This document shows, piece by piece, positions 1-64,000 of a stretch of 64,000 nucleotides of DNA. Origin of the DNA: Thalassospiraceae bacterium LMO-JJ14 (lineage in GTDB: Bacteria; Pseudomonadota; Alphaproteobacteria; Rhodospirillales; Casp-alpha2). The stretch spans positions 1,922,001-1,986,000 of the forward strand of contig CP134604.1 in NCBI GenBank assembly GCA_021555105.2, given 5' to 3'. Every line of letters starts with the position of its first letter. Within the stretch, counting starts at the first letter, position 1. The notes under the pieces are model-generated. The model was not told the DNA's origin, made no database searches, and saw only the letters and a list, made by a program, of their open reading frames with translations. Both the position numbers and the translations under genes were made by a program.

Positions 1-1178
1 CCCATCGTCGAAAGACCGTTCGATTTCAGAATGCCCTGTGGCTTCGTGGCCGGCCAGCGGCCGATGGTAGCGAACATGTGGGCGCCGGCATCGACGCATA
101 TGCGCGTGCCGTGATCTATCGATTCGCCGATCGCGTCGATCGCCGCCGCTGTCGAGAAGCCGTTGCTGTCAGGTGTGTAAATCCGTTCAGCAATGGCTTT
201 CAATTCATTGAGGCCGCTGTCGGCCCAGCCGCTGTCCGTGAGGCCATCTCCGAGCGCGCGGAGGATCGTCTCAAGGGGGCCGGTCAGTTTAAGATCGAAC
301 GGCACACGCGGATTCGCGGGCGAGCCCTCGCCGATCTGAAGGAACGGGGGAAAATCCGCCGGCCATGTGCCCGGAATGAATTCAATCGGATCGAAGCCGA
401 TGCCTATTATCAGGTCCGCCTTTTGCAAAATCGGCATTTCACCGGCGGCCCCCGTAATCGGCCCGATGAATCCGGGGGATTCTGCGGATATAATGCCCCC
501 CGCCTTATAGGTGGTCATGGCGGCGCAGCCCAGCCGGTCGGCGAACGCGCGGACGGCGTCCGCATGCAGGCGGGCTTCAAGGCCGACAATGACCATCGGC
601 CGCTTGCTTGCGGCGATCATGCTTGCGGCGGCGGCAAGGTCATCTGTCGATGGCGGTGGTGGTGTAGCGTCATCTGACGGTATGCATGTGTTGGCTTTGG
701 CGGCGGCATCGCCGGCCGTCAGCTCGACCATAACGGGGCCTTCAGGTGCGCTGAGCGTGGTCTTCAGCAAATTATCTAGAACCTCGGCGCCGTCGGCCGG
801 TTGCAATCGTGCCGTGCCGCGCGAGATCGGTGCGAACATTGCCTGCTGATTGAAATGCTGATGCATCGTCGACGCCGGACCGTCGATGAACAGCACCATG
901 GGCGAGCGCTCGAGCGATGCATAGGCAAGCCCGTTGGTGGCGCTTGATGCGCCAGGTCCGACGCCGACGAGAACCGCACCCGGGGCGCCGGTCAGTTCAC
1001 CTGTCACGGCGGCCATGATGGTCGCTGCGGCTTCGGTACGGGTCAGTGTAAACGGAATGCCGGCCTTGTCGGCGGCATCGATCAGATCAAGGCTGGAGCC
1101 GCCGCCGGGTATGCCGAATATACGTGTCACCTTGCGGGCCTTCAGAACCTTTGCAATTTCTTCGGCAAGCGAGGCCAT
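1..1178 (-). CDS. Thiamine-pyrophosphate-dependent enzyme, acetolactate-synthase-like (3' end cut by window edge)
   Basis: The frame runs leftward from an ATG at 1178 and stays open to base 1, so about 392 N-terminal residues are visible. They fit the TPP enzyme family: a PYR domain opening with the pattern RIFGIPGGGSS, a conserved RTEAA motif near residue 46 whose Glu activates the cofactor in this family, then a central domain with a GIGFDPIEF stretch. The PP domain with the metal/diphosphate GDG motif would lie outside the window. Its start shares one base with the stop of the upstream RraA-like gene (TGATG), so the two are almost certainly cotranslated. Family members decarboxylate or ligate 2-oxo acids; the substrate is not readable here. 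Likely cytoplasmic. Confidence 0.85.
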   Translation of the reverse strand, partial: MASLAEEIAKVLKARKVTRIFGIPGGGSSLDLIDAADKAGIPFTLTRTEAAATIMAAVTGELTGAPGAVLVGVGPGASSATNGLAYASLERSPMVLFIDGPASTMHQHFNQQAMFAPISRGTARLQPADGAEVLDNLLKTTLSAPEGPVMVELTAGDAAAKANTCIPSDDATPPPPSTDDLAAAASMIAASKRPMVIVGLEARLHADAVRAFADRLGCAAMTTYKAGGIISAESPGFIGPITGAAGEMPILQKADLIIGIGFDPIEFIPGTWPADFPPFLQIGEGSPANPRVPFDLKLTGPLETILRALGDGLTDSGWADSGLNELKAIAERIYTPDSNGFSTAAAIDAIGESIDHGTRICVDAGAHMFATIGRWPATKPQGILKSNGLSTM

Positions 1179-1834
1179 CAGATATTTCCAAACTTTTTCA
1201 TGGCATCTGAAAACTTCATGCCGTTGCGAATTGCATCGGCCGCTTTTTCATCTTCGCGTGTGAACGCCTCGGCAAGCGTGATGACATCTTCGACGGCGCT
1301 GGCGGGTATCGACAGAATGCCCGTGTCGTCGGCGACGATCCAGTCCCCGGCGCTGACGGTCACGCCATCGACGACGATGGTCGTGCCGATGTCGGCGACC
1401 CGCAGGCGGCAACGCCCCGTGGTCGGGATCAGATGCCTGGAAAAGACCGAAAACCCGGCCTCGGCGGTTTCATCGGCATCGCGCGCGCCGCCGTCGATGG
1501 CAATCCCGGCGATACCCTTGTGCGCGGCTGCGAGCGATGCCATGCCGCCCCAGGTCGAATACGGGACGCCATCCGCGGCGACGACAATCACTTCGCCGGG
1601 GCTGGCGGCATCGATCATGGCGCCGACCCGGAAATCATCCGAACTGAAGGTGCCGAAGGGGCCGGATTCTTCCAGTACCGTGAGCGCCGGGCCGGCGAAC
1701 TTCATGCCCGGCGCGACCGGTTTCAGATTGACCATGGTGCAGCCGAAGCAGCCCGTGCGGTCGAGAGCGTTTGCAATGGTCGATGTGGCAAGCGCACTGA
1801 GTTTTCCGGCGAGTGCCGTTTGCTGCGAATTCAT
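1178..1834 (-). CDS. RraA-family protein (4-hydroxy-4-methyl-2-oxoglutarate aldolase-like)
   Basis: 218 residues from the ATG at 1834, which has a GGGGGA ribosome site five bases upstream; a further-upstream TTG is less likely. The protein has the RraA/HMG-aldolase fold signature: an N-terminal helix, GPALTV, and the IAIDGGARDADE segment whose Arg-Asp pair binds metal and oxo-acid in characterised aldolases. Members either cleave 4-hydroxy-4-methyl-2-oxoglutarate or oxaloacetate, or inhibit RNase E. Its overlap with a TPP enzyme and its place in a catabolic island favour the aldolase/decarboxylase role here (inference). The C-terminal extension rich in Glu, Lys and Asp is normal for the family. 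Confidence 0.85.
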   Translation of the reverse strand: MNSQQTALAGKLSALATSTIANALDRTGCFGCTMVNLKPVAPGMKFAGPALTVLEESGPFGTFSSDDFRVGAMIDAASPGEVIVVAADGVPYSTWGGMASLAAAHKGIAGIAIDGGARDADETAEAGFSVFSRHLIPTTGRCRLRVADIGTTIVVDGVTVSAGDWIVADDTGILSIPASAVEDVITLAEAFTREDEKAADAIRNGMKFSDAMKKFGNI

Positions 1835-2000
1835 GGCGTCCCCCAAATGTCGTTGGCGTGAATAGTAGCCGCACAGATGCGCGCGGCAAGTGCCGTTGTT
1901 TGAAATTCCTGCCTTGTCCGGGGCGGGATCATGTTATGCACATAAAGCATGGCGGTGAGCGTAAAAGTGGGAGTAGGCTCGTGCCGTTCAAGGGGGGATC

Positions 2001-3191
2001 ATGCGCCGTACCGTAGTGCCGTTATGGCTTTCCAGTGCACCAAAGCCACGTGCCGGGACCTTCATTTTGCTGTTTGCAATTGAGGCTTGGTCCCGCGCGA
2101 CGCTGATCACACTGGTGCCTTTACAGGCGCACAAGCTGATGGGTGATGCGCAGTCCGTCAGTTTGATTTATTTCGCCGTTTCGATCATCGGCTTGCTCTC
2201 GACCATGGTGATCCCGATGGTGGTTCACTGGATCAGACGCCGTTGGGCCTTTACGCTCGGCGGGGCGCTGATGCTGGCCGCGCTTTGGGGGTATGGGACC
2301 GGCGATCCCGTAGTGTTCGCCTTTGCGCTGGCCTTGCAGGTCGTGGCCACGGCGTTCCTCGAAATCGTGATGAATTTGTTCGTTCTTGACCATGTGCCGC
2401 GGGCTGAGATCACGAAGTTTGAACCGCGCCGGCTTGTTTTCGTCGCAGCACCGTTCACTTTCGGTCCCTGGCTCGGCGTCTGGCTGGCGGAAACGATCTC
2501 GCCGCAAACGACATTTAGCTTGGTCGCGGCATTTGTCATCGTGCTGATGGCTTTTTTCTGGTTTCTCAGGGTTACGGACAACCCGGCTGTTACCATGCCG
2601 TTGCGGCTTCCGCCGAATCCGTTGCGGTATCTGCCGAGATTCTTCAAGCAGCCGCGTCTGAGATTGGCATGGGTTCTGGCGACGGGGCGGTCCGCATGGT
2701 GGATGATGTTTTTTGTTTATGCGCCGATCTATTTGACGACGAGCGGATACACCCCGGAGACGACAGGCATGATCATGTCGATTTCACTCGGCTCGCTTTT
2801 TCTGGCGGGAATCTGGGGAGCCGTCGGGCGTAAATACGGGATGCGGTTTATTCTGATCCTCGGCTATGCCCTGGCCGGGGTCACGACGATCTTAATTGCC
2901 GTGATGCAGGGCTGGCCTGAATTGATTCTTGTCCTGATCGTGCTGTCTGCATTTGCCGCGTCGCTGGTCGATGGTGCCGGCAATATCCCGTTTCTCCGCG
3001 CCGTACATCCTTATGAGCGCGCCGAGATGACATCCGTGTTCGTCACATACAGGCATACGGCGCAGTTGCTGACACCGGGCGTTTTCTCGTTGGTGCTTGG
3101 TTTTTTTGCGCTGCCGGCGGTATTTGTCGCCGGGGGCGCCTGCTTCCTCAGCATGGCATGGCTGGCGAAGTATCTGCCGAAAAAACTTTAG
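2001..3191 (+). CDS. MFS transporter
   Basis: 396 residues with about twelve hydrophobic segments in two sets of six, as in the major facilitator superfamily. A strong AGGGGGG site precedes the ATG. The loop between segments 2 and 3 carries HWIRRRWAF and the loop between 8 and 9 carries GRKYGMRF, the usual basic cytoplasmic loops. There is no substrate-specific signature. It diverges from the RraA/TPP pair 166 bases away, so it may import the substrate of the island, but export is equally possible from sequence alone. Inner membrane. Confidence 0.88.
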   Translation: MRRTVVPLWLSSAPKPRAGTFILLFAIEAWSRATLITLVPLQAHKLMGDAQSVSLIYFAVSIIGLLSTMVIPMVVHWIRRRWAFTLGGALMLAALWGYGTGDPVVFAFALALQVVATAFLEIVMNLFVLDHVPRAEITKFEPRRLVFVAAPFTFGPWLGVWLAETISPQTTFSLVAAFVIVLMAFFWFLRVTDNPAVTMPLRLPPNPLRYLPRFFKQPRLRLAWVLATGRSAWWMMFFVYAPIYLTTSGYTPETTGMIMSISLGSLFLAGIWGAVGRKYGMRFILILGYALAGVTTILIAVMQGWPELILVLIVLSAFAASLVDGAGNIPFLRAVHPYERAEMTSVFVTYRHTAQLLTPGVFSLVLGFFALPAVFVAGGACFLSMAWLAKYLPKKL

Positions 3192-3201
3192 GGTCCTGAC
3201 C

Positions 3202-3426
3202 CTAGTCCTCGGTTTTCGGGAAACGCCGCCTGGACCAGCGGAAATAAACGATCATGTAGGCGAGGGCGAAAAAGAACCAGATGACGCCCCACCAAAGGAT
3301 GAAGAGGGCTGTCGCCGCAACAATGGCCCATGTTGCCAGCACCGGCACCACGAGCCAGCCGATGAAGGCAAGCCAGCGGATCGGATGCGGCGGTCCGGGA
3401 TTCGGTTTACCTTGGATTTCAGACAT
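3202..3426 (-). CDS. Small two-helix membrane protein, unknown function
   Basis: 74 residues on the strand opposite the MFS gene, ending 10 bases beyond its stop. A proline-rich N-terminus (GPPHPIRW) is followed by two strongly hydrophobic segments around residues 18-40 and 43-60, and a basic tail YFRWSRRRFPKTED. Codon choice looks like that of neighbouring genes, which supports a real gene. The ribosome site is weak. No family recognised. Confidence 0.55.
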   Translation of the reverse strand: MSEIQGKPNPGPPHPIRWLAFIGWLVVPVLATWAIVAATALFILWWGVIWFFFALAYMIVYFRWSRRRFPKTED

Positions 3427-3524
3427 GCCGTTGTTCAGTTGATGCGTGTTGAAATTGAACAGGGCTGACGACGCGTGTAGTCTTGTCTGCGAAACAAACC
3501 AACATTCGCCAGGGGCCTGCGAAC

Positions 3525-3773
3525 ATGCCGCAAAATGTAATCGGAACCGTCTTCAAGATACTGATCGCTTCGCTGGTGCTCGGGTTCATCCTAAAGTTCC
3601 TTGAAATCGATCCCAAGGACCTGTTGCTAAATTTCGGCGAGACGATCCAGTCCGCGTTCGCATGGGCCGGTGAATTCATCGCCGGCAGTGTCGAATACGT
3701 TCTGATCGGTGCCGTGATCGTGGTGCCGATCTGGTTGATCGTGTTCCTGATCGGCAGAATCAAAGGCAAATAA
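3525..3773 (+). CDS. DUF6460 small membrane protein
   Basis: 82 residues from the ATG at 3525; a TTG 42 bases upstream would give 96 residues but adds a charged, unconserved leader. The layout matches DUF6460: a first hydrophobic helix (IGTVFKILIASLVLGFIL), the segment FLEIDPKDLL, an amphipathic helix, then a second helix containing the family hallmark GAVIVVPIWLI and a short basic tail. The function of the family is unknown. It sits alone between a divergent small membrane gene and the convergent lyase gene. Confidence 0.75.
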   Translation: MPQNVIGTVFKILIASLVLGFILKFLEIDPKDLLLNFGETIQSAFAWAGEFIAGSVEYVLIGAVIVVPIWLIVFLIGRIKGK

Positions 3774-3793
3774 TTTATTCGCCTAATTTATTC
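3771..3793. repeat. 10-bp direct duplication over two convergent stop codons
   Basis: TAATTTATTC occurs at 3771-3780 and again at 3784-3793, separated by GCC. The first copy carries the stop of the DUF6460 gene and the second contains the stop of the convergent lyase gene. It is probably a small local duplication. Confidence 0.5.
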
Positions 3794-4735
3794 TCCTGCC
3801 AGCCTTTTCGCCGTCGTGTCGTCGCCGGTAAAGGATGGTGCGACCGATTGCGCCACGCTTTCGTCCAACGCCTCGAAATCATGATATCCGATGATGTCGT
3901 AGCTTTCGGCCCGGGTCATCATGCGATCCTCGAAACCGCCAGTGCCGTCATTTTCGCGAATGTGTTTATATAGATCGCGCATGGCAAAACCGGAAACCCG
4001 CATCGAGGTCGCCGGCCAGATAACGATCTTGTAGCCGAACTCCTCGAACTGCTGGCCGGTGAAATGCGGCGTACGCCCGAATTCGGTCATGTTGGCCATG
4101 CGATAGCCGGTGGTTTCCTCGGCGAAGCGGCGGAATTCAGCTTCCGAGGCGAGGCCGTCGGGGAATACCACATCGGCACCGGCCGCTTTATAGATATTGG
4201 CGCGCGCGATTGCGCCTTCCAATCCTTCAACGCCGGCGGCATCGGTCCGCGCGATGATTACCAGGTCGCGGGCGGCCTTCTTTGCCGCGGCGATCTTGGC
4301 GGCAGCCTCCTCGGCGGGGATCAGACGTTTGTCGTTCAGATGGCCGCACTTTTTCGGCAGGAGCTGGTCTTCGATATGCACCGCCGCAGCGCCCGCCTGT
4401 TCCAGTTCACGGACCGTGCGCATGGCATTCAGGGTGCCGCCGTAACCGACATCGCCGTCGACGATGAGTGGCAGGTCGGTGGCCCGGGCGATCATCCGGG
4501 TAATGAAGCAAAGCTCATCCAGCATCATGACGCCGAGGTCCGGCAAGCCGAGGCTGGTAGTGACGGCGCCGCCCGAGATGTAGAGCGTTTCGAACCCTTC
4601 ACGCTGGGCAATCCGGGCCGCGAACGGGTTATGCGTGCCGGGAACTCGGAGGATCTCATCGCGTTCAAGCAATTCACGCAGGCGGATGCCGGCGGGTTTG
4701 TCGTTGCGGGTCGGGCCTTCGAGCCATGTCGTCAT
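3788..4735 (-). CDS. Isocitrate lyase/PEP mutase family C-C lyase, 2-methylisocitrate-lyase-like
   Basis: 315 residues starting at the ATG at 4735, set by an AGGGAGAG ribosome site; a longer open frame upstream has no support. Superfamily features in order: the substrate loop VPGTHNPFAA, metal-binding GDVGYGG, IEDQ, the catalytic Cys in PKKCGH, IARTDA, and NMTEFGRTPHFT, which resembles the TEFG segment of PrpB. The reaction would be retro-aldol cleavage of a 2-methylisocitrate- or malate-type acid to pyruvate or glyoxylate plus an acid. The KKCGH form (PrpB has KRCGH) leaves the substrate open. A second paralogue lies at 9257. A possible operator lies just upstream, at 4767. Cytoplasmic. Confidence 0.88.
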   Translation of the reverse strand: MTTWLEGPTRNDKPAGIRLRELLERDEILRVPGTHNPFAARIAQREGFETLYISGGAVTTSLGLPDLGVMMLDELCFITRMIARATDLPLIVDGDVGYGGTLNAMRTVRELEQAGAAAVHIEDQLLPKKCGHLNDKRLIPAEEAAAKIAAAKKAARDLVIIARTDAAGVEGLEGAIARANIYKAAGADVVFPDGLASEAEFRRFAEETTGYRMANMTEFGRTPHFTGQQFEEFGYKIVIWPATSMRVSGFAMRDLYKHIRENDGTGGFEDRMMTRAESYDIIGYHDFEALDESVAQSVAPSFTGDDTTAKRLAGE

Positions 4736-4766
4736 CTTTTCTCTCCCTGGATCAGTTCTTGTTTCC

Positions 4767-4776
4767 AGATATATAG
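4767..4776. promoter_or_regulatory. AGATATATAG motif shared with the LysR/PrpD intergenic region
   Basis: AGATATATAG followed by GCAT lies 32 bases upstream of the lyase start at 4735. The same ten bases, followed by TGCAT, occur in the inverted repeat between the LysR gene and the MmgE/PrpD gene (11069-11078). Co-regulation by that LysR protein is an inference. Confidence 0.35.
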
Positions 4777-4829
4777 GCATTGCGCATTCACTGGCAATGC
4801 ATCGCATATTCATGCTTGCCGCAAGAAGG

Positions 4830-6110
4830 TCAGCGGTCGGGGACGGTCCAGTCGCTCGGCGGCGGCTTTTCCTTGTAGAGCCTGAGTGCAAGGCCGATGG
4901 ACACGCCGACACCGATGGCGACGGTCAGGTCGACGAGTACAGTCAGTGCCAGCGTAACCAGTAGCAGTAAACGGTCGCTCACCGGTGCCGACATGTACTC
5001 CCGCCATTTGTGCGGTTCGCTCATGCGCCACGCGGTGATCAGCAGCAATGCCGCCAGCGCCGGCATGGCAAGATATCCGGCCGCCGACGCAAACAGCATC
5101 ATCGCAAGAAGGATCGTTACCGCATGAACCAGACCAGATACCGGCGTCTTGCCGCCAGCATTGACGTTGGTTGCGGTTCTGGCAATGGCACCCGTTGCCG
5201 GCATGCCGCCGAATAGAGACGAAGCGACATTGGCCGCGCCCTGTGCCAGTAATTCGGCATTCGGGCGGTGCTGCCCCTGTATCATCCGGTCGGCGACCAT
5301 GGCCGATAAAAGAGATTCTACACCGGCGAGGAAGGCAATGACGAAAGCCGACGGCAGAAGTTCCTTGAGCTTGAGGAGCGTGATGTCCGGCAGTTCAGGT
5401 ATCGACAGGTGATCGGGCAAGGCGCCGAACCGTGAGCCGATTGTATCTACCGGAAGCGCCATCAAAGCCACGGCAGCAGAACCGATCCCGACGGCAAAGA
5501 TCAGTCCCGGCAGTTTCGGTGCCATACGGCGTAACACGATGATCAGGAACATCGTCGCAAGGCCGATCATCAGCGCGGAGACATTGAGACTTTCTCGCAC
5601 CTGCCAAAGGGCTGAGATCTTGTGAATGAATTCGGCGGGCACCTTGTCCAGATCGAAGCCGAAGAAATCCCGCAACTGACTGGTTGCGATGATAATGCCG
5701 ATCCCGATGGTGAACCCGTTGACGACAGCTTCGGGGACATAAGCGATCAACCGGCCCATTCTTAGGAATCCTGCGACCAACAGAATGATGCCGGCCATCA
5801 GGGTGGCGAGGACAAGGCCATCATAACCGTGTTCGGCGATGACGCTGAATACGACGACAATGAAGGCGCCTGTGGGGCCGCCGATCTGCACCCGGCTGCC
5901 GCCCAGTAAGGATATGAAAAAACCGCCGATGATGGCGGTGATAAGTCCTTTCGCGGGGTCTGCCCCCGAGGCGATGGCAATCGCAAGGCTTAACGGGATC
6001 GCAACCATGGCCACGGTCACGCCGGCGACGGCATCCGATCTGAACAAAGGCCAACTGTAGGACTGGATGGTGGTTAGGATCTTCGGTCTGCGCATGCCTG
6101 TATTTAACAC
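4830..6110 (-). CDS. SulP-family anion transporter without STAS domain
   Basis: 426 residues, start either the GTG at 6110 or the ATG at 6095. SulP markers are clear: GVTVAMVAIPLSLAIAIASG in the first membrane segment, GGPTGAF, and the AFLAGVESLLSA and GGMPATGAIARTATNV segments. About 10-12 membrane helices are predicted. The protein stops some 15 residues after the last helix, so the cytoplasmic STAS domain that most SulP carriers have at the C-terminus is absent. Family members move sulfate, bicarbonate or, like E. coli DauA, C4-dicarboxylates. Lying between a 3-hydroxyacyl-CoA dehydrogenase and a lyase gene on the same strand, a dicarboxylate role is attractive but unproven. Confidence 0.88.
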   Translation of the reverse strand: MLNTGMRRPKILTTIQSYSWPLFRSDAVAGVTVAMVAIPLSLAIAIASGADPAKGLITAIIGGFFISLLGGSRVQIGGPTGAFIVVVFSVIAEHGYDGLVLATLMAGIILLVAGFLRMGRLIAYVPEAVVNGFTIGIGIIIATSQLRDFFGFDLDKVPAEFIHKISALWQVRESLNVSALMIGLATMFLIIVLRRMAPKLPGLIFAVGIGSAAVALMALPVDTIGSRFGALPDHLSIPELPDITLLKLKELLPSAFVIAFLAGVESLLSAMVADRMIQGQHRPNAELLAQGAANVASSLFGGMPATGAIARTATNVNAGGKTPVSGLVHAVTILLAMMLFASAAGYLAMPALAALLLITAWRMSEPHKWREYMSAPVSDRLLLLVTLALTVLVDLTVAIGVGVSIGLALRLYKEKPPPSDWTVPDR

Positions 6111-6159
6111 AAGGTGTTGTTGTGGAATTAACGTTCAATCGCTTATTTTTACGTGAAAG

Positions 6160-7443
6160 TCACGAAAAGAATGATGTTTTACCGTTCTTTACGTATTCGG
6201 CGATCAGGGGGGCGGGCTCAAACATCCAGCCATGCCTGTTGTGCAAGTGCTTCAATGTCTCATGGACTGCGTCCAGACCAAGCTCGCTTGCGACATGCAT
6301 CGGACCTGTTTTCGTTTCCGGAAATCCGTAACCGTATCGCCAGATGGTATCGATATCCTCTGCGCTTTCCACCATCCCCATGCCGAGCAGACGGGCGCCT
6401 TCGTTAACAAGTGCATAGAGGCATCGCTCGCGGATTTCGTCCGCGGAGATATCACGGCGCGCTATGCCGAGATCGTGGGATGTTTGTTCGATCAACGCAT
6501 TTGCTTCCGGGTTCGCCAGACGCTTTCCGTCTTCATACAGATACCAGCCGCGCCCGGTTTTCCGACCGAACCAACCACGCTCACACATTCTGTCGGCGAT
6601 GACCGGGTAGGGGGCGCTCAAGTCGATAAAGCCGCTGGCGATCTGTCCCTGGCGTACCTGCCATGCCACGTCCTGTCCGGAAATATCGCCGACGGCGAGG
6701 CAGCCGAGGGGAAATCCGAAATCCTGCATGGCCTGGTCGACAACTTCCGGATAGGCGCCTTCCTGCAGCAGGAAATAAGCCTGCCAGGTATAGCGGTGGT
6801 ACATGCGGTTGGCGACGAAGCCGGGACCGTTGCCGACGCAGACACCGACCTTGCCGATCCGCTTCGAGAGCGCGAGCAGTGTTGCGACCGTTTCGGCGGA
6901 TGTTACTTTGCCGCGCACGATCTCCAGTAATTTCATGACCTGCGCCGGGGCGAAGAAGTGCGCGCCGGCAATGTTTTCCGGCCGTGACGTCGTCGCCGCT
7001 ATTTTATCGATATCTAGACTGGACGTATTCGTCGTCAGAATCGCGTGTGCCGGGCAGACGGCATCCAGCTTGGCAAAAATACGCGTCTTGATATCCATGT
7101 CCTCAAGCGCGGCCTCGATAACCAGATCGCATTCCGAAAGTGCCTGGATCGACGTCGCGCCCTTGATCCTTTCAAGCTCGGACGCCATTGCTTCCGCGCT
7201 CATGCGGCCGCGTTTGACCCTGTCTTCCAATCCGGCTCTGAGGCTTGCCAGCCCCGCATCCAGCCGTGCTTGTTCGACTTCGACGGCGGTAACTTCGATG
7301 CCGGCGCGTGCAAGGACGAGTGCTATGCCCTGTCCCATGGTGCCGAATCCGACAACACCGGCCTTGGCAATATTCGATGCGGTTTTGACGGTGCCGTTTG
7401 CGGCATTTTCATTTTCGACCTTGATTGAAGTGCCCTCGGACAT
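6160..7443 (-). CDS. 3-hydroxyacyl-CoA dehydrogenase
   Basis: 427 residues from the ATG at 7443, which follows an AAAGGAGAG site. The N-terminal Rossmann domain has GFGTMGQG near residue 35 and the NTSSLDI and GAHFFAPAQVMKLLEIV motifs, including the His-Glu pair used by this family to oxidise the 3-hydroxyl. At 427 residues it is longer than the approximately 280-residue short form. A second C-terminal 3HCDH helical domain follows (ERCLYALVNEGARLL), as in the dehydrogenase half of FadB. NAD-dependent oxidation of a hydroxyacyl-CoA is expected. It is divergent from the hydroxyacid dehydrogenase at 7491, with only 47 bases between starts. Confidence 0.9.
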   Translation of the reverse strand: MSEGTSIKVENENAANGTVKTASNIAKAGVVGFGTMGQGIALVLARAGIEVTAVEVEQARLDAGLASLRAGLEDRVKRGRMSAEAMASELERIKGATSIQALSECDLVIEAALEDMDIKTRIFAKLDAVCPAHAILTTNTSSLDIDKIAATTSRPENIAGAHFFAPAQVMKLLEIVRGKVTSAETVATLLALSKRIGKVGVCVGNGPGFVANRMYHRYTWQAYFLLQEGAYPEVVDQAMQDFGFPLGCLAVGDISGQDVAWQVRQGQIASGFIDLSAPYPVIADRMCERGWFGRKTGRGWYLYEDGKRLANPEANALIEQTSHDLGIARRDISADEIRERCLYALVNEGARLLGMGMVESAEDIDTIWRYGYGFPETKTGPMHVASELGLDAVHETLKHLHNRHGWMFEPAPLIAEYVKNGKTSFFS

Positions 7444-7490
7444 AATCTCTCCTTTAACATCATGAAGTGAAGAAAGTATGGGGGAGGCGT

Positions 7491-8450
7491 ATGACACTCA
7501 AGCTGGCAATTCTGGATGATTATCAAAACGCGGCACTAGGTTCCGCCGACTGGTCGGTTCTGGGCGACACGGAAATCACGGTTTTCGACAAGCACCTGGG
7601 TTGGGACGAAGACGTTATCGCCGGGGCCCTGCAGCCCTTCGACATTCTGGTATGCATGCGCGAGCGGACGCGCTTTCCGGCTTCGCAGATCGATAAGCTG
7701 CCGAACCTGAAATTCATGGTAACCACCGGCATGCGAAACAATGCGATCGACATGGCCCATGCAAAAGGCAAGGGGATTGTCGTTGCCGGTACCGCCATGC
7801 TGCCCTATCCGGCGGCCGAGCACGCGGTCGCGCTGATCACCGATCTATACAAGAAAATTTCCAAGGAAAGCCGCGTCATGAAAGACGGCGGCTGGCAGGC
7901 CTATGTATCTGAATCCCTGAACGGACGAACACTTGGGGTGTTGGGACTCGGGAATCTCGGATCACGCGTCGCTAAGTTCGGTCAAGCAATGGAAATGGAT
8001 GTCATCGCCTGGAGCCAGAACCTGACCCAGGAACGCTGCGATGAAGTCGGTGTGCGCCTCGTCGACCGCGAAACCCTGTTCGGGGAATCGGATGTCATCT
8101 CGATTCATCTTGTGCTGAGCGAGCGGACGACGGACCTCGTTGGAGACGAAGAATTCAGTCTGATGAAACCGACAAGCTATATCGTCAACACATCTCGCGG
8201 CCCCATTATCAACGAAGCGGCACTGGTCAAAGCGCTGTCCAGCGGGGCCATCGCCGGCGCCGGTATCGATGTTTACGATGTCGAGCCGCTGCCAGCGGAT
8301 CATCCCTTGCGCGGCCTCGACAATGCCGTGTTGACAGGGCATACGGGTTACGTGGTCAAGGAACTGTACGAGATGGCCTACACGCAAGTGGCTGAAAACG
8401 TTAAATCTTGGATGGACGGTGCACCGACGCGTGTACTGAATGATAAATGA
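7491..8450 (+). CDS. D-2-hydroxyacid dehydrogenase (SerA/CtBP family)
   Basis: 319 residues; the ATG at 7491 is favoured by the GGGGGAGG site just before it over an in-frame ATG at 7467. The NAD-binding domain has LGVLGLGNLGSRVAKFG, followed by NTSRGPIINE with the catalytic Arg region, a Glu in GIDVYDVEP and the catalytic His in LTGHTGY. This is the order seen in 3-phosphoglycerate and other D-2-hydroxyacid dehydrogenases. It lacks the C-terminal ACT domain of serine-biosynthesis SerA, so a catabolic or reductive role on another 2-hydroxy acid is more likely. First gene of a tight three-gene run with 8447 and 9257. Confidence 0.9.
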   Translation: MTLKLAILDDYQNAALGSADWSVLGDTEITVFDKHLGWDEDVIAGALQPFDILVCMRERTRFPASQIDKLPNLKFMVTTGMRNNAIDMAHAKGKGIVVAGTAMLPYPAAEHAVALITDLYKKISKESRVMKDGGWQAYVSESLNGRTLGVLGLGNLGSRVAKFGQAMEMDVIAWSQNLTQERCDEVGVRLVDRETLFGESDVISIHLVLSERTTDLVGDEEFSLMKPTSYIVNTSRGPIINEAALVKALSSGAIAGAGIDVYDVEPLPADHPLRGLDNAVLTGHTGYVVKELYEMAYTQVAENVKSWMDGAPTRVLNDK

Positions 8451-9232
8451 GCAACGATCCAATTCTGGTTGAACGCAAGGGCGATATCGCCTTTGTCACC
8501 CTTAACAATCCGGCGAAACGCAATGCCCTGACACTGGCGGCGTGGCACTGGCTGTCGGAAACGATAACCTTGCTCGACGCCGACGAGACGCTACGCTGCA
8601 TCGTCTATCGCGGTGCCGGTGACAAGGCATTCGCCGCCGGGGCCGATATTTCCGAATTTCCGGAAAAGCGCAGCACCGCCGAGCAGGCGTATCTTTATGG
8701 TGAAGCGACGGACAAGGCGTTGAACCTTCTGCTCGCCTGCCGTCATCCGAGCATTGCCATGATCCGCGGTGCATGTACCGGCGGCGGCCTTGAGATCGCG
8801 GCCTGCTGCGACATGCGGATCGCGTCCGACACGTCGCGGTTCGGGGTGCCGATCAAACGCATCGGCCATGCCTTTGCCGGATCGGAAATGAAGCCGCTGC
8901 TGGATCTGGTCGGCAAGGCTTTGGTGCTTGAGTTCCTTTTGGAGGGCCAGGTGATCGATGCCGCAGAGGCGCTTCGACACCGACTTGTGAATCGCGTTGT
9001 TGCCGATGCGGATCTGGAAACCGAAGTCGTGGAAACGGCTAAACGGATCGCATCGGGTGCACCGTTGGCGGCGCGCATGACAAAGAAAGTGCTGAACAGG
9101 CTGCTGGATGACCCGTCGCCGGTTTCCGAGGCGGAAACGCGCGACAGTTACGCACCGTGCGACAGTGAGGATTACCGTGAAGGCTATCAGGCGTTTCTTG
9201 AAAAACGCACACCTGTCTTCAACGGGCGATAG
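8447..9232 (+). CDS. Enoyl-CoA hydratase/isomerase family protein
   Basis: 261 residues; the start overlaps the preceding stop by four bases (ATGA). Crotonase-fold features: NNPAKRNAL, the oxyanion-hole segment AFAAGADISEF and the second one RGACTGGGLEIAACCDMRIAS. The first catalytic Glu position of hydratases lies in the GGGLEIAA region; the second is less clear, so hydratase, isomerase or thioesterase-like chemistry are all possible. It should act on a CoA ester in the cytoplasm, coupled to the flanking dehydrogenase and lyase genes. Confidence 0.88.
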   Translation: MSNDPILVERKGDIAFVTLNNPAKRNALTLAAWHWLSETITLLDADETLRCIVYRGAGDKAFAAGADISEFPEKRSTAEQAYLYGEATDKALNLLLACRHPSIAMIRGACTGGGLEIAACCDMRIASDTSRFGVPIKRIGHAFAGSEMKPLLDLVGKALVLEFLLEGQVIDAAEALRHRLVNRVVADADLETEVVETAKRIASGAPLAARMTKKVLNRLLDDPSPVSEAETRDSYAPCDSEDYREGYQAFLEKRTPVFNGR

Positions 9233-9256
9233 AAATACTTTACAGGAGATACAACC

Positions 9257-10129
9257 ATGACCGCAGCCGCCAACCTTCAGGACCTTTTGAACAAGCCTGA
9301 AATCATCACCGCGCCGGGTGTTTTCGATGCGATTTCGACACGGCTCACCGAACAGGCCGGTTTCAGCGCAGCTTTCATGAGCGGCTTCATGGTTTCCGCT
9401 GTCCGCATCGGTGAGCCGGATACGGGCCTCATCAGCTATGCGGAAATGGTCGATCAGGGACGCAACCTTTGCAGCGCGGTCGACATTCCGGTGATCGGTG
9501 ACGGCGACACGGGCTTCGGCAATCCCATCAACGTCAAGCGCACCGTGCAGGGATATGCGCAGGCCGGCTTTGCGTGCGTGATGATCGAGGATCAGGTTTC
9601 GCCCAAGCGTTGCGGGCATACGATCGGCAAACGCGTCGTGCCGTTCAACGAAGCGAAACAGCACCTGCAGGCGGCCGTGGATGCACGCGAAGCCGTTCGC
9701 GATAAGGGCGGCGACATCCTGATCATGGCGCGCACCGACGCCAACGGGCCGGAAGGCATGGACGAGGCGATCCGCCGCTGCGAAATGTTCCGCAAGGTGG
9801 GTGTCGACATCACGTTTCTGGAAGCGCCCAAGAACGAAGACGAAATGCGCCGTTACTGCGCCGAGGTCGATGGACCGAAGATGGCCAACATGGTCGAGCA
9901 GGGAACGACCCCTTATCTGTCGCCGAAGGAACTGGAAGAAATCGGCTACAAGGTTGCGATCTATCCGGCGGCCCTGCTGATGAGCGCGATCAAGGCGATG
10001 CAGGAAACGTTGCAGATGATCAAGTCGGGCGAGCAGGACCTTTCGAACCGGATTACCTTTCAGGAACTGCAGGCGATTGTCGGGTTCCCCGAATACTACG
10101 CCGCTGAAAAACAGTACGCGGCGGAGTAA
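9257..10129 (+). CDS. Isocitrate lyase/PEP mutase family C-C lyase (2,3-dimethylmalate- or methylisocitrate-lyase-like)
   Basis: 290 residues with an AGGAGA site before the ATG. Superfamily motifs: APGVFDA, metal-binding GDGDTGFG, MIEDQ, SPKRCGH with the catalytic Cys (the PrpB-type KRCGH form), IMARTDA and NMVEQGTTPYLS. The last segment differs from the NMTEFG of PrpB-like lyases and resembles family members acting on dimethylmalate or related acids (memory-based comparison). It is one of two paralogues in the window and closes the run that begins at 7491. A LysR gene follows on the opposite strand after only four bases. Confidence 0.88.
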   Translation: MTAAANLQDLLNKPEIITAPGVFDAISTRLTEQAGFSAAFMSGFMVSAVRIGEPDTGLISYAEMVDQGRNLCSAVDIPVIGDGDTGFGNPINVKRTVQGYAQAGFACVMIEDQVSPKRCGHTIGKRVVPFNEAKQHLQAAVDAREAVRDKGGDILIMARTDANGPEGMDEAIRRCEMFRKVGVDITFLEAPKNEDEMRRYCAEVDGPKMANMVEQGTTPYLSPKELEEIGYKVAIYPAALLMSAIKAMQETLQMIKSGEQDLSNRITFQELQAIVGFPEYYAAEKQYAAE

Positions 10130-10133
10130 CGCT

Positions 10134-11042
10134 CTAGGCTGCGCGCACCCATTCCGCGACAAACTCCGGCAGCATATCGGCGACGGCGCGGGCCGCCGGG
10201 GAAGGGTTATGCCCGCGCGACATCAATATCCCCATGCGCCGCTTCATTTCCGGTTCCTTGAGGGGGATGACGGCATACGAGCCGTCGCGCGCCGGCGGCA
10301 CGGCGGTTTCCGGCAACACGGCAACACCGAGACCTGCATCGGCCATGCTGATCAGGGTCTGGTGGTGCAGCATTTCATATTTCGGTTCCAGGACGCGGCC
10401 GTGTTTTTCAAAAGCTTTTTCAAGCAGATCGCGCGTCGCCGAACGCCGCGGCATGGCGAGGATCGGCATCTCCATGATGTCGGTAAACTTTATGGCGGCC
10501 TTACGGGCCAGCGGGTGCCTGCCATTAAGGACGGCAACGAAACCGTCCGAAAGCAGATGCGTGAAGGCGATGTCCTTGTCGTCGCAATCCAGGGGGCCGA
10601 TGCCGAAATCGACGCTGTCGGTCCTCAGCGCCTCGATGATTTCGCTGCCGTACGCTTCGCGGACCTGAATGAAGATTTCCGGATGGCGCGACTGAAAAGC
10701 CGCCAGGGCGGGCGGCAGGATCGACGAGGCGAAACTCGGTGCGCAGGCGACCAGCACCCGGCCCCGCGTCATCGCCGCTTCGTCGCGAAACGCGCGGATG
10801 GTGTCTTCCAGGCCGGTCACGGTCCGGCTGGCCCGGTCGAGTAATTCATTACCCGCATCCGTCAGACGCACCGAGCGGGTCGTGCGGTGAAACAGCGGCA
10901 CCCCCAGTGTGGCTTCCAGTTGCTGCACATGCGCCGTTACCGCGGACTGCGACAGGTTCAGACGTTCCGAGGCGCGGCGGAAACCGCGCGCTTCGGCGAC
11001 GGCAAGGAAGGTCTCCAATTGCTTCAGGGTGACCGGGAGCAT
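10134..11042 (-). CDS. LysR-family transcriptional regulator
   Basis: 302 residues with a GGAGGCAGCC ribosome site. The N-terminal winged helix-turn-helix is typical: LKQLETFLAVAEARGFRRASERLNLSQSAVTAHVQQLE. The rest is the two-lobe periplasmic-binding-protein-like effector domain. It is divergent from the MmgE/PrpD gene, with an inverted repeat in between that could be its operator. By position it is the likely regulator of the downstream catabolic genes and perhaps of the lyases. The effector is probably an organic acid or CoA ester of the pathway (inference). Confidence 0.9.
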   Translation of the reverse strand: MLPVTLKQLETFLAVAEARGFRRASERLNLSQSAVTAHVQQLEATLGVPLFHRTTRSVRLTDAGNELLDRASRTVTGLEDTIRAFRDEAAMTRGRVLVACAPSFASSILPPALAAFQSRHPEIFIQVREAYGSEIIEALRTDSVDFGIGPLDCDDKDIAFTHLLSDGFVAVLNGRHPLARKAAIKFTDIMEMPILAMPRRSATRDLLEKAFEKHGRVLEPKYEMLHHQTLISMADAGLGVAVLPETAVPPARDGSYAVIPLKEPEMKRRMGILMSRGHNPSPAARAVADMLPEFVAEWVRAA

Positions 11043-11066
11043 GGCTGCCTCCTATTGATCTGATTT

Positions 11067-11093
11067 ATAGATATATAGTGCATATATTTCTAT
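11067..11093. promoter_or_regulatory. Imperfect inverted repeat, probable LysR operator
   Basis: ATAGATATATA (11067-11077) and TATATTTCTAT (11083-11093) form an inverted repeat with 10 of 11 positions complementary around GTGCA. It lies between the divergent LysR gene (start 11042) and the MmgE/PrpD gene (start 11178). The position suits LysR autoregulation and target activation. Confidence 0.55.
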
Positions 11094-11177
11094 TTGTTCA
11101 ATCGAATGTTGTGTGATGGAATATTCCCTCAAGAGCCGGGGCTTCCCGGCGACAATCAACATGTTGGGAGACATCCG

Positions 11178-12572
11178 ATGACCGGTATCAGCCGCCGTCT
11201 GGCGGAATTCGCAGTTAATCTCGGTTATGAAGATCTGCCTTCGGAAGTGATCGAGCGGACCAAGCTTTTGATCCTGGATACGGCGGGCAACATGGTGCGC
11301 GCCCGCAACGATGCGGAATCGACGCCGGCGATGGTACGCGCTATTGAAATTCTTGGTCTGGCGTCCGGCGACTGCGCCGTGCCGGGGGATGTGCAGTCTT
11401 ATGTGCCATCGGCGGCGGCTTTGCTGAACGGAACGCTGGCCCACTCGCTCGATTTCGACGACACCCACGCCGAAGCCTCGCTGCATTCGTCGGCGCCGAT
11501 CGTACCGGCAGCCCTGGCGGCGGCGGAAATGACAGGCGCGTCCGGCAAGGACCTGATCGCTGCCTGTGTCGCGGGCTATGAAATTCAAATCCGTCTCGCA
11601 TTAGCCTTGGGGCCGTCCGATCACTACGACCGCGGCTATCATCCGACGGCGACCTGCGGCATCTTCGGTGCTGTGGCAGCGGCGGGCAAGCTGCTGGGCA
11701 TGGACGCCGATCAGATCGAAAGCGCCTTTGGCATTGCACTCAGCCAGTCGGCAGGATCCATGCAGTTCCTTGCCGACGGTGCGTGGACCAAGCGTTCGCA
11801 CGTCGGTCAGGCGGCGCAGAACGGTCTGATGTGCGCGGTCATGGCCAAGGAAGGGTTCAAGGGTCCGAAGCAGGCGTTCGAAGGCAAGTGGGGGTTCCTG
11901 CATGCCTATGCACCGAACGCCGATCCGTCCAAAGCGGATGCCGAACTGGGCGAACGCTGGGAGACCATGCGCCTCGCCGTCAAACCGTTCCCGAGCTGCC
12001 GCTATACCCACGCCGCCATGGATGCGCTGAAGCAGATCATCCGCGACGAAGGCGTCACGGCAGACGAGGTCGAGGCCGTCGAGATAGGCCTGCCGATGAC
12101 CGGCATGAAGATCGTCAGCCTGCCAGAAGAGGCCAAGCATCATCCGCAAAGTGTTGTCGACGGCCAGTTCTCGATGCCGTTCTGCGCCGCTGTGGTGCTG
12201 CGTGAAGGCACCATGCTTTGGGATCATTACGCAACGCACCTGACGGACCCGGAAACGCTGGCGCTGACCAAAAAGGTCACCTGCGTCAACGATCCCGACG
12301 TCGAGGCGCTGTTCCCGGAGAATATGGCGGGCAAGGCGACGGTCAAGACGGCGCGCGGCACATTTTCGGTGCTGATCGACATGCCGAAGGGCGAGCCCGG
12401 CAACTTCATGACGGTCGAGGAATTCCGCGGCAAGTTCAACGGTCTTGCCGATCCTTATTTGGGTGCAGACGGCGCCACGTGGTTCGCCGACCTGATCCTC
12501 GGTCTCGAGGCGCAGAATTCGGTTTCGTCGGTGCTGGCCGCCGGCAAGCCGCAGATGCAGGCGGCGGAATAA
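11178..12572 (+). CDS. MmgE/PrpD family protein (2-methylcitrate dehydratase / cis-aconitate decarboxylase type)
   Basis: 464 residues from the ATG at 11178 with a GGGAGA site; an upstream in-frame start at 11094 lacks support. The all-helical N-terminal domain contains LAHSLDFDDTHAEASLHSS, the family hallmark around the active-site Asp and His, plus HPTATCGIFGAVAAAGKLLG and SAGSMQF. The C-terminal domain has KPFPSCRYTHAAMDA and a MPFCAA stretch. Characterised relatives dehydrate 2-methylcitrate or decarboxylate cis-aconitate to itaconate. With the aconitase-like pair at 16225/17484 and two lyases nearby, a tri- or dicarboxylic acid substrate is likely. Confidence 0.9.
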   Translation: MTGISRRLAEFAVNLGYEDLPSEVIERTKLLILDTAGNMVRARNDAESTPAMVRAIEILGLASGDCAVPGDVQSYVPSAAALLNGTLAHSLDFDDTHAEASLHSSAPIVPAALAAAEMTGASGKDLIAACVAGYEIQIRLALALGPSDHYDRGYHPTATCGIFGAVAAAGKLLGMDADQIESAFGIALSQSAGSMQFLADGAWTKRSHVGQAAQNGLMCAVMAKEGFKGPKQAFEGKWGFLHAYAPNADPSKADAELGERWETMRLAVKPFPSCRYTHAAMDALKQIIRDEGVTADEVEAVEIGLPMTGMKIVSLPEEAKHHPQSVVDGQFSMPFCAAVVLREGTMLWDHYATHLTDPETLALTKKVTCVNDPDVEALFPENMAGKATVKTARGTFSVLIDMPKGEPGNFMTVEEFRGKFNGLADPYLGADGATWFADLILGLEAQNSVSSVLAAGKPQMQAAE

Positions 12573-12591
12573 AGCGGAAATATAGAAATCT

Positions 12592-12597
12592 GGAGGG
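12592..12597 (+). promoter_or_regulatory. Orphan Shine-Dalgarno-like GGAGGG with no gene behind it
   Basis: GGAGGG lies 20 bases after the MmgE/PrpD stop, where the ribosome site of a next operon gene would sit. The next ATG on this strand (12609) opens a frame of only 26 codons. This may be the remnant of a once-contiguous junction with the MaoC gene, now split by the inserted opposite-strand gene. Confidence 0.35.
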
Positions 12598-12601
12598 CTG
12601 T

Positions 12602-13087
12602 TTACTCATGCGAGGGTTTGCAAGGGATTGTCGTTCCACGAACCGCAATAAAATAAACGATGATCCCCCCAATAGTGAAATCGACTAAAGCCAGGAAACC
12701 TGTAGCGTAAATGAATAGCTTGTCGTGATACGAGGCTGAGTCGACATAGAGCATCATCCACCAAGTGAGGGTGTAAATGCCTCCTGTAGATAAGCCGCCG
12801 GTCATGTAATGGCTGAAATTGGTCTTGTTGGCATGCCAGAGAAGAAGATGCATTGGCAAGCCGATGATTAGGGAGAATGGAACAGCGGAAGTTACAAATA
12901 AAGCAGTGGATTGTAGTTCTGGACCAACAAGTTGAGCGAAATGGGCAAGCCCACCTGAAATCTGAGTATAAAGATAGAGAAATGCGAGATTGGATGCGTA
13001 GATCGCCCCCCAAGATATTGGAAAGGCAAGTATAGTCCTTGCAATGAATAGAGCTATCGTGAGCCGGCGATTTGTTTGAACGTCCAC
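12602..13087 (-). CDS. Orphan four-helix membrane protein, AT-richer than its surroundings
   Basis: 161 residues if started at the GTG at 13087, which has an AAGG element seven bases upstream. A TTG at 13186 would extend it into the MaoC gene and is unlikely. Four hydrophobic segments are visible: LTIALFIARTILAFPISWG, TALFVTSAVPFSLIIGLP, TGGIYTLTWWMMLYV and a final one with GFLALVDFTIGGIIVYFIAV. No family recognised. Its base composition is visibly lower in GC than adjacent genes and it is opposite to the catabolic operon it splits, which suggests recent acquisition. Function unknown. Confidence 0.65.
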   Translation of the reverse strand: MDVQTNRRLTIALFIARTILAFPISWGAIYASNLAFLYLYTQISGGLAHFAQLVGPELQSTALFVTSAVPFSLIIGLPMHLLLWHANKTNFSHYMTGGLSTGGIYTLTWWMMLYVDSASYHDKLFIYATGFLALVDFTIGGIIVYFIAVRGTTIPCKPSHE

Positions 13088-13176
13088 TTGAGTTCGCCTT
13101 GTGCCAAGTAAGTGACGAGGTTTGCCTGAGCTATCTATGCAAGGACGAAAGCGTTTTTTGGGAATGGAATGAATAA

Positions 13177-13695
13177 ATGGTAGCAAATGCGAAGGAAGTC
13201 GGTCCGAACCGGTATCGCGAGTCCTACGGACGGTATCTCGAGGATTTCAAGGTCGGCGATGTCTATGAGCACCGGCCGGGCCGGACGGTGACGGAAAACG
13301 ACAATACCTGGTTCACGCTGTTGACCATGAACCAGCATCCGCTGCACTTCGACCGGGAATACGCCAAGCATTCCGAGTTCGGGCAGCCGCTGGTGAATTC
13401 CTGCCTGACGCTGGCCATCGTCGCCGGCATGAGCGTATCGGACGTCAGCCAGAAGACCATTGCCAACCTGGGCTGGGACAAGGTCAAGATGCCGGCCCCG
13501 GTGTTCAACGGCGATACGCTGTATGCCGAAAGCGAGGTGCTGGCGGTGCGCGAAAGCAAGTCGCGCCCGACGCAGGGCATCGTCACCATCAAGACCACTG
13601 GCTTCAAGCAGGGCGGCGTCGAGGTGATCTCGTTCGAACGCAACATGCTGATCCCGAAACGTGGCCATGCGGTCGACGACAAGCTGGATTATTGA
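13177..13695 (+). CDS. MaoC-family hydratase
   Basis: 172 residues with a single hotdog domain. The family pattern is present: EDFKVGDVYEHRPGRTVTENDNTWFTLLTMNQHPLHFD, in which the Asp-x4-His-like dyad region (N..NQHPLHFD) forms the hydratase site, then FGQPLVNSCLTLAI. Relatives hydrate mesaconyl-CoA, itaconyl-CoA or other enoyl-CoAs. It overlaps no gene but the acyl-CoA dehydrogenase follows after 10 bases, so one transcript is expected. Role: adding water to the double bond made by that dehydrogenase (inference). Confidence 0.88.
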   Translation: MVANAKEVGPNRYRESYGRYLEDFKVGDVYEHRPGRTVTENDNTWFTLLTMNQHPLHFDREYAKHSEFGQPLVNSCLTLAIVAGMSVSDVSQKTIANLGWDKVKMPAPVFNGDTLYAESEVLAVRESKSRPTQGIVTIKTTGFKQGGVEVISFERNMLIPKRGHAVDDKLDY

Positions 13696-13705
13696 GGAAG
13701 CGAAA

Positions 13706-14857
13706 ATGCCCGACGCACTGAACGACAGTGAAAACACCCTGATCCTTGATGCCATCGATAAGTTCCTCGAAAAGGACGTTGCACCGTATGTGAGGGAATT
13801 CGAGTCCGCCGACAAATATCCCCACGACATCGCTGACAAGTTGGCCGATCTGGGGATGTACGGGGCGACGATCTCGCCGGAATACGGTGGCCTCGGTCTC
13901 GATATCCGCACCTATTCGCAAATCGTCGAGCGGGTCTCGGCCGTCTGGATGTCGGTGTCCGGCCTGTTCAATTCGCACCTGATCATGGCCGCCGCCGTGG
14001 AACGGTTCGGCACTGAAGAGCTGAAGCGGGAATACCTGCCGAAGTTCGCCAGCGGCGAAATCCGGGGCGGCATCGCGCTTACCGAACCGGACGCCGGGAC
14101 GGACCTGCAAGGCATCCGTACCAAGGCAATCAAAGACGGCGACGATTACGTCATCGACGGCACCAAGACGTGGATCACCAATTCGGTTCAGGGCGAGATG
14201 CTGGCGGTGCTCGTCAAGACCGACCCGGATGCCGAACCGGCGCATCGGGGTATGAGTCTTTTGCTGGTTGCGAAATCGGCGGGCTTCAAGGCGAGCAAGT
14301 TGAAAAAACTCGGCTACAAGGGCATCGATACCGGCGAGGTACAGTTTTCCGGCGTGCGTGTGCCGCAATCTCATCTGATCGGTGAGAAAGAGGGCAGAGG
14401 CCTGCAGCAGATTCTCGGCGGGCTGGAGCTTGGCCGTATCAATGTCGCCGCCAGGGGGGTCGGCGTCGCCCGCGCCGCGCTGGAAGATTCCATATCCTAT
14501 GCGAAACAGCGCAAGACATTCGGCAAGCCGATTTGCGAGCATCAGGCGATCCAGATCAAACTCGCCGATATGGCGACACGGGTGCAGGCCGCGCGCAAGC
14601 TGGTCGAGGACGCCGCCGTTGCCTATGACACCGGCGAGCGCTGCGACATGGAAGCCGGCATGGCCAAGCTGTTCGCCACCGAAGCCGCCATGGAAAACGC
14701 CGCAGAGGCGATGCGCATTCACGGTGCCTACGGTTACTCGCCGGAATACAATATCGAACGGTATTACCGCGATGCGCCTTTGCTGTGTATCGGTGAAGGG
14801 ACCAACGAGCTGCAGCGCATCATCATTGCGAAGCAATTGGTGGAGCGCAGTTCGTGA
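13706..14857 (+). CDS. Acyl-CoA dehydrogenase
   Basis: 383 residues from the ATG at 13706; GAGGAAG lies ten bases upstream. Domains in order: helical N-domain, beta domain with ALTEPDAGTDLQGI and KTWITNS that contact FAD, and C-terminal helical domain with RKTFGKPI, IHGAYGY and the end motif RYYRDAPLLCIGEGTNELQRIIIAKQL. The Glu in GEGTNE is the position of the catalytic base in many family members. FAD-dependent alpha,beta-desaturation of a short or branched acyl-CoA is expected. Lies between MaoC and CoA-transferase genes. Confidence 0.92.
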   Translation: MPDALNDSENTLILDAIDKFLEKDVAPYVREFESADKYPHDIADKLADLGMYGATISPEYGGLGLDIRTYSQIVERVSAVWMSVSGLFNSHLIMAAAVERFGTEELKREYLPKFASGEIRGGIALTEPDAGTDLQGIRTKAIKDGDDYVIDGTKTWITNSVQGEMLAVLVKTDPDAEPAHRGMSLLLVAKSAGFKASKLKKLGYKGIDTGEVQFSGVRVPQSHLIGEKEGRGLQQILGGLELGRINVAARGVGVARAALEDSISYAKQRKTFGKPICEHQAIQIKLADMATRVQAARKLVEDAAVAYDTGERCDMEAGMAKLFATEAAMENAAEAMRIHGAYGYSPEYNIERYYRDAPLLCIGEGTNELQRIIIAKQLVERSS

Positions 14858-14876
14858 CCAGCGCTCACTGTTCTTA

Positions 14877-14997
14877 CCGTCGTCCTGAACTTGATTCAGG
14901 ACCCATGAAGCGGCAATACCATCCGGGCCAGGATGGAAATAAGATATGGACCCTGAAACGCGGCGCGACTGAACCGCGCCTTGTTCGGGATGACGGG
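14877..14997. repeat. Intergenic palindromic repeat element (about 120 bp)
   Basis: The gap between the acyl-CoA dehydrogenase and CoA-transferase genes has imperfect terminal inverted repeats (ACCGTCGTCCTGAAC at the left, TTCGGGATGACGGG at the right). It also has two perfect internal hairpins: CCTGAA/TTCAGG (14884-14900) and GGCGCG/CGCGCC (14962-14980). The antisense reading gives the peptide WVLNQVQDDG, which I know as a common mistranslation of dispersed alphaproteobacterial repeats. Only one copy is in this window. Confidence 0.65.
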
Positions 14998-15007
14998 AGA
15001 AACAGAA

Positions 15008-16204
15008 GTGCAGAATAATCCTCTTCCCCTCGCGGGGGTCAGGGTCCTCGCCGTTGAACAATATGGCGCCGGTCCGTTCGGTACCATGTTCCTGGCCGAT
15101 CAGGGCGCCGAGGTCGTCAAGATCGAAAACCCCGAGGGTGGGGATTTCGCCCGCGACATCGGTCCGTACTGGTTCGGTGACGGCTCATCCGAATTTTTTC
15201 ACGCCTATAACCGCAACAAGCGTAGCGTCACGCTCGACCTGACCAGCGAAGAGGGGCGCAAGGTGTTTCTGGATCTTGTCCGCAACGCGGATGCGGTGTC
15301 GTCGAACCTGCGAGGCGACGTCCCCGACAAGCTAGGCCTGAACTATGCCGATCTGAAACACGTTAATCCGAACATCGTCTGCGCGCACCTGTCGGCCTAC
15401 GGGCGAACCGGCCCCCGCAAAGCATGGCCCGGGTTCGACTACCTGATGCAGGCGGAGGCCGGATGGTTTTCGTTGACCGGCGAGCCGGAAAATCCACCGA
15501 CCCGTTTCGGGCTTTCGGTGGTCGATCAGATGACCGGTCTGGCACTGGCCTATGCGGTGCTGGCCGGCATTACCGGGGCGCGGGCCACGGGCATCGGGCG
15601 CGATATGGATGTCAGTCTTTTCGACATCGCACTCAGCAATCTGGGCTACCCGGGCATCTGGTATCTGAACGAAGGTCACGTGCAGGGGCGCCTGCCGCGC
15701 TCGGCGCATCCGGCATTAACGCCGTGCGCGCTCTATCAGACGAAAGACGGCTGGATTTATCTGATGTGCAACAAGGAAAAATTCTGGCCGGCACTGTGCG
15801 GCAAGCTGGGACGCCCCGAATGGGGCGATGATCCGCGCTTCAAGACCTTCAAGGATCGGTTCGAGAACCGCCCGTTGGTCGAGGAGATCCTCGACGAAGC
15901 CTTGTCGGCGAAAACCACGGCCGAGTGGCTTGAAGTGTTTGCCGGTGTCGTTCCGGCGGCGGCCATCAACGATGTGAAGCAGGCCCTCGACAATCCGTTC
16001 GTGACCGACGAAGGAAGAATTCAAGAGATCGAGTTGGAAGGCCATGGTACGTATAAGTACATGGCACCTGCCGTGCGTTCGGGCGGCTCGCCGGCACCCG
16101 CGAACCCTGCGCCGAAGCTGGGCGCGGATACGGACGACTTGTTACGGGACGCCGGATACGACGATGCGGCGATTGCTGCGCTCAGAAATAAAAAAGTCAT
16201 CTGA
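15008..16204 (+). CDS. CaiB/BaiF-family CoA-transferase
   Basis: 398 residues when started at the GTG at 15008, which follows GGGAG at eight-base spacing; earlier ATGs at 14981 and 14990 lie in the repeat element. Family III transferase features: LAGVRVLAVEQYGAGPFGTMFLADQGAEVVKIE, NRNKRSVTLDL, the SNLRGDVPDKLGL stretch near the usual catalytic Asp, and GFDYLMQAEAGW. These enzymes move CoA from a thioester donor to a carboxylic acid, for example succinyl-CoA to mesaconate or citramalate. Here it probably activates the pathway acid before the dehydrogenase and hydratase act (inference). Confidence 0.92.
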   Translation: MQNNPLPLAGVRVLAVEQYGAGPFGTMFLADQGAEVVKIENPEGGDFARDIGPYWFGDGSSEFFHAYNRNKRSVTLDLTSEEGRKVFLDLVRNADAVSSNLRGDVPDKLGLNYADLKHVNPNIVCAHLSAYGRTGPRKAWPGFDYLMQAEAGWFSLTGEPENPPTRFGLSVVDQMTGLALAYAVLAGITGARATGIGRDMDVSLFDIALSNLGYPGIWYLNEGHVQGRLPRSAHPALTPCALYQTKDGWIYLMCNKEKFWPALCGKLGRPEWGDDPRFKTFKDRFENRPLVEEILDEALSAKTTAEWLEVFAGVVPAAAINDVKQALDNPFVTDEGRIQEIELEGHGTYKYMAPAVRSGGSPAPANPAPKLGADTDDLLRDAGYDDAAIAALRNKKVI

Positions 16205-16224
16205 CGGGGATAGGGAACATCAAT

Positions 16225-17487
16225 ATGGCGCAAACGCTCGCCGAAAAAATCATTGCCAGGGCTGCCGGTGTCGGCAGTGTATCACCAGGAGAGATCGTGA
16301 CCTGCCAGGTCGATCTGGCCATGATGCACGACAGTTCGGGGCCGCGCATGGCCGGCAAGAAACTGGATGAGCTTGGGGTGCCGGTCTGGAACCTGGATAA
16401 GCTCGTCGTTATCACCGACCACTACATCAACGACGACAATCCGGGCCACCAGGACATTCAGAAACATGCACATGCATGGATCGCTGAACACGACATAAAG
16501 CACTTCATCAACGAGCAGGGCATTTGCCACATCGTTCTGCCCGAGGGCGGACATGTGAAGCCCGGTATGTTCATCGTCGGCGGCGACAGCCATTCCGTCA
16601 CCGGTGGGGCTTTCGGCACGATCATGGTTGGTATCGGCGCAACGGAACTGACTGGCGTTCTGGCGACCGGTGAAATCTGGGTGCGCGTTCCGGAAACCGT
16701 GAAGATCGATGTGACCGGGACTCTGAAACCGGGGGTCGCCGCCAAGGATGTGATCCTCAAGCTGTGTGGCGATCACGGTATCATGGGCTTCAACTATCAG
16801 GCGCTTGAATATGCGGGGACGGCTGTCACGGCGATGTCGGTCGAGGAACGTATGACGCTATGTAACATGGCGGCTGAACTGGGCGCCAAGGCCGGGTACT
16901 GCGAACCGGACGGTAAAACCGAAACCGTCCTGAAGAAGTGGGGCGCAACGGGGATTGAGGTTGATCCCTGGCAGTCGGATGCGGACGCGGCATACGCAAG
17001 GACGGTCACGGTCGACGGTGATGCGCTGTCGCCGTATGTTGCGGCCCCTTCGAGCCCGGAAAATGCTGCCCCTGTCGAGGAACATGCCGGCACCAAACTC
17101 GATCAGGCCTATCTTGGGGCCTGCACGGGCGCGAAACTGGATGATTTGCGCATGGCGGCGCAGGTGCTCAAAGGGCGGAAAATTCAGAGCGGCTTCAAAT
17201 TCATGGTCTCACCTTCGTCGCTGTCGATGCAGGCCGAGGCGAAGGCCGATGGCACCTTGCAGATTATCGAGGATGCGGGCGGGGTGATCCTGCCCATGGG
17301 GTGCAGCGGCTGTATCGGTATCGGGCCGTCCAGGCTGGAGGAGAATGCCGTCGGTATTTCGTCGACGAACCGTAATTTCGTCGGTCGCGCCGGACCCAAG
17401 TCTTCGAAGTTGTTTCTGGCGTCACCCTATACCGTGGCGGCTTCCGCTATTAAGGGCTCAATCTCGGATCCGAGGGAATTCCTATGA
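16225..17487 (+). CDS. Aconitase-family hydratase large subunit (LeuC/DmdA-like)
   Basis: 420 residues. The iron-sulfur ligands are visible at Cys300 (GACTGAKL), Cys360 and Cys363 (GCSGCIG). Other markers are the N-terminal QVDLAMMHDSSGP and GGDSHSVTGGAFG. The length is that of the short HacA/DmdA/archaeal LeuC type, not the approximately 466-residue LeuC of leucine biosynthesis, and no leuB or leuA lies nearby. Relatives hydrate isopropylmaleate, citraconate, homoaconitate or dimethylmaleate. Paired with the small subunit by a four-base overlap. Dicarboxylate hydration within the catabolic island is inferred. Confidence 0.9.
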   Translation: MAQTLAEKIIARAAGVGSVSPGEIVTCQVDLAMMHDSSGPRMAGKKLDELGVPVWNLDKLVVITDHYINDDNPGHQDIQKHAHAWIAEHDIKHFINEQGICHIVLPEGGHVKPGMFIVGGDSHSVTGGAFGTIMVGIGATELTGVLATGEIWVRVPETVKIDVTGTLKPGVAAKDVILKLCGDHGIMGFNYQALEYAGTAVTAMSVEERMTLCNMAAELGAKAGYCEPDGKTETVLKKWGATGIEVDPWQSDADAAYARTVTVDGDALSPYVAAPSSPENAAPVEEHAGTKLDQAYLGACTGAKLDDLRMAAQVLKGRKIQSGFKFMVSPSSLSMQAEAKADGTLQIIEDAGGVILPMGCSGCIGIGPSRLEENAVGISSTNRNFVGRAGPKSSKLFLASPYTVAASAIKGSISDPREFL

Positions 17488-17987
17488 AAACGATCAATGG
17501 CAGCGCCTGGACGTATGGCGCGAATATCGACACCGATGCCCTGTCGCCGATCGGTTCGTATCAGGGAACAAACGATCTTGCCGCCGGGGCCGTGCACTGC
17601 ATGCGTGACATCGACCCGAATTTTGCCAAACAGGTAAAACAAGGGGATGTCTTTGTCGCCACCGATAATCTCGGCATCGGGTCATCGCGCGAAACGGCGC
17701 CGCTGTTTTTGAAGACGCTGGGCATTCGGGCCGTCGTTGCAAAGTCCTTCGCACGTATTTTCTATCGGAACTGTTTCAATATCGGATTGCCGGCGCTGGT
17801 CTGCCCCGAAGCCGCAGAGATAAATATGGGCGACGCACTGGTCGTTGACCCGCAGAGCGGCGAAATTGTTAACGAAACACAGGGGAAGACGTATCACTGC
17901 CAGCCGATCCCCGATCATCTGATGGCAATCGTCGATGCCGGGGGATTGATGCCGCATTTGCAGAAGAAGCTCGCCAAAACAGGCTGA
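17484..17987 (+). CDS. Aconitase-family hydratase small subunit (LeuD/DmdB-like)
   Basis: 167 residues; ATGA overlap with the large subunit. The swivel-domain signature is present: NIDTDALSP, then DNLGIGSSRETAPLFLKTLGIRAVVAKSFARIFYRNCFNIGLPAL. The family usually reads NFGxGSSRE at the first of these; here it is NLGIGSSRE. It closes the active site over the iron-sulfur cluster of the large subunit. It ends the operon, and no clear terminator follows. Confidence 0.9.
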   Translation: MKTINGSAWTYGANIDTDALSPIGSYQGTNDLAAGAVHCMRDIDPNFAKQVKQGDVFVATDNLGIGSSRETAPLFLKTLGIRAVVAKSFARIFYRNCFNIGLPALVCPEAAEINMGDALVVDPQSGEIVNETQGKTYHCQPIPDHLMAIVDAGGLMPHLQKKLAKTG

Positions 17988-18327
17988 ATCCGGATTTCCG
18001 AAAAAAATATATTAGAAAATTATTATACTTCCGTATGACATCACGCGGGCGAGTTGTCGCGACCTCCCTCGTCATGGATTTATTCTTCATCCATATGTAG
18101 GCTAAATCACCGTGCCTCAGCTACTATAAATGGTGCATGCATTCCTTCATGGTTAATGTCCAGCGGCTTTTCATTCTGGATTCAGCAATGATTCCAATAG
18201 TCTATCAATGCCGTTAACCATATTGCATTGCACCATTTTTGTAGACACGCGATTCAAACCCCCGCTAAGATCAAAGAAAAAATAAACCGTTAACAGAAAC
18301 GTTAACGCGAGGGAAAGTGATTGGGCG
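17988..18327. other. 340-base gap without a gene
   Basis: The stretch is AT-rich with no convincing open frame. It holds a short palindrome just after the hydratase gene (AATCCGGATT, 17989-17998), a possible hairpin ATGGAT...ATCCAT near 18075-18095 and two CGTTAAC units shortly before the pentapeptide-repeat gene. The promoter of that gene should lie here; no consensus -35/-10 pair stands out. Confidence 0.6.
18288..18306. promoter_or_regulatory. Paired CGTTAAC motifs upstream of the pentapeptide-repeat gene
   Basis: CGTTAAC occurs at 18288-18294 and 18300-18306, each containing the palindrome GTTAAC, with start-to-start spacing of 12 bases. They end 21 bases before the gene. They may be a regulator site; none is known to me. 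Confidence 0.3.
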
Positions 18328-19593
18328 ATGGGTAGCAACAGAATGCGCTCCCATGATTTTGTGGAGGCCTTACGGGCGCACGCACGGTACATACGTTCGC
18401 GACCGGGCGGCAAGCGGTTGCAGATGCACCTTGCCGCGCTCGGTGGCATCAAGCTCCCGGGCATTGATCTTCGCGATGCCATTCTCGCCGGTGCCGATTT
18501 TACGGACAGCTATCTCGCCGAAGCGACGTTCGACCGCGCAGATCTCTATGCCGCCGATTTCTCAAGTGCCGACCTCACCAGAGCAAGGTTTTGTCATGCC
18601 GATATAAGAGGTGCCGTATTCCGGGGCGCATCCATGGCCGGTGCGAACCTGAGCGGTGCCGATCTTCGGCCGGGGGCATATGCTGACACATCGTTTAAAC
18701 TGGTTGGTGCACACAAGACGTATCGCCAGCGTGCCCGTGCAAGCCGTTTGCGGTTGAGCGTGGGCGCGACGGTTTTTGAAACGGCAGACCTCGAAGGCGC
18801 CAATTTCAAGGATACGGACCTGCATTGCAGCGATCTGTCGAACGCCATTCTATGCAACGCGGATTTATCCAGGTGTCGTATCCGTAAAGCCAGGTTTGTG
18901 AATGCGAACCTGACAGGGGCCGACTTTTCCGATGCACAGCTTGAAGGCGTGGACTTCAGGGGCGCGCTTCTCGCCGGCGCTAATTTCTCAAACGCGCAAT
19001 TGGTCGATGTTCAATTGCCGGCGGACATCGGTTCATTGAGCGGTGAAATTCGAGACGGACTGGATAGACACCAACTCTGGCTTGGCACCTTGGGCCGCAA
19101 GGGGAAGCGTGCAGATTTTGCAGGGAAGAATCTGTCGGGGCTTGATTTGCGGGGCACAAACCTGACAGGCGCTGATTTCACTTCGGCGACCTTGAACGGC
19201 ACGATGCTGGACGATGCCATCATGGATTTCGCGGTGTTTCGTAATGCCGATCTTTGCTTTGCGAGCCTTGATCGGGCGCGGCTTGATGGGGCATTTATGC
19301 CCGGCGCCGTCATGCGCATGGTGTCCCTGCGTGATGCGTCGTTCGGCCGCACCCGGCTTTTTCGACATAACCTCGAGAAGAAACCGGGCCGTCCGTGGCC
19401 GGCATCGCTGAAAGGGGCGGACCTGAAAGGTGCGGATCTGCGCCATTCCAGTTTTGAGAGTACGGATCTCAAGGATGTTAATCTTGTTGGCGCGTTGGTC
19501 GACAATGCCGAATTTCGCGGCTGCAAACTGAGCAGCGATGTCCGCTCCTTATTGCGGAAGCGTGGTGCGAAGGTGAGTGCGGCTGCGTACTGA
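18328..19593 (+). CDS. Pentapeptide-repeat protein
   Basis: 421 residues. After a basic N-terminal region (about 1-35), two long blocks of A(D/N)LxX repeats follow, roughly residues 40-235 and 265-415, for example GADFTDS, ADLEGAN, ADLSRCR, TGADFSD and KGADLKGADL. They should fold as two right-handed beta-helices. Between them is a linker with the segment DRHQLWLGTLGRKGKRADF. There is no signal peptide or membrane segment, so it is likely cytoplasmic. Function unknown; some family members mimic DNA but nothing here shows that. An ATG at 18343 is an alternative start. Confidence 0.88.
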   Translation: MGSNRMRSHDFVEALRAHARYIRSRPGGKRLQMHLAALGGIKLPGIDLRDAILAGADFTDSYLAEATFDRADLYAADFSSADLTRARFCHADIRGAVFRGASMAGANLSGADLRPGAYADTSFKLVGAHKTYRQRARASRLRLSVGATVFETADLEGANFKDTDLHCSDLSNAILCNADLSRCRIRKARFVNANLTGADFSDAQLEGVDFRGALLAGANFSNAQLVDVQLPADIGSLSGEIRDGLDRHQLWLGTLGRKGKRADFAGKNLSGLDLRGTNLTGADFTSATLNGTMLDDAIMDFAVFRNADLCFASLDRARLDGAFMPGAVMRMVSLRDASFGRTRLFRHNLEKKPGRPWPASLKGADLKGADLRHSSFESTDLKDVNLVGALVDNAEFRGCKLSSDVRSLLRKRGAKVSAAAY

Positions 19594-19648
19594 TTTAAAG
19601 CAACAAAAACGGAAAACCGAGCGGGCAGGTCCCCGCGCCAGCTATGCC

Positions 19649-20320
19649 TTAGTTGATGGCGGACGTGCGGTCTGCTGAAAGCCTTTGTTCGATGATTGCA
19701 TCGATTTCTCTGTCTTTGCGCCAGTCATTTTCGTCGATCATGAGCGCCCAAGCTTTCGGATACCCATGCTTGGCAGCTGTTTTCAGTGCGCCCGGGTATT
19801 GGCTGCGCGTGACGGGGCCAACAATGACGTGATAGATAACGCGTCGTCCTCCTGCCGGCATGGCAAATACCTGCGGCGCGGTCGCGCCACTCTGCACGCC
19901 AATATTGTGCGCCGTTACACGGTCGCGGGTGCTCGCCAGCACCATGTAAACGCCAGGGACCGGGTCGGCGACTGAATCCAGACGAGACCCGGTATGGTTT
20001 TTCGGCGTCGCCACTGTATTGCGGAATTCGGGTTGTTGCAGCTGGCGGGTCGGTGATGGCACCGTGTCGTTGACGGCTGCGACGGCTGCGACGGCTGTGG
20101 TGCCGTATGCGGAATCCCGGCACATGGCACCTTCAGTCAGCACCCGGTGCATCGCGCAATCCTGATCAGACAACGCAGAAAGCCCGTGGTCCGTCAGCGA
20201 TTTTTCAGTGGTCGCGTATGACACACCATCGGCAAACAGCGTCGCAACCGTTAACGGAAGCGGTGCGGCGCAACCGGCACACATAAAAGCCGTCAGGGAA
20301 ATCGTCGCGAGCGTTTTCAT
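19649..20320 (-). CDS. Lipoprotein with SPOR-like C-terminal domain
   Basis: 223 residues from the ATG at 20320. The N-terminus is a lipoprotein signal (KTLATISLTAFMCAGCAAP) with the lipidated Cys in the MCAGC stretch, so it should be anchored in the envelope. A low-complexity middle contains TAVAAVAAV, written by three tandem copies of a 9-base unit. The C-terminal part, PGVYMVLASTRDR through RVIYHVIVGPVTRSQYPGALKTAAKHGYPKAWAL, looks like a SPOR fold that binds denuded peptidoglycan. Calling it SPOR rests on pattern only. It converges with the pentapeptide gene. Confidence 0.7.
   Translation of the reverse strand: MKTLATISLTAFMCAGCAAPLPLTVATLFADGVSYATTEKSLTDHGLSALSDQDCAMHRVLTEGAMCRDSAYGTTAVAAVAAVNDTVPSPTRQLQQPEFRNTVATPKNHTGSRLDSVADPVPGVYMVLASTRDRVTAHNIGVQSGATAPQVFAMPAGGRRVIYHVIVGPVTRSQYPGALKTAAKHGYPKAWALMIDENDWRKDREIDAIIEQRLSADRTSAIN
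20072..20098. repeat. Three tandem copies of a 9-base unit inside the lipoprotein gene
   Basis: GACGGCTGC is repeated at 20072, 20081 and 20090 (the last copy ends in T). In the minus-strand gene this encodes an Ala/Val tract (AAVAAV), and it may vary in copy number between strains. Confidence 0.7.
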
Positions 20321-20464
20321 CTCTATACACTCAGGGGGCTGGTTTGTTTTTTTATGGTTTGTTCTATCGCCGCGAGACAATCTGCTGCCCGACCCCAGTG
20401 ACACGATCAATCTTCGCAATTGCACTATTGCGCGTTATGACATGCGGATGCAACAGGAATGACA

Positions 20465-20494
20465 TTTTTCAGAATCTTTTATTTATCTGAAAAA
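20465..20494. terminator. AT-rich inverted repeat in the gap between LysR and lipoprotein genes
   Basis: TTTTTCAGA (20465-20473) and TCTGAAAAA (20486-20494) are perfectly complementary around a 12-base loop. The site lies 118 bases beyond the LysR stop. It could end LysR transcription or bind a regulator of the lipoprotein gene; the low GC of the stem makes a strong terminator doubtful. Confidence 0.3.
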
Positions 20495-20612
20495 CAACGA
20501 TAATTTCGATGCAATTTTAATAAATGTTGATGCTGCACTGCGATACCAACGGTAGCAATCGCTGATCTTTTTTCGACTTTTCCTGTCACAATGGGGTGGC
20601 TGCTTTGGTGGG

Positions 20613-21533
20613 TCAGTTTGCCGAAATCGCACCGCTGCCCGCTTGTGTGTTAAACGTGCGACGCGTCGGCGCGAGGCTGGATCGGGCAAGTTGATCGGAG
20701 ATCATGTCTCCCATGGCGTCAGCCGCAGCGTTCTTGCTCTTGCCGGATCGGTACAGCACGAGATCGACACTCGGGAGTGCAGGGTAACTGTCGGCCTCTC
20801 CCAGGATGCGCATGCCAGCGATGACTGAACTTTTGGCAATGGCGCTGACGGCACACCCGCTGAGAATGGCTGCGTGAAGCCCGCTGATGCTGGGGCTGAC
20901 CAACGCGATCTTCCACTTTCGCCCGACAAGATCCAAGCCTGTCAGCGCGATGTCGCGAAAGACGTTACCGGTCGGTAGCGACGCCAATGGCACCGGATTG
21001 CTGTCATGCATCGAGCGGTCGAGCCCGGTTGCCCAAACCAACGGCTCTTGTGCAACGATCTGGCCGTCACGGAAAGCGCGCATGCCTGTAACAAGGGCCA
21101 GATCGATCTCACCTTTTTCGAGAGAGCCGATCAATGGGCTGGATAATTCCGTTCGAAGCTCGACCTCAACGTCGGGAAAAGCCGTAAAAAAGCGCGATAA
21201 AATCTCCGGCATAACATATGCCGCATAGAGATCGGGGACGCCGATTACGACCCGGCCGCTCAATTTCGGGGCAGCCAAACGGACCGTCACTTCGTCCTGC
21301 AAGCTCATGATCGTGCGCGCATAACCGAGCAGCAATTCGCCGTCGTTGGTAAGCACGAGCTTGCGGCCGATGTTGTTGAACAGGTTTGCGTTTACGGCTT
21401 CCTCGAGGCGTTTCAGTTGCAGACTAACCGCTGGTTGTGTGCGACCGATCCGCCGCGCGGTCTCCGATACGCTGCCTGTCTCAACGAGGATAATAAATGC
21501 CTGAAGGAGGCGGAGGTCTATGGGCTGTTTCAT
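20613..21533 (-). CDS. LysR-family transcriptional regulator of the adjacent ABC importer
   Basis: 306 residues. The N-terminal helix-turn-helix reads LRLLQAFIILVETGSVSETARRIGRTQPAVSLQLKRLEE, followed by the two-lobe effector domain. It is divergent from the ABC importer genes starting at 21658, and tandem repeats lie between. This arrangement is the usual one for a LysR protein controlling its neighbour. The effector is unknown, probably the transported compound. Confidence 0.9.
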   Translation of the reverse strand: MKQPIDLRLLQAFIILVETGSVSETARRIGRTQPAVSLQLKRLEEAVNANLFNNIGRKLVLTNDGELLLGYARTIMSLQDEVTVRLAAPKLSGRVVIGVPDLYAAYVMPEILSRFFTAFPDVEVELRTELSSPLIGSLEKGEIDLALVTGMRAFRDGQIVAQEPLVWATGLDRSMHDSNPVPLASLPTGNVFRDIALTGLDLVGRKWKIALVSPSISGLHAAILSGCAVSAIAKSSVIAGMRILGEADSYPALPSVDLVLYRSGKSKNAAADAMGDMISDQLARSSLAPTRRTFNTQAGSGAISAN

Positions 21534-21541
21534 GTGAAGTA

Positions 21542-21559
21542 TTTATACAATTTATACAA
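21542..21559. promoter_or_regulatory. Tandem TTTATACAA repeat next to the LysR start
   Basis: TTTATACAA occurs twice back to back (21542-21550, 21551-21559), nine bases upstream of the LysR ATG. The AT-rich stretch continues to about 21590. It could be an operator or overlap the LysR promoter. Confidence 0.4.
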
Positions 21560-21618
21560 CCGATTTAAACAATAAATTTTATTAAATTGTGCATTGCGGC
21601 ATAAAGTGAGGGTACATC

Positions 21619-21634
21619 GAACGTCAATACGTTC
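21619..21634. promoter_or_regulatory. Perfect 6-bp hairpin in the leader of the ABC importer
   Basis: GAACGT (21619-21624) and ACGTTC (21629-21634) flank CAAT, 23 bases before the substrate-binding-protein ATG. It may be an operator half-site pair or a leader hairpin. Confidence 0.35.
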
Positions 21635-21657
21635 ACCCCTTAATCTAGGAGTTTGAT

Positions 21658-22623
21658 ATGTCAGGGAAAAATCGCCGCGCATTTATGCGTATCGCACTTA
21701 TGGGGGTCATTTGCGCTTTTGCTGCACATGCACCCTCGCCGGTGCAAGCCGCGGACAAGACCATCAAGGTCGGTACACTGAAACTGATCCATGGCGTGAC
21801 GCCGTATTTCTATCAAAAGTTCGCACCGGCGGGCTACAAGATCGAGGTAATCCCCTTCGAAAGCCCGACTGACGGTAAGAACGCCGTCGTCACCGGCACC
21901 GTCGATTTCGGTATCTACGGCCTTGCGGCCGCAACCCTCGGCGCCGCCGGCGGTGAGCCGGTCGTCGTCGTTGGCGCCGCATGTAATCGCGGTATGGCCG
22001 TGGTGTCCGGCATCAAGTCCGACATCAACACGATTAAGGACCTCGCCGGGAAGAAAGTCGCCATTTGGCCGGGGTCGACCCAGGAAGTGGTCATCCTCGA
22101 CCGTCTCAGCGCCGAAGGCATGACGATCAAGGACATCAAACCGATCCGTGTTTCCTTCAGCGACATGGCGCCGGCACTGGAACGTGGCGATATCGACGCA
22201 TATGTCGGCGCCGAGCCGGGGCCGGGCATCAGCCTCGCCAAGGGTGTCGGCAAAATTGTCGAGTATCCGTATTCGACGCCGACCGGTTCGCTGAACATGG
22301 TGCTGACGACAAGCCAGGAAAAAATCGAGAAAGATCCCGAACAGGTGGCACTGTTGCTCAGCATCCACAAGCAGGCGACCGAGTATGCGATGGGAACGCG
22401 TGAAGCCTTCATCGAGATCGCGATGCAGAAGTTGGGGCAGCCTCGGCCGTCCATCGAAAAAGCCGCGCCGAACGTGGAACTGACCTGGAACATCGACGAC
22501 CTGTTCCAAACGCAGGCGAAGTACTACGGCAAGCAGATGCTCGCTAAGAAGCAGATCCGTCAACTGCCGGACTATCCCACCTTCATCGATCCGAGATTCG
22601 TGAAGAAACTCGTGGGGATGTGA
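21658..22623 (+). CDS. ABC transporter substrate-binding protein (NMT1/SsuA-like)
   Basis: 321 residues with a TAGGAG ribosome site. The N-terminus has a twin-arginine-like start (KNRRAFMRIALMG) and a hydrophobic stretch ending in PVQAAD, so the mature protein is periplasmic. The fold matches NMT1/SsuA binding proteins: KVGTLKLIHGVTPYF, TVDFGIYGLAAATLGAAGGEPVVVVG, DLAGKKVAIWPGSTQEV and YVGAEPGPGISLA. Such proteins bind sulfonates, nitrate, pyrimidines or similar small molecules; no ligand is evident. First gene of a three-component importer. Confidence 0.9.
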   Translation: MSGKNRRAFMRIALMGVICAFAAHAPSPVQAADKTIKVGTLKLIHGVTPYFYQKFAPAGYKIEVIPFESPTDGKNAVVTGTVDFGIYGLAAATLGAAGGEPVVVVGAACNRGMAVVSGIKSDINTIKDLAGKKVAIWPGSTQEVVILDRLSAEGMTIKDIKPIRVSFSDMAPALERGDIDAYVGAEPGPGISLAKGVGKIVEYPYSTPTGSLNMVLTTSQEKIEKDPEQVALLLSIHKQATEYAMGTREAFIEIAMQKLGQPRPSIEKAAPNVELTWNIDDLFQTQAKYYGKQMLAKKQIRQLPDYPTFIDPRFVKKLVGM

Positions 22624-22630
22624 GTGGACG

Positions 22631-23503
22631 ATGAGCAAGCTTGCTGAACTCGCGCCGCAAGCAATAAGCGATGCGCCGGGGGACATTTCCCCGGCGCAAT
22701 CCGCCTTTGCCAAGTCGGCCATGATGAGCGCCCGCAAATTCGCCCTTGGCCTCATCTTTCCCCTCACATTGATCGGGTTCTGGGAATTCATGGTACGGTG
22801 GACGGGGACGCGTCTGATCCCGCCGCCATATGAAGTCATCCTGATGATGTGGGACTTTGCATTCGGCGGCATTTACGATGATGCATTCAGCGCCAGTCTG
22901 CCGACCCATTTGTGGGTGTCGCTGCAGCGGGTTTACGGCGGTTTCTTTCTTGCCGCGGTGATCGCCATTCCGCTGGGTATCATGCTCGGTCGGTTTAAGC
23001 TTCTGCGTGAAATGCTTGACCCGACGTTGTCTTTGTTGCGCCCGGTGCCCGTCACCGCTTGGCTGCCGCTTTCGATGATCTTCTTCGGATTGGGCCCTCG
23101 CTCGGCAATATTTCTGGTTTTCCTCGGCGCCTTCTATCCGATCCTTCTGAACACGGTGTTTGGTGTGAAGTCCGTTGACGCCAAACTGTTCGAGGCCGCG
23201 TCGATGCTTGGTTGTGAAGGATCGCAGCTTTTTCGCGCCGTCGTCCTGCCGGCCGCCACGCCGAACATTTTTAACGGCCTGCGCCTGGGACACGGCTTTG
23301 CCTGGATCCTCATCGTCGTCGGCGAAATGACCGGCGTGCCCGAGGGATTGGGTGCCGTCATCATGGACGGCAGGACGCTGTCGCGAACCGACCTCGTCAT
23401 CACCGGTATGATCGTCATCGGGATTACCGGGTATTTTTCCGACCGCTTGATCATCATGCTGAACAACCGGTTACTGAGATGGAGCCCGCAACATCATGTC
23501 TGA
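22631..23503 (+). CDS. ABC transporter permease (SsuC/TauC-like)
   Basis: 290 residues, seven bases after the binding-protein stop. About six membrane segments follow a soluble N-terminal 35 residues. The cytoplasmic EAA loop reads FEAASMLGCEGSQLFRAVVLPAATPNIFNGLRLGHGFAW, the motif that docks the ATPase. Its last bases overlap the start of the ATPase gene by eight. Inner membrane. Confidence 0.92.
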   Translation: MSKLAELAPQAISDAPGDISPAQSAFAKSAMMSARKFALGLIFPLTLIGFWEFMVRWTGTRLIPPPYEVILMMWDFAFGGIYDDAFSASLPTHLWVSLQRVYGGFFLAAVIAIPLGIMLGRFKLLREMLDPTLSLLRPVPVTAWLPLSMIFFGLGPRSAIFLVFLGAFYPILLNTVFGVKSVDAKLFEAASMLGCEGSQLFRAVVLPAATPNIFNGLRLGHGFAWILIVVGEMTGVPEGLGAVIMDGRTLSRTDLVITGMIVIGITGYFSDRLIIMLNNRLLRWSPQHHV

Positions 23504-24317
23504 GACACATTCCAATCGTATCAAGGGGTCGCAACCGATCCTGCGTGTCAGCAAGTTGGACAAGGTATTTCCGTCCGACAACGGCGATACGGTGGCATTA
23601 AGCAATATCGACCTGAATATCGAGAAGGGCGAGTTCATTTGCCTTCTGGGTGCGTCCGGTTGCGGCAAGTCGACGCTGCTCAGGATCATCGCCGGGTTCG
23701 AGAATGCGACCGCCGGTGAGGCGGCACTGTATGGCCGTGTCATCGACAAACCGGGGCCGGACAGAGGGATCGTTTTCCAGGACTATGCGTTGTTTCCCTG
23801 GCTGACGGTCTACGACAACATTTCCTTCGGCCCGCACCACCGTGGCCACGCCAGCAAGGAAGTTAAGAAGATCACCGACAAGTTTATCGACATGGTTGGT
23901 CTGTCGGCGTTTGCAAACCACTACCCAAGCCAGTTGTCGGGCGGGATGAAGCAACGGGTTGCCATCGCCCGGGTGCTGGCCAACGATACGGATCTTTTGC
24001 TGATGGACGAGCCGTTCGGTGCCTTGGATGCGCTGACCCGCGCCAAATTGCAGGAAGAGTTGCTCGATATCTGGGCGCAAACCAACCTGACTGTCATTTT
24101 CGTTACGCATTCCGTGGAAGAGGCCGTCGTCCTGGCTGACCGGATCGTCGTCATGAGTGCATCGCCTGGCCGTATCGATAGCGATATCGCCGTCGATCTG
24201 CCGCGTCCGCGCGATGTGTCGTCGGAAGAGTTCAATGCGGTGCGTCGTTCGATCACGAAAAAATTGAGCAGTAATATCGGGCCCGTCCGCGCGAAAATGT
24301 CGATATCCGGCGAATAA
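23496..24317 (+). CDS. ABC transporter ATP-binding protein (SsuB/TauB-like)
   Basis: 273 residues. Walker A is GASGCGKST, the Q-loop lies in VFQDYALFPWLTVYDN, the signature is LSGGMKQR, Walker B is LLLMDEPFGALD and the switch His is in VTHSVEEAV. This is the ordering of nitrate/sulfonate-type importers. It powers import with the two preceding gene products. Confidence 0.94.
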   Translation: MSETHSNRIKGSQPILRVSKLDKVFPSDNGDTVALSNIDLNIEKGEFICLLGASGCGKSTLLRIIAGFENATAGEAALYGRVIDKPGPDRGIVFQDYALFPWLTVYDNISFGPHHRGHASKEVKKITDKFIDMVGLSAFANHYPSQLSGGMKQRVAIARVLANDTDLLLMDEPFGALDALTRAKLQEELLDIWAQTNLTVIFVTHSVEEAVVLADRIVVMSASPGRIDSDIAVDLPRPRDVSSEEFNAVRRSITKKLSSNIGPVRAKMSISGE

Positions 24318-24336
24318 CAAAAAGAAGGGGGGCGGC

Positions 24337-25179
24337 ATGCCTGAAGGTGAAGTGTATCGGAGGTTGGACAAGGTCTCCCTTGATGCGGCGTACAATAACT
24401 CCGCAGCTGTCAAAGACAGTGCTGATCGGGTAGAGGATTGGGAGCGGATCGGGAAAACGGTTCGTGCGAAACCGAACGCCCGTCTCGATCTTGCCTACGG
24501 TCCGCTGCCCAGGAACAAGATCGATTATTTTCAGGCGGCGCCGCAGAACGCACCGCTCCTTGTTTTCATCCACGGCGGATACTGGCAGCGCAACAGCAAG
24601 GAGACGTTCTCCTATGTCGCTGATGGCCTGGTGCCGCTCGGGATCAACGTGGCGGTCATCGGGTATACGCTGGCCCCCGAGGCCTCTCTCACGCAGATCG
24701 TCGGCGAGACCATGCAGGCGCTCGATTTTCTGTACGATGCAGCAAACGATCTCGGTTTCGACCCAACGGGGATATTTGTCAGCGGCTGGTCGGCCGGCGG
24801 GCATCTGGCTGCCGCTGCCGCGGCGCATCCGCATGTCGCAGGTGTCCTGTCGGTCAGCGGAGTTTTCGACCTGGAACCGATTGAGAAGACCTACATCAAC
24901 GACATTCTCAACTTAAGCCAGTCCGAGATCGTGCCGCTCAGTCCTATCCACAACATCCCTGCGCGGCGCATTCCTTATCTGCTGTATGTCGGTGGCGACG
25001 AATTGAGCGAACTGCAGCGGCAATCGGCGGCGTATGCCGACGCATTGCAGCAGGCCGGCCTGACGGCGGAATTGTCAGTGCCGCCCGGCTATAATCATTT
25101 CACGCTTGTCGAAGAGATGGGACGTCCGGATGGATTGCTGGTGCAAGGCGTGCGTCGGCTGATTGAACTCGCCGAGTAA
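24337..25179 (+). CDS. Alpha/beta hydrolase, arylformamidase (KynB/AFMID)-like
   Basis: 280 residues after a strong AAGAAGGGGGG site. The HGGYWQ oxyanion motif near residue 70, the nucleophile elbow GWSAGGH, the acid in VGGDELSE and the His in GYNHFTLVEE give a complete Ser-Asp-His triad, and HGGYW is typical of N-formylkynurenine formamidases and related amidases. The absence of a signal peptide places it in the cytoplasm. It follows the ABC importer by 19 bases, so it probably hydrolyses the imported compound, perhaps an amide, formamide or carbamate (inference). Confidence 0.85.
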   Translation: MPEGEVYRRLDKVSLDAAYNNSAAVKDSADRVEDWERIGKTVRAKPNARLDLAYGPLPRNKIDYFQAAPQNAPLLVFIHGGYWQRNSKETFSYVADGLVPLGINVAVIGYTLAPEASLTQIVGETMQALDFLYDAANDLGFDPTGIFVSGWSAGGHLAAAAAAHPHVAGVLSVSGVFDLEPIEKTYINDILNLSQSEIVPLSPIHNIPARRIPYLLYVGGDELSELQRQSAAYADALQQAGLTAELSVPPGYNHFTLVEEMGRPDGLLVQGVRRLIELAE

Positions 25180-25204
25180 GGGCTACCGGAAGAAACGGCG
25201 GTGC

Positions 25205-27007
25205 TCAGTCTTCCGCAGGCGCGGGACCAACTTTTTTCGCCTTCGGCATGTCCAGCTTGATCGACAGTTCCTTCAGGCGTCGGGCTTCCACTTCCGTGGG
25301 CGCGCCCATCAGAAGATCTTCGGCCTGCTGGTTCATGGGGAAGGCGATCACTTCGCGGATGTTCTGCTCGTCGGCCAAAAGCATGACGATACGGTCGATG
25401 CCGGGGGCCGAGCCACCGTGCGGCGGCGCGCCGTACTGGAACGCGCGCAGCATGCCGCCGAACTTGTCCTCGATGACATCCATGCCATAACCGGCGATCT
25501 CAAAAGCTTTGACCATGATGTCGGCGCGGTGGTTCCGGATCGCGCCCGACGACAGCTCTACGCCGTTGCAAACGATGTCGTACTGGTAGGCCAAGATATC
25601 GAGCGGGTCTTTGGTTTCCAGCGCCTCAAGGCCACCCTGCGGCATCGAGAACGGGTTGTGCGAGAACTCGACCTTGCCGTCGTCGTCCAGTTCGTACATC
25701 GGGTAGTCGACGATCCAGCAGAAGCGGAACACGTCCTTTTCGCACAGATCGAGGTCGGTACCGGCCTTCATGCGGGCGGCGCCAGCAAAGGCAGAGGTTT
25801 CCTTGGGATCGCCGCAGACGAAGAACACGGCATCGCCGTCCGCGAGGTCGAGCTGGCTGCGCACGGCTTCGGTGCGTTCTTCGCCGATATTCTTGGCGAT
25901 CGGTCCGGCACCTTCGCCGTCACGGAAGAAGATGTAGCCCAGGCCGGGCTGGCCTTCGCTCTGCGCCCACGAATTCATACGGTCGCAAAAGGCGCGGCTG
26001 CCGCCGGTCTTGGCCGGAATGGCGATAACGCGGACGGCGTCGTTCTTTTCGATCATGCCGGCGAAGACCTTGAACCCGGAACCGCGGAAATGCTCGGTCA
26101 CGTCCTGCATCTCGATCGGGTTTCTGAGGTCCGGCTTGTCGGAGCCGTACTTGGCCATTGATTCCGCATAGGGAATTTCCGGGAACGGCGTCGGCGTCAC
26201 CTTACGGCCGTCGGCGAATTCCTCGAACACACCGGCCATGACCGGCTCGATGGTGCGGAAAACGTCTTCCTGTGTGACGAAGGCCATTTCGAAATCGAGT
26301 TGATAGAACTCGCCCGGCGAGCGGTCGGCACGCGCGTCTTCGTCACGGAAGCACGGTGCGATCTGGAAGTACTTGTCGAAGCCGGACACCATCAGCAACT
26401 GCTTGAACTGCTGCGGCGCCTGCGGCAGGGCATAGAACTTACCGGGATGGTTACGGGCCGGCACCAGATAGTCGCGCGCACCTTCGGGCGACGACGCGGT
26501 CAGGATCGGCGTTTGAAATTCGAGGAAGCCCAAGTCCGTCATGCGGCGGCGGATCGAGGCGATGACCCCGTTCCGGAGCTTGATGTTCCGCTGCATTTTC
26601 TCGCGCCGCAGATCGAGGAAACGATAACGCAGACGTATGTCCTCACCATATTCCTGATCGCCCGCAACCTGCAACGGCAACACTTCCGCCGGGCCTTCGA
26701 CATTTACCGCGCGAATGCGGATTTCGACATGTCCGGTCGGGATGTTCGCGTTGATGGTTTCCGCTGAACGCTCGACGACCTCGCCGGTGATGGTCAGCAC
26801 GCTTTCCGGGCGTGCTTCTTCGACGATCGGGAACAGATCGCTCGAGGTGTCGATAACGCACTGGGTCAGCCCGAAGTGATCGCGCAGGTCGACAAACAGC
26901 AGGTTGCCGTGGTCGCGCTTGCGGTGAACCCAGCCGGACAGACGGACCGTCTCGCCAACGTGCTCGGGACGCATTGCGTCGCAGGTATGCGTACGGAAAG
27001 GATGCAT
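25205..27007 (-). CDS. aspS: Aspartate--tRNA ligase
   Basis: 600 residues from the ATG at 27007; the open frame extends further but lacks homology. The N-terminal OB-fold anticodon-binding domain reads [26 protein letters not shown]. The class II catalytic core has motif 1 ([22 protein letters not shown]), motif 2 ([24 protein letters not shown]) and motif 3 ([26 protein letters not shown]). The bacterial-type GAD insertion lies between motifs 2 and 3. It charges tRNA-Asp; many alphaproteobacterial enzymes also charge tRNA-Asn, but no evidence here decides that. Confidence 0.97.
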
Positions 27008-27107
27008 GGTGTCGGTCACGGCGGCGATCTCCGGGCGTATGGCAGTTATTGTGAATTCAGGCGCGAGGTTTAAGCGCCAAACCCCGGATATGCAAGGGGG
27101 AAGGGCA

Positions 27108-27737
27108 TCACCACAGCGACTTTGCCGCCCGTCCGGGCCATTCGGCGTCGTAGGCTTCGCCGTCAATGCCACCGTCGTCGCGGGTTTTGGTCTGCGCCGC
27201 CAAAATATCGCCGGGTGACGGCAGGGATTTCGGGTCCTCATGCTCGGCCGGATCCCACAGTTTCGCGCGCAGGATGGCACGCGCGCACTGGAAATAAATG
27301 ACGTCGATATCGATGACGATGACGGAGCGCGGCGGTTTGCCCTGCTCGGTGAAGCTTTCCAGCAGTTCGGGGTCGATGCTGAGCTTTGCGCGGCCGTTAA
27401 TCCGAAGTGTCGTGCCGGCCCCCGGGATCAGGAACAGGAGTGCGACGCGCGGGTCGCGGACGATATTGCGCAACGTATCGACACGGTTATTGCCGCGCCG
27501 GTCGGGGATCATCAGGGTCTTTTCGTCGTGAATGCGGACAAACCCCTTGAGATCGCCCCGCGGCGAACAGTCGATGCCTTCGTCGGCGACGGAAGCCAGG
27601 GCGACAAACGGCGAGGCCTCGATCAGGCGGCGGTACTCTTCGGTCACATAGGTACTCTCCTTGACCAGCGAAGCTTCGGCGGGGCTGTGATAAATCTCTT
27701 CGAGGGCCTCGATGCTCTCGATCAGGTGCGCGCTCAT
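27108..27737 (-). CDS. Pyridoxamine 5'-phosphate oxidase-family FMN protein
   Basis: 209 residues with the split-barrel flavin fold: [21 protein letters not shown], then [34 protein letters not shown] and [11 protein letters not shown]. It resembles the subfamily often annotated as MSMEG_1061-like FMN-binding proteins and not true PdxH, which is encoded at 30226. Its start overlaps the upstream gene stop (ATGA). The substrate is unknown; family members reduce or bind F420/FMN or haem-like compounds. Confidence 0.85.
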
Positions 27738-27940
27738 GCTTTGGATTCTCCGATCCGTTCATCGAAAAAGGTTTGGGCGTCAGGAAAACCGTCCGGGTTT
27801 GCGGCGAACTTGTCGCGGCAGCCGGGATTACAGAAACCGACCGTATGGCCGCGATAGAATGTCAGGCTGTCCGGCTCGACCGGCTTACCGGAGAACGGGC
27901 AGACCGGATTGACGCATTCGTTCAGGATCGGATCTGGCAT
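27734..27940 (-). CDS. Small YHS/TRASH-like zinc-binding protein
   Basis: 68 residues with an AAGGAG site. Four cysteines are spaced as in metal-binding YHS/TRASH domains: ECVNPVCPFSGKPV and GFCNPGCRDKF, with a hydrophobic core TFYRGHTVGF. The gene is coupled by a four-base overlap to the flavin-fold gene downstream. It may carry zinc or copper or sense a metal; function unproven. Confidence 0.75.
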   Translation of the reverse strand: MPDPILNECVNPVCPFSGKPVEPDSLTFYRGHTVGFCNPGCRDKFAANPDGFPDAQTFFDERIGESKA

Positions 27941-27966
27941 GGTCTCGCTCCTTGCGTTTCGTGGCT

Positions 27967-28635
27967 TCAGGTGCCGCCGACGTAGGGATTGGTCTTTCGT
28001 TCCTGGCCAAAGGTCGACATCGGACCGTGTCCCGGTACGAATGCCGTATCATCGCCGAGCGGCCACAACTGCGTGGTGATCGAGTTTATCAACTGATCGT
28101 GGTCCCCCTTCGGGAAGTCGGTTCGCCCGATCGATCCCTGAAACAATACATCGCCGACAAAGGCAACTGAACTCTCCGGCTGGTGAAACACCACATGACC
28201 CGGTGTATGGCCGGGACAATGATACACATCGAATGTGACATTTCCGAGTGACACCGTATCGCCGCCTTCGAGCCAGCGGTCGGATTCAAACGCTCGCCCA
28301 CCCGGAAACCCGTACTTGGCGGACGACGTCGGGATATCCTTGATCCAGAACTTGTCATCGATGTGCGGCCCTTCGATCGGCACACCCAGCCGTTCGCGCA
28401 ATTCGTCGGCGGCACCCGCATGATCGGCATGGCCGTGCGTCAGCATGATCTTTTCGATTTCGCAGCCGGTTTCGCGGGCGGCTGCCAAAAGCCTGTCTAT
28501 ATCGCCGCCGGGATCGATGAACGCGCCCTTGTTGGTTTCAATACACCAGACAAGGCTGCAATTCTGCTGTAGCGGGGTCACCGGGACGATGGCAGCGCGG
28601 ATCGGTGGTTCGGAATTCGGATTTGTTTCTGTCAT
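27967..28635 (-). CDS. Metallo-beta-lactamase-fold hydrolase, glyoxalase II-like
   Basis: 222 residues. The metal site motif THGHADHAGAADEL fits HxHxDH, with later ligands in CPGHTPGHVVF, GDVLFQGSIGRTDFP and PGHGPMSTFGQE. The length and pattern match the YcbL/GloB-like branch of hydroxyacylglutathione hydrolases, binding two metals. It opens a run leading to aspS on the same strand. Confidence 0.88.
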   Translation of the reverse strand: MTETNPNSEPPIRAAIVPVTPLQQNCSLVWCIETNKGAFIDPGGDIDRLLAAARETGCEIEKIMLTHGHADHAGAADELRERLGVPIEGPHIDDKFWIKDIPTSSAKYGFPGGRAFESDRWLEGGDTVSLGNVTFDVYHCPGHTPGHVVFHQPESSVAFVGDVLFQGSIGRTDFPKGDHDQLINSITTQLWPLGDDTAFVPGHGPMSTFGQERKTNPYVGGT

Positions 28636-28669
28636 GGTAGCGGCATCCTAAGCGCCGCTGTGGGGACGC

Positions 28670-29554
28670 TCAAGAAAGATGCGCACGGAGCCATTCAAGT
28701 GTCCGGGAAATCGCCTTGGCGCGCGCCGCGGGATTGCTGCCTACGTGGACTTGCTTCTGCCCAGCGGCATAGCCGGCGCTTTTTGTAATGATCGTTTTGA
28801 GCTTCGAACTCGGATGATCGAAGTTATGATAGGCGCCCGGATAGATATCGATAAACATCGGTGGGGCGTTGCCGGCGCCATTCACGCGCTGAACCAGTTC
28901 TCTGCACGGCGCGGCAATGGTCCAGTCATCAAGTGCCCCGTGCTGGATCAGGGCCGGGACACGCGGCCGGTAGTCCGGGAATGATTTCTTGAGCGCAATG
29001 CATCCCGGATAAAACAGGACGGCTGTCCGGAAGTCGGACTTTCCGTTCCCTTTTGCGGCAGGGGCGCCGGCGCGGATCGTGTGCAGGCCGGCCATGGCGC
29101 CGTTGGACCAACCGAGCAGGGCGATCTTGTTCGGATCGATACCCGCTCGCCCGGACAAATACCGCAGCGCCGCCATGGCATCGTATGGACGTTGAAGATC
29201 CGGCTTCACCGGTCTTTCCCGGGTCTGGCACAGACTGCCGAAACCGCGTGAGCCAAAACTGTCAGGAAGCAGCAGGGCCCAGCCTTCTTTTTGCAGGATG
29301 TCGGCCCAGGCACGTTCGCGTGCCCGCACTTTGCCGGATTTGGTGAATAGCCCGGCACAACCGTGCAGTATGACGACGGCTGGTGACGGTGTGGCACTTC
29401 CGGCCGGTGCGGGCAGAAAGACCGCGTTGATTGCCTCGCCCTGTTCGTTGCGAAAACTTATCCGCTCTTCAGCACGAACCGGGGAAAGGGGGAGCAGGAA
29501 ACTCAGCCAAACGATCAGCCCCCATAGAGCGGCTGATCGAAAGCCGGCGTTCAA
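28670..29554 (-). CDS. Exported dienelactone-hydrolase-family protein
   Basis: 294 residues if started at the TTG at 29554, which gives a clean signal peptide (LWGLIVWLSFLLPLSPVRA then EERISF) and overlaps the upstream stop (TTGA). A TTG at 29590 is the alternative; no ATG exists. Mature features: LHGCAGLF, nucleophile elbow GWSNGA, acid region HGALDDWT and catalytic His in YHNFDHP. It is an alpha/beta hydrolase for the periplasm or cell surface. The dienelactone hydrolase usually has Cys at the nucleophile; here it is Ser, so an esterase role is likely. Confidence 0.82.
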   Translation of the reverse strand: MNAGFRSAALWGLIVWLSFLLPLSPVRAEERISFRNEQGEAINAVFLPAPAGSATPSPAVVILHGCAGLFTKSGKVRARERAWADILQKEGWALLLPDSFGSRGFGSLCQTRERPVKPDLQRPYDAMAALRYLSGRAGIDPNKIALLGWSNGAMAGLHTIRAGAPAAKGNGKSDFRTAVLFYPGCIALKKSFPDYRPRVPALIQHGALDDWTIAAPCRELVQRVNGAGNAPPMFIDIYPGAYHNFDHPSSKLKTIITKSAGYAAGQKQVHVGSNPAARAKAISRTLEWLRAHLS

Positions 29555-30021
29555 CCCGCGATTTTCCAGGTGCCGTCCGCTTGGCGGCAAGCCGTGCCGA
29601 CGCCTTTTTCCTGCTTGCCGTCAACGTAGATCGAAGTTTCGAACTCGCGGCAATCCGAACCTTCAGTGGTACGGTAGGTGCTGACGGGGGTTACAGTGCC
29701 GGAATGGCCCGAGTCGGGATTCCGCCATGTGGATGCCTGTCCGACCTTGTTGTATTCAAGGGCATCCTGCGCCGTGCGTTGGGCATACTGCTTGTCGGCC
29801 TTGTCCAGCGACTTGCCGATTTCGCTCCCGGCCCATGCACCGGCCAATGTGCCGACAGCAATAGCTGCCATAGCCCCTTTGCCGCCACCGATTTGCGAAC
29901 CCAAAAGCGCGCCCAGACCGGCACCGGCCAAGGTGCCGATGGTTTCTTTTTCACGGCCTTGTTCACAGGCGGCCAGGGCCAGACATAAAACGATGGCGAT
30001 CAGTGGTTTTGTCGTCTTCAT
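29551..30021 (-). CDS. 17-kDa surface-antigen-type lipoprotein with glycine zipper
   Basis: 156 residues. A lipoprotein signal ends at ALAAC, with Cys about residue 19. A glycine-zipper region follows (TLAGAGLGALLGSQIGGGKG and AVGTLAGAWAGSEIGKSLD), then a C-terminal domain with two Cys (SDCREFETSI, GTACRQADGTWKI). This is the layout of the Rickettsia 17-kDa antigen and RT0821-type outer-membrane lipoproteins common in alphaproteobacteria. Structural role in the outer membrane assumed. Confidence 0.9.
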   Translation of the reverse strand: MKTTKPLIAIVLCLALAACEQGREKETIGTLAGAGLGALLGSQIGGGKGAMAAIAVGTLAGAWAGSEIGKSLDKADKQYAQRTAQDALEYNKVGQASTWRNPDSGHSGTVTPVSTYRTTEGSDCREFETSIYVDGKQEKGVGTACRQADGTWKIAG

Positions 30022-30225
30022 TGCGGGAAAGTGCCTCTGTCATGTTAGTGTTGGCGATCTTTAGAGCAGTTACCGTGAACATCCATCAAAAGCACGGCAA
30101 ATATCTTGGCGATCGAATGTCGACTTTCACCACATATCCCTATATCAACGGGTTATGGCGAAAATGCGGCAGCATTATAGCGCACAATTAAATTGAATTC
30201 AGTGACAGAAATCACGGAACGCGAC

Positions 30226-30810
30226 ATGGCAGACTTAAAAGAACCTTTTGAGCTTTTCGGAAGCTGGTTCGAAAAGGCCAAAGAAAGCGAACTGAACGAC
30301 CCGAATGCGATGAATCTGGCAACGGCAACGCCGGATGGCCACCCGTCGTCGCGGATGGTGCTGTTGAAGGACTTCGATACAGCCGGTTTTGTTTTCTATA
30401 CCAACCTTGAAAGCAACAAGGGCCGCCAACTCGCGGATAACCCGCATGTTGCCCTTAATTTTCATTGGAAAAGCCTGCGCAAACAGGTGCGCGTTGAAGG
30501 TAAGGCATCGCCTGTCAGCGACGAGGAAGCCGATACTTACTTCCAGTCCCGTGCGCGTGGCAGCCGGATTGGCGCATGGGCGTCGAAACAGTCCCGTCCA
30601 ATGGAAGGCATGTTCATCCTTGAGCGCCGGGTCGCCGAGTACACGGCCAAATTCAATATTGGCGAAGTGCCGCGCCCGGAATTCTGGTCCGGTTTTCGGG
30701 TCATACCGCAATTGATCGAATTCTGGTCGGACGGAAAATTCCGACTGCACGAACGAATCGTATATCATCGTGATGGCGAAGGCTGGACGACGGAGCGCCT
30801 GTTCCCGTGA
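30226..30810 (+). CDS. pdxH: Pyridoxine/pyridoxamine 5'-phosphate oxidase
   Basis: 194 residues from the ATG at 30226, preceded by GGAA at seven bases; TTG 30193 and GTG 30202 are weaker choices. Family motifs: MNLATATPDGHPSSRMVLLKDFD, VFYTNLESNKGRQL, SRIGAWASKQS, and the C-terminal VPRPEFWSGFRVIPQLIEFW with RLHER and the closing ERLFP. It makes pyridoxal 5'-phosphate with FMN and oxygen. First gene of an overlapping run with the cation exporter. Confidence 0.95.
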   Translation: MADLKEPFELFGSWFEKAKESELNDPNAMNLATATPDGHPSSRMVLLKDFDTAGFVFYTNLESNKGRQLADNPHVALNFHWKSLRKQVRVEGKASPVSDEEADTYFQSRARGSRIGAWASKQSRPMEGMFILERRVAEYTAKFNIGEVPRPEFWSGFRVIPQLIEFWSDGKFRLHERIVYHRDGEGWTTERLFP

Positions 30811-31754
30811 GCGTGACGCACGAACCTCCGACAAACGGCAATGTAAATGCCCCGCATCCCGTGATTCGGGGCGGCAGCCTTATGCGTGCGGCTGCCATTG
30901 CGTCAGTAAGCGTGGCATCGATTTTGATCGTCACGAAATTCGTCGCCTGGCTGATGACGGATTCGGTAAGCCTGTTGTCGACGCTGATCGATTCCATCCT
31001 TGATGCAGCGGCATCGCTGGTCAATTTGCTTGCCGTTCACCATGCCTTGCAGCCGGCTGATCGCGAACACCGTTTTGGACACGGCAAGGCCGAGCCGCTG
31101 GCGAGTCTCGCACAGGCTGCCTTTATCTGCGGCTCGGCAGCATTCCTGCTGGTTCAGGCCGGCGAGAGGGTGGTGCACCCAAGAGACGTCGTGAATGCCG
31201 ATATCGGCTATGCGGTCATGGTGTTTTCTATTGCCCTTACGATACTGCTGGTCGGATTCCAGCGTTACGTGGTCAGCAAATCCGGTTCGGTCGCAATCAA
31301 TGCCGATAGTTTGCACTATAAAACGGACGTGCTGATCAATCTCGGCGTTATGGGGTCGTTGTTTCTGTCCAGCTATTTCGGTTGGAAATATGCCGACCCG
31401 TTGATCGCGATCCTGATTGCTTTGTATATCGTCAAGGGGGCATGGGGGATCGGCAAGACATCACTGGCGATCCTCATGGACCGTGAACTGGAAGACGATG
31501 ACCGCCAGAAAATCCGCAACATCGTCATGGCGCATGAAGAAGTAAAAGGGCTTCATGATCTCAGAACCCGGTCATCCGGCGTGCACGTCTTTATCCAGTT
31601 TCACCTGGAACTGGATGGAGACATGATGCTGAAGCAGGCGCACGATATCTCGGAAGAAGTTGAGCGCGAACTGATGGAGGCATTTCCCAATGCCGAAGTT
31701 ATCATTCACGAAGATCCGGAGGGCGTCGAAGAGATGCGCATGACTTTTCGCTGA
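30807..31754 (+). CDS. Cation diffusion facilitator (FieF-like metal exporter)
   Basis: 315 residues; the GTG start overlaps the pdxH stop (GTGA). About six membrane segments. The transport-site Asp residues are in STLIDSILDAAAS and the His/Asp pair in ADSLHYKTDVLIN, matching the FieF tetrahedral site. The C-terminal cytoplasmic domain contains GLHDLRTRSSGVHVFIQFHLELD, the dimerising metal-sensing part. It would export zinc, iron or cadmium in exchange for protons. Inner membrane. Confidence 0.92.
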   Translation: MSVTHEPPTNGNVNAPHPVIRGGSLMRAAAIASVSVASILIVTKFVAWLMTDSVSLLSTLIDSILDAAASLVNLLAVHHALQPADREHRFGHGKAEPLASLAQAAFICGSAAFLLVQAGERVVHPRDVVNADIGYAVMVFSIALTILLVGFQRYVVSKSGSVAINADSLHYKTDVLINLGVMGSLFLSSYFGWKYADPLIAILIALYIVKGAWGIGKTSLAILMDRELEDDDRQKIRNIVMAHEEVKGLHDLRTRSSGVHVFIQFHLELDGDMMLKQAHDISEEVERELMEAFPNAEVIIHEDPEGVEEMRMTFR

Positions 31755-31757
31755 ATC

Positions 31758-33296
31758 ATGGCTGAAACGGAACAGCAGCAGGTTATTGAATTCCTGTCGG
31801 CCACATTGGCGATGGATGGTGCGCCACCGAATATCATCACCACGCATATCTCGGTCATTTTCCTGAGCGGTACGCGTGCTTTCAAACTGAAGCGCGCCGT
31901 CAAATTCCCGTTTCTTGATTTTACGACCCTTGAGGCCCGCCACCAGGCCTGCCTGCAGGAGGTAGAGATCAACCGGCGTACAGCGCCGAGTATTTACAAA
32001 GGCGTCGTTCCCATAACCGAACAGAACGGGACGCTGGCCATGAACGGCCGGGGGAAAACAATCGAATGGTTGGTCGAGATGGTGCGCTTCGATGAAGCCA
32101 CACTGTTCGACCGTCTGGCAGGGATTGAAAAGGGGCTGAGGCGGCCGTTGATTGAAAATCTGGCGGACACGATTGCAACCTTTCATGCCAAGGCTGAAAT
32201 CAAACGCCACGCAGGCGGTGCGCCCGGTATACGCAAGATTGCCGAAAACAATATCCGGGCCTTCAAGCTGCATCAGGCAAGCGGCATTCTCGATCCCGCG
32301 CAGGCCGAAGCCGTTACGGCAAAGACGCTCGGTATGATCGATAAACTGGCCGGCGTGCTGGACAAGCGCCGGGATGTTGGCCGTGTGCGTGCCTGTCATG
32401 GCGATTTGCACCTCAGAAACATATGCCTGGTGGATGGGCAGCCGACGCTTTTCGACGCCATTGAGTTTTCGAGCGAGTTCTCGGAAATAGATGTGCTTTA
32501 TGATCTCGCCTTTTTGCTGATGGATCTCGATTTTCACGGCAAGCGCAGGTTATCGGCCTTCCTGTTTAACCGTTATCTCGATGTCGGGGACGAACAGGCG
32601 GATACCTTTAATGTGCTGCCTGTCTTTCTGACGATGCGCGCGCAAATCCGCGCCCATGTCGGCGCAGCGATCGCGGCTTCGCAATCAGACCCCGAAGGAG
32701 TGGCTCGCGAGGCAACTACGGCACAGCGTTATCTGGACCTGGCGGAAACCTATTTGAACGATCACAGTCCCCAGATGGTTGCCGTCGGCGGCTTGTCCGG
32801 GTCGGGGAAATCACGTCTGGCACGTGAAATCGCCCCCTATATCGGGCGTGCGCCTGGGGCGCGAGTGGTCCGCACGGATGTCGTCAGAAAACGCCTAAGC
32901 GGCACGCATCCCAATGAAAGCCTCGGAGCGGAGGGATATACCCCGGAAATGACAGTCCGGACGTATCAAACATTCATCGAACAAGCACGCGATGCGATCA
33001 ACAACGGGCAGAGTGTCGTGCTGGATGCCGTCTTTGCCAAACGCGAGCAGCGGCTGGACGCCGAAGCACTGGCCGATGAATGTAAAATCCCGTTTACGGG
33101 TATTTGGGTAGACGCGCCGGAGGAGGTACGCATCCAAAGGGTCTCGACACGCAAACGTAACGTTTCCGATGTTACGGTCGAGGTCGCGCAGCAGCAGTCA
33201 GGTTATAATCTGGGTGATATGACCTGGGCGCGCATTGATAGTTCCGGAAAGAAAAGCGAAACAGTCAAGCAGGCCATTAAGGTTCTGAAAATTTAA
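31758..33296 (+). CDS. Fusion of APH-like kinase domain with a P-loop ATPase/kinase domain
   Basis: 512 residues, three bases after the CDF stop. Residues 1-330 form an aminoglycoside-phosphotransferase-like fold with CHGDLHLRNICLVDGQPTLFDAIEFS, the catalytic HGDxxxxN and metal-binding Asp. The C-terminal part has Walker A VGGLSGSGKSRLA near residue 345, then VVRTDVVRKRLSG and VVLDAVFAKREQR, like zeta-toxin or gluconate-kinase P-loop proteins. This two-domain architecture is widespread but its substrate is unknown; drug resistance should not be assumed. Confidence 0.88.
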   Translation: MAETEQQQVIEFLSATLAMDGAPPNIITTHISVIFLSGTRAFKLKRAVKFPFLDFTTLEARHQACLQEVEINRRTAPSIYKGVVPITEQNGTLAMNGRGKTIEWLVEMVRFDEATLFDRLAGIEKGLRRPLIENLADTIATFHAKAEIKRHAGGAPGIRKIAENNIRAFKLHQASGILDPAQAEAVTAKTLGMIDKLAGVLDKRRDVGRVRACHGDLHLRNICLVDGQPTLFDAIEFSSEFSEIDVLYDLAFLLMDLDFHGKRRLSAFLFNRYLDVGDEQADTFNVLPVFLTMRAQIRAHVGAAIAASQSDPEGVAREATTAQRYLDLAETYLNDHSPQMVAVGGLSGSGKSRLAREIAPYIGRAPGARVVRTDVVRKRLSGTHPNESLGAEGYTPEMTVRTYQTFIEQARDAINNGQSVVLDAVFAKREQRLDAEALADECKIPFTGIWVDAPEEVRIQRVSTRKRNVSDVTVEVAQQQSGYNLGDMTWARIDSSGKKSETVKQAIKVLKI

Positions 33297-33371
33297 CCGA
33301 CGCTTTGCGAATTGCCGCGAAAAAGCGCATGATATTAGACAACAATAATTCAAGACAGGTAGAGGTGCTCA

Positions 33372-34235
33372 ATGGTCAATACGATCCTGTGTCCCCTGAG
33401 TGGAGCTCCGGAAAACGAACAAGTTCTGGATAAGGCATATTCGGTCGCCAAAGATCTGAAAAGCCATCTTGAGGTTCTTCATGTCGAGCCGGAAGCCAAG
33501 GAATCCATCCCGTTATTGGGGGAGGGGATGTCGGTCGCCATGGTCGAAGACATGATCAATATGGCGGAGAAGGAAGCCTCTGAGCGGGTTTCGCGTGCCC
33601 GAAAACTCTTCGATGAAAGTGTCAAACGTCATAACGCGAAGGTTGCTGACAAACCCAGTGGCGAGAAAATGATGACGGTCTCGTGGCGTCATGAGCATGG
33701 CCGCGAGGATGAGGTGGTTGCTCGCATTGGCCGCCTTAACGACCTGATCGTTGTTGCCCGGCCCGGCGACAGTGACGATGTCCTGACGCCGATGACCCTC
33801 AACGCCGCGATTTTTGAAAGTGGCCGTCCGGTTCTCGTCGTGCCGCCGGGGGCATCGGAATCCAAGCGCAAACGCATAGCGATTTCGTGGAACGGCAGCG
33901 TACAATCGGCACGGGCAGTATCGACTGCAGTGCGCCTTCTGGAGCAGGCGGACGCGGTGATGGTGCTGACCGCCGACAGCTTCAGAACATCGGGTGCACG
34001 TGGTCCTGAACTGGCGCAATATCTTGAATGGCACGGGATCGTCCCGGACACCAAGATTTTTGAAGCTCCTGCTGGAAGTGTGGGGCCGCGGCTTCTGGAA
34101 GAATGCGAGAAATTCGGTGCTGATCTGTTGGTGAGCGGGGCATACACGCACAGCCGCATGCGGCAGTTGATCCTGGGCGGCGTGACCAAGCATGTGCTCG
34201 GCCATTCCAAGATACCGATGCTGATGGCGCACTAG
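33372..34235 (+). CDS. Tandem universal stress protein
   Basis: 287 residues with two Usp domains: the first from VNTILCPLSGAPENEQVLDKAYSVA, the second from RKRIAISWNGSVQSARAVSTAVRLLEQADAVMVL. The end TKHVLGHSKIPMLMAH is the usual Usp tail. The second domain's G-2x-G-9x-G(S/T) loop is only partly recognisable (SGAYTHSRMRQLILGGVTKHV), so nucleotide binding is uncertain. Cytoplasmic; probably a stress-related binding protein. Confidence 0.88.
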   Translation: MVNTILCPLSGAPENEQVLDKAYSVAKDLKSHLEVLHVEPEAKESIPLLGEGMSVAMVEDMINMAEKEASERVSRARKLFDESVKRHNAKVADKPSGEKMMTVSWRHEHGREDEVVARIGRLNDLIVVARPGDSDDVLTPMTLNAAIFESGRPVLVVPPGASESKRKRIAISWNGSVQSARAVSTAVRLLEQADAVMVLTADSFRTSGARGPELAQYLEWHGIVPDTKIFEAPAGSVGPRLLEECEKFGADLLVSGAYTHSRMRQLILGGVTKHVLGHSKIPMLMAH

Positions 34236-34290
34236 AAGCCAGTAAACCTTCGTTGATGAAGCCCCCGGTTCGGTTGCTTGTGGTCGCGGA

Positions 34291-35046
34291 TTAGGTTTTC
34301 GGCCGCAATACCCGGGCCATGAATTCTGCCGGCTCGGCGCTGTTATAAGAAGCGGCAAAAGCCTCCATGCTCTCAGCGATGGCCTCGTCAATGGGCAGTT
34401 CATCCCATGACTGGTTGAGGCGTTTTTGCGTTCTGACGGCGCCGGGTGCAGAGGCGAGAATCGCCGCAACCGCCGTATCGACAGCGCCATCCAGAGCTTC
34501 CGGTTTCACCAGTTTCTCGACGAAGCCCCAGTCATAGGCGGTTTTCGCATCGATGACCTCACCGGACAGCACCAGCCAGCCGGCCCGGCCCCGGCCCATC
34601 AGGCGGGGCAGCAGCACCGCCTGAATGACGGAGGGAATGCCGACGCGAACTTCCGGCATGCAGAAGCTGGCGTTCTCACTGGCAACCCGAAGATCGCATG
34701 CCGCCGCCAGTTCCATGGCGCCGCCGATACAAGCACCCTGCAGCCGGCAGATTACCGGCACGGGGATGTCGAAGACGGCCTGAATGGCACGGCGCAGGTT
34801 ATCGATGAAGGCGAATGCGGTGTCTTTGGTCAGGGACGACAGTTCGGTTATATCGGCACCGGCGGAGAAGACCTTGTCGCCCTCGCTTCTCAAAACCACA
34901 ACCCTGAGATCCTTATCGGCAGCAAGGGAAGCCGCAGATGCGGCAATGCCGTTGACGATTTCCGTGTTGAAGGCATGACGCTTTTCAAAGCGCGATATGA
35001 CGATTTCGGCAACGCCGTTTGGTTTCTTTTCAATCTTAACGCTCAT
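34291..35046 (-). CDS. Enoyl-CoA hydratase/isomerase family protein
   Basis: 251 residues of crotonase fold: SRFEKRHAFNTEIVNGI, oxyanion loops VFSAGADITEL and CRLQGACIGGAMELAAACDLRVAS, and the PEVRVGIPSVIQAVLLPRLMG stretch. The Glu in GAMELA is the first hydratase position; the second lies at or near PEVRVG but is not certain. It precedes the ROK kinase on the same strand by 16 bases in reading order from that gene, so both may share a transcript. Confidence 0.88.
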   Translation of the reverse strand: MSVKIEKKPNGVAEIVISRFEKRHAFNTEIVNGIAASAASLAADKDLRVVVLRSEGDKVFSAGADITELSSLTKDTAFAFIDNLRRAIQAVFDIPVPVICRLQGACIGGAMELAAACDLRVASENASFCMPEVRVGIPSVIQAVLLPRLMGRGRAGWLVLSGEVIDAKTAYDWGFVEKLVKPEALDGAVDTAVAAILASAPGAVRTQKRLNQSWDELPIDEAIAESMEAFAASYNSAEPAEFMARVLRPKT

Positions 35047-35062
35047 GGATGTTCACTACTTT

Positions 35063-35980
35063 CTATTCGTTCGGCCATAACCAGGCGGCGCCTCTGACAC
35101 CGGAACTGTCGCCGTGCCGGTTCTTGACGATGGGGGTCTCGCAGACATCCGAGAAGACATATTGCCCGAGTGCCTTCGGCAGGACGTCGTAGATGATTTC
35201 AAGGTGCGACAGGCCGCCGCCGAACACAATGATGTCCGGGTCGAGGATGTTGATGACGCCGGAAACGGCCCGGGCCAGACGGTCGACATAGCGCTGCAGG
35301 CTTTCATGGGCGAGTGAGTCACCCCTTGCGGCAAGGGCGACGATGTCATTTGCCGGCATGTCGCCGCCGCCGCCGGCCTTGTGGTCGCTGCTAAATCCGG
35401 GGCCGGACAGAAAGGTTTCGATGCAGCCGTTCTTGCCGCAATAACACTTCGGCCCCGGATGTTCGGAGAGCCCGCCAATGGCTTGCGTCCAGGGCAGGGG
35501 ATTGTGTCCCCATTCGCCGGCTATGGCATTCATCCCGGCATGGGCCTGTCCGTTGATCGCCAGCCCCCCGCCGACGCCCGTTCCGAGAATGATCCCGAAG
35601 ACCATCGCGCAGCCCTGTCCGGCGCCGTCGACGGCTTCGGACACGGCGAAACAGTTGGCATCGTTGGCAATGCGGACGGGTCGTTTGAGGGCGCTTTCAA
35701 GGTCGCGGTCCAGCGCATGCCCGATCAACCATGTCGAGTTGGCGTTCTTGACCAGACCCGTCCTGGGTGACGTCGCGCCGGGAATGCCGACGCCAACCGG
35801 TGTTTCCGGTGCACAGCCGGCGTCTTCGGCGACAACCTCGACAAGACCGGCAATGGCCCGGACGGTCGCGTCATAATCATCGCGCGGGCTTGCTATCCGT
35901 TGGCGCGCGCGTTCGCGGCCATCGCCGCCGAGGACGATGGCTTCAATCTTTGTGCCGCCGAGGTCAATGCCAATTCTCAC
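35063..35980 (-). CDS. ROK-family sugar kinase (fructokinase/N-acetylglucosamine kinase-like)
   Basis: 305 residues; start is a GTG at 35980, fixed by the family N-terminus RIGIDLGGTKIE. The ATP-binding DLGGTK, substrate-loop NDANCFAVSEA with catalytic Asp, and the zinc motif GPKCYCGKNGCIETFLSGPGF define ROK kinases. The GEWGHNPLPW stretch supports a hexose or GlcNAc kinase. Phosphorylation of a free sugar in the cytoplasm is expected. Confidence 0.92.
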   Translation of the reverse strand: MRIGIDLGGTKIEAIVLGGDGRERARQRIASPRDDYDATVRAIAGLVEVVAEDAGCAPETPVGVGIPGATSPRTGLVKNANSTWLIGHALDRDLESALKRPVRIANDANCFAVSEAVDGAGQGCAMVFGIILGTGVGGGLAINGQAHAGMNAIAGEWGHNPLPWTQAIGGLSEHPGPKCYCGKNGCIETFLSGPGFSSDHKAGGGGDMPANDIVALAARGDSLAHESLQRYVDRLARAVSGVINILDPDIIVFGGGLSHLEIIYDVLPKALGQYVFSDVCETPIVKNRHGDSSGVRGAAWLWPNE

Positions 35981-36160
35981 CTGAAAACACTACCTCATGG
36001 AAAAGTCGGAGGGGAGACCCGGAATTGTATCAAAACCCTATATTTTGTTGGTTGTACGAGATGTGGGTTTTTTGTTAACCATTATATACAAAGATTAGTT
36101 AAAGCGGATTCGGCTTTGGCGATAACTGGGCATTCAAATGGGTATTCTGGGGTTTTCGAT

Positions 36161-36634
36161 ATGATGGACGACGTGATGCGGGCTGCGACGCCGGAAACAG
36201 ACGTTCCTGCAGCCTGGGCGGCTGACATGGTTGACGTCCGGCCTGTTTTCAGAGGGCTTACGGACGGTGGCATAGCAGGTAAGGATATCGCCCGGATGTT
36301 GGGGGTTGCGCCTTCGACCGTCAGCAAATGGCGCCGTGGTACGGCCCGCCCAAACGAAGACGCCATTCAGTTTCTGACCCTGATCCTGGCGGATGTTATC
36401 GGCGCCAAGGAGCGTACCCTCGATGCCATGGACGGGGTCCCCCTGGCTTGGCGTCTTGGGCGCGAGAGCGAACTGGCTGCCATGCGTCAGTCGCTTTTGC
36501 AGCAGGAAGCCATCAATCGTGCGCTTAAACCGATTTCGCTTCGCGACGGTGCACGGATGTTCAAGGAATGGCTGGAGCGCGCGAGCACGCCCATGCGCCC
36601 GATGCGCCCGCAAAATGTGAGGGTCGTGGCGTGA
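36161..36634 (+). CDS. Helix-turn-helix DNA-binding protein
   Basis: 157 residues from the ATG at 36161 (a second ATG follows at once); TGGGG lies upstream. The middle holds a helix-turn-helix: GGIAGKDIARMLGVAPSTVSKWRRGTARPNEDAIQFLTLIL. The C-terminal half is basic and helical with no known fold. The stop overlaps the next gene's GTG (GTGA), so the two are coupled. Likely a regulator of its own operon or a partner of the downstream protein. Confidence 0.75.
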   Translation: MMDDVMRAATPETDVPAAWAADMVDVRPVFRGLTDGGIAGKDIARMLGVAPSTVSKWRRGTARPNEDAIQFLTLILADVIGAKERTLDAMDGVPLAWRLGRESELAAMRQSLLQQEAINRALKPISLRDGARMFKEWLERASTPMRPMRPQNVRVVA

Positions 36635-37536
36635 GTTCATCCGCTTTCAATGCGCTTGGCCTCTCGCAGGAAGGGCTGCAGACGGCGCTCGGTATCAAGC
36701 AGAGTTACAAAAATCGAGAACCGCTGATTATCCCGGGCGATGAAGACCGGCTATTGGTGCCGGAAAATCTGCTGAACAGGGACATAGATTTGTCGGGCCT
36801 GGAAGATCCGCTGGCTTTGGCGATGGTCTGTTCGCGTGATCCGGAAGGATCAATGGCGCTGGCGGCGACGGCAAGGCTTTGCCCGCTCGGCAATTCCACG
36901 AAACTTGTCCGCGGCGTGGTCGAGATCATCGGCGAGACGTCCCGTCACGAGCTTGTGCGCGAATGCCTGAAGTATGTCACCGACCATGCGTTTGAGCCCG
37001 ACAGCATCGGCAAAGTCAGGCAACATGCGTCGAAGATCGTCACGGAAAGCCGTCAGCAATATACGGCGGCATTGCGCGAAAACCTCAAATCGCTGCTGGA
37101 TGGTGAAATCGCGCCCCGGCAATTCGTTCGTGAATTCTTTGAACTCACCGAAGCCGGAAATTTACGGCACGATATCCGCAAAAAACTGATTCTCAGCTTG
37201 CTGCTGTCGTCATCTGTCCGGCCGTCCATCAAGTTCCTGATGCTTGAGAATTTCGAGCGCATTCCGAAACAGGTCAAACTCGGTATAGTGTCAGCCGTAC
37301 TCAAGGCAGAACCGACACGTCATACAGAGATTATCAAGGAAGAGCTGAAATACATCATCAATCAGGAACGGATCATCCGTGAAGGACATGACATTAACGG
37401 CCGTCCGGCGCCGGATTCTGTCATTTTAGCGCATAAGACCAGAGCCGCCGATTATGTGCCGGAAGAATTTCCGATGCCGTTTCCAGGCGAGCAGCATCCC
37501 GAGCGTCCCCGTCCGGCATTTGCGATGAAATCCTGA
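36631..37536 (+). CDS. Conserved-looking protein of unknown function coupled to an HTH gene
   Basis: 301 residues from the GTG at 36631, which overlaps the preceding stop by four bases. The protein looks mostly helical, with segments such as HELVRECLKYVTDHAFEPDS, LRENLKSLLDGEIAPRQFVREFF and FLMLENFERIPKQVKLGIVSAVLK, resembling repeated helical hairpins. There is no signal peptide or membrane segment and I recognise no family. Ends in a proline-rich tail (MPFPGEQHPERPRP). Confidence 0.75.
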   Translation: MSSSAFNALGLSQEGLQTALGIKQSYKNREPLIIPGDEDRLLVPENLLNRDIDLSGLEDPLALAMVCSRDPEGSMALAATARLCPLGNSTKLVRGVVEIIGETSRHELVRECLKYVTDHAFEPDSIGKVRQHASKIVTESRQQYTAALRENLKSLLDGEIAPRQFVREFFELTEAGNLRHDIRKKLILSLLLSSSVRPSIKFLMLENFERIPKQVKLGIVSAVLKAEPTRHTEIIKEELKYIINQERIIREGHDINGRPAPDSVILAHKTRAADYVPEEFPMPFPGEQHPERPRPAFAMKS

Positions 37537-37590
37537 CGGGACTGCCTTAACGTCTATTGCAAATCACGCTTGAGACGCTACAAACGCGCC

Positions 37591-38622
37591 ATGACTTATG
37601 TACCCGATTACGTCTTTGACGGCGAGCCGGCACTTGGTGAAACCATCGAGGTCCTGCCGGGCATTCACTGGCTGCGCATGCCGCTGCCCTTCAAACTGGA
37701 TCACATCAATCTTTGGCTGCTCGAAGATGGTGACGGCTGGGTCGTCGTCGATACCGGCATTTGCCGCGACGAAGTCAAGGCCGCCTGGGAGATTCTGTTC
37801 AGCGGAGTTATGCGCGAACGGCCGGTCACGCGCATTGTCGTGACGCATTTTCACCCGGATCATGCCGGCCTTGCCGGGTGGTTTTCAGCGCGGTTCAATG
37901 CGCCGCTGATCATGCCGCTGACGGAATGGACATTCGGCCGGATGCTGTCGATGGACAGTGAAGAGCATTCCGCGGACGCATTCGGAACCTTTTATAAACG
38001 GGCTGGCTTTACCCCGGAAATGATGAACTCGGTTGCGCGCCGTGCCAGTGGATACAAACATAACATTGCGCCGTTACCATCGTCCTTTCACCGCATTTCC
38101 GATGGGGAAAGCATTAATATTGGCGGCCGAAAATGGCGTATGATCGTCGGCCGCGGCCATTCGCCGGAACATGCCTGTCTTTATTGCGAAGAAGCGGATG
38201 TCCTGATTTCCGGGGATCAGGTGCTGCCGAAGATCAGCCCTAATGTCAGTGTCTGGCCTCAGGAACCGGAAGGCCGTCCGCTTGAACTGTATATTGATTC
38301 GATCGCCCGTCTGCGGTCCGAAGTGAGCGGCGACCCCTTGGTGCTGCCAAGTCACAACTGGCCGTTCAGGGGGGTCCATGCGCGTCTGGACGACCTGGAC
38401 GCGCATCATGTGGAGCGATTGAACGAAACGGTCGATGCCCTGCATGTACCGAGCACCGGTGTCGAAGTTCTTTATCGTCTTTTCAAGCGTGAACTGGACG
38501 AGCACCAGACGTTCTTTGCCATTGGCGAGACGCTGGCGCATCTGCATCACCTTGTCGACGATGGCCGCGTCACACGTATCTGCGGGGAGGATGGCGTGGA
38601 TGTTTTCTCGCGGGCGGCCTGA
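37591..38622 (+). CDS. Metallo-beta-lactamase-fold hydrolase
   Basis: 343 residues from the ATG at 37591; a TTG at 37570 is less likely. The binuclear metal motif is THFHPDHAGLAGWF; other ligands are in GRGHSPEHACLY and SGDQVLPKISPNVSVW, and the late His in LPSHNWPF. A C-terminal winged-helix-like extension (VEVLYRLFKREL to FAIGETLAHLHHL) matches LACTB2-like family members. Substrate unknown. Confidence 0.88.
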   Translation: MTYVPDYVFDGEPALGETIEVLPGIHWLRMPLPFKLDHINLWLLEDGDGWVVVDTGICRDEVKAAWEILFSGVMRERPVTRIVVTHFHPDHAGLAGWFSARFNAPLIMPLTEWTFGRMLSMDSEEHSADAFGTFYKRAGFTPEMMNSVARRASGYKHNIAPLPSSFHRISDGESINIGGRKWRMIVGRGHSPEHACLYCEEADVLISGDQVLPKISPNVSVWPQEPEGRPLELYIDSIARLRSEVSGDPLVLPSHNWPFRGVHARLDDLDAHHVERLNETVDALHVPSTGVEVLYRLFKRELDEHQTFFAIGETLAHLHHLVDDGRVTRICGEDGVDVFSRAA

Positions 38623-38643
38623 GCTTCGCGGGGGTTAAGCGGA

Positions 38644-38970
38644 TTAGATAAGCTTTGCGTCCCGGAGCGCCTTCAGGACCTGCATCGCGACATTGCCATA
38701 AAGTGAATAATAGATTGTCTGTGCATGGCGGCGGGTCTTTACCAGCCCTTCCTGGCGCAATCTGGCCAGATGCTGGGATAGCGCAGACTGGCTGAGGCCG
38801 GTTACATCTTCCAATGCCGAAACGGAGGCTTCTCCACGCGACAAGTGGCAAAGGATTTTGAGGCGGTGTGGGTTGCCCATTGCCTTGAGGACGTTGCTGG
38901 CACGTTCTCGCGGATTGAAATTCAAAAATTCAGGTGATTGACGTGTCGCTAGAGTGGGCATGGTCTTCAT
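38644..38970 (-). CDS. ArsR/SmtB-family transcriptional regulator
   Basis: 108 residues with a winged helix-turn-helix: ASNVLKAMGNPHRLKILCHLSRGEASVSALEDVTGLSQSALSQHLARLRQEGLVKTRRHAQTIYYSL. Only one Cys is present (ILCHLS), so the classical metal CxC site and the two-Cys persulfide switch of BigR/SqrR are both incomplete. It is divergent from tusA 170 bases away and so may control sulfur-related genes. An ATG at 38961 is an alternative start. Confidence 0.88.
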   Translation of the reverse strand: MKTMPTLATRQSPEFLNFNPRERASNVLKAMGNPHRLKILCHLSRGEASVSALEDVTGLSQSALSQHLARLRQEGLVKTRRHAQTIYYSLYGNVAMQVLKALRDAKLI

Positions 38971-39140
38971 CTTGTTGCTGTATCGACTTCATGTCGGCAT
39001 TGCGAATGACTACACTGGCGGATACGTATTTGGCCAAACACAGTTTCGTGACCTGCGCGACTCAATTTTTGCCGTGCTCTTGTAAATCCCTGTGAATTAA
39101 TCGAATTTACGTCTAATGGAAATTGCTCTGGGGCCGATAA

Positions 39141-39368
39141 ATGAACACCATTCACCTTGACCTGAAAGGGCTCAATTGCCCGCTGCCGGTCCTTCGTGCG
39201 AACAAGAAAATGAAGGATCTCATGCCCGGCGATGTTCTGGAACTCGAGGTGACCGATCCTGCAGCGCCAAAGGATTTCGAGATATATAGTGCGACGACAG
39301 GCCATGAGTTGGTGAGCAATAATGAAGATGGCGGCGTATTTTTTATTGCCCTGAAAAAGCGAAGCTAG
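39141..39368 (+). CDS. TusA-family sulfur carrier
   Basis: 75 residues with the family signature DLKGLNCPLPVLRANKKMKDL (given here in two parts: DLKGLNCPLPVL then RANKKMKDL), whose single Cys in CPxP carries persulfide. The second half has GDVLELEVTDPAAPKDFEIYSATTGHEL. TusA proteins pass sulfur to tRNA thiolation, molybdopterin or dissimilatory sulfur enzymes. No tusBCDE or dsr genes are nearby, so the destination is unclear. Monocistronic. Confidence 0.92.
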   Translation: MNTIHLDLKGLNCPLPVLRANKKMKDLMPGDVLELEVTDPAAPKDFEIYSATTGHELVSNNEDGGVFFIALKKRS

Positions 39369-39389
39369 ATCCAGCCAGCATCAAGTACT

Positions 39390-40535
39390 TCACTTCACCA
39401 GCCTCGCCGGTGATATCACGCTGAGATCGACACCTTTGTCGATTACCTCGCCAGGGTCGGGGATGTTCAAAATCCGGTGCGTTGCAAGCCTGGCCATTGC
39501 GTCCGATGTCGTGATGCCGTAACCGCCTTGCCCAGCGAGCCAGAAGAATCCCTTGGCCCGCGGGTCGAAGCCCAGCGCCGGGACGCCGTCATCGAAGAAG
39601 CTCCGCAGCCCCGCCCACTTGTTGTCGATCCGCCGTATTTGCATCGTCGTCGCGTTTTCGATGCGATCGACAGTGACGGCGATATCGTACTCGTCAGGTT
39701 GTACATCGCATGGCGGCATCGGTGTCGCTTCTTCCGGCGAAGCAAGAATGCGCCCGGCATCCGGTTTGAAATAAAAGGTTTCGTCGATGTCGTTGATCAT
39801 CGGCCATGTTGAAGTGTCGTGTTCGCTCGGTGCCTGAAAAACAAGCGCCGTGCGCCGCTTCGGCTGGATCCCCAGCGGCGACAACCCGGCCATCTGGGCA
39901 ATCTCGTCGGCCCAGGCCCCGGATGCATTGATGACGACTTCGGCATTCACGGTGCTGTTTCTCGTTTCGAGGCGCCATAGGCCTGAAGTGCAATCTGCAG
40001 CAAGGACGCCCGCATCCGTTAGGATGACGCCGTCTCTGGATTTGAAGCCTCTCAGATAGCCTTCGTGTATCGCCGCGACGTCCATGGACATGGCGTCAGG
40101 CTCGAGAACACCGACGGCAGCCCATTCCGGTTTCAATACAGGGACGAGGTTACTGACGGCATCACCTTCAAGATATTGAATAGTGGGAGTTAAGGCGCGG
40201 CATTGCTCGAAAAGATTGTCTGCCTTTTCGCGCCGGTGTTCGCCGCCGATCAGCATGAGCCCCAAGGGATGTAGCAGCGGATTGTCGGCAAACCCGGACG
40301 GCGGAGCATCGAAGAACGACCGCGAAGCCGCCGTCAGCGCACGGATCACCGGTGGCCCGTATGTCTCGGTATAAACGGCGGCCGAGCGGCCCGTTGAATG
40401 GTACCCGGGACGGTCTTCGCGTTCGAGCAGAAGAATATCCCTGCCGCTGCCCAGTTGTTCTGACAAGCGATAGGCGAGCGAAGCGCCGGCAATGCCCGCG
40501 CCGATGATGGCAAACCTTACATTATGTATAAGCAC
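39390..40535 (-). CDS. dauA: FAD-dependent amino-acid dehydrogenase, D-arginine dehydrogenase-like
   Basis: 381 residues, GTG start. The N-terminal FAD motif is FAIIGAGIAGASLAYRLSE. Several segments follow the P. aeruginosa D-arginine dehydrogenase DauA closely as I remember it: PGYHSTGRSAA, RALTAASRSFFD, PLGIQPKRRTAL, WPMINDIDETFYFKPDAG, WAGLRSF and FFWLAGQGGYGI. DauA oxidises D-arginine and other D-amino acids to oxo acids. The gene starts two bases after the RND pump stop, so it is transcribed with the efflux genes, an unusual partner. Confidence 0.8.
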   Translation of the reverse strand: MLIHNVRFAIIGAGIAGASLAYRLSEQLGSGRDILLLEREDRPGYHSTGRSAAVYTETYGPPVIRALTAASRSFFDAPPSGFADNPLLHPLGLMLIGGEHRREKADNLFEQCRALTPTIQYLEGDAVSNLVPVLKPEWAAVGVLEPDAMSMDVAAIHEGYLRGFKSRDGVILTDAGVLAADCTSGLWRLETRNSTVNAEVVINASGAWADEIAQMAGLSPLGIQPKRRTALVFQAPSEHDTSTWPMINDIDETFYFKPDAGRILASPEEATPMPPCDVQPDEYDIAVTVDRIENATTMQIRRIDNKWAGLRSFFDDGVPALGFDPRAKGFFWLAGQGGYGITTSDAMARLATHRILNIPDPGEVIDKGVDLSVISPARLVK

Positions 40536-40537
40536 GT

Positions 40538-43500
40538 TTATTCCGCAGCGTTGGGTTCAGCCTGGGGCTTGTTCGGTGTCGGAGAGGTAATCGTCGTGCT
40601 ATCGGCTGATTTGTCCTCGATAGCCGGAAGGCCGCTCTTGCGGTCATCGGCGTCCTGATCGGCCTTTCGCTGCATGCGCTCATCACGGTTGCGCTCGACA
40701 GCGGCACAGAAAAGCGACATCAACGGCGGAATGATTGCCAGTGTCAGAATTGCGGAAAGCGACAAGCCGCCAAGGACCACCGACCCAAGGCCGCGATACA
40801 ATTCCGATCCGGCACCCGGGAATAACACCAGCGGCATCATGCCGAAGACACTTGTCGTCGTCGACATGAAGATCGGCCTGATCCTGTTCGAGGTGGATTC
40901 CATGATGGCGTCGGTAACGAACATACCTTCCTCGCGCATATGATAAAGCGTCTGGTGTACAAGAAGAATGGCGTTGTTGACGACAATCCCGATCAGGATC
41001 ACGAAACCCAATAGCGTAAGCATGTCGAGCGGCTGGAACGTGAACTGGTTCATCACCGCCAGCCCCAGTACACCGCCGGCTGTCGCCAGTGGCACCGACA
41101 GCATGATGACCATCGGATAGACGAAACTTTCAAACAGGACGGCCATCACCAGATAGACAATAACGACGGCAATCAACAGATCGAATTTCATATGCGCCCA
41201 GGTCTGGTTCAGGCTGTCGGCCGTTCCCGTCATGCGCAACTGGACACCCGGCGGCAGTCCTTGTGCCTGCAATTTATCAATGACGCCTGTTTGCAGTGTG
41301 TCGAGAGCCGTTTCCAGCGGGACTGAATCCGGCGGTCGAATTTCAAGCGTCACGGTCCGGAGTCTTTCCAGGTGATTTATCTGCGTAGGGCCCGACGTGA
41401 CAACGATATCGGCAAGCTCACTCGCAGGCAGAATGATGCCCGAAGGGGTGGAAACGGGCAGGTAGTTGATGCCCTGAGTCTCCGTTACCTGATTATCTGG
41501 CCCCTTGATCTTCAGATCGATGCGTTTGTTGCCGACGGTAATCTCGGCAACGCGCAGACCGTCGTTGAATGCATCCAGTGTATCGGAAAGTTGCCGCGCG
41601 GTAACGCCGTTATCCGCCAGTTTTACCCGGTTCGGATAAACCCGTACTTCAGGCGCGCCCAGTTCAAGTCCGGGTTTCGGTCGCAATTGCGTCCCTTCGT
41701 TTCTGGGCAGGACCTGCTCCACCAGACCGACAGCCTGTACGGCAGTGCCGAGGATGGTTTCAAGGTCTTCACCCATCACATTCAATTCAATAGAGCGCGA
41801 ACCGCCGATGCCGCGCCCGAACAGCGAACGCTGGGAAATAAGGCCGAACGTGCCCGGCTCCTTGAGGGCCGCCGACTTGAGGATCGGGATCAGATCCTTG
41901 ACCCGATCCGGATCGTAAGCCGATGCACCCAGGAATGTGATGCCGCGCGTGGCGACAAAGAAGAACCGGTCAACCAGCGGTGCGCCATCGGCACGTTTTC
42001 CTTCCGGGTTATTCTCGGCCAGCAACGGAATCATTTCGGCCTCGAATTTGGAGGCAATGTCTTCCGTGGTGTCGAGGTTGTAGCCTGGTGGCGGTGCAAC
42101 GACGCCGAAGATCAGGTTCCGATTGCCGTCCGGCAAGTATTCGAGCTTCGGAAGCAGGGCATATGTGGTAAAGGCGCCTGCACTGCAAAGGACCAGCACG
42201 GTTGCGATCGAAAGCATTTTGCTGGCGATGACGCGGCGGGTAAACCCAATCACGAATGCATGGAAGCCCTCGGCAATATTATCGATGCCGGGGATGCGAC
42301 GGCGCGTAATGCTGTGTTCGTCCGGACCGCCGAGCAGCTTTTTCGACAGTGCCGGAATGACCGTGATAGCCACCAACAGCGATAGCATCACCGACACCGA
42401 AAGTGCCACGGCGATATCGCGGAACAACTGCCCGACCTCGAGATCCATGACAAGAATGGGGATGAATACCATGACGGTTGTCAGCGCGGACACCAGGACC
42501 GCGACCCAGACCTGTTTGGCCCCGAGGTATGACGCCTCGACACGGCTATAGCCTTTTTCGCGCAATCTGAAGATATTCTCGAGCACGACAATCGCAGCAT
42601 CGACGACCATGCCGACGGCAAATGCAATGCCGGCCATCGAGATCACGTTGAGTGAACGGCCAAGGAAAGCCATGGCGACAAAAGCACCAATGACGGATAC
42701 CGGGATGGCCATCGAGACAATCAGCGTTGCGCCGCCCGAGCGCAGGAAAATCAAAAGGACAAACGCGGCCAGCAGGCCGCCGATGACGATGTTCTGCTGC
42801 ACCAGACTGATCGAGGAATCGATGTACACCGTCTCGTCATAGACCTGGATGAGCTGAAGTTGCTGGCTCGGCAGAAGTTTATCGTTCAACTCAGTTATGG
42901 CGGCGCGGATGCCGTCCATTGTTTCAATCACGTTGGCGCCGGTTTCACGCACGGTGTTGATGGCAATTGCAGGGCGTCCGTTCACACGAATACGTGCACT
43001 CGGATCGGAGTAATCAAAAAGCACCTGCGCGATGTCGCCGACGGTGACACGGGCAACACCGACACCGGTGCCGTCGCTTTGCGAGCGAATGACGACATTT
43101 TTGACATCCTCGAGCGACGTGAATTCGCCTTCGGTGCGGACAATATAGCGGCGCTTGCCTTCATCGACGTCACCGGCGGAAACAGATGAGTTTGCGGCAC
43201 GCATGGTGTCGACGACGTCGGACACCGTGAGTCGATAACGCGCCATGGCATTGGGGTCGACACGGACGACCATCTCGCGATTGGCGGCGCCATACATGTT
43301 CACACGTGAAACACCGGTTACCCGTTCAAGGCGGTCCTGAATGACATCTTCGGCATAATCGCCGAACGTGTGGATAGCCTGTTCATTGTCTCCGGTCCGT
43401 ACCAACACGAACCAGGCAATCGGATTGTCTTCCGAACTGGCGGTGCGGATCGACGGCTGATCGGCTTCATCGGGATAATTGCTGACGCGGTCGAGACGGT

Positions 43501-43831
43501 TTGCAGTCAGCAAAAGTGCCCGGCTCATATCCTGACCGACGGTGAACTCCATCGTAATGCGCGAGCGGCCGTCCTGGCTTTCCGAGGATATCTCCTCAAG
43601 CCCTTCAATCCCCTTGAGGACCTCTTCCTGCTCGTTGGTGATTTCGCGTTCGATTTCAGCAGGTGCGGCGCCCGGCCAGATCGTTTCCAGACTGATGATC
43701 GGTTTGCGGACGTCAGGTGTCAGCTGAATCGGAATTTTGGCAAGTGCAACAGCACCGAACATGACGACCATCAGAACCGCCGCCAGAACGGCGATGGGCC
43801 GCTCAATCGATAAGCGGATCAAGCCGTTCAT
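40538..43831 (-). CDS. RND multidrug efflux permease (HAE-1 type)
   Basis: 1097 residues with twelve predicted membrane segments and two large periplasmic loops. The start MNGLIRLSIERPIAVLAAVLMV and the transmembrane segment FAVGMVVDAAIVVLENIFR, with the proton-relay Asp, are typical of AcrB/MexF pumps. A polar tail of about 50 residues rich in Asp, Glu and Pro ends the protein. Overlaps the adaptor by four bases (ATGA). No outer-membrane TolC/OprM gene lies next to it, so it must borrow one. Substrate unknown. Confidence 0.93.
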   Translation of the reverse strand: MNGLIRLSIERPIAVLAAVLMVVMFGAVALAKIPIQLTPDVRKPIISLETIWPGAAPAEIEREITNEQEEVLKGIEGLEEISSESQDGRSRITMEFTVGQDMSRALLLTANRLDRVSNYPDEADQPSIRTASSEDNPIAWFVLVRTGDNEQAIHTFGDYAEDVIQDRLERVTGVSRVNMYGAANREMVVRVDPNAMARYRLTVSDVVDTMRAANSSVSAGDVDEGKRRYIVRTEGEFTSLEDVKNVVIRSQSDGTGVGVARVTVGDIAQVLFDYSDPSARIRVNGRPAIAINTVRETGANVIETMDGIRAAITELNDKLLPSQQLQLIQVYDETVYIDSSISLVQQNIVIGGLLAAFVLLIFLRSGGATLIVSMAIPVSVIGAFVAMAFLGRSLNVISMAGIAFAVGMVVDAAIVVLENIFRLREKGYSRVEASYLGAKQVWVAVLVSALTTVMVFIPILVMDLEVGQLFRDIAVALSVSVMLSLLVAITVIPALSKKLLGGPDEHSITRRRIPGIDNIAEGFHAFVIGFTRRVIASKMLSIATVLVLCSAGAFTTYALLPKLEYLPDGNRNLIFGVVAPPPGYNLDTTEDIASKFEAEMIPLLAENNPEGKRADGAPLVDRFFFVATRGITFLGASAYDPDRVKDLIPILKSAALKEPGTFGLISQRSLFGRGIGGSRSIELNVMGEDLETILGTAVQAVGLVEQVLPRNEGTQLRPKPGLELGAPEVRVYPNRVKLADNGVTARQLSDTLDAFNDGLRVAEITVGNKRIDLKIKGPDNQVTETQGINYLPVSTPSGIILPASELADIVVTSGPTQINHLERLRTVTLEIRPPDSVPLETALDTLQTGVIDKLQAQGLPPGVQLRMTGTADSLNQTWAHMKFDLLIAVVIVYLVMAVLFESFVYPMVIMLSVPLATAGGVLGLAVMNQFTFQPLDMLTLLGFVILIGIVVNNAILLVHQTLYHMREEGMFVTDAIMESTSNRIRPIFMSTTTSVFGMMPLVLFPGAGSELYRGLGSVVLGGLSLSAILTLAIIPPLMSLFCAAVERNRDERMQRKADQDADDRKSGLPAIEDKSADSTTITSPTPNKPQAEPNAAE

Positions 43832-44997
43832 GATGCTTTGTCCTTTGCCGCCGGGGTATTGCTGTTTTTGATCGGCTCGCCGGGGAACAGCCGCTCGTTA
43901 CCCCGAATGACGACTTCGTCGCCCTCCTTAAGGCCATTCTCAACGACAAACCGCTGGCCGATCGCCTGGCCAAGCTTGACCGGTGTAAAGGTTGCCTTGC
44001 CGTCGGCATTGAGCACGACAAGCTGTGTGCCACCGCGATTCAGGATGGCGTCCTTGCTGACGGTCACGACATCACGGATTTCGCCGGCCGGAACATAAAC
44101 GGTCACGGTCTGATTGGCTGCCTTGGAGCGGACAGGGCCGGTGAAATCGGAAACAAAGCGGACGCGGCGGGTCCGTGTGCGCGGGTTTTCGTCGGGGATC
44201 ACGGCGCGGACGATGGCTTTCAGTTCAGAGCCGTCTTCCATGACCGCCTTCAGTTCGCGACCCCGGTCAAGACCGTCGATCCGGATTGCCGGGACATCTG
44301 CCTCGATTTCAAGATTGTTGTCGTCAAGCAGGGTGACGGTGGGATCTCCGACGCGAAGATACGCCCCAGCCTCGGAATGACGCTCCGTGATGATCCCGTC
44401 ATAGGGGGCATGAATAACGGTGTTGGCGAGGGCGATCTCGCCCAGTTCCAACTCGGCCTGGGCGGATTTCAATTTGGCACTGGCTTCGCCGACCTCGCTC
44501 TTGGCACGGATGGTTTCCTGCTTTTTGTCGCTGAGACGTGCCGGCGAGAAGGCAGGGGAATCCTTCAGACCCTCAAGCCGTTTCAATTCCTGCTCCAAAA
44601 GCTGCATACTGGCGCGGCTGGTTTCCAGGCTGGCCTGGGCGCTGGCGACATCGGCTTTGCGGCGATTGCGCTCCCAGACAAAGGAATTGTCGACGAGCAG
44701 GGCGATGACATCGCCGGCGGCGACCCGGTCGCCGACTTCAACCATGTATTTTTCAACCGGGCCGGCGACGCGCACCGCGACGACTCCCGTCTGATGGGGA
44801 ACAAACCGGCCGATGACAGGGACGGTCTGACGCAGCGGTTCTGTGCGGACAGTATCCATGCCGACAGCTTTCGCCTTTGGGGCGGCGGCTGCGGGTTGCT
44901 CCTTCGCATCTTGAGCGTGCAAAGGGGGCATGACGAACATTGAAAGCGCCAAAGCAGCAAAAACCTGTCCGATATTGCGGTATCCGAACGTCGTCAT
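43828..44997 (-). CDS. RND efflux periplasmic adaptor
   Basis: 389 residues from the ATG at 44997, which has GGGGA at eight-base spacing; ATG 45003 is too close to it. A signal peptide (FAALALSMFVMPPLHA) precedes a linker, then a biotinyl-lipoyl-like half PVEKYMVEVGDRVAAGDVIALL, a coiled-coil hairpin of about 70 residues, and beta-barrel domains with VTLLDDNNLEIEADVPA and GQRFVVENGLKEGDEVVIRG. It bridges the pump to the outer-membrane channel in the periplasm. First gene of the efflux operon. Confidence 0.92.
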   Translation of the reverse strand: MTTFGYRNIGQVFAALALSMFVMPPLHAQDAKEQPAAAAPKAKAVGMDTVRTEPLRQTVPVIGRFVPHQTGVVAVRVAGPVEKYMVEVGDRVAAGDVIALLVDNSFVWERNRRKADVASAQASLETSRASMQLLEQELKRLEGLKDSPAFSPARLSDKKQETIRAKSEVGEASAKLKSAQAELELGEIALANTVIHAPYDGIITERHSEAGAYLRVGDPTVTLLDDNNLEIEADVPAIRIDGLDRGRELKAVMEDGSELKAIVRAVIPDENPRTRTRRVRFVSDFTGPVRSKAANQTVTVYVPAGEIRDVVTVSKDAILNRGGTQLVVLNADGKATFTPVKLGQAIGQRFVVENGLKEGDEVVIRGNERLFPGEPIKNSNTPAAKDKAS

Positions 44998-45025
44998 CTT
45001 CATTTTCCCCAACAGGCAACCAAAG

Positions 45026-45034
45026 CCAGTCTAA
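45026..45034. promoter_or_regulatory. Half-site of the TetR operator near the adaptor start
   Basis: CCAGTCTAA, half of the large palindrome centred at 45105, recurs here 23 bases upstream of the adaptor ATG. It could be a second, weaker binding site or a decayed copy. Confidence 0.35.
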
Positions 45035-45090
45035 GTGCAAAAAAATACCCTGACGGCAAGGCCAGGCAATGCGTATATGAGACAATCCTG

Positions 45091-45119
45091 AAATTAGACT
45101 GGACGGTCCAGTCTAATTT
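45091..45119. promoter_or_regulatory. Perfect 29-base palindrome, TetR operator
   Basis: AAATTAGACTGGAC and its exact reverse complement GTCCAGTCTAATTT flank a single G. The site lies midway between the divergent adaptor gene (94 bases to its start at 44997) and the TetR gene (78 bases to its start at 45197), the usual place for an operator that represses both. Confidence 0.85.
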
Positions 45120-45196
45120 AATTTAGTTTAATTTCTAAGGCAATCGAATTGTGCCTTCACGTCATCACATCTGCATGCACGGGAGACTATTCAAGA

Positions 45197-45835
45197 GTGG
45201 CGGTTTCATTGGAAAAATCGGCAAATCAATTGTCTCCGGCATCGGCTGCAAAACATGAAGCCATTGTCTGTGCGGCAGCCCGTGTTTTCATGTCGATGGG
45301 CTACGGTGCGGCGAGCATGGACCTGATTGCTTCCGAAGCCGGTGTGTCAAAGCAGACGGTTTACAGTCACTTCGGCGCTAAAGAGGCATTGTTCGAGGAA
45401 ATCGTCAGCAGTAAGTGCAAAGAATTGATGCGGGCGAACGGCGGACACGTCATGCGGGATGCTCCCCCCGAACTCATGCTTTTTGAAACAGCCAGGTTGT
45501 TTCTGACACTTGTGTTGAGCAAGGAAAGCATCACACTTTACCGGACGATATTGTCCGAATGCGAACGTTTTCCTGAACTCGCGCAGGCATTTTATCGGGC
45601 CGGACCGAAATCAGCGATGGAAAGCCTGGCGGCAGACCTCGATGTATTGGCATCGCAGGGAAAGTTGAAAATAGAAGATCCAAAAGCCGCTGCCGGCTTG
45701 TTTTTCGCCATGCTGCGCGGCGATTTACACATGCAGTGTATCCTGGCGCTGCGCGAATTACCGGGTCCAGACGAAATCTCGGAAAAAGCACGCGCCGCAA
45801 CGGATGTCTTCATCCGTGCCCACCGGCCGGACTGA
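45197..45835 (+). CDS. TetR/AcrR-family repressor of the adjacent efflux operon
   Basis: 212 residues from the GTG at 45197, with GGGAG upstream; a TTG at 45149 would extend it by 16 residues of unlikely sequence. The helix-turn-helix is AAARVFMSMGYGAASMDLIASEAGVSKQTVYSHFGAKEALFEEI. The C-terminal ligand domain resembles AefR-type regulators. It is divergent from the RND operon across a perfect palindrome, so repression relieved by a pump substrate is the obvious model. Confidence 0.9.
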   Translation: MAVSLEKSANQLSPASAAKHEAIVCAAARVFMSMGYGAASMDLIASEAGVSKQTVYSHFGAKEALFEEIVSSKCKELMRANGGHVMRDAPPELMLFETARLFLTLVLSKESITLYRTILSECERFPELAQAFYRAGPKSAMESLAADLDVLASQGKLKIEDPKAAAGLFFAMLRGDLHMQCILALRELPGPDEISEKARAATDVFIRAHRPD

Positions 45836-45909
45836 GCGGTTGGGTAGGGCCGTTGTAATTGTGTCGCAATTGCATTGAAAAAAATGTTTGCGTGGCCAAA
45901 ATATCCCTT

Positions 45910-47217
45910 ATGCGAATGCTTAAGCATCTGATCTTCGCGACAGCGACCTTTCTGCTTCTTTCTGGCGAAGGAAATGCAGACCTGATTGGGCACGGCGGCA
46001 TGGTCAGGAGCGTCGATGTATCGACCGATGGCAAACTTGTCATAACCGGCAGTTTTGATTTCTCGGCGCGGGTATGGAATTTCGGCGATCAAAGCGAACT
46101 TGCCGTGCTGGACCTTCATGAGGGGCCCGTAACAAGCGTCACATTCGACCCGACAGGTAAGCGAGCACTGACCACGAGTGACGATTATCGGGCGATTATT
46201 TGGGATCTCGCCTCATTTACGCCAATTCACAAATTAACAGGTCACAAGCACAAGGTGATGACTGCTGCTTTTTCGCCGTCCGGCAAGTTGGCCGCAACGG
46301 GGTCGTGGGACAAATCCATCAAGATATGGGATTTGCAATCCGGCAGTGAAATCAGAGCTTTGCAAACCAACAGCCCGGTCAACGCCGTGATCTTTACTCA
46401 GGACGGAAAATATCTGCTGAGCGGCGGCCATCATCCTGTCATTGAACTCTGGAATGCCGATACGGGGGATATTGCCGGAAAGCTCGAAGGCCATTTGATG
46501 GGGGTCACCGCGTTGAGCCTGTCACCGGACGGAAAGCAACTGCTGTCGGCAAGCATCGACAAGACCATTCGGCTCTGGGATCTGGAAAAGATGGCTGAAG
46601 TGCGCAAACTCGATGTGCGCGACGGCCAGGTTTACGACGTGGAATTTTCACCCGACGGCAAGCGTGCATTAACCGCGGGTAAGGACGGCTATATCGTTGA
46701 ATGGGATTTATCCAGCGGCAATCCGGTCCATGAAATCGCAGCACATGAACGCATTGCCTGGGCCGCGACATACACCCCGGACGGACGGTTCGCCGTTTCT
46801 GCGAGTTCCGACGAGCAGGCAAGAATTTGGCACATCGAGACAGGTGACAGGATCGGGCAAACCTATATCGCCGAAAACGAACCGCAGCCATGGCTGGAGA
46901 GCAATCATCCCGGGGCCAGGCTTTTTACCAAGTGTGCGAAATGCCATGCGCTAAGCGCCGACGGTCCTGCACGTTCGGGCCCGCATTTCGGGGGCCTCTT
47001 TAACCGCGAGGCCGGTGCTGTGGAAAACTACCGGTACTCTGCTGCGTTGACAGGCGTTAAGTTCCGTTGGGACGAAAAGAACCTTTTCCGGTTGTTCAGC
47101 GAAGGGCCGGACAAGATGCTGCCCGGCACCAAAATGCCGGTACAACGTGTAACCGATAACAAGCAGTTATCGGATCTTGTGGACTATCTCCGTGCCCTGA
47201 CGACAAAGGGTAACTGA
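45910..47217 (+). CDS. Periplasmic WD40-cytochrome c fusion protein
   Basis: 435 residues from the ATG at 45910. A signal peptide (LKHLIFATATFLLLSGEGNA) sends it to the periplasm. Seven WD40 blades follow, each ending in a WDL/WNA/WHI-like strand (for example IKIWDL, IELWNA, IRLWDL, ARIWHI). The C-terminal 100 residues are a class I cytochrome c: CAKCH at 342-346 attaches haem, and the axial Met is likely in PGTKMPVQ. The propeller may bind a partner or form the redox docking platform. No electron-transfer partner gene is adjacent. Confidence 0.9.
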   Translation: MRMLKHLIFATATFLLLSGEGNADLIGHGGMVRSVDVSTDGKLVITGSFDFSARVWNFGDQSELAVLDLHEGPVTSVTFDPTGKRALTTSDDYRAIIWDLASFTPIHKLTGHKHKVMTAAFSPSGKLAATGSWDKSIKIWDLQSGSEIRALQTNSPVNAVIFTQDGKYLLSGGHHPVIELWNADTGDIAGKLEGHLMGVTALSLSPDGKQLLSASIDKTIRLWDLEKMAEVRKLDVRDGQVYDVEFSPDGKRALTAGKDGYIVEWDLSSGNPVHEIAAHERIAWAATYTPDGRFAVSASSDEQARIWHIETGDRIGQTYIAENEPQPWLESNHPGARLFTKCAKCHALSADGPARSGPHFGGLFNREAGAVENYRYSAALTGVKFRWDEKNLFRLFSEGPDKMLPGTKMPVQRVTDNKQLSDLVDYLRALTTKGN

Positions 47218-47235
47218 CCCCGAAAGGGCACTTGC

Positions 47236-48165
47236 ATGACGACTTTTCTTTATTCCCATCCGGCCTGCATCGAGCACGATCCTGGCGAATACCATCCGGA
47301 ACGCCCGGATCGGCTACGCGCCGTCATGGCCGGGCTGGAGGACGAAAAATTTCAGCATCTGCATCGTGAGGAAGCACCGGTCGTCGACCTGGCCGACGTC
47401 AAGCTGGTGCATAAGGCAGAATATGTCGACATGATCATGGATAATGTGCCGAGCGAGGGGCGCGTCAGGCTCGACCCCGATACGGCAATGTCACCGAAAT
47501 CGGGTGAAGCCACGCAGCGCGCTGCAGGTGCCGGGGTTGCTGCCGTCGATGCGGTTATAGCCAAGCAGGCGAGGAATGCCTTTTGCGCGGTCCGTCCGCC
47601 GGGTCATCACGCCGAATCTTCGCAGGCCATGGGCTTCTGTCTTTTCAATTCGGCTGCGGCTGCAGCTTTTCATGCCCGTGCCAAGCATGGTCTGGAGCGT
47701 GTCTGCGTGATTGATTTCGATGTGCATCACGGCAATGGCACGCAGCACAGTTTTGAGCATGTGGATGGCTTGTTTTACGGCTCGTCGCACCAGTACCCTG
47801 CCTATCCGGGGACCGGCTCCACCTCGGAACGCGGCCAGTACGGCAATGTCTGCAATGTGCCGCTGGCGCCGGGGACGGGCTCGAAAGGTTTCCGAGACGG
47901 GTATGAGGAAGTCATGCTGCCGGCGATCCGTGCCTTCAATCCGGAACTGATCATCATTTCGGCCGGTTTCGATGCGCACAAGAACGATCCACTGGCGCAA
48001 CTGGAGCTGGAGACCGCGGATTACCGCTGGGTCACAGACAAGCTGCTTGATGTGGCGGACGAGGTCTGTGACGGGCGGGTTGTCTCGATGCTGGAGGGTG
48101 GCTACGACCTCGATGCCCTGCGTGTCAGTGTCATGGAGCACGTGCAATCGCTGATGGAGCATTGA
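47236..48165 (+). CDS. Histone-deacetylase-family amidohydrolase
   Basis: 309 residues. The arginase/deacetylase fold motifs are RPPGHHAESSQAMGFCLFN with the tandem catalytic His, DFDVHHGNGTQHSF with zinc ligands, and ISAGFDAHKNDPLAQLEL with the third ligand and Asp. Bacterial relatives deacetylate acetylpolyamines or other small amides, or act on protein lysines. Cytoplasmic; it immediately precedes xseB but with a 70-base gap and likely a separate promoter. Confidence 0.92.
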   Translation: MTTFLYSHPACIEHDPGEYHPERPDRLRAVMAGLEDEKFQHLHREEAPVVDLADVKLVHKAEYVDMIMDNVPSEGRVRLDPDTAMSPKSGEATQRAAGAGVAAVDAVIAKQARNAFCAVRPPGHHAESSQAMGFCLFNSAAAAAFHARAKHGLERVCVIDFDVHHGNGTQHSFEHVDGLFYGSSHQYPAYPGTGSTSERGQYGNVCNVPLAPGTGSKGFRDGYEEVMLPAIRAFNPELIIISAGFDAHKNDPLAQLELETADYRWVTDKLLDVADEVCDGRVVSMLEGGYDLDALRVSVMEHVQSLMEH

Positions 48166-48236
48166 CAGCTTGCCCGTACCGGCCTTGACGCCTAGACTGC
48201 GCGCCGTTTTCGAATTGCCGAAAAGAGGTTGTCCGT

Positions 48237-48506
48237 ATGGCCAAGGACAAAGCCGCAGAGCACGAAAAAATTCCGGACGAAATTGCCGAAATGAGCTTCG
48301 AGGCAGCACTCGAAGAGCTTGAGGGTATCGTGCGTGAACTTGAAGCCGGTGAAGGGGATCTCGACACCTCGATCAACGGGTACACTCGCGGTGTTTTCCT
48401 GAAGCGTCATTGCGAGGCCAAGCTCAAGGAAGCGGAAGCTCGCATCGACAAGATCGTTGTCGGCACAAACGGTGCGGTTGATACACAACCCCTCGACGAC
48501 GCCTGA
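48237..48506 (+). CDS. xseB: Exodeoxyribonuclease VII small subunit
   Basis: 89 residues with the single XseB helical hairpin: MSFEAALEELEGIVRELEAGEGDLDTSINGYTRGVFLKRHCEAKLKEAE. It binds XseA to make the single-strand-specific nuclease. The gene order xseB-ispA-dxs is conserved in many proteobacteria, and ispA starts 11 bases after its stop. Confidence 0.95.
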   Translation: MAKDKAAEHEKIPDEIAEMSFEAALEELEGIVRELEAGEGDLDTSINGYTRGVFLKRHCEAKLKEAEARIDKIVVGTNGAVDTQPLDDA

Positions 48507-48517
48507 AGGACACCCTC

Positions 48518-49405
48518 ATGACTGAACTCGAACGCGCGCTCGCAACGTGCGCTGAAAATATTGAAAAAAAGCTCGATCGGTTGTTGCCGGAAACCGATAC
48601 GCCAGAAGCCCGGGTGATCGAGGCGATGCGCTACGCGACGCTCGGCGGCGGCAAACGAATCCGGCCTTTCCTTGTGACGCAGTCAGCCGCGCTGTTCGGC
48701 GTTTCCGAGAGCCGCGCCTATCGTGCGGCCTGTGCCCTTGAAATAGTGCACTGCTATTCGCTGGTTCATGATGATCTGCCGGCCATGGACGACGATGACC
48801 TGCGCCGCGGCCGTCCGACGGTACACAAGGAATTCGACGAGGCGACGGCCATCCTCTGCGGCGATGCCCTGTTGACGAAAGCATTCGAGGTTCTGGCCGA
48901 CCCGGAAACGCACGACAATGCCAGCGTCCGTGCGAACCTTTGCCTGGCATTGGCCAAGGCGTCCGGTGAACATGGCATGGTCGGCGGTCAGATGCTGGAT
49001 CTGGTTGCGGAACAGGCTCAACTTGATATTCCGGAAATTACAAGGCTCCAGCGCATGAAGACGGGGGCGCTGATTGCGGTTGCTTGCGATATGGGGGCGA
49101 TGATGGGGCAGGCTTCCAATGCGGCCCGCCAGGCCCTGCACCATTATGCGCACGATATAGGATTGGCATTTCAGATTGCAGACGATCTTTTGGATGTCGA
49201 AGGTGATGCTGACGAAGTCGGCAAGCGGACAGGCAAGGACGAAGCCGCCGGAAAAGCGACATTTGTATCGCTGCTGGGTGTTGAACGAGCCCGCGAACAG
49301 GCCCATTTACTGGCAAAACAGGCGGCGGCTCACCTTGAAATGTTCGATGAAAAAGGTGAGCATTTAAAGCATCTTGCGAATTTTATCGTGACTCGACGCA
49401 ATTAA
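48518..49405 (+). CDS. ispA: Short-chain polyprenyl diphosphate synthase (farnesyl diphosphate synthase)
   Basis: 295 residues. The first aspartate-rich motif is HDDLPAMDDDDLRRG and the second is FQIADDLLDVEGD; GGGKRIRPFL binds isopentenyl diphosphate. The CALEIVHCYSLVHDD context, with a residue before the first motif that limits chain length, suits farnesyl or geranyl product. It condenses IPP and DMAPP supplied through Dxs, whose gene follows. Confidence 0.95.
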   Translation: MTELERALATCAENIEKKLDRLLPETDTPEARVIEAMRYATLGGGKRIRPFLVTQSAALFGVSESRAYRAACALEIVHCYSLVHDDLPAMDDDDLRRGRPTVHKEFDEATAILCGDALLTKAFEVLADPETHDNASVRANLCLALAKASGEHGMVGGQMLDLVAEQAQLDIPEITRLQRMKTGALIAVACDMGAMMGQASNAARQALHHYAHDIGLAFQIADDLLDVEGDADEVGKRTGKDEAAGKATFVSLLGVERAREQAHLLAKQAAAHLEMFDEKGEHLKHLANFIVTRRN

Positions 49406-49499
49406 TTGCCGAAATACTGAAAATTCGTGTGCTTTTTTATGACAAATCTGAGAATCTGGCCGGATCGACGGACGACTGAAGACAAAAGGGACTGCACCG

Positions 49500-51425
49500 T
49501 TGGACAAGATTAACGAAACGCCGCTACTTGATACGATCAACTACCCGGCGGACACCCGTGACCTGTCAATGGAACAGTTGCGCCAGCTTGCCGACGAGCT
49601 GCGCCGCGACACGATCCGCAATGTATCGATTACCGGTGGCCATCTGGGTGCATCCCTGGGCGTTGTCGAATTGACGGTGGCCGTGCATCACGTCTTTAAC
49701 ACGCCCGATGACCGTTTGATCTGGGACGTTGGTCACCAATGTTATCCGCACAAAATCCTTACCGGTCGCCGCGACCAGATGCTGACCCTGCGACAGGGCG
49801 ACGGTATCTCCGGGTTCACCAAACGGAGCGAGAGCGAATACGATCCGTTCGGTGCGGCACATTCCTCGACCTCCATTTCTGCCGGCCTCGGCATGGCGGT
49901 TGCCAGTGAGCTTTCCGGTAAAAACAATAACGTGATTGCCGTGATCGGCGACGGTGCGATGACAGCCGGCATGGCGTATGAGGCGATGAACAACGCCGGC
50001 TCCATGGATGCCCGTCTGATCGTTATTCTGAATGATAACGACATGTCGATTGCGCCGCCCGTCGGTGCCCTGTCGGCATACCTGTCGCGGCTGATCTCGT
50101 CTAAGACTTATCGTTCGGCCCGCCATCTCGCGAAAAACGTTTCCAAGCGCCTGCCGCGCCAGATCGAGACCGTTGCCCAGCGCGCCGAGGAATATGCACG
50201 GGGCATGGTGACCGGCGGGACGCTGTTTGAAGAACTTGGCTTTTTCTATGTCGGGCCGATCGACGGCCATAATATGGATCACCTGATCCCGGTTTTGAAA
50301 AATCTTCGTGACGATTCCGAAGATGGTCCGGTGCTTTTGCATATCGTCACCGAAAAAGGCCATGGGTATAAGCCTGCCGAGGAATCCGCCGACAAATATC
50401 ACGGCGTCTCCAAGTTCGATGTCGTTACCGGCAAGCAGCATAAGCCGAAACCGAACGCGCCCAGTTATACCAATGTTTTTGCAAAGGCATTGATCGAAGA
50501 AGCAAAGCACGACGACAAGGTTGTCGCCATTACCGCAGCCATGCCGTCCGGCACCGGCGTCGACAAGTTCGGCGACATCTACCCGGAACGCAGCTTCGAT
50601 GTCGGCATCGCCGAGCAGCACGGCGTGACCTTCGCCGCCGGCATGGCGAGCGAAGGCTACAAACCCTTCGCCGCAATCTATTCAACGTTCCTGCAGCGCG
50701 CCTATGACCAGGTCGTGCACGATGTTGCGATCCAATCGTTGCCGGTGCGTTTCGCCATCGACCGGGCAGGTTATGTCGGCGATGACGGATCGACCCATTG
50801 CGGCGCATTCGACATTGCCTATCTGGCGACGTTGCCGAATTTCGTCATCATGGCGGCCGCTGATGAAGCCGAGCTTATGCACATGACGCGGACAGCGCTT
50901 TCCATTGATGACCGCCCGTCGGCGTTCCGCTATCCGCGCGGTGAAGGCGTTGGCGTCGAGCTGCCGGAACGGGGAGAAATCCTTGAAATAGGCAAAGGTC
51001 GTGTTGTCCGCGAGGGCAAGACGGCGGCGATCCTCAGCTTCGGTGGACGCTTGCAGGAATGCATCAAGGCGTCCGAGGAACTCGCGTCCCGCGGTTTGTC
51101 GACGACCGTCGCCGACGCGCGTTTCGCCAAGCCGCTCGACGAGGATCTGATCCGCGATCTGGCCCGCAATCACGAAGTGCTTGTGACCATCGAAGAAGGC
51201 GCCGTCGGCGGTTTCGGCTCGCACGTGCTGACGTTTATGGCCAATGACGGTCTGCTGGAAAACGGCCTCAAGGTTCGCGCCATGATGATGCCCGATGAGT
51301 TCTTCGATCAGGACAAGCCGGCAAAGCAGTATGAGCGTGCCCGCCTGAATGCATCACACATCGTCGAGACAGTGATGACCGCGCTTGGCCGCGAGAGCGA
51401 GCTGAGTTCGCCCGTCAGGGCGTAA
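49500..51425 (+). CDS. dxs: 1-deoxy-D-xylulose-5-phosphate synthase
   Basis: 641 residues with a TTG start at 49500 preceded by AAGGG. TPP-enzyme features: [16 protein letters not shown], the diphosphate/metal motif [38 protein letters not shown], and the Glu in [15 protein letters not shown] that activates the cofactor. It joins pyruvate and glyceraldehyde 3-phosphate as the entry of the non-mevalonate pathway. The TTG start may keep translation low, which fits a tightly controlled entry enzyme (inference). Confidence 0.96.
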
Positions 51426-51429
51426 TCCC

Positions 51430-52170
51430 ATCGCCAAGGTCCGCCTGGATCAATTGCTGGTGGACCGGGGACTGGTTGAAAGCCGTTCCCGCGCTCAGGC
51501 CCTGATTATGGCCGGACTGGTCTATTCCAAGGAACGCAAACTTGAAAAAGCCGGGCAGCAGATGGCCCCGGACAGCGAGCTTGAGGTGCGGGGTCAGGAC
51601 CACCCCTGGGTCAGCCGTGGCGGCTTGAAATTGGCCCATGCACTTGAGCATTTTCATATCGATCCAAAAGGCAAGGTCTGCATTGATGTCGGCGCCTCCA
51701 CCGGCGGATTTAGCGATGTGTTACTGCAGAACGGGGCCGCACGGGTTTATGCTGTCGATGTCGGCCATGGACAACTGGCATGGAAGCTGCGCTCCGATGA
51801 CCGTGTGAAGGTTCTCGAGAAAACCAATGCCCGCTATCTAACCAATGAACAAATACCCGAGCTTGCGGATATCGTTGTCTGCGATGCCAGTTTTATCGGC
51901 CTGAAAACGGTTCTGCCGGCGGCGCTTTCGTTGACAAAAGACAACGCCCGGCTTGCAGCATTGATCAAACCTCAGTTCGAAGCAGGGCGCGAACATGTCG
52001 GCAAGGGCGGCGTTGTCCGCGACCCGGACATCCATGCAGCCGTTTGTGAAGACATCCGTGCATGGCTTGATGGCATGGAAGACTGGACCGTCGAGGGTAT
52101 CGTGGAAAGCCCGATTAAAGGTCCGGAAGGAAATATCGAGTTTCTGATCGTTGCGGGGAAATCTACTTAG
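51430..52170 (+). CDS. tlyA: TlyA-family rRNA methyltransferase with unconventional start codon
   Basis: 246 residues if translation begins at the ATC at 51430, which gives the family N-terminus xAKVRLDQLLVDRGLVESRSRAQ of an S4 RNA-binding domain. The frame is open from 51406 but has no ATG or GTG before residue nine, and its first TTG (51454) would remove the first S4 strand; CTG at 51445 is another option. AGGG lies about nine bases upstream, inside dxs. The methyltransferase domain has DVGASTGGFSDVLLQNGAARVYAVDVGHGQL and the Lys in LIKPQFEAGR. Members make 2'-O-methyl cytidines in rRNA. Confidence 0.85.
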   Translation: MAKVRLDQLLVDRGLVESRSRAQALIMAGLVYSKERKLEKAGQQMAPDSELEVRGQDHPWVSRGGLKLAHALEHFHIDPKGKVCIDVGASTGGFSDVLLQNGAARVYAVDVGHGQLAWKLRSDDRVKVLEKTNARYLTNEQIPELADIVVCDASFIGLKTVLPAALSLTKDNARLAALIKPQFEAGREHVGKGGVVRDPDIHAAVCEDIRAWLDGMEDWTVEGIVESPIKGPEGNIEFLIVAGKST

Positions 52171-52502
52171 CCGCGTTCGTAAGGGAACCCAGATTGCGCC
52201 CAGGCAACGATGCCGCCGTTCAGGGAATACGCCTCGTCAAGCATGCCTTGGTGCAGCAGGTAATCGGCGACTTGAAGTGAGCGCATGCCGTGCGCACACA
52301 TGACGATGACTTTTTTCCCGGCTTCCTTGGGAATATTATCAAAATTGAATGAGGACATGGCGTTGTGTGTTGCGCCCGCAATGCGTGCTTCAGCCAGTTC
52401 CTGATCTTCGCGGACATCCAGCAGCACGGCGGTTCCGGCGTCGAGCCATGATTTTGCGGTGGCGGCGTCGATTTCCTGAACGCTTGGAGTAGCTGGTGGC
52501 AT
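52167..52502 (-). CDS. Rhodanese-domain protein
   Basis: 111 residues from the ATG at 52502, with AGGA six bases upstream; a longer frame with a hydrophobic N-terminus is possible from 52565. The single rhodanese domain has VLLDVREDQELAEARIAGATHNAM and the catalytic Cys in VIVMCAHGMRSLQVADYLLHQG. It would transfer sulfane sulfur. Converges with tlyA, the stops overlapping by four bases. Confidence 0.88.
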   Translation of the reverse strand: MPPATPSVQEIDAATAKSWLDAGTAVLLDVREDQELAEARIAGATHNAMSSFNFDNIPKEAGKKVIVMCAHGMRSLQVADYLLHQGMLDEAYSLNGGIVAWAQSGFPYERG

Positions 52503-52679
52503 GGGCGCATCCTGTCTTGAAATTAAAACACTGAAAAAAATAACCGATACAAAGGCCAAGAGCACAAGGTTTCTATCGTATATCCAAAGGAAGCAATATC
52601 AACGGTGCTGGTTGGAACATTCTGCAAACGCTGTAAGATGCACTTTCGAACTCATTCTCAATATCCTGGCGAGGGGTGA

Positions 52680-53015
52680 ATGGAGTCACGGCATTTCATG
52701 AAGGGTGAAATTCTCTTCGAAGAAGGAAAAAAAGACGACATTGCCCTGGTTATAAAATCCGGTGACGTCGTCTTGTCCCGAAACACCCGGTCCGGCTGGA
52801 GCAAACAGGTGGCGGTGGTCGAAGCGGGGGGAATCATCGGTGAAATGGCGTTGATCGATAACACGACGCACTCGGTGACGGCGATGGCCTCAAGCGATGG
52901 AGAAGCTTTGATCTTTACCAGGGAAGACTATTTGGCTCGCCTCGGTCGAACGGATAAAGTCATGTCGCTTATCATTAAAACGCTAACCCTGAGGCTTCGC
53001 TCGACGTATTCCTGA
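52680..53015 (+). CDS. Stand-alone cyclic-nucleotide-binding domain protein
   Basis: 111 residues with a GAGGGG ribosome site. The fold is visible in FMKGEILFEEGKKDDIALVIKSGDVVLSR, then VEAGGIIGEMALIDNTTHSVTAMASSD, which covers the phosphate-binding cassette region; the canonical Arg of that cassette is replaced by the NTTHSV context (Arg to His), so cAMP affinity is doubtful. No DNA-binding or enzymatic domain is attached. It may dimerise or act with a separate partner. Confidence 0.8.
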   Translation: MESRHFMKGEILFEEGKKDDIALVIKSGDVVLSRNTRSGWSKQVAVVEAGGIIGEMALIDNTTHSVTAMASSDGEALIFTREDYLARLGRTDKVMSLIIKTLTLRLRSTYS

Positions 53016-53138
53016 GGTCCGGCGATGAGCACTTTGAGACCCTGAAAAAAATGTTCCGATATCAGCTAGGGGCTGTCACGCGGGGACGTTTCCCCCTAAG
53101 CTTCCAAGCACCGGTTTGTTAGTTGCAGGAGTTTGTTG

Positions 53139-54461
53139 ATGTTTCAGGATTGCCGTGGACTGGAAATCACGGCGGCGTCGGAGGATGCCGTTAAAGCCTT
53201 CGATGCGACGATCGTGTCGTATCTCGGGATTAACCCAAACGCCGGCCCGAACCTGAAGGCAACCCTCGATGCCGATCCCGATATGCCGCTGGCGCATGCC
53301 CTGAAAACCTATTTCTTTATGCTGATGGCGACCGGCCCCTTGCAGATACGGGCGCAAAAAGCAGCCGCAGACGCCCGCAAGCTTGCCGAAAATGCCAATC
53401 CACGTGAACGAATGCATATCGATGCGGCCGAACACTGGGCGAATGGACGCAAGCGGGCAGCGATCGCCATGTGGGAAGCCATTCTTGTCGGTAATCCGCT
53501 GGATGCGCTGGCGCTGAGACTAGCACACCACGGGCATTTTTATGAAGGCGACGGGCAGAATTTGCGCGATACCGTGACCCGACGCTTGTATGCTTGGTCG
53601 CCGGACGTGCCCGGCTATGGGTATGTCAAAGGCATGCAGTCCTTCGGTTACGAGGAAACGCATAACTACGATGCGGCGATCAAGGCAGGCGAAGAAGCCG
53701 TTGATATAATTTCCGAGAACCCGTGGGCGATTCATGCCGTTGCACATGTCTATGAAATGCGCGATCTGCCGGATGCCGGTATCGCGTGGATAAAGAAGAA
53801 CCAGCCTGGCTGGATTACGGCCAACAACTTCCGTTATCACGTCTGGTGGCACCGGATGCTGATGCATCTGGACCGGGCCGAGTACGATGACGTCTTTCGG
53901 CTGTATGATGAGGATTTATGGGATCCGGAATCGGATGAATATCTTGATCTCATCAATGATGCAGCGGTGCTCTTGCGGCTTGAACTGCATGATCAGGATG
54001 TCGGTGCGCGCTGGGAGGCTCTGGCCGAAAAATGCAAGCTGCACAAAACCGATCAAGCACTGGCCTTCATCGATGTCCACCATGCAATTTCGCTTTCCGC
54101 CGTGGACGGTGATGATGCGCAGGATCTTCTGGATGCGATGCAGGCTTATGCTACGACCAAGGGCGACGATAATGCATACGTGACGCAGATGCTCGGATTG
54201 CCGCTGGCACATGCACTGGTCGCGCACCGCCATGGGGATTACGGTTACGTCGTCGATACGCTGCTGCCGATCCGCTACGAACTACACAAGCTTGGCGGTT
54301 CGCATGCACAACGCGATCTTTTTTCCATGGTGCTGATCGATGCGGCGCTTAAATCCAACCGGATTAATGTTGCCAGAATGCTGATTTCCGAACGGCTTGG
54401 CCGTCTGCCGGACAACAAATGGACACGCGACAAGGCCGCAGCTGCGGAGCGGGCCATCTGA
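53139..54461 (+). CDS. TTC38-like tetratricopeptide-repeat protein
   Basis: 440 residues from the ATG at 53139, seven bases after AGGAG. The helical repeats and set phrases (ANPRERMHIDAAEHWANG, MQSFGYEETHNYDAAIKAGEEAVDI, PWAIHAVAHVYEMRDLPDAGIAWI, HVWWHRMLMHLDRAEYDDV) match the TTC38 family, whose biochemical role is unknown. The His-rich conserved positions hint at a binding pocket. No signal peptide; the J-domain gene follows nine bases later. Confidence 0.85.
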   Translation: MFQDCRGLEITAASEDAVKAFDATIVSYLGINPNAGPNLKATLDADPDMPLAHALKTYFFMLMATGPLQIRAQKAAADARKLAENANPRERMHIDAAEHWANGRKRAAIAMWEAILVGNPLDALALRLAHHGHFYEGDGQNLRDTVTRRLYAWSPDVPGYGYVKGMQSFGYEETHNYDAAIKAGEEAVDIISENPWAIHAVAHVYEMRDLPDAGIAWIKKNQPGWITANNFRYHVWWHRMLMHLDRAEYDDVFRLYDEDLWDPESDEYLDLINDAAVLLRLELHDQDVGARWEALAEKCKLHKTDQALAFIDVHHAISLSAVDGDDAQDLLDAMQAYATTKGDDNAYVTQMLGLPLAHALVAHRHGDYGYVVDTLLPIRYELHKLGGSHAQRDLFSMVLIDAALKSNRINVARMLISERLGRLPDNKWTRDKAAAAERAI

Positions 54462-54469
54462 ATACGCAC

Positions 54470-55327
54470 ATGGCAGCAAAAGAAAAAAGTGGCGATCCTT
54501 ACCGTGTTCTTGGTGTTGCAACTGATGCCAGTGCGGAAGAGATCAAGAAATCTTATCGCCGTAAGGCGCGCGAGATGCATCCGGACCTCGACCCCGGCAA
54601 TCCATGGGCGGAAGAGGAATTCAAGGAACTCTCAGCCGCATATCAGATATTGTCGGATCCGGTTCGCCGTGCCCAGTACGACCGTGGCGAGATCAGTGCC
54701 GAAGGGCGAAAGCGGCGCGCAAAGTCCGCCGATCAGCCTAAGCCTGAAAAGGAAAAGCCGCGAAAATCCGGATTTGAGGGTTTCTTCCGCTCACGGTCGG
54801 CCCCGGATATCGATGGCGTTGATGTCAATTATACCTTGAATGTCGGTTTCCTCGAAGCCGCGCGGGGGGCAAACACGGAATTGAGCACCACGCACGGCGC
54901 CGTGCTCAAGGTCACCGTGCCGCCGGGAACCGTCAGCGGTCAGGTTCTGCGCTTGAAAGGGCAGGGCATGCGGGGGTTCGGTCAAGGACGCGATGGTGAT
55001 GCCCTGATCGAAGTGGCCGTTGATGAACATCCTGTATTCAAATGCAAGGGTCGTGATATTTATACCGATGCCCCGGTGAACCTGGATACTGCCGTTCTTG
55101 GCGGCAAAATACAGGTCGAGACTATCGACGGCATGGTCAATGTCAGAGTGCCGGCCAATTCAAACACCGGCACAAGGCTTCGTCTGAAGGGGCGAGGTCT
55201 TGCTGATGGCGGACGGAAAAGCGGCGAACGCGGCGATCATTTCGTCACGCTGGTGCTGACCTTGCCGAAAAAAGCCGATCCGGATCTTACCGAATTTATC
55301 CGCAAACGCGCTGATAATCTGGAATAG
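54470..55327 (+). CDS. DnaJ-type chaperone without zinc finger (CbpA-like)
   Basis: 285 residues from the ATG at 54470. The J domain is at the N-terminus: DPYRVLGVATDASAEEIKKSYRRKAREMHPDLD, with the HPD motif that triggers DnaK. A charged linker (KPEKEKPRKS) leads to two C-terminal substrate-binding domains (GTVSGQVLRLKGQGMRGFG, NTGTRLRLKGRGLADG). No Cys-rich domain is present, as in CbpA. It probably assists DnaK in the cytoplasm. Confidence 0.92.
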   Translation: MAAKEKSGDPYRVLGVATDASAEEIKKSYRRKAREMHPDLDPGNPWAEEEFKELSAAYQILSDPVRRAQYDRGEISAEGRKRRAKSADQPKPEKEKPRKSGFEGFFRSRSAPDIDGVDVNYTLNVGFLEAARGANTELSTTHGAVLKVTVPPGTVSGQVLRLKGQGMRGFGQGRDGDALIEVAVDEHPVFKCKGRDIYTDAPVNLDTAVLGGKIQVETIDGMVNVRVPANSNTGTRLRLKGRGLADGGRKSGERGDHFVTLVLTLPKKADPDLTEFIRKRADNLE

Positions 55328-55329
55328 GC

Positions 55330-56712
55330 TCAGCGTTCGCTGCCGACCTCCCGTACGACCGCGGTAGCACCTTCATCTTCAAGGATATCCCGCAATGAAA
55401 TGCCCAGCACGCTTCTGTTGGAATTTCTGAGTTCGTTGACGCGTTCCTGCAGTCGCTGACGCCAGGGCTCGCCGCCTTCGATGATGGCATTTTCCGCAAA
55501 ACCCAGTCCCAGAGCGTGATAAAGGTCGAAAAGAGTCACGGTCTCGGGATCACGGGCGAGAATCCATCGGTTTGCGGCAGTCCGTTCAACATAGTGACCG
55601 GCGCGGAGCTGATTGAGGATGCGATCTATGGCTTCGCCGCCGCCGCCGATTGTTCTAAGGATGTGACTGCGGTGAACGGCCCCGCCACCATCCCTGCTGG
55701 AGTCGAACAGGACAGCGAGGATCTGCACGGCAATGACAAAGCGCATGCTGGAGCCGACAGCCGACGTCAGCGGTTTTCCCCCGGCAGACTGCCATTCGCT
55801 GACACTCGCCGTCAGTACGGCGCCCATCAGGACCAAAAGCCAGGATAGATACATCCAGACCAGGAAAATCGGCACTACGGACATGGCCCCGTAGATATTC
55901 TGGTATGTCGGAAACGTGATGATGTACCAGCCGAACAACTTGCGGAGCACCGTGAACCCGATACCGGCGACGATGCCGCCGACGAATCCTGCCGTCATGC
56001 CGACCGGTCTGTTCGGGATGATGATGTAAAAAACCGACAGCAAAAGAATCATCATGATGGTCGGGAGGAATGTCCCGAAAAAGGCTGCGGATTCCCCGCC
56101 TGTATCGATGCCGATCCATTGAGTTGCCGCAAAGAAATAGGTGGAGAGAGAGAAACTGGCCCCTAAAAGCATAGGCCCAAGCGTCAGTAACGCCCAGAAC
56201 ACCAGAAGTCGGGGCACAAACGCACGGGTTCGGACGACGCGAAAGATTGCGTTCATGTCCGCTTCGATGGTGCCGAGTAGCAGAACCGCCGTCGCCGCGA
56301 GAGCGACGATCCCGACGGCGCTCAGGGTTGTCGTGTTTTGCACGAAGCGGTTGAAATAATGCTGCGTGGCATCGGCTGTTTGCGGCAGGAGATTGGCGAA
56401 AAGGGCTTCCTGCAGGGCTTCGCGCACGCCGGAAAAGACGGGGAAAGCGGCCAGCATCGAAAATGCAATCGCCGTCAGCGGAACGACGGCCAGGAGCGAT
56501 GTGTAGCTCAGGCCGGCGGCCATGCGCAGACAGCGGTCTTCGGCGAAGCGATTGCCGACGAATCTCGAAAATGCCCCGACTTCGTTCAGGACGACCTCTA
56601 TACCGGCGACATTTTCCTTCTCCGCTTCGTCCGGAAGGATATTCACTGAATCGTCCGGATATCCGCCGTTATGCTCATCTTCGGTTGAGTTTTCCCGCAT
56701 TCGGCGCTCCAT
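55330..56712 (-). CDS. YihY/BrkB-family inner-membrane protein
   Basis: 460 residues. A soluble N-terminus of about 50 residues is followed by six membrane segments with family sequence: GLSYTSLLAVVPLTAIAFSM, ATAVLLLGTIEADMNAIFRV, GAVLTASVSEWQ and NIYGAMSVVPIFLVWMYLSWLLVL. The C-terminal 130 residues are soluble and winged-helix-like. The older name ribonuclease BN is not supported for this family. Function unproven; proposed transport or envelope roles. Converges with the J-domain gene after two bases. Confidence 0.9.
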   Translation of the reverse strand: MERRMRENSTEDEHNGGYPDDSVNILPDEAEKENVAGIEVVLNEVGAFSRFVGNRFAEDRCLRMAAGLSYTSLLAVVPLTAIAFSMLAAFPVFSGVREALQEALFANLLPQTADATQHYFNRFVQNTTTLSAVGIVALAATAVLLLGTIEADMNAIFRVVRTRAFVPRLLVFWALLTLGPMLLGASFSLSTYFFAATQWIGIDTGGESAAFFGTFLPTIMMILLLSVFYIIIPNRPVGMTAGFVGGIVAGIGFTVLRKLFGWYIITFPTYQNIYGAMSVVPIFLVWMYLSWLLVLMGAVLTASVSEWQSAGGKPLTSAVGSSMRFVIAVQILAVLFDSSRDGGGAVHRSHILRTIGGGGEAIDRILNQLRAGHYVERTAANRWILARDPETVTLFDLYHALGLGFAENAIIEGGEPWRQRLQERVNELRNSNRSVLGISLRDILEDEGATAVVREVGSER

Positions 56713-56868
56713 CCGATTGACGCATTGTTCGCCTTATTATATGGCAAAGCCCCTGCCGCGAAACATATTGTGCGATGACATGGTTTGATCGGAATTTTGC
56801 GTGTAGCATGTCTCCGAGGGCAGATTCCCGATGCGGGAATATGGTGAGTAAAAGACGAGGATAAAAAA

Positions 56869-57681
56869 ATGGGTCAACCTGCACCTTTGATGCAAGGTAA
56901 ACGCGGCTTGGTTATGGGTGTTGCGAATGATCGCTCTATCGCATGGGGGATCGCCAAGGCGGCACACGAACAGGGAGCGGAGCTGGCATTCACTTTCCAG
57001 GGCGAAGCCTTGCAAAAGCGGGTGGTGCCGCTTGCGCAATCCGTTGGTTCGGATCTGGTTTTACCCTGTGACGTCACGGATGCCGCCAGCATTGATGCCG
57101 TTTTCGATACCTTGAAAGAAAAATGGGGCGGGATCGATTTTCTGGTCCATGCGGTGGCCTATTCCAACAAGGAAGAGCTCAAGGGCGCGTATATCGATAC
57201 CACGCCAGAGAATTTCGAACTGACCATGAACGTCAGCTGTTATTCGTTCACGGCGGTCTGCCAGCGTGCACGTCCGTTGCTCAACGAAGGCGCAAGCCTG
57301 CTGACGCTTACGTATTACGGGGCCGAGCGGGTGATGCCGCACTACAATGTCATGGGGGTCGCCAAGGCGGCGCTTGAGGCCAGCGTGCGCTACCTTGCCG
57401 AAGATCTCGGCAAGGACGGGATTCGCGTCAATTCACTGTCTGCCGGGCCAATGAAAACGCTGGCTGCCAGCGGGATCGGGGATTTCCGTTATATCCTGAA
57501 GTGGAACGAGTACAATTCGCCGCTGCGCCGCAACGTCAACATGGACGACATCGGCGGTGCCGGAGTTTACCTGCTGTCATCGCTGTCGAGCGGCGTGACC
57601 GGCGAAACGCACCATGTCGATTGCGGCTATAATATCGTCGGCATGAAAGCCGTCGATGCGCCCGATATCTCTGTCGTCTGA
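56869..57681 (+). CDS. fabI: Enoyl-[acyl-carrier-protein] reductase (NADH)
   Basis: 270 residues with GAGG upstream. FabI-type SDR features: LMQGKRGLVMGVANDRSIAWGIA in place of the classical GxxxGxG, HAVAYSNKEELKGAYIDT, and the Tyr-x6-Lys pair in YNVMGVAKAALEAS with an upstream Tyr in TYYGAERV. This gene performs the last reduction of each fatty-acid elongation cycle and is the usual triclosan/isoniazid-type target. aroC follows after 13 bases. Confidence 0.96.
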   Translation: MGQPAPLMQGKRGLVMGVANDRSIAWGIAKAAHEQGAELAFTFQGEALQKRVVPLAQSVGSDLVLPCDVTDAASIDAVFDTLKEKWGGIDFLVHAVAYSNKEELKGAYIDTTPENFELTMNVSCYSFTAVCQRARPLLNEGASLLTLTYYGAERVMPHYNVMGVAKAALEASVRYLAEDLGKDGIRVNSLSAGPMKTLAASGIGDFRYILKWNEYNSPLRRNVNMDDIGGAGVYLLSSLSSGVTGETHHVDCGYNIVGMKAVDAPDISVV

Positions 57682-57694
57682 CTTGAGCTGAGCC

Positions 57695-58765
57695 ATGTCG
57701 CACAACACTTTCGGCCATCTTTTCCGGGTGACGACCTTCGGCGAAAGCCACGGCCCTGCGCTGGGCTGTGTCGTTGACGGCTGTCCGCCTGGGCTTGAGC
57801 TGAGCGAAAGCGACATCCAACCGTATCTGGACAAGCGTCGTCCCGGCCAGTCGAAATACACGACGCAGCGCCAGGAAGCCGATCAGGTCAAAATCCTGTC
57901 CGGTACGTTCGAGGGCAGGACGACCGGCACACCGATCGGTCTGCTGATCGAAAATACCGATCAGCGGTCCAAGGATTACGGCGACATCAAGGACAAGTAT
58001 CGTCCCGGCCATGCCGATTATACCTATGATGCCAAATACGGCTTTCGCGATTATCGGGGCGGCGGACGCTCGTCGGCGCGCGAAACCGCGATGCGGGTCG
58101 CAGCCGGGGCCGTGGCGCGGAAGATTCTCGGCGACGGGATCGTTATACGCGGCGGACTGATCCGTATGGGCGACAAGGCCGTGCCGGACGGCGTGCGCGA
58201 CTGGGATGCGGTCGACGACAATCCATTTTTCGCCCCCGACGCTGCGAGTGCCGGGGTATTTGCCGATTATCTTGATGGCATCCGCAAGCAGGGATCGTCC
58301 GTCGGCGCGGTTATCGAGGTTATAGCTTCTGGTGTGCCGGCAGGCTGGGGGGCGCCGGTTTATGCCAAGCTGGATTCCGAACTGGCGTCTGCGATGATGA
58401 GCATTAACGCGGTCAAAGGCGTCGAGATCGGCGCCGGCATGGATGCGGCCCGGCTGACGGGCGAGGAAAATGCCGACGAAATGCGGTTCGTGGACGGCAA
58501 GCCGGTGTTCACGTCAAACAATAACGGCGGCGTTCTGGGCGGTATTTCAACCGGTCAGAATGTGGTTGTCCGATTTTCCGTCAAACCGACGAGTTCGATC
58601 CTGTCGCCGCGCGCGACCATCGACAGAAGCGGCAATGAAACCGACATCGTCACCAAGGGTCGCCACGACCCTTGTGTCGGCATCCGCGCCGTACCGATTG
58701 GCGAGGCGATGATGGCCTGTGTGCTGGCCGATCAGTTCCTGCGCCATCGTGGCCAGTGCGGTTAG
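57695..58765 (+). CDS. aroC: Chorismate synthase
   Basis: 356 residues of standard length. Signatures: [58 protein letters not shown], and [27 protein letters not shown] with [22 protein letters not shown]. It converts EPSP to chorismate with reduced FMN, ending the shikimate pathway. Likely cotranscribed with fabI. Confidence 0.97.
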
Positions 58766-58772
58766 ACGTCGG

Positions 58773-59357
58773 TTAACCGAACAAATCCGCCTGCGCCGGG
58801 GGCGGCGGCTTCTCTTCTTCGAACAGAAGATTTCCTTCATAAGGCACAAGAATGCCGGAAACCTCAGCGAAAGGCTGTGCACCCAGCCATACATCGATCG
58901 TGGGCGGGTCGAGAATTACCGGCATGCGATTGTGGATGTGCGCAATCTTCGGCGTCGGCGTGCAGGTGATGATCGTGAAACGTTCACCATCCGTCAGCCC
59001 GGCCATGCCGAAGACGGGTTCCCCCAAAACCGAAATCCGGTTCTTGAGCTTTTTGCCGCTGTCCGTCTTGCGCCATTCGAAATAGGCACTGGCGGGAACG
59101 ATACAGCGTTTATCCAGCAGTCCGCGAAATGTCGGCTTCTCGCTGAGCGTCTCGCTGCGCGCATTGATCATCGGCTGCTTCGACCAGTCAACGCTAAGCC
59201 CCCACGGCTGCAGAAGGGGGATGTTCCCCATGCCGATGATCAGCGACAGGTCGGTCGGGCGCAACGCAGCCTTGTTCGGCAACGGCGGGTCTTCGTCGAG
59301 GCCGAATGCTGATGAAATGTCGCCGGGCGCGGCATTGAGTTCGAAGTTCGAGCACAT
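58773..59357 (-). CDS. SRAP (YedK/HMCES) peptidase-like DNA-damage protein
   Basis: 194 residues from the ATG at 59357, chosen because family members start with Met-Cys so that Cys2 becomes N-terminal; here MCSNFEL. Other active-site parts: Asn in LSVDWSKQPMINARSETL, Glu in CIVPASAYFEWRK and His in HIHNRMPVIL. Such proteins form a crosslink to abasic sites in single-stranded DNA. The usual MCGRY/F opening is altered to MCSNF. Convergent with aroC. Confidence 0.9.
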   Translation of the reverse strand: MCSNFELNAAPGDISSAFGLDEDPPLPNKAALRPTDLSLIIGMGNIPLLQPWGLSVDWSKQPMINARSETLSEKPTFRGLLDKRCIVPASAYFEWRKTDSGKKLKNRISVLGEPVFGMAGLTDGERFTIITCTPTPKIAHIHNRMPVILDPPTIDVWLGAQPFAEVSGILVPYEGNLLFEEEKPPPPAQADLFG

Positions 59358-59471
59358 GAGCCGATCATAAACATTCACGGCACCCCGTCACCGTTGGAAT
59401 CATGATTTTCTATTGGCGCACAGGGCTTTCAAGCTCTGGCCAGAGGTGCCGCTTTCAAGTACCGTCTGCAC

Positions 59472-60230
59472 ATGAACGACACTCATTCAGACGACGAAGA
59501 TCGCAAGACCGTTATCATCACCGGTGCCAGCCGCGGCATCGGTCATTATACGGCCCGGCTTTTTCTGGAACGCGGCTGGAACATCATCACGTGCTCGCGT
59601 GACGAAGCGCCCGAGGCCTGCAAACGCGAGCCTAAGTGGACCTGCCATATCCCGACCGACCTGGGCGATGACGCCAGCATTCAGAACTTCATCAAGGAAG
59701 CGAAAAAGGCGCTCGGCGGCCATCCGCTGCATGCGCTGGTCAACAACGCCGGCATGTCGCCCAAGACCCCGTACAAGGAACGTCTGGGCATCCTCAATGG
59801 TGATCTCGATGCGTGGCATGACGTGTTCGAGCTGAATTTCTTCGCCCCGCTGAAACTGTCACGGGGTTTCGCCAGCGATCTGCATAAGGGCAAGGGGGCG
59901 ATCGTCAATGTCACATCGATTGCCGGACATTACATTCATCCGTTTGCCGGCTCGGCCTATTCCATATCGAAAACCGCGCTTTCGGGCCTGACGCGCGAAA
60001 TGGCGAACGAGTTCGCGGAACTGGATGTGCGCGTCAATGCCGTGGCACCGGGCGAGATCGAAACCGAGATGGTCGGGCCTGAATACGATCTGCTGATCCC
60101 GCGCATTCCGCTGCAGCGTATGGGAACGCCGGCGGACGTCGCGGGGACGATTTATTATCTTTGTTCGGAAGACAGCCAGTACGTTACCGGTACCGAGGTT
60201 TGGGTGACCGGTGGCCAGCACCTGTTCTGA
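59472..60230 (+). CDS. Short-chain dehydrogenase/reductase
   Basis: 252 residues. The N-terminal cofactor motif is GASRGIGHYTARLFLERGW, then NNAGMSP, the catalytic Ser region VTSIAGHYIHPFAGSAYSISKTAL with Tyr-x3-Lys, and the end TGTEVWVTGGQHLF. Sequence after the Rossmann start (SRDEAP) does not tell NAD from NADP. It sits before the large glycosyltransferase fusion; a role in making or modifying a sugar donor is possible but unproven. Confidence 0.92.
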   Translation: MNDTHSDDEDRKTVIITGASRGIGHYTARLFLERGWNIITCSRDEAPEACKREPKWTCHIPTDLGDDASIQNFIKEAKKALGGHPLHALVNNAGMSPKTPYKERLGILNGDLDAWHDVFELNFFAPLKLSRGFASDLHKGKGAIVNVTSIAGHYIHPFAGSAYSISKTALSGLTREMANEFAELDVRVNAVAPGEIETEMVGPEYDLLIPRIPLQRMGTPADVAGTIYYLCSEDSQYVTGTEVWVTGGQHLF

Positions 60231-60254
60231 TCCGCATTACCCGGGGGAAGGTTT

Positions 60255-63200
60255 ATGGCGGTTCATGTTAAGCCGGTGAAGGTCAGCAAGGCCGCTCAGG
60301 ACGGCGCTGAAAATGCGGTGCATTTCTATCGCCGCGACATCGATGCCCGGCCACGCTCTGCCGGTTCGTTTCTGGGGGCATTCGTCAAACACAGCGGCGT
60401 ATCGGGTTTTTTCTGCCAGTCGCACGACCCCGAGGATTTCGACGACTTCGTCAGCCGTGTAGCCAAGGCCGATACCCAGCAGCGCGAATGCCGTTATGTC
60501 GCGCCGGGTGACCGCAAGGGCTTTCGGGATGCCCCGTTGTTACGGCTGTCCGGACCGGATATCGGGCCCCTGATGTGGCGGCGGCGCACCTTTGGGCAGC
60601 GTCATTATTCCATTGTCGGTGAAATCGAAAACCTTGGGGCGGCGGCAACGCAGGCGGCACTGTGCGATTTGCTGATCGCACCAGCGCAACATTGGGATGC
60701 GGTGGTCTACCCGTCGAAAACGGTCAAGCAGACGGCAGAGCGCCTGTTGCAAATGCAGGCGGAGTACCTGGGTTTCAGGATGGGCGGGGAACACAGCTTC
60801 GGCGGAGTTGGTTTCGTCATTCCGCCAGGTATCAATGCCGGAATGTATGAAGAAACGGCAGAAACGCAGGGTCTGCGAGAAGGCGTGCGGCGGCGGTTGG
60901 GCATCCGCGAAGAAGACTTCTGTGTGCTGACGACGGGGAATTTCGCATTCTATCAGCGTTCCCACCCGACGCCGCTGTATCTGGCGCTTGAAGCAACGGC
61001 GCGACGCACCGGCGTGCGTATTCACCTTTTGCAGGCGGGCTGGTTCGATAATGAGAAAATCGAGCGCGCCTACCGTGAGGCGATCCGTGAATTCGCCCCG
61101 GCGGTGAATGCGATTTTTCTGGATGGGCGCGAGGCTGATATCCGTGACCGGGTATGGTTCGCAGCTGATGCCTATGCCGCCTTCGACGATGCACTGAACC
61201 ATGGCGTCGATACCGAAATGCTTGAGGCGATGGCCGCCGGATTGCCGGTTGTGGCGGCGGATTGGGGCGCCAACAGGGATATCGTCGCGAATGGCGAAAA
61301 CGGCTATCTGGTGCCGACCTGGCTGCCGCTACCGGAAAGCGGCGGCGATCTGACGCTGGCGCCCGAAAACGAGATCATGGGGGCGGACGGGCTAAGGGCC
61401 GATACGTTTCTTGCCGGGACCGTCAGCCAGACGACGGTCATCGACATTCGTGCGGCAGCGGAAACATTCGAAGCTTTGGCCGGAGATATGGGGCACCGCC
61501 GTAAAATGAGTGCCGCTGCGCGCCAAGCCGCGCTGCAGACCTATGACTGGCCGGTCGTCATCCGGCGACATCAGGCATTATGGTCGGAACTTCGACGGGT
61601 TCGCGCCGATGCTGCGGAAATCGCACCGCCGATCCCCGGGCGTCCGGCGATCCCGCATCTGGATGATCCATTTTCCGTATTCAAGGCATATGCGACGCAT
61701 GCCATCTCGGAACATGCCCGGGTGTCTTTGTCGCCCGGCATCGAACGCGGCGAAGGTGTGGCGAACCGCCTCAAGCGTATTCGCTCCAACCCCATCAATG
61801 ATACGGCGGGGCACGCCCTTCTGGAACCCGATGAGCAAGATCACTGCCTGTCCCACCTGTCGGAGCGCGAGGCGGTTGAGGTCATTCAACTCGCCGAACT
61901 GCTGCCCGAAAAGCGGCGTTACCGCTTGCCCAGAACCCTGGGCTGGTTGGCGAAGATGGGCGTGGTCCGTCTGACGCCGTCGGCGCAGCCGGATAAACCC
62001 GGCCAAGAGGATGCGCAGGTCGGTGTTTCGATGGTCGATCTCGGGCTGACGGCACGCAGACAGGGGTCGGATAAGGCGGCGGCGGAATATTTTCAGAATG
62101 CCCTGGCGCAAAATCCGACCGACCCGCTTGCCAATCAATTCATGGGCGAACTATTGGCCGAAGCGCATCATCTCGATCAGGCGGTCAATTATTTTGAAAA
62201 GGCCGTTGCCGGCAATCCAACGGCCGTCGATGCCAGGCTCGACCTCGGCAAGGCGCTGTTCCTGAGGGGTGATCAGCAGGGAGGGATCGCGTATCTGCAG
62301 GATGCCGTGTCCCTGGCGCCCGAGAATGCAGACGCGCATTACCTGCTGGGCGCGGCTTACCGGCATGTGGGTGCCGCGGATGAGGCGGTCAAATCGCTGG
62401 AGCGCAGCCTGCGCCTGAGCCCGAAGCGGATCGAGGCGTTGGTGCATCTTGGGTATGCCCGAAAAAGTGCCGGCCGGCGGGCCGAAGCTTTGCAGGCTTT
62501 TAAGGATGCCTTACGGCTGGCCCCAGGAAACCTGCTCGCGCATGCCGGTGAAATGAGCCTCGCCGTCGAACGTGACGGGCGCAAACTTGTCGAACGCGAT
62601 AGCAGGGCCCGCCGGGTTGCACTTCATTTCAATGGTGCGGAACAGTTCTACCCTCTGTCCGCACTGTTCAGGCAGGCACAATCCTCACATTGGCCGCTTC
62701 TCACATCGGATGGACGCGATCTCGTCGAATTCAAACCGGATGTCATCGTGGTCGGCGGGACGCAGACGGCGCAGGTGCGCGAACTGGTTCCCAATGCGCT
62801 GATTATCTCGGCACCGGTGTTTCTTGCCTCGCAAAACCGTTTCCGGGCGGCATTCGATGGCGCGGATATTGTTTGTGCGCCGGGGCAAATTGTCGGTGAT
62901 GCCTGGGTTAAGCTGGGCCTTGCCGAGGCTTTGCAGGTCAGGGTCTGCGGTCATTTGCCGCTGGACCCGTTGTTCAGAGGCGATACGCTCCCAACGCCAA
63001 GGCCCCTCATGGATGCGTCGGCAACCGTGCTATATGCGCCCGGACACCGGCCGCAGCTTTCATCGGCGGGAATGCTTGGCGAGAATATCGTCGATTTGAT
63101 CCGCGGTGCACGTCATGACGTCACGCTGGTGATCAAGCCGCACCCCGAAACCTTTATCCGCCAACCCAAATGGATTGAAACGTGGGCCAGAGCGGCACAT

Positions 63201-63584
63201 GAACACGAACGAGTCTTTTTTGTCGACGACCCGGAAACCGACCTGTTGCCATACCTCAAAGCAGCCGATGTGCTGGTGAGCGATGTATCCAGCGTGGTTT
63301 TCGATTATCTGGCCGTCGACCGCCCGATTATTCTGCTGAAAAACCCGGAATATTCCGCGGACGAGGCCGCTTACGACCCGCAAGGGATCGAATGGCGTTG
63401 GCGCGAAATCGGCCGGGACGTCGCCCGAACAGAGGATCTGGCCCGTGCCGTCGATCTTGCCCTTAAAACCCCCGATGCGGGTATGGAATTGCGCACACGC
63501 TATCGTGACGCCCTGTTCGGCGAGACCATGGACGGGGCAACGGCCGAACGGATGGTTGAGTTGATATCAGAGTTATCCACTTAA
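60255..63584 (+). CDS. Glycosyltransferase / TPR / CDP-glycerophosphotransferase-like fusion
   Basis: 1109 residues, GGGGGAAGG upstream of the ATG. Residues 1-450 are a GT4-like glycosyltransferase; the donor-binding motif is HGVDTEMLEAMAAGLPVVAAD near 316-336 (quoted here in pieces: DTEMLEAMAAG, LPVVAADWG). Residues about 590-775 hold five TPR units (for example ADAHYLLGAAYRHVGAADEA). Residues about 820-1109 match the TagF/TagB glycerophosphotransferase fold: VIKPHPE near 960, DVSSVVFDYLAVDRPI near 1010. It probably builds a surface polysaccharide or glycerophosphate polymer in the cytoplasm. Substrates unknown. Confidence 0.85.
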   Translation: MAVHVKPVKVSKAAQDGAENAVHFYRRDIDARPRSAGSFLGAFVKHSGVSGFFCQSHDPEDFDDFVSRVAKADTQQRECRYVAPGDRKGFRDAPLLRLSGPDIGPLMWRRRTFGQRHYSIVGEIENLGAAATQAALCDLLIAPAQHWDAVVYPSKTVKQTAERLLQMQAEYLGFRMGGEHSFGGVGFVIPPGINAGMYEETAETQGLREGVRRRLGIREEDFCVLTTGNFAFYQRSHPTPLYLALEATARRTGVRIHLLQAGWFDNEKIERAYREAIREFAPAVNAIFLDGREADIRDRVWFAADAYAAFDDALNHGVDTEMLEAMAAGLPVVAADWGANRDIVANGENGYLVPTWLPLPESGGDLTLAPENEIMGADGLRADTFLAGTVSQTTVIDIRAAAETFEALAGDMGHRRKMSAAARQAALQTYDWPVVIRRHQALWSELRRVRADAAEIAPPIPGRPAIPHLDDPFSVFKAYATHAISEHARVSLSPGIERGEGVANRLKRIRSNPINDTAGHALLEPDEQDHCLSHLSEREAVEVIQLAELLPEKRRYRLPRTLGWLAKMGVVRLTPSAQPDKPGQEDAQVGVSMVDLGLTARRQGSDKAAAEYFQNALAQNPTDPLANQFMGELLAEAHHLDQAVNYFEKAVAGNPTAVDARLDLGKALFLRGDQQGGIAYLQDAVSLAPENADAHYLLGAAYRHVGAADEAVKSLERSLRLSPKRIEALVHLGYARKSAGRRAEALQAFKDALRLAPGNLLAHAGEMSLAVERDGRKLVERDSRARRVALHFNGAEQFYPLSALFRQAQSSHWPLLTSDGRDLVEFKPDVIVVGGTQTAQVRELVPNALIISAPVFLASQNRFRAAFDGADIVCAPGQIVGDAWVKLGLAEALQVRVCGHLPLDPLFRGDTLPTPRPLMDASATVLYAPGHRPQLSSAGMLGENIVDLIRGARHDVTLVIKPHPETFIRQPKWIETWARAAHEHERVFFVDDPETDLLPYLKAADVLVSDVSSVVFDYLAVDRPIILLKNPEYSADEAAYDPQGIEWRWREIGRDVARTEDLARAVDLALKTPDAGMELRTRYRDALFGETMDGATAERMVELISELST

Positions 63585-63673
63585 TACACAATATATGCAT
63601 GAAATTCGGGTTTACGGCGCATCATATTGCGCCTTAACATTGATGACCCTGAAAATGCCCGGAGGTTGGGATC

Positions 63674-64000
63674 ATGGCAGACAAAGCTGCCGGCAAGACG
63701 GACAATGCCGCCGAGAATCCGCAGAAAGGTATCGCGGACAGTCTGGATGCGATGATTACGGATGGCCATGACGTTATCCTTCCCTCATCCGGCGCGCTTG
63801 AAGACGTCCTGCTTGAGCCGCCGAGCCCATTGTGGATCCGCTGGAAACTGCTGCCGCTGGGTGCCGCCGCCGCGACGGCGGCCTGGTTCTGGTTCTCGTA
63901 TCAGTTTGTCGAACTGAACCTCGGCTGGAATAATCTGGCGGCTTTGTTGCCTCATGAACTGGGCGGTCTTGCCGCCGGTGTCGCCACGCCCGTGGCGTTG
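63674..64000 (+). CDS. Membrane protein of unknown function (3' end beyond window)
   Basis: 109 residues are visible, from the ATG at 63674 with GGAGG at about ten bases, to the right edge. A polar N-terminus (ADKAAGKTDNAAENPQKG) is followed by a hydrophobic segment (LLPLGAAAATAAWFWFSY) and a second near the edge (LAAGVATPVAL). Too little is seen to assign a family. Confidence 0.6.
   Translation, partial: MADKAAGKTDNAAENPQKGIADSLDAMITDGHDVILPSSGALEDVLLEPPSPLWIRWKLLPLGAAAATAAWFWFSYQFVELNLGWNNLAALLPHELGGLAAGVATPVAL

Follow-up and report, generated by a model that had tools for sequence, protein, structure and literature searches.

What does a protein do that joins a GT4-like glycosyltransferase half to a TagF-like half through a TPR bridge? 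The question is raised by a gene lying in a 64,000-nucleotide stretch of the Thalassospiraceae bacterium LMO-JJ14 chromosome (referred to here as the window). From its letters, the original prediction had proposed a surface polymer alternating sugar and polyol phosphate. The features of the locus are listed below, with window coordinates, strand and the basis of each assignment.

58773-59378, minus strand: SRAP-family gene, divergent, a conserved neighbour (Pfam, locus comparison)
59472-60230, plus strand: short-chain dehydrogenase/reductase (SDR), 24 bp upstream of the fusion (Pfam)
60255-63584, plus strand: fusion CDS, GT4 - winged-helix-like - TPR - TagF-like, 1109 aa (ORF, Pfam, AlphaFold2)
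60303-61604, plus strand: GT4-type GT-B domain, residues 17-450 (Pfam Glyco_trans_1_4; AlphaFold2, VIA-align)
60939-60959, plus strand: N229 and R235, replacing the Arg and Lys that bind the diphosphate (residue comparison with standalone relatives)
61200-61226, plus strand: H316 to E324, the EX7E motif with the first Glu changed to His and the second kept (residue comparison)
61635-62003, plus strand: winged-helix-like segment, residues 461-583 (assigned from the order of helices and strands, not from a database match)
62022-62570, plus strand: five TPR units and a capping helix, residues 590-772 (Pfam, AlphaFold2; match to the MamA TPR)
62586-63581, plus strand: TagF-like (PF04464) domain, residues 778-1109 (Pfam; PDB relatives)
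62817-62819, plus strand: V855, putatively where TagF (H444) and Cps3D (H479) have the WHG-type base His (motif and order)
63135-63146, plus strand: KPHP from residue 961, H963 corresponding to TagF H584 / Cps3D H609 (motif, comparison with PDB relatives)
63282-63308, plus strand: DVSSVVFDY from residue 1010, S1012/S1013/D1017 corresponding to Cps3D S647/S648/D652 (motif, comparison with PDB relatives)
63674-64000, plus strand: start of a giant RgsE/GPR-related gene of 1385 aa, which runs past the window (L039:2675-6832)

The fusion CDS is a single intact ORF with an ATG start, closely preceded by a purine-rich stretch (60243-60251). The predicted composition of the protein, a GT4-like half, about five TPR units and a TagF-like half, was borne out by Pfam and, for the GT4 and TPR parts, by AlphaFold2. 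Glyco_trans_1_4 matched with 53.7 bits (cut-off 27; best stretch residues 244-354), and the AlphaFold2 model showed a complete GT-B fold over residues 17-450, confident for most of the domain. Its VIA-align Z scores against PimB', MshA and BshA were about 24 (for 3oka 24.6, rmsd 3.4, 350 aligned). TPR_2 was matched in five stretches (74.3 bits), and five TPR helix pairs were supported by the model. Glyphos_transf (PF04464) matched residues 919-1105 with 56.1 bits (cut-off 22.1), a match spanning positions 189-366 of 367, the C-terminal half of the profile. The best PDB relatives of this half were TarL, TagF and Cps3D, and its assignment to the TagF-like family held, as did the presence of the KPHP and DVSSVVFDY motifs. 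The AlphaFold2 alignment contained no homologs of the TagF-like half. The model of this part, of low confidence (pLDDT mostly below 50 in the full-length protein, mean 37 alone), was set aside; its presumed GT-B fold follows from PF04464. Hydropathy gave no transmembrane segment in the fusion protein, which is presumably soluble. The winged-helix-like segment and the altered active sites described below were absent from the original prediction. A weaker match to this segment ends most of the standalone, approximately 550-aa relatives of the GT4 half.

The search set consisted of the window's own genome and 60 relatives. Near full-length fusions were found in 18 of these 61 genomes. Four genomes from the window's genus gave 83, 82, 71 and 59% identity over the length of the frame. 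dN/dS was below 0.45 for every segment and genome pair in which dS could be estimated, with synonymous sites near saturation. In the three pairs among G000, G001 and G002 the GT4 C-lobe had the lowest estimable values of any segment (0.020-0.035). Since the frame is conserved in the four genomes and dN/dS is low, the ORF is not a chance one, and these comparisons indicate that the fusion is kept by purifying selection in the window's genus. On a tree obtained by quick search, without bootstrap, all fusions formed one branch, suggesting that the fusion most likely arose once. Three members cut at their ends (L014, L018, L059) were counted as fusions by clade only, and a cut copy that had been grouped with the standalone proteins for the tree (L024) fell within the fusion branch. 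L199, L200 and L051 end on one side at a contig edge. Broken or truncated copies were found in G023, G029, G032 and G033; this evidence of decay comes from draft genomes. In the draft genome of L202 the fusion and RgsE-like genes each occupy two overlapping frames.

Residues of reported importance in the capsule polymerase Cps3D are R982, K987, the EX7E motif, H479 and H609 (PMC11666461, accessible text). The first two correspond to MshA R231 and K236 and, in the window protein, to N229 and R235. In window numbering, the standalone GT4 relatives have R229, K235, E316 and E324 in 45 of 45 cases, a count from which L059, cut off by the end of its contig and a member of the window's clade, was excluded. 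At these positions N, R, H and E were found in the window protein, in L040-L043 and in the contig-truncated L014, L018 and L059. The Arg/Lys pair and the intact EX7E of retaining GT4 enzymes are thus missing from a domain with a GT4-type GT-B fold. Throughout the window's clade the altered motif, HG[VAL]D[TS]E, has in turn been conserved. R235, at the Lys position, remains basic. The residue comparisons indicate that the GT4 donor site is remodelled in the window's genus. Loss of the first Glu can mean a different donor rather than inactivity, since the rhamnosyltransferase WsaF is a GT4 enzyme that is active with PHPSYPPLE where EX7E is expected; in WsaF positively charged groups hold the donor diphosphate (according to the accessible part of PMC3898925).

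In the TagF-like half H963, S1012, S1013 and D1017 are retained. V855 was placed at the base-His position by motif order, not by structure, the alignment with TagF, TarL and Cps3D having stopped short of WHG. The base His is retained in four of 22 fusions and in both standalone C-halves of the fusion family (2/2); it is also present in both strong relatives from outside the order (L217, L218), which are separate TPR plus TagF-like proteins in two other alphaproteobacterial genomes. Catalytic residues have been lost in further lineages too (L052, L054-L056, L201). A scan for C-half relatives on viral contigs found none.

Supply of a CDP-polyol was sought with two models, TIGR01518 and PF01128. 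The CDP-glycerol synthase model TIGR01518 scored above cut-off in none of the 61 genomes. Its weak matches sit in open frames, most of them about 490-700 aa long, which we take to be other cytidylyltransferases, presumably of the HldE type. In the window's genome IspD gave one full-length match. An IspD-like cytidylyltransferase gene adjoins a gene of the C-half family in two genomes (L217 and L053), in L053 between the fusion and RgsE-like genes. Because these more complete relatives adjoin such a gene, the ancestral fusion may plausibly have used a CDP-polyol donor. The relative in G045 combines the four GT4 residues with the two catalytic His, and an IspD-like gene adjoins it. The association is not strict, since G264, G241 and G017 retain the base His yet gave no second full-length match to IspD. 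An IspD-like match in G599 is interrupted by an in-frame stop on a different contig, and was not counted as adjacent support. In L217 the gene that follows the IspD-like one has a C-terminal domain of the mannitol-dehydrogenase kind, above the Pfam Mannitol_dh_C cut-off. This gene was the one hint of a CDP-mannitol donor; it scored 102.8 against a mannitol-1-phosphate dehydrogenase cut-off of 404, a literature search on such a donor yielded nothing useful, and the candidate was dropped. On the PF05159 (Capsule_synth) search, export of the KpsC/KpsS type was likewise rejected, the one match above cut-off, elsewhere in the window's genome, being partial (27 bits, cut-off 20; positions 144-262 of 310). 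A NeuB-family gene region also lies elsewhere in this genome (L220) and is not linked to the fusion.

Examination of the genes beyond the right edge, as the original prediction had proposed, placed the 1385-aa gene, whose product is related to the growth-pole protein RgsE/GPR, next to the fusion. The annotated neighbours are SDR, SRAP, RgsE-like, CobA-like and COX15-type genes; no capsule or polysaccharide genes and no flagellin or adhesin gene were found among them. Of 21 fusion loci that could be assessed upstream, 20 have an SDR there. Of 20 loci assessable downstream, 18 have the RgsE-like gene directly next; in L053 it follows one gene later and in L201 it was not found. SDR and RgsE-like genes also adjoin one another at many loci that lack the fusion, and the proximity of the RgsE-like gene may be shared synteny. 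The SDR/RgsE gap was considered as an insertion hotspot and rejected: unrelated genes do occupy it in L184, L185 and L194, but 18 of 20 fusion loci continue directly with the RgsE-like gene. Long antisense ORFs overlie the SDR gene in L047 and L048, and the RgsE-like and IspD-like genes in L053. The RgsE-like protein has giant size, an N-terminal membrane anchor and a long helical body, with one proline in residues 121-1270. At 1385 aa it is shorter than GPR (2115 aa), and in place of two transmembrane segments the window's copy showed one hydrophobic segment above threshold, against two in the L044 and L053 copies. For its C-terminal domain, profile A5 matched three of ten named genomes: Dongia mobilis (5.0e-33, 1691-aa frame), Microvirga terrestris (7.8e-29, 1620-aa frame) and Paenirhodobacter enshiensis (3.4e-7, 377-aa frame). 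The C-terminal domain is therefore common to the RgsE-like protein and a giant protein of Rhizobiales, the Microvirga protein, which is probably RgsE. RgsE homologs are reported from every family of Rhizobiales, and more distant homologs from Rhodospirillales (PMC7327166, as far as its accessible text goes).

The explanation we tentatively prefer is that an ancestral bifunctional enzyme using a CDP-polyol and a sugar donor was remodelled in the window's genus, where it is under selection, no longer as a canonical polymerase but for binding or scaffolding or for one altered transfer. The protein has two GT-B-type enzyme domains bridged by the winged-helix-like segment and five TPRs, and its gene lies between those of an SDR and a membrane-anchored scaffold of the RgsE/GPR type. 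In the ancestor the GT4 half would have transferred a sugar, the TagF-like half polyol phosphate from the CDP-polyol of an IspD-like enzyme, and at the inner membrane the TPRs would have held or positioned the acceptor. This two-step chemistry has most likely been lost in the window's genus, because the GT4 site is remodelled, V855 stands for the base His and neither of the two models detected a CDP-polyol synthase. What remains would probably be a binding or scaffolding protein, capable at most of one altered transfer, beside the RgsE-like protein.

One alternative is a donor-switched glycosyltransferase: the GT4 half could be active with an unusual nucleotide sugar, the TagF-like half serving as a non-catalytic acceptor or binding domain. 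The conserved HG[VAL]D[TS]E, the low dN/dS of the C-lobe, the retained E324 and the precedent of WsaF (PMC3898925, part of the text) all agree with a switched donor; the reading is nevertheless unlikely, with R229 and K235, whose positions hold the donor diphosphate in other GT4 enzymes (a task of positively charged groups in WsaF), changed as well. Quite unlikely is a reading in which SDR, fusion and RgsE-like genes form a functional unit and the fusion, once a bifunctional transferase, has become in the window's genus a conserved double pseudo-enzyme that binds glycan or CDP-polyol, senses or recruits the polymer instead of making it and partners a polar scaffold; an organiser of the cell pole would thereby be tied to the synthesis of envelope polymer. 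By analogy with FlmG and OGT, the TPRs could guide a modifying enzyme to a protein acceptor, perhaps one of the envelope or the neighbouring RgsE-like protein. The TPRs directly precede a GT-B-type domain, as reported for FlmG (PMC7591256, accessible part), TPR plus TagF-like proteins exist separately in L217 and L218, and SPINDLY and OGT are among the Foldseek matches, the phmmer match to OGT/SPINDLY falling in the TPR region. However, the C half belongs to PF04464 with no OGT-family model among the 25 Pfam families shown, the base His is lost and the annotated neighbours offer no flagellin or adhesin, which leaves this reading doubtful indeed.

The original view of an active bifunctional polymerase has on its side the three modules shared with Cps3D/Cps7D (as far as these are covered in the accessible sources), the kept KPHP and DxSS, the G045 relative with its residues of both halves and adjacent IspD-like gene, and the partial PF05159 match. 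Yet the window protein has other residues for R, K, the first E and the base His, the window's genome has no second full-length IspD, TIGR01518 stays below its cut-off throughout the set and no capsule genes are among the annotated neighbours, so that the reading is improbable. Because key catalytic residues of both halves are changed in the genus, the sugar/polyol-phosphate polymer itself is doubtful on this sequence evidence; the part of the proposal that survives is a plausible CDP-polyol donor in the ancestor. The analogy with Gram-positive glycerophosphate polymers is weakened by the same residue changes and the TIGR01518 result. Most improbable is simple decay of a gene without important function: broken copies and lost catalytic residues in other lineages fit it, but across the window's genus the frame is intact and dN/dS low.

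The family offers a natural series from G045, with the four GT4 residues, the two catalytic His and an IspD-type gene alongside, through relatives missing residues of either half to broken copies. If the RgsE-like link is true, the locus gives a handle on the role of RgsE homologs outside Rhizobiales, a question left open in the accessible text of PMC7327166. If it is false, the lesson is one of caution, KPHP plus DxSS alone being no proof of an active TagF-like enzyme.

Among known systems, TagF (3l7i) and TarL (8va1) share with the window protein the TagF-like family and aligning KPHP- and DxSS-type regions; they differ in the base His, for which the window protein probably has V855, and in CDP-glycerol supply. 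MshA, PimB' and BshA share the whole GT-B fold of residues 17-450 and the second Glu of EX7E, whereas their donor-site Arg, Lys and first Glu are N229, R235 and H316 here. The standalone GT4 proteins of Alphaproteobacteria, Cyanobacteria and others have the same GT4 module (24-35% identity); most match the winged-helix segment and most stop after it, where the window protein continues. FlmG, the Caulobacter flagellin glycosyltransferase, has TPRs and then a GT-B domain (PMC7591256, same part); the window protein has in addition the GT4-winged-helix half and a TagF-like C-terminal domain, and no flagellin gene was seen nearby. Closest are Cps3D/Cps7D of Actinobacillus pleuropneumoniae (PDB 8qoy). 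The accessible text of PMC5974469 and PMC11666461 describes Gram-negative capsule polymerases of glycosyltransferase, TPR and TagF-like modules with known products, and a TagF-like domain fused to a sugar transferase therefore has precedents in Gram-negatives, which counts against this part of the original prediction. The published arrangements are GT-A/TagF-like or TagF-like/GT-B with TPR at one end, and polymerases of this type make a poly(glycosylpolyol phosphate) or poly(oligosaccharide phosphate). Cps3D/Cps7D likewise carry TPR, a TagF-like GT-B and a GT4-type GT-B domain in one chain, in the order TPR-TagF-GT4, as opposed to GT4-WH-TPR-TagF in the window protein. The latter has the winged-helix-like segment and differs from the Cps3D/Cps7D type in lacking the full pair of catalytic His, the GT-B donor residues, capsule genes among its annotated neighbours and, by TIGR01518, a CDP-glycerol supply. 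No earlier report of the GT4-WH-TPR-TagF fusion was found in the open literature searched, most subscription papers lying outside it. The window fusion is the known architecture of glycosyltransferase, TPR and TagF-like modules in a new domain order, and extends it to a locus on the chromosome where an RgsE/GPR-type gene is the neighbour.

The fusion is encoded in the window by a single frame, which starts 24 bp after an SDR (short-chain dehydrogenase/reductase) gene and ends 89 bp short of the one that follows:

60255-63584, + strand: fusion CDS, 1109 aa, single ORF

The GT4-type domain, the TPRs (TPR_2, five stretches) and the TagF-like half (PF04464, Glyphos_transf) each scored above the curated Pfam cut-off, confirming the original prediction that one protein joins these three parts. 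The PF04464 profile was covered in its C-terminal half only (189-366 of 367). An AlphaFold2 structure, covering the fusion up to the TPRs and leaving the last, TagF-like part without a model, displayed a GT-B fold that was confident across most of residues 17-450. It aligned with PimB' (VIA-align Z 24.6) and with MshA and BshA (about 24). The bridge was predicted to form five TPR helix pairs, and from the order of helices and strands segment 461-583 can be read as winged-helix-like (WH). Since hydropathy revealed no transmembrane segment, the protein is presumably cytoplasmic.

Among 61 genomes, counting that of the window together with 60 relatives, 18 had near-whole-protein matches, 14 as a single match and four as two pieces of one frame. 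At E <= 1e-12, 27 of the 248 genomes searched in the order had a match to the TagF-like half, in some cases a weak one; at E <= 1e-15, so did 12 of 385 genomes sampled from the class, a count that includes the genome of the window. Within this class sample, strong matches outside the order occurred only in genomes G527 and G599. The GT4+WH half without the rest is a widespread protein of ~550 aa, present in Alphaproteobacteria, Cyanobacteria and others (scan with GT4 patterns, best 80 of 162 kept). In Nisaea nitritireducens (L070:6914-11612) a standalone GT4-WH gene overlaps a 602-aa TPR ORF followed by a GT28-C-like ORF, as unfused neighbours. A separate region of the window's genome (L220:513-19523) carries a NeuB-family gene and ORFs weakly matching the GT4 profile. 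A quick tree built from 75 GT4+WH sequences, without bootstrap, placed the fusions on one branch (SH-aLRT 98), whose sole row labelled standalone, L024, is cut by a contig end. A single origin of the fusion is therefore most likely on these sequences.

Several copies appear decayed or truncated. In G023 (locus L198), between the SDR gene and the giant gene downstream, remnants corresponding to residues 13-39 and 854-1114 are spread over three frames; in G032 (L219) the match is limited to residues 5-207. Both immediately precede the giant gene. One piece of the G033 copy contains 15 in-frame stops, and the copy of G029 has lost residues about 562-907. The pattern points to repeated loss, although all of these are draft genomes, which calls for caution. 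L026 is also among the decayed or truncated copies.

In the GT4-type domain of the capsule polymerase Cps3D, R982 and K987 are described as crucial for activity, and E1059 and E1067 as the EX7E motif (PMC11666461). The corresponding R, K, E, E were present in all 45 standalone GT4 relatives and in 14 of the 21 other fusion rows. The window has N, R, H, E, as do L040-L043 and the truncated L014, L018 and L059 (L014 and L059 were identical in the tree); L046 has R, Q, E, E, L055 H, M, E, E and L052 R, G, D, A. For the TagF-like domain of Cps3D the same source describes H479 and H609 as crucial and S647, S648 and D652 as conserved with TagF, whose H444 lies within its WHG motif (PMC11666461). The KPHP His was found in 19 of 22 fusions. 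The base His was kept in four of the 22 (L047, L053, L199 and L200), and the two standalone C-halves, L057 and L058, have it as well; the window has V855 there. Because this His also occurs in L217 and L218, outside the order, its absence from the window appears to be a derived state. Four of 22 fusions were intact at all seven positions (R, K, E, E, both His and the first Ser).

The altered GT4 lobe is strongly conserved in the window's genus (dN/dS 0.020-0.035 for three pairs among G000, G001 and G002, with synonymous sites near saturation), and the TagF-like half evolves faster than the lobe (0.034-0.127, same pairs).

Donor supply was also considered. The CDP-glycerol synthase model TIGR01518 scored above cut-off in none of the 61 genomes. 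In the window's genome a single IspD match is full-length (226 bits), the others being weak and partial (next 35.6 bits). G045, whose fusion (L053) has all seven checked residues intact, has a second IspD-like gene (116.6 bits), which separates the fusion from the RgsE-like giant gene (region L053:1141-9766). In G527, of another alphaproteobacterial order, an apparent operon (L217:7197-10491) comprises a TPR + TagF-like ORF, an IspD-like cytidylyltransferase gene overlapping it by 4 bp (PF01128 123 bits; IspD equivalog 136.7, below the cut-off of 181.3), and, after these, a gene whose product ends in a mannitol-dehydrogenase-type domain (71.9 bits, cut-off 30.7) and which fell below the listed mannitol-1-phosphate-dehydrogenase equivalog cut-offs. 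This operon suggests a CDP-polyol pathway; to name CDP-mannitol would be a guess. In G599 a second IspD-like match lies on a different contig and contains an in-frame stop. G264, G241 and G017 retain the base His and have no second IspD match of full length. Our inference is that a CDP-polyol was the donor for the TagF-like half in the ancestor.

In the ancestor, then, the GT4 half would have transferred a sugar and the TagF-like half a polyol-phosphate, the TPRs holding the acceptor or a partner. Since canonical residues are gone from both sites and yet purifying selection persists, the fusion of the window's genus is likely a remodelled binding or scaffold protein, or a single altered transferase. 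The strongest argument against this reading is WsaF, described as an active GT4 enzyme in which a proline-rich motif containing His replaces EX7E (PMC3898925); on that precedent the GT4 half could have switched to another donor. The proposal of a surface polymer alternating sugar and polyol phosphate is partly supported: the TagF-like family match and the transfer reactions proposed for the ancestor speak for it, the residues missing at both sites and the lack of TIGR01518 matches above cut-off against it.

The SDR gene preceded the fusion in 20 of 21 loci with a readable upstream side (exception L053), and the giant gene followed directly in 18 of 20 with a readable downstream side, the window being entered through its own flanks. 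One gene intervenes in L053; in L201 the giant gene was not found in the downstream stretch covered. Many loci in the order place the SDR gene (59472-60230 in the window) beside the RgsE/GPR-like gene (63674-64000, its part within the window), regardless of the fusion. Among 16 hand-picked loci without an intact fusion, 13 had the SDR gene upstream of the giant gene, 10 of them, including L198 with its remnant, with no intervening ORF of at least 120 aa. As the two genes adjoin with or without the fusion, its position may be inherited rather than functional. The giant gene, present in 52 of 61 relatives and all 37 of the better genomes, is therefore core; the fusion is not.

In the window's genome the giant protein measures 1385 aa. 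It has a body nearly without proline, and N-terminal hydrophobic segments, two in L044 and L053 and one over threshold in the window's genome. Searched against ten named genomes, the profile of its C-terminal domain matched three: Dongia mobilis (5.0e-33), Microvirga terrestris (7.8e-29, in a frame of 1620 aa) and, more weakly, Paenirhodobacter (3.4e-7). The remaining seven, including Brevundimonas and Azospirillum, gave no match at E <= 0.01. Microvirga is a member of the Rhizobiales. GPR is described as essential for polar growth, with two N-terminal TM domains as its predicted anchor (PMC8262873), and the matching features support calling the downstream gene RgsE/GPR-related. As background only, RgsE of Brucella is reported to occupy the new pole, and proteins of LPS transport to be found where growth takes place (PMC9938171).

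No earlier report of a GT4-WH-TPR-TagF-like fusion was found in the open literature searched. The nearest analogue of the TPR-then-GT-B arrangement is FlmG, as described in PMC7591256. TagF-like capsule polymerases are described as GT-A/TagF-like or TagF-like/GT-B proteins, the majority of which carry a terminal TPR region (PMC5974469, PMC11666461). The window protein has modules in common with that family but differs in module order, several key residues and gene context; it is therefore not filed as a member, and is a new variant of the architecture.
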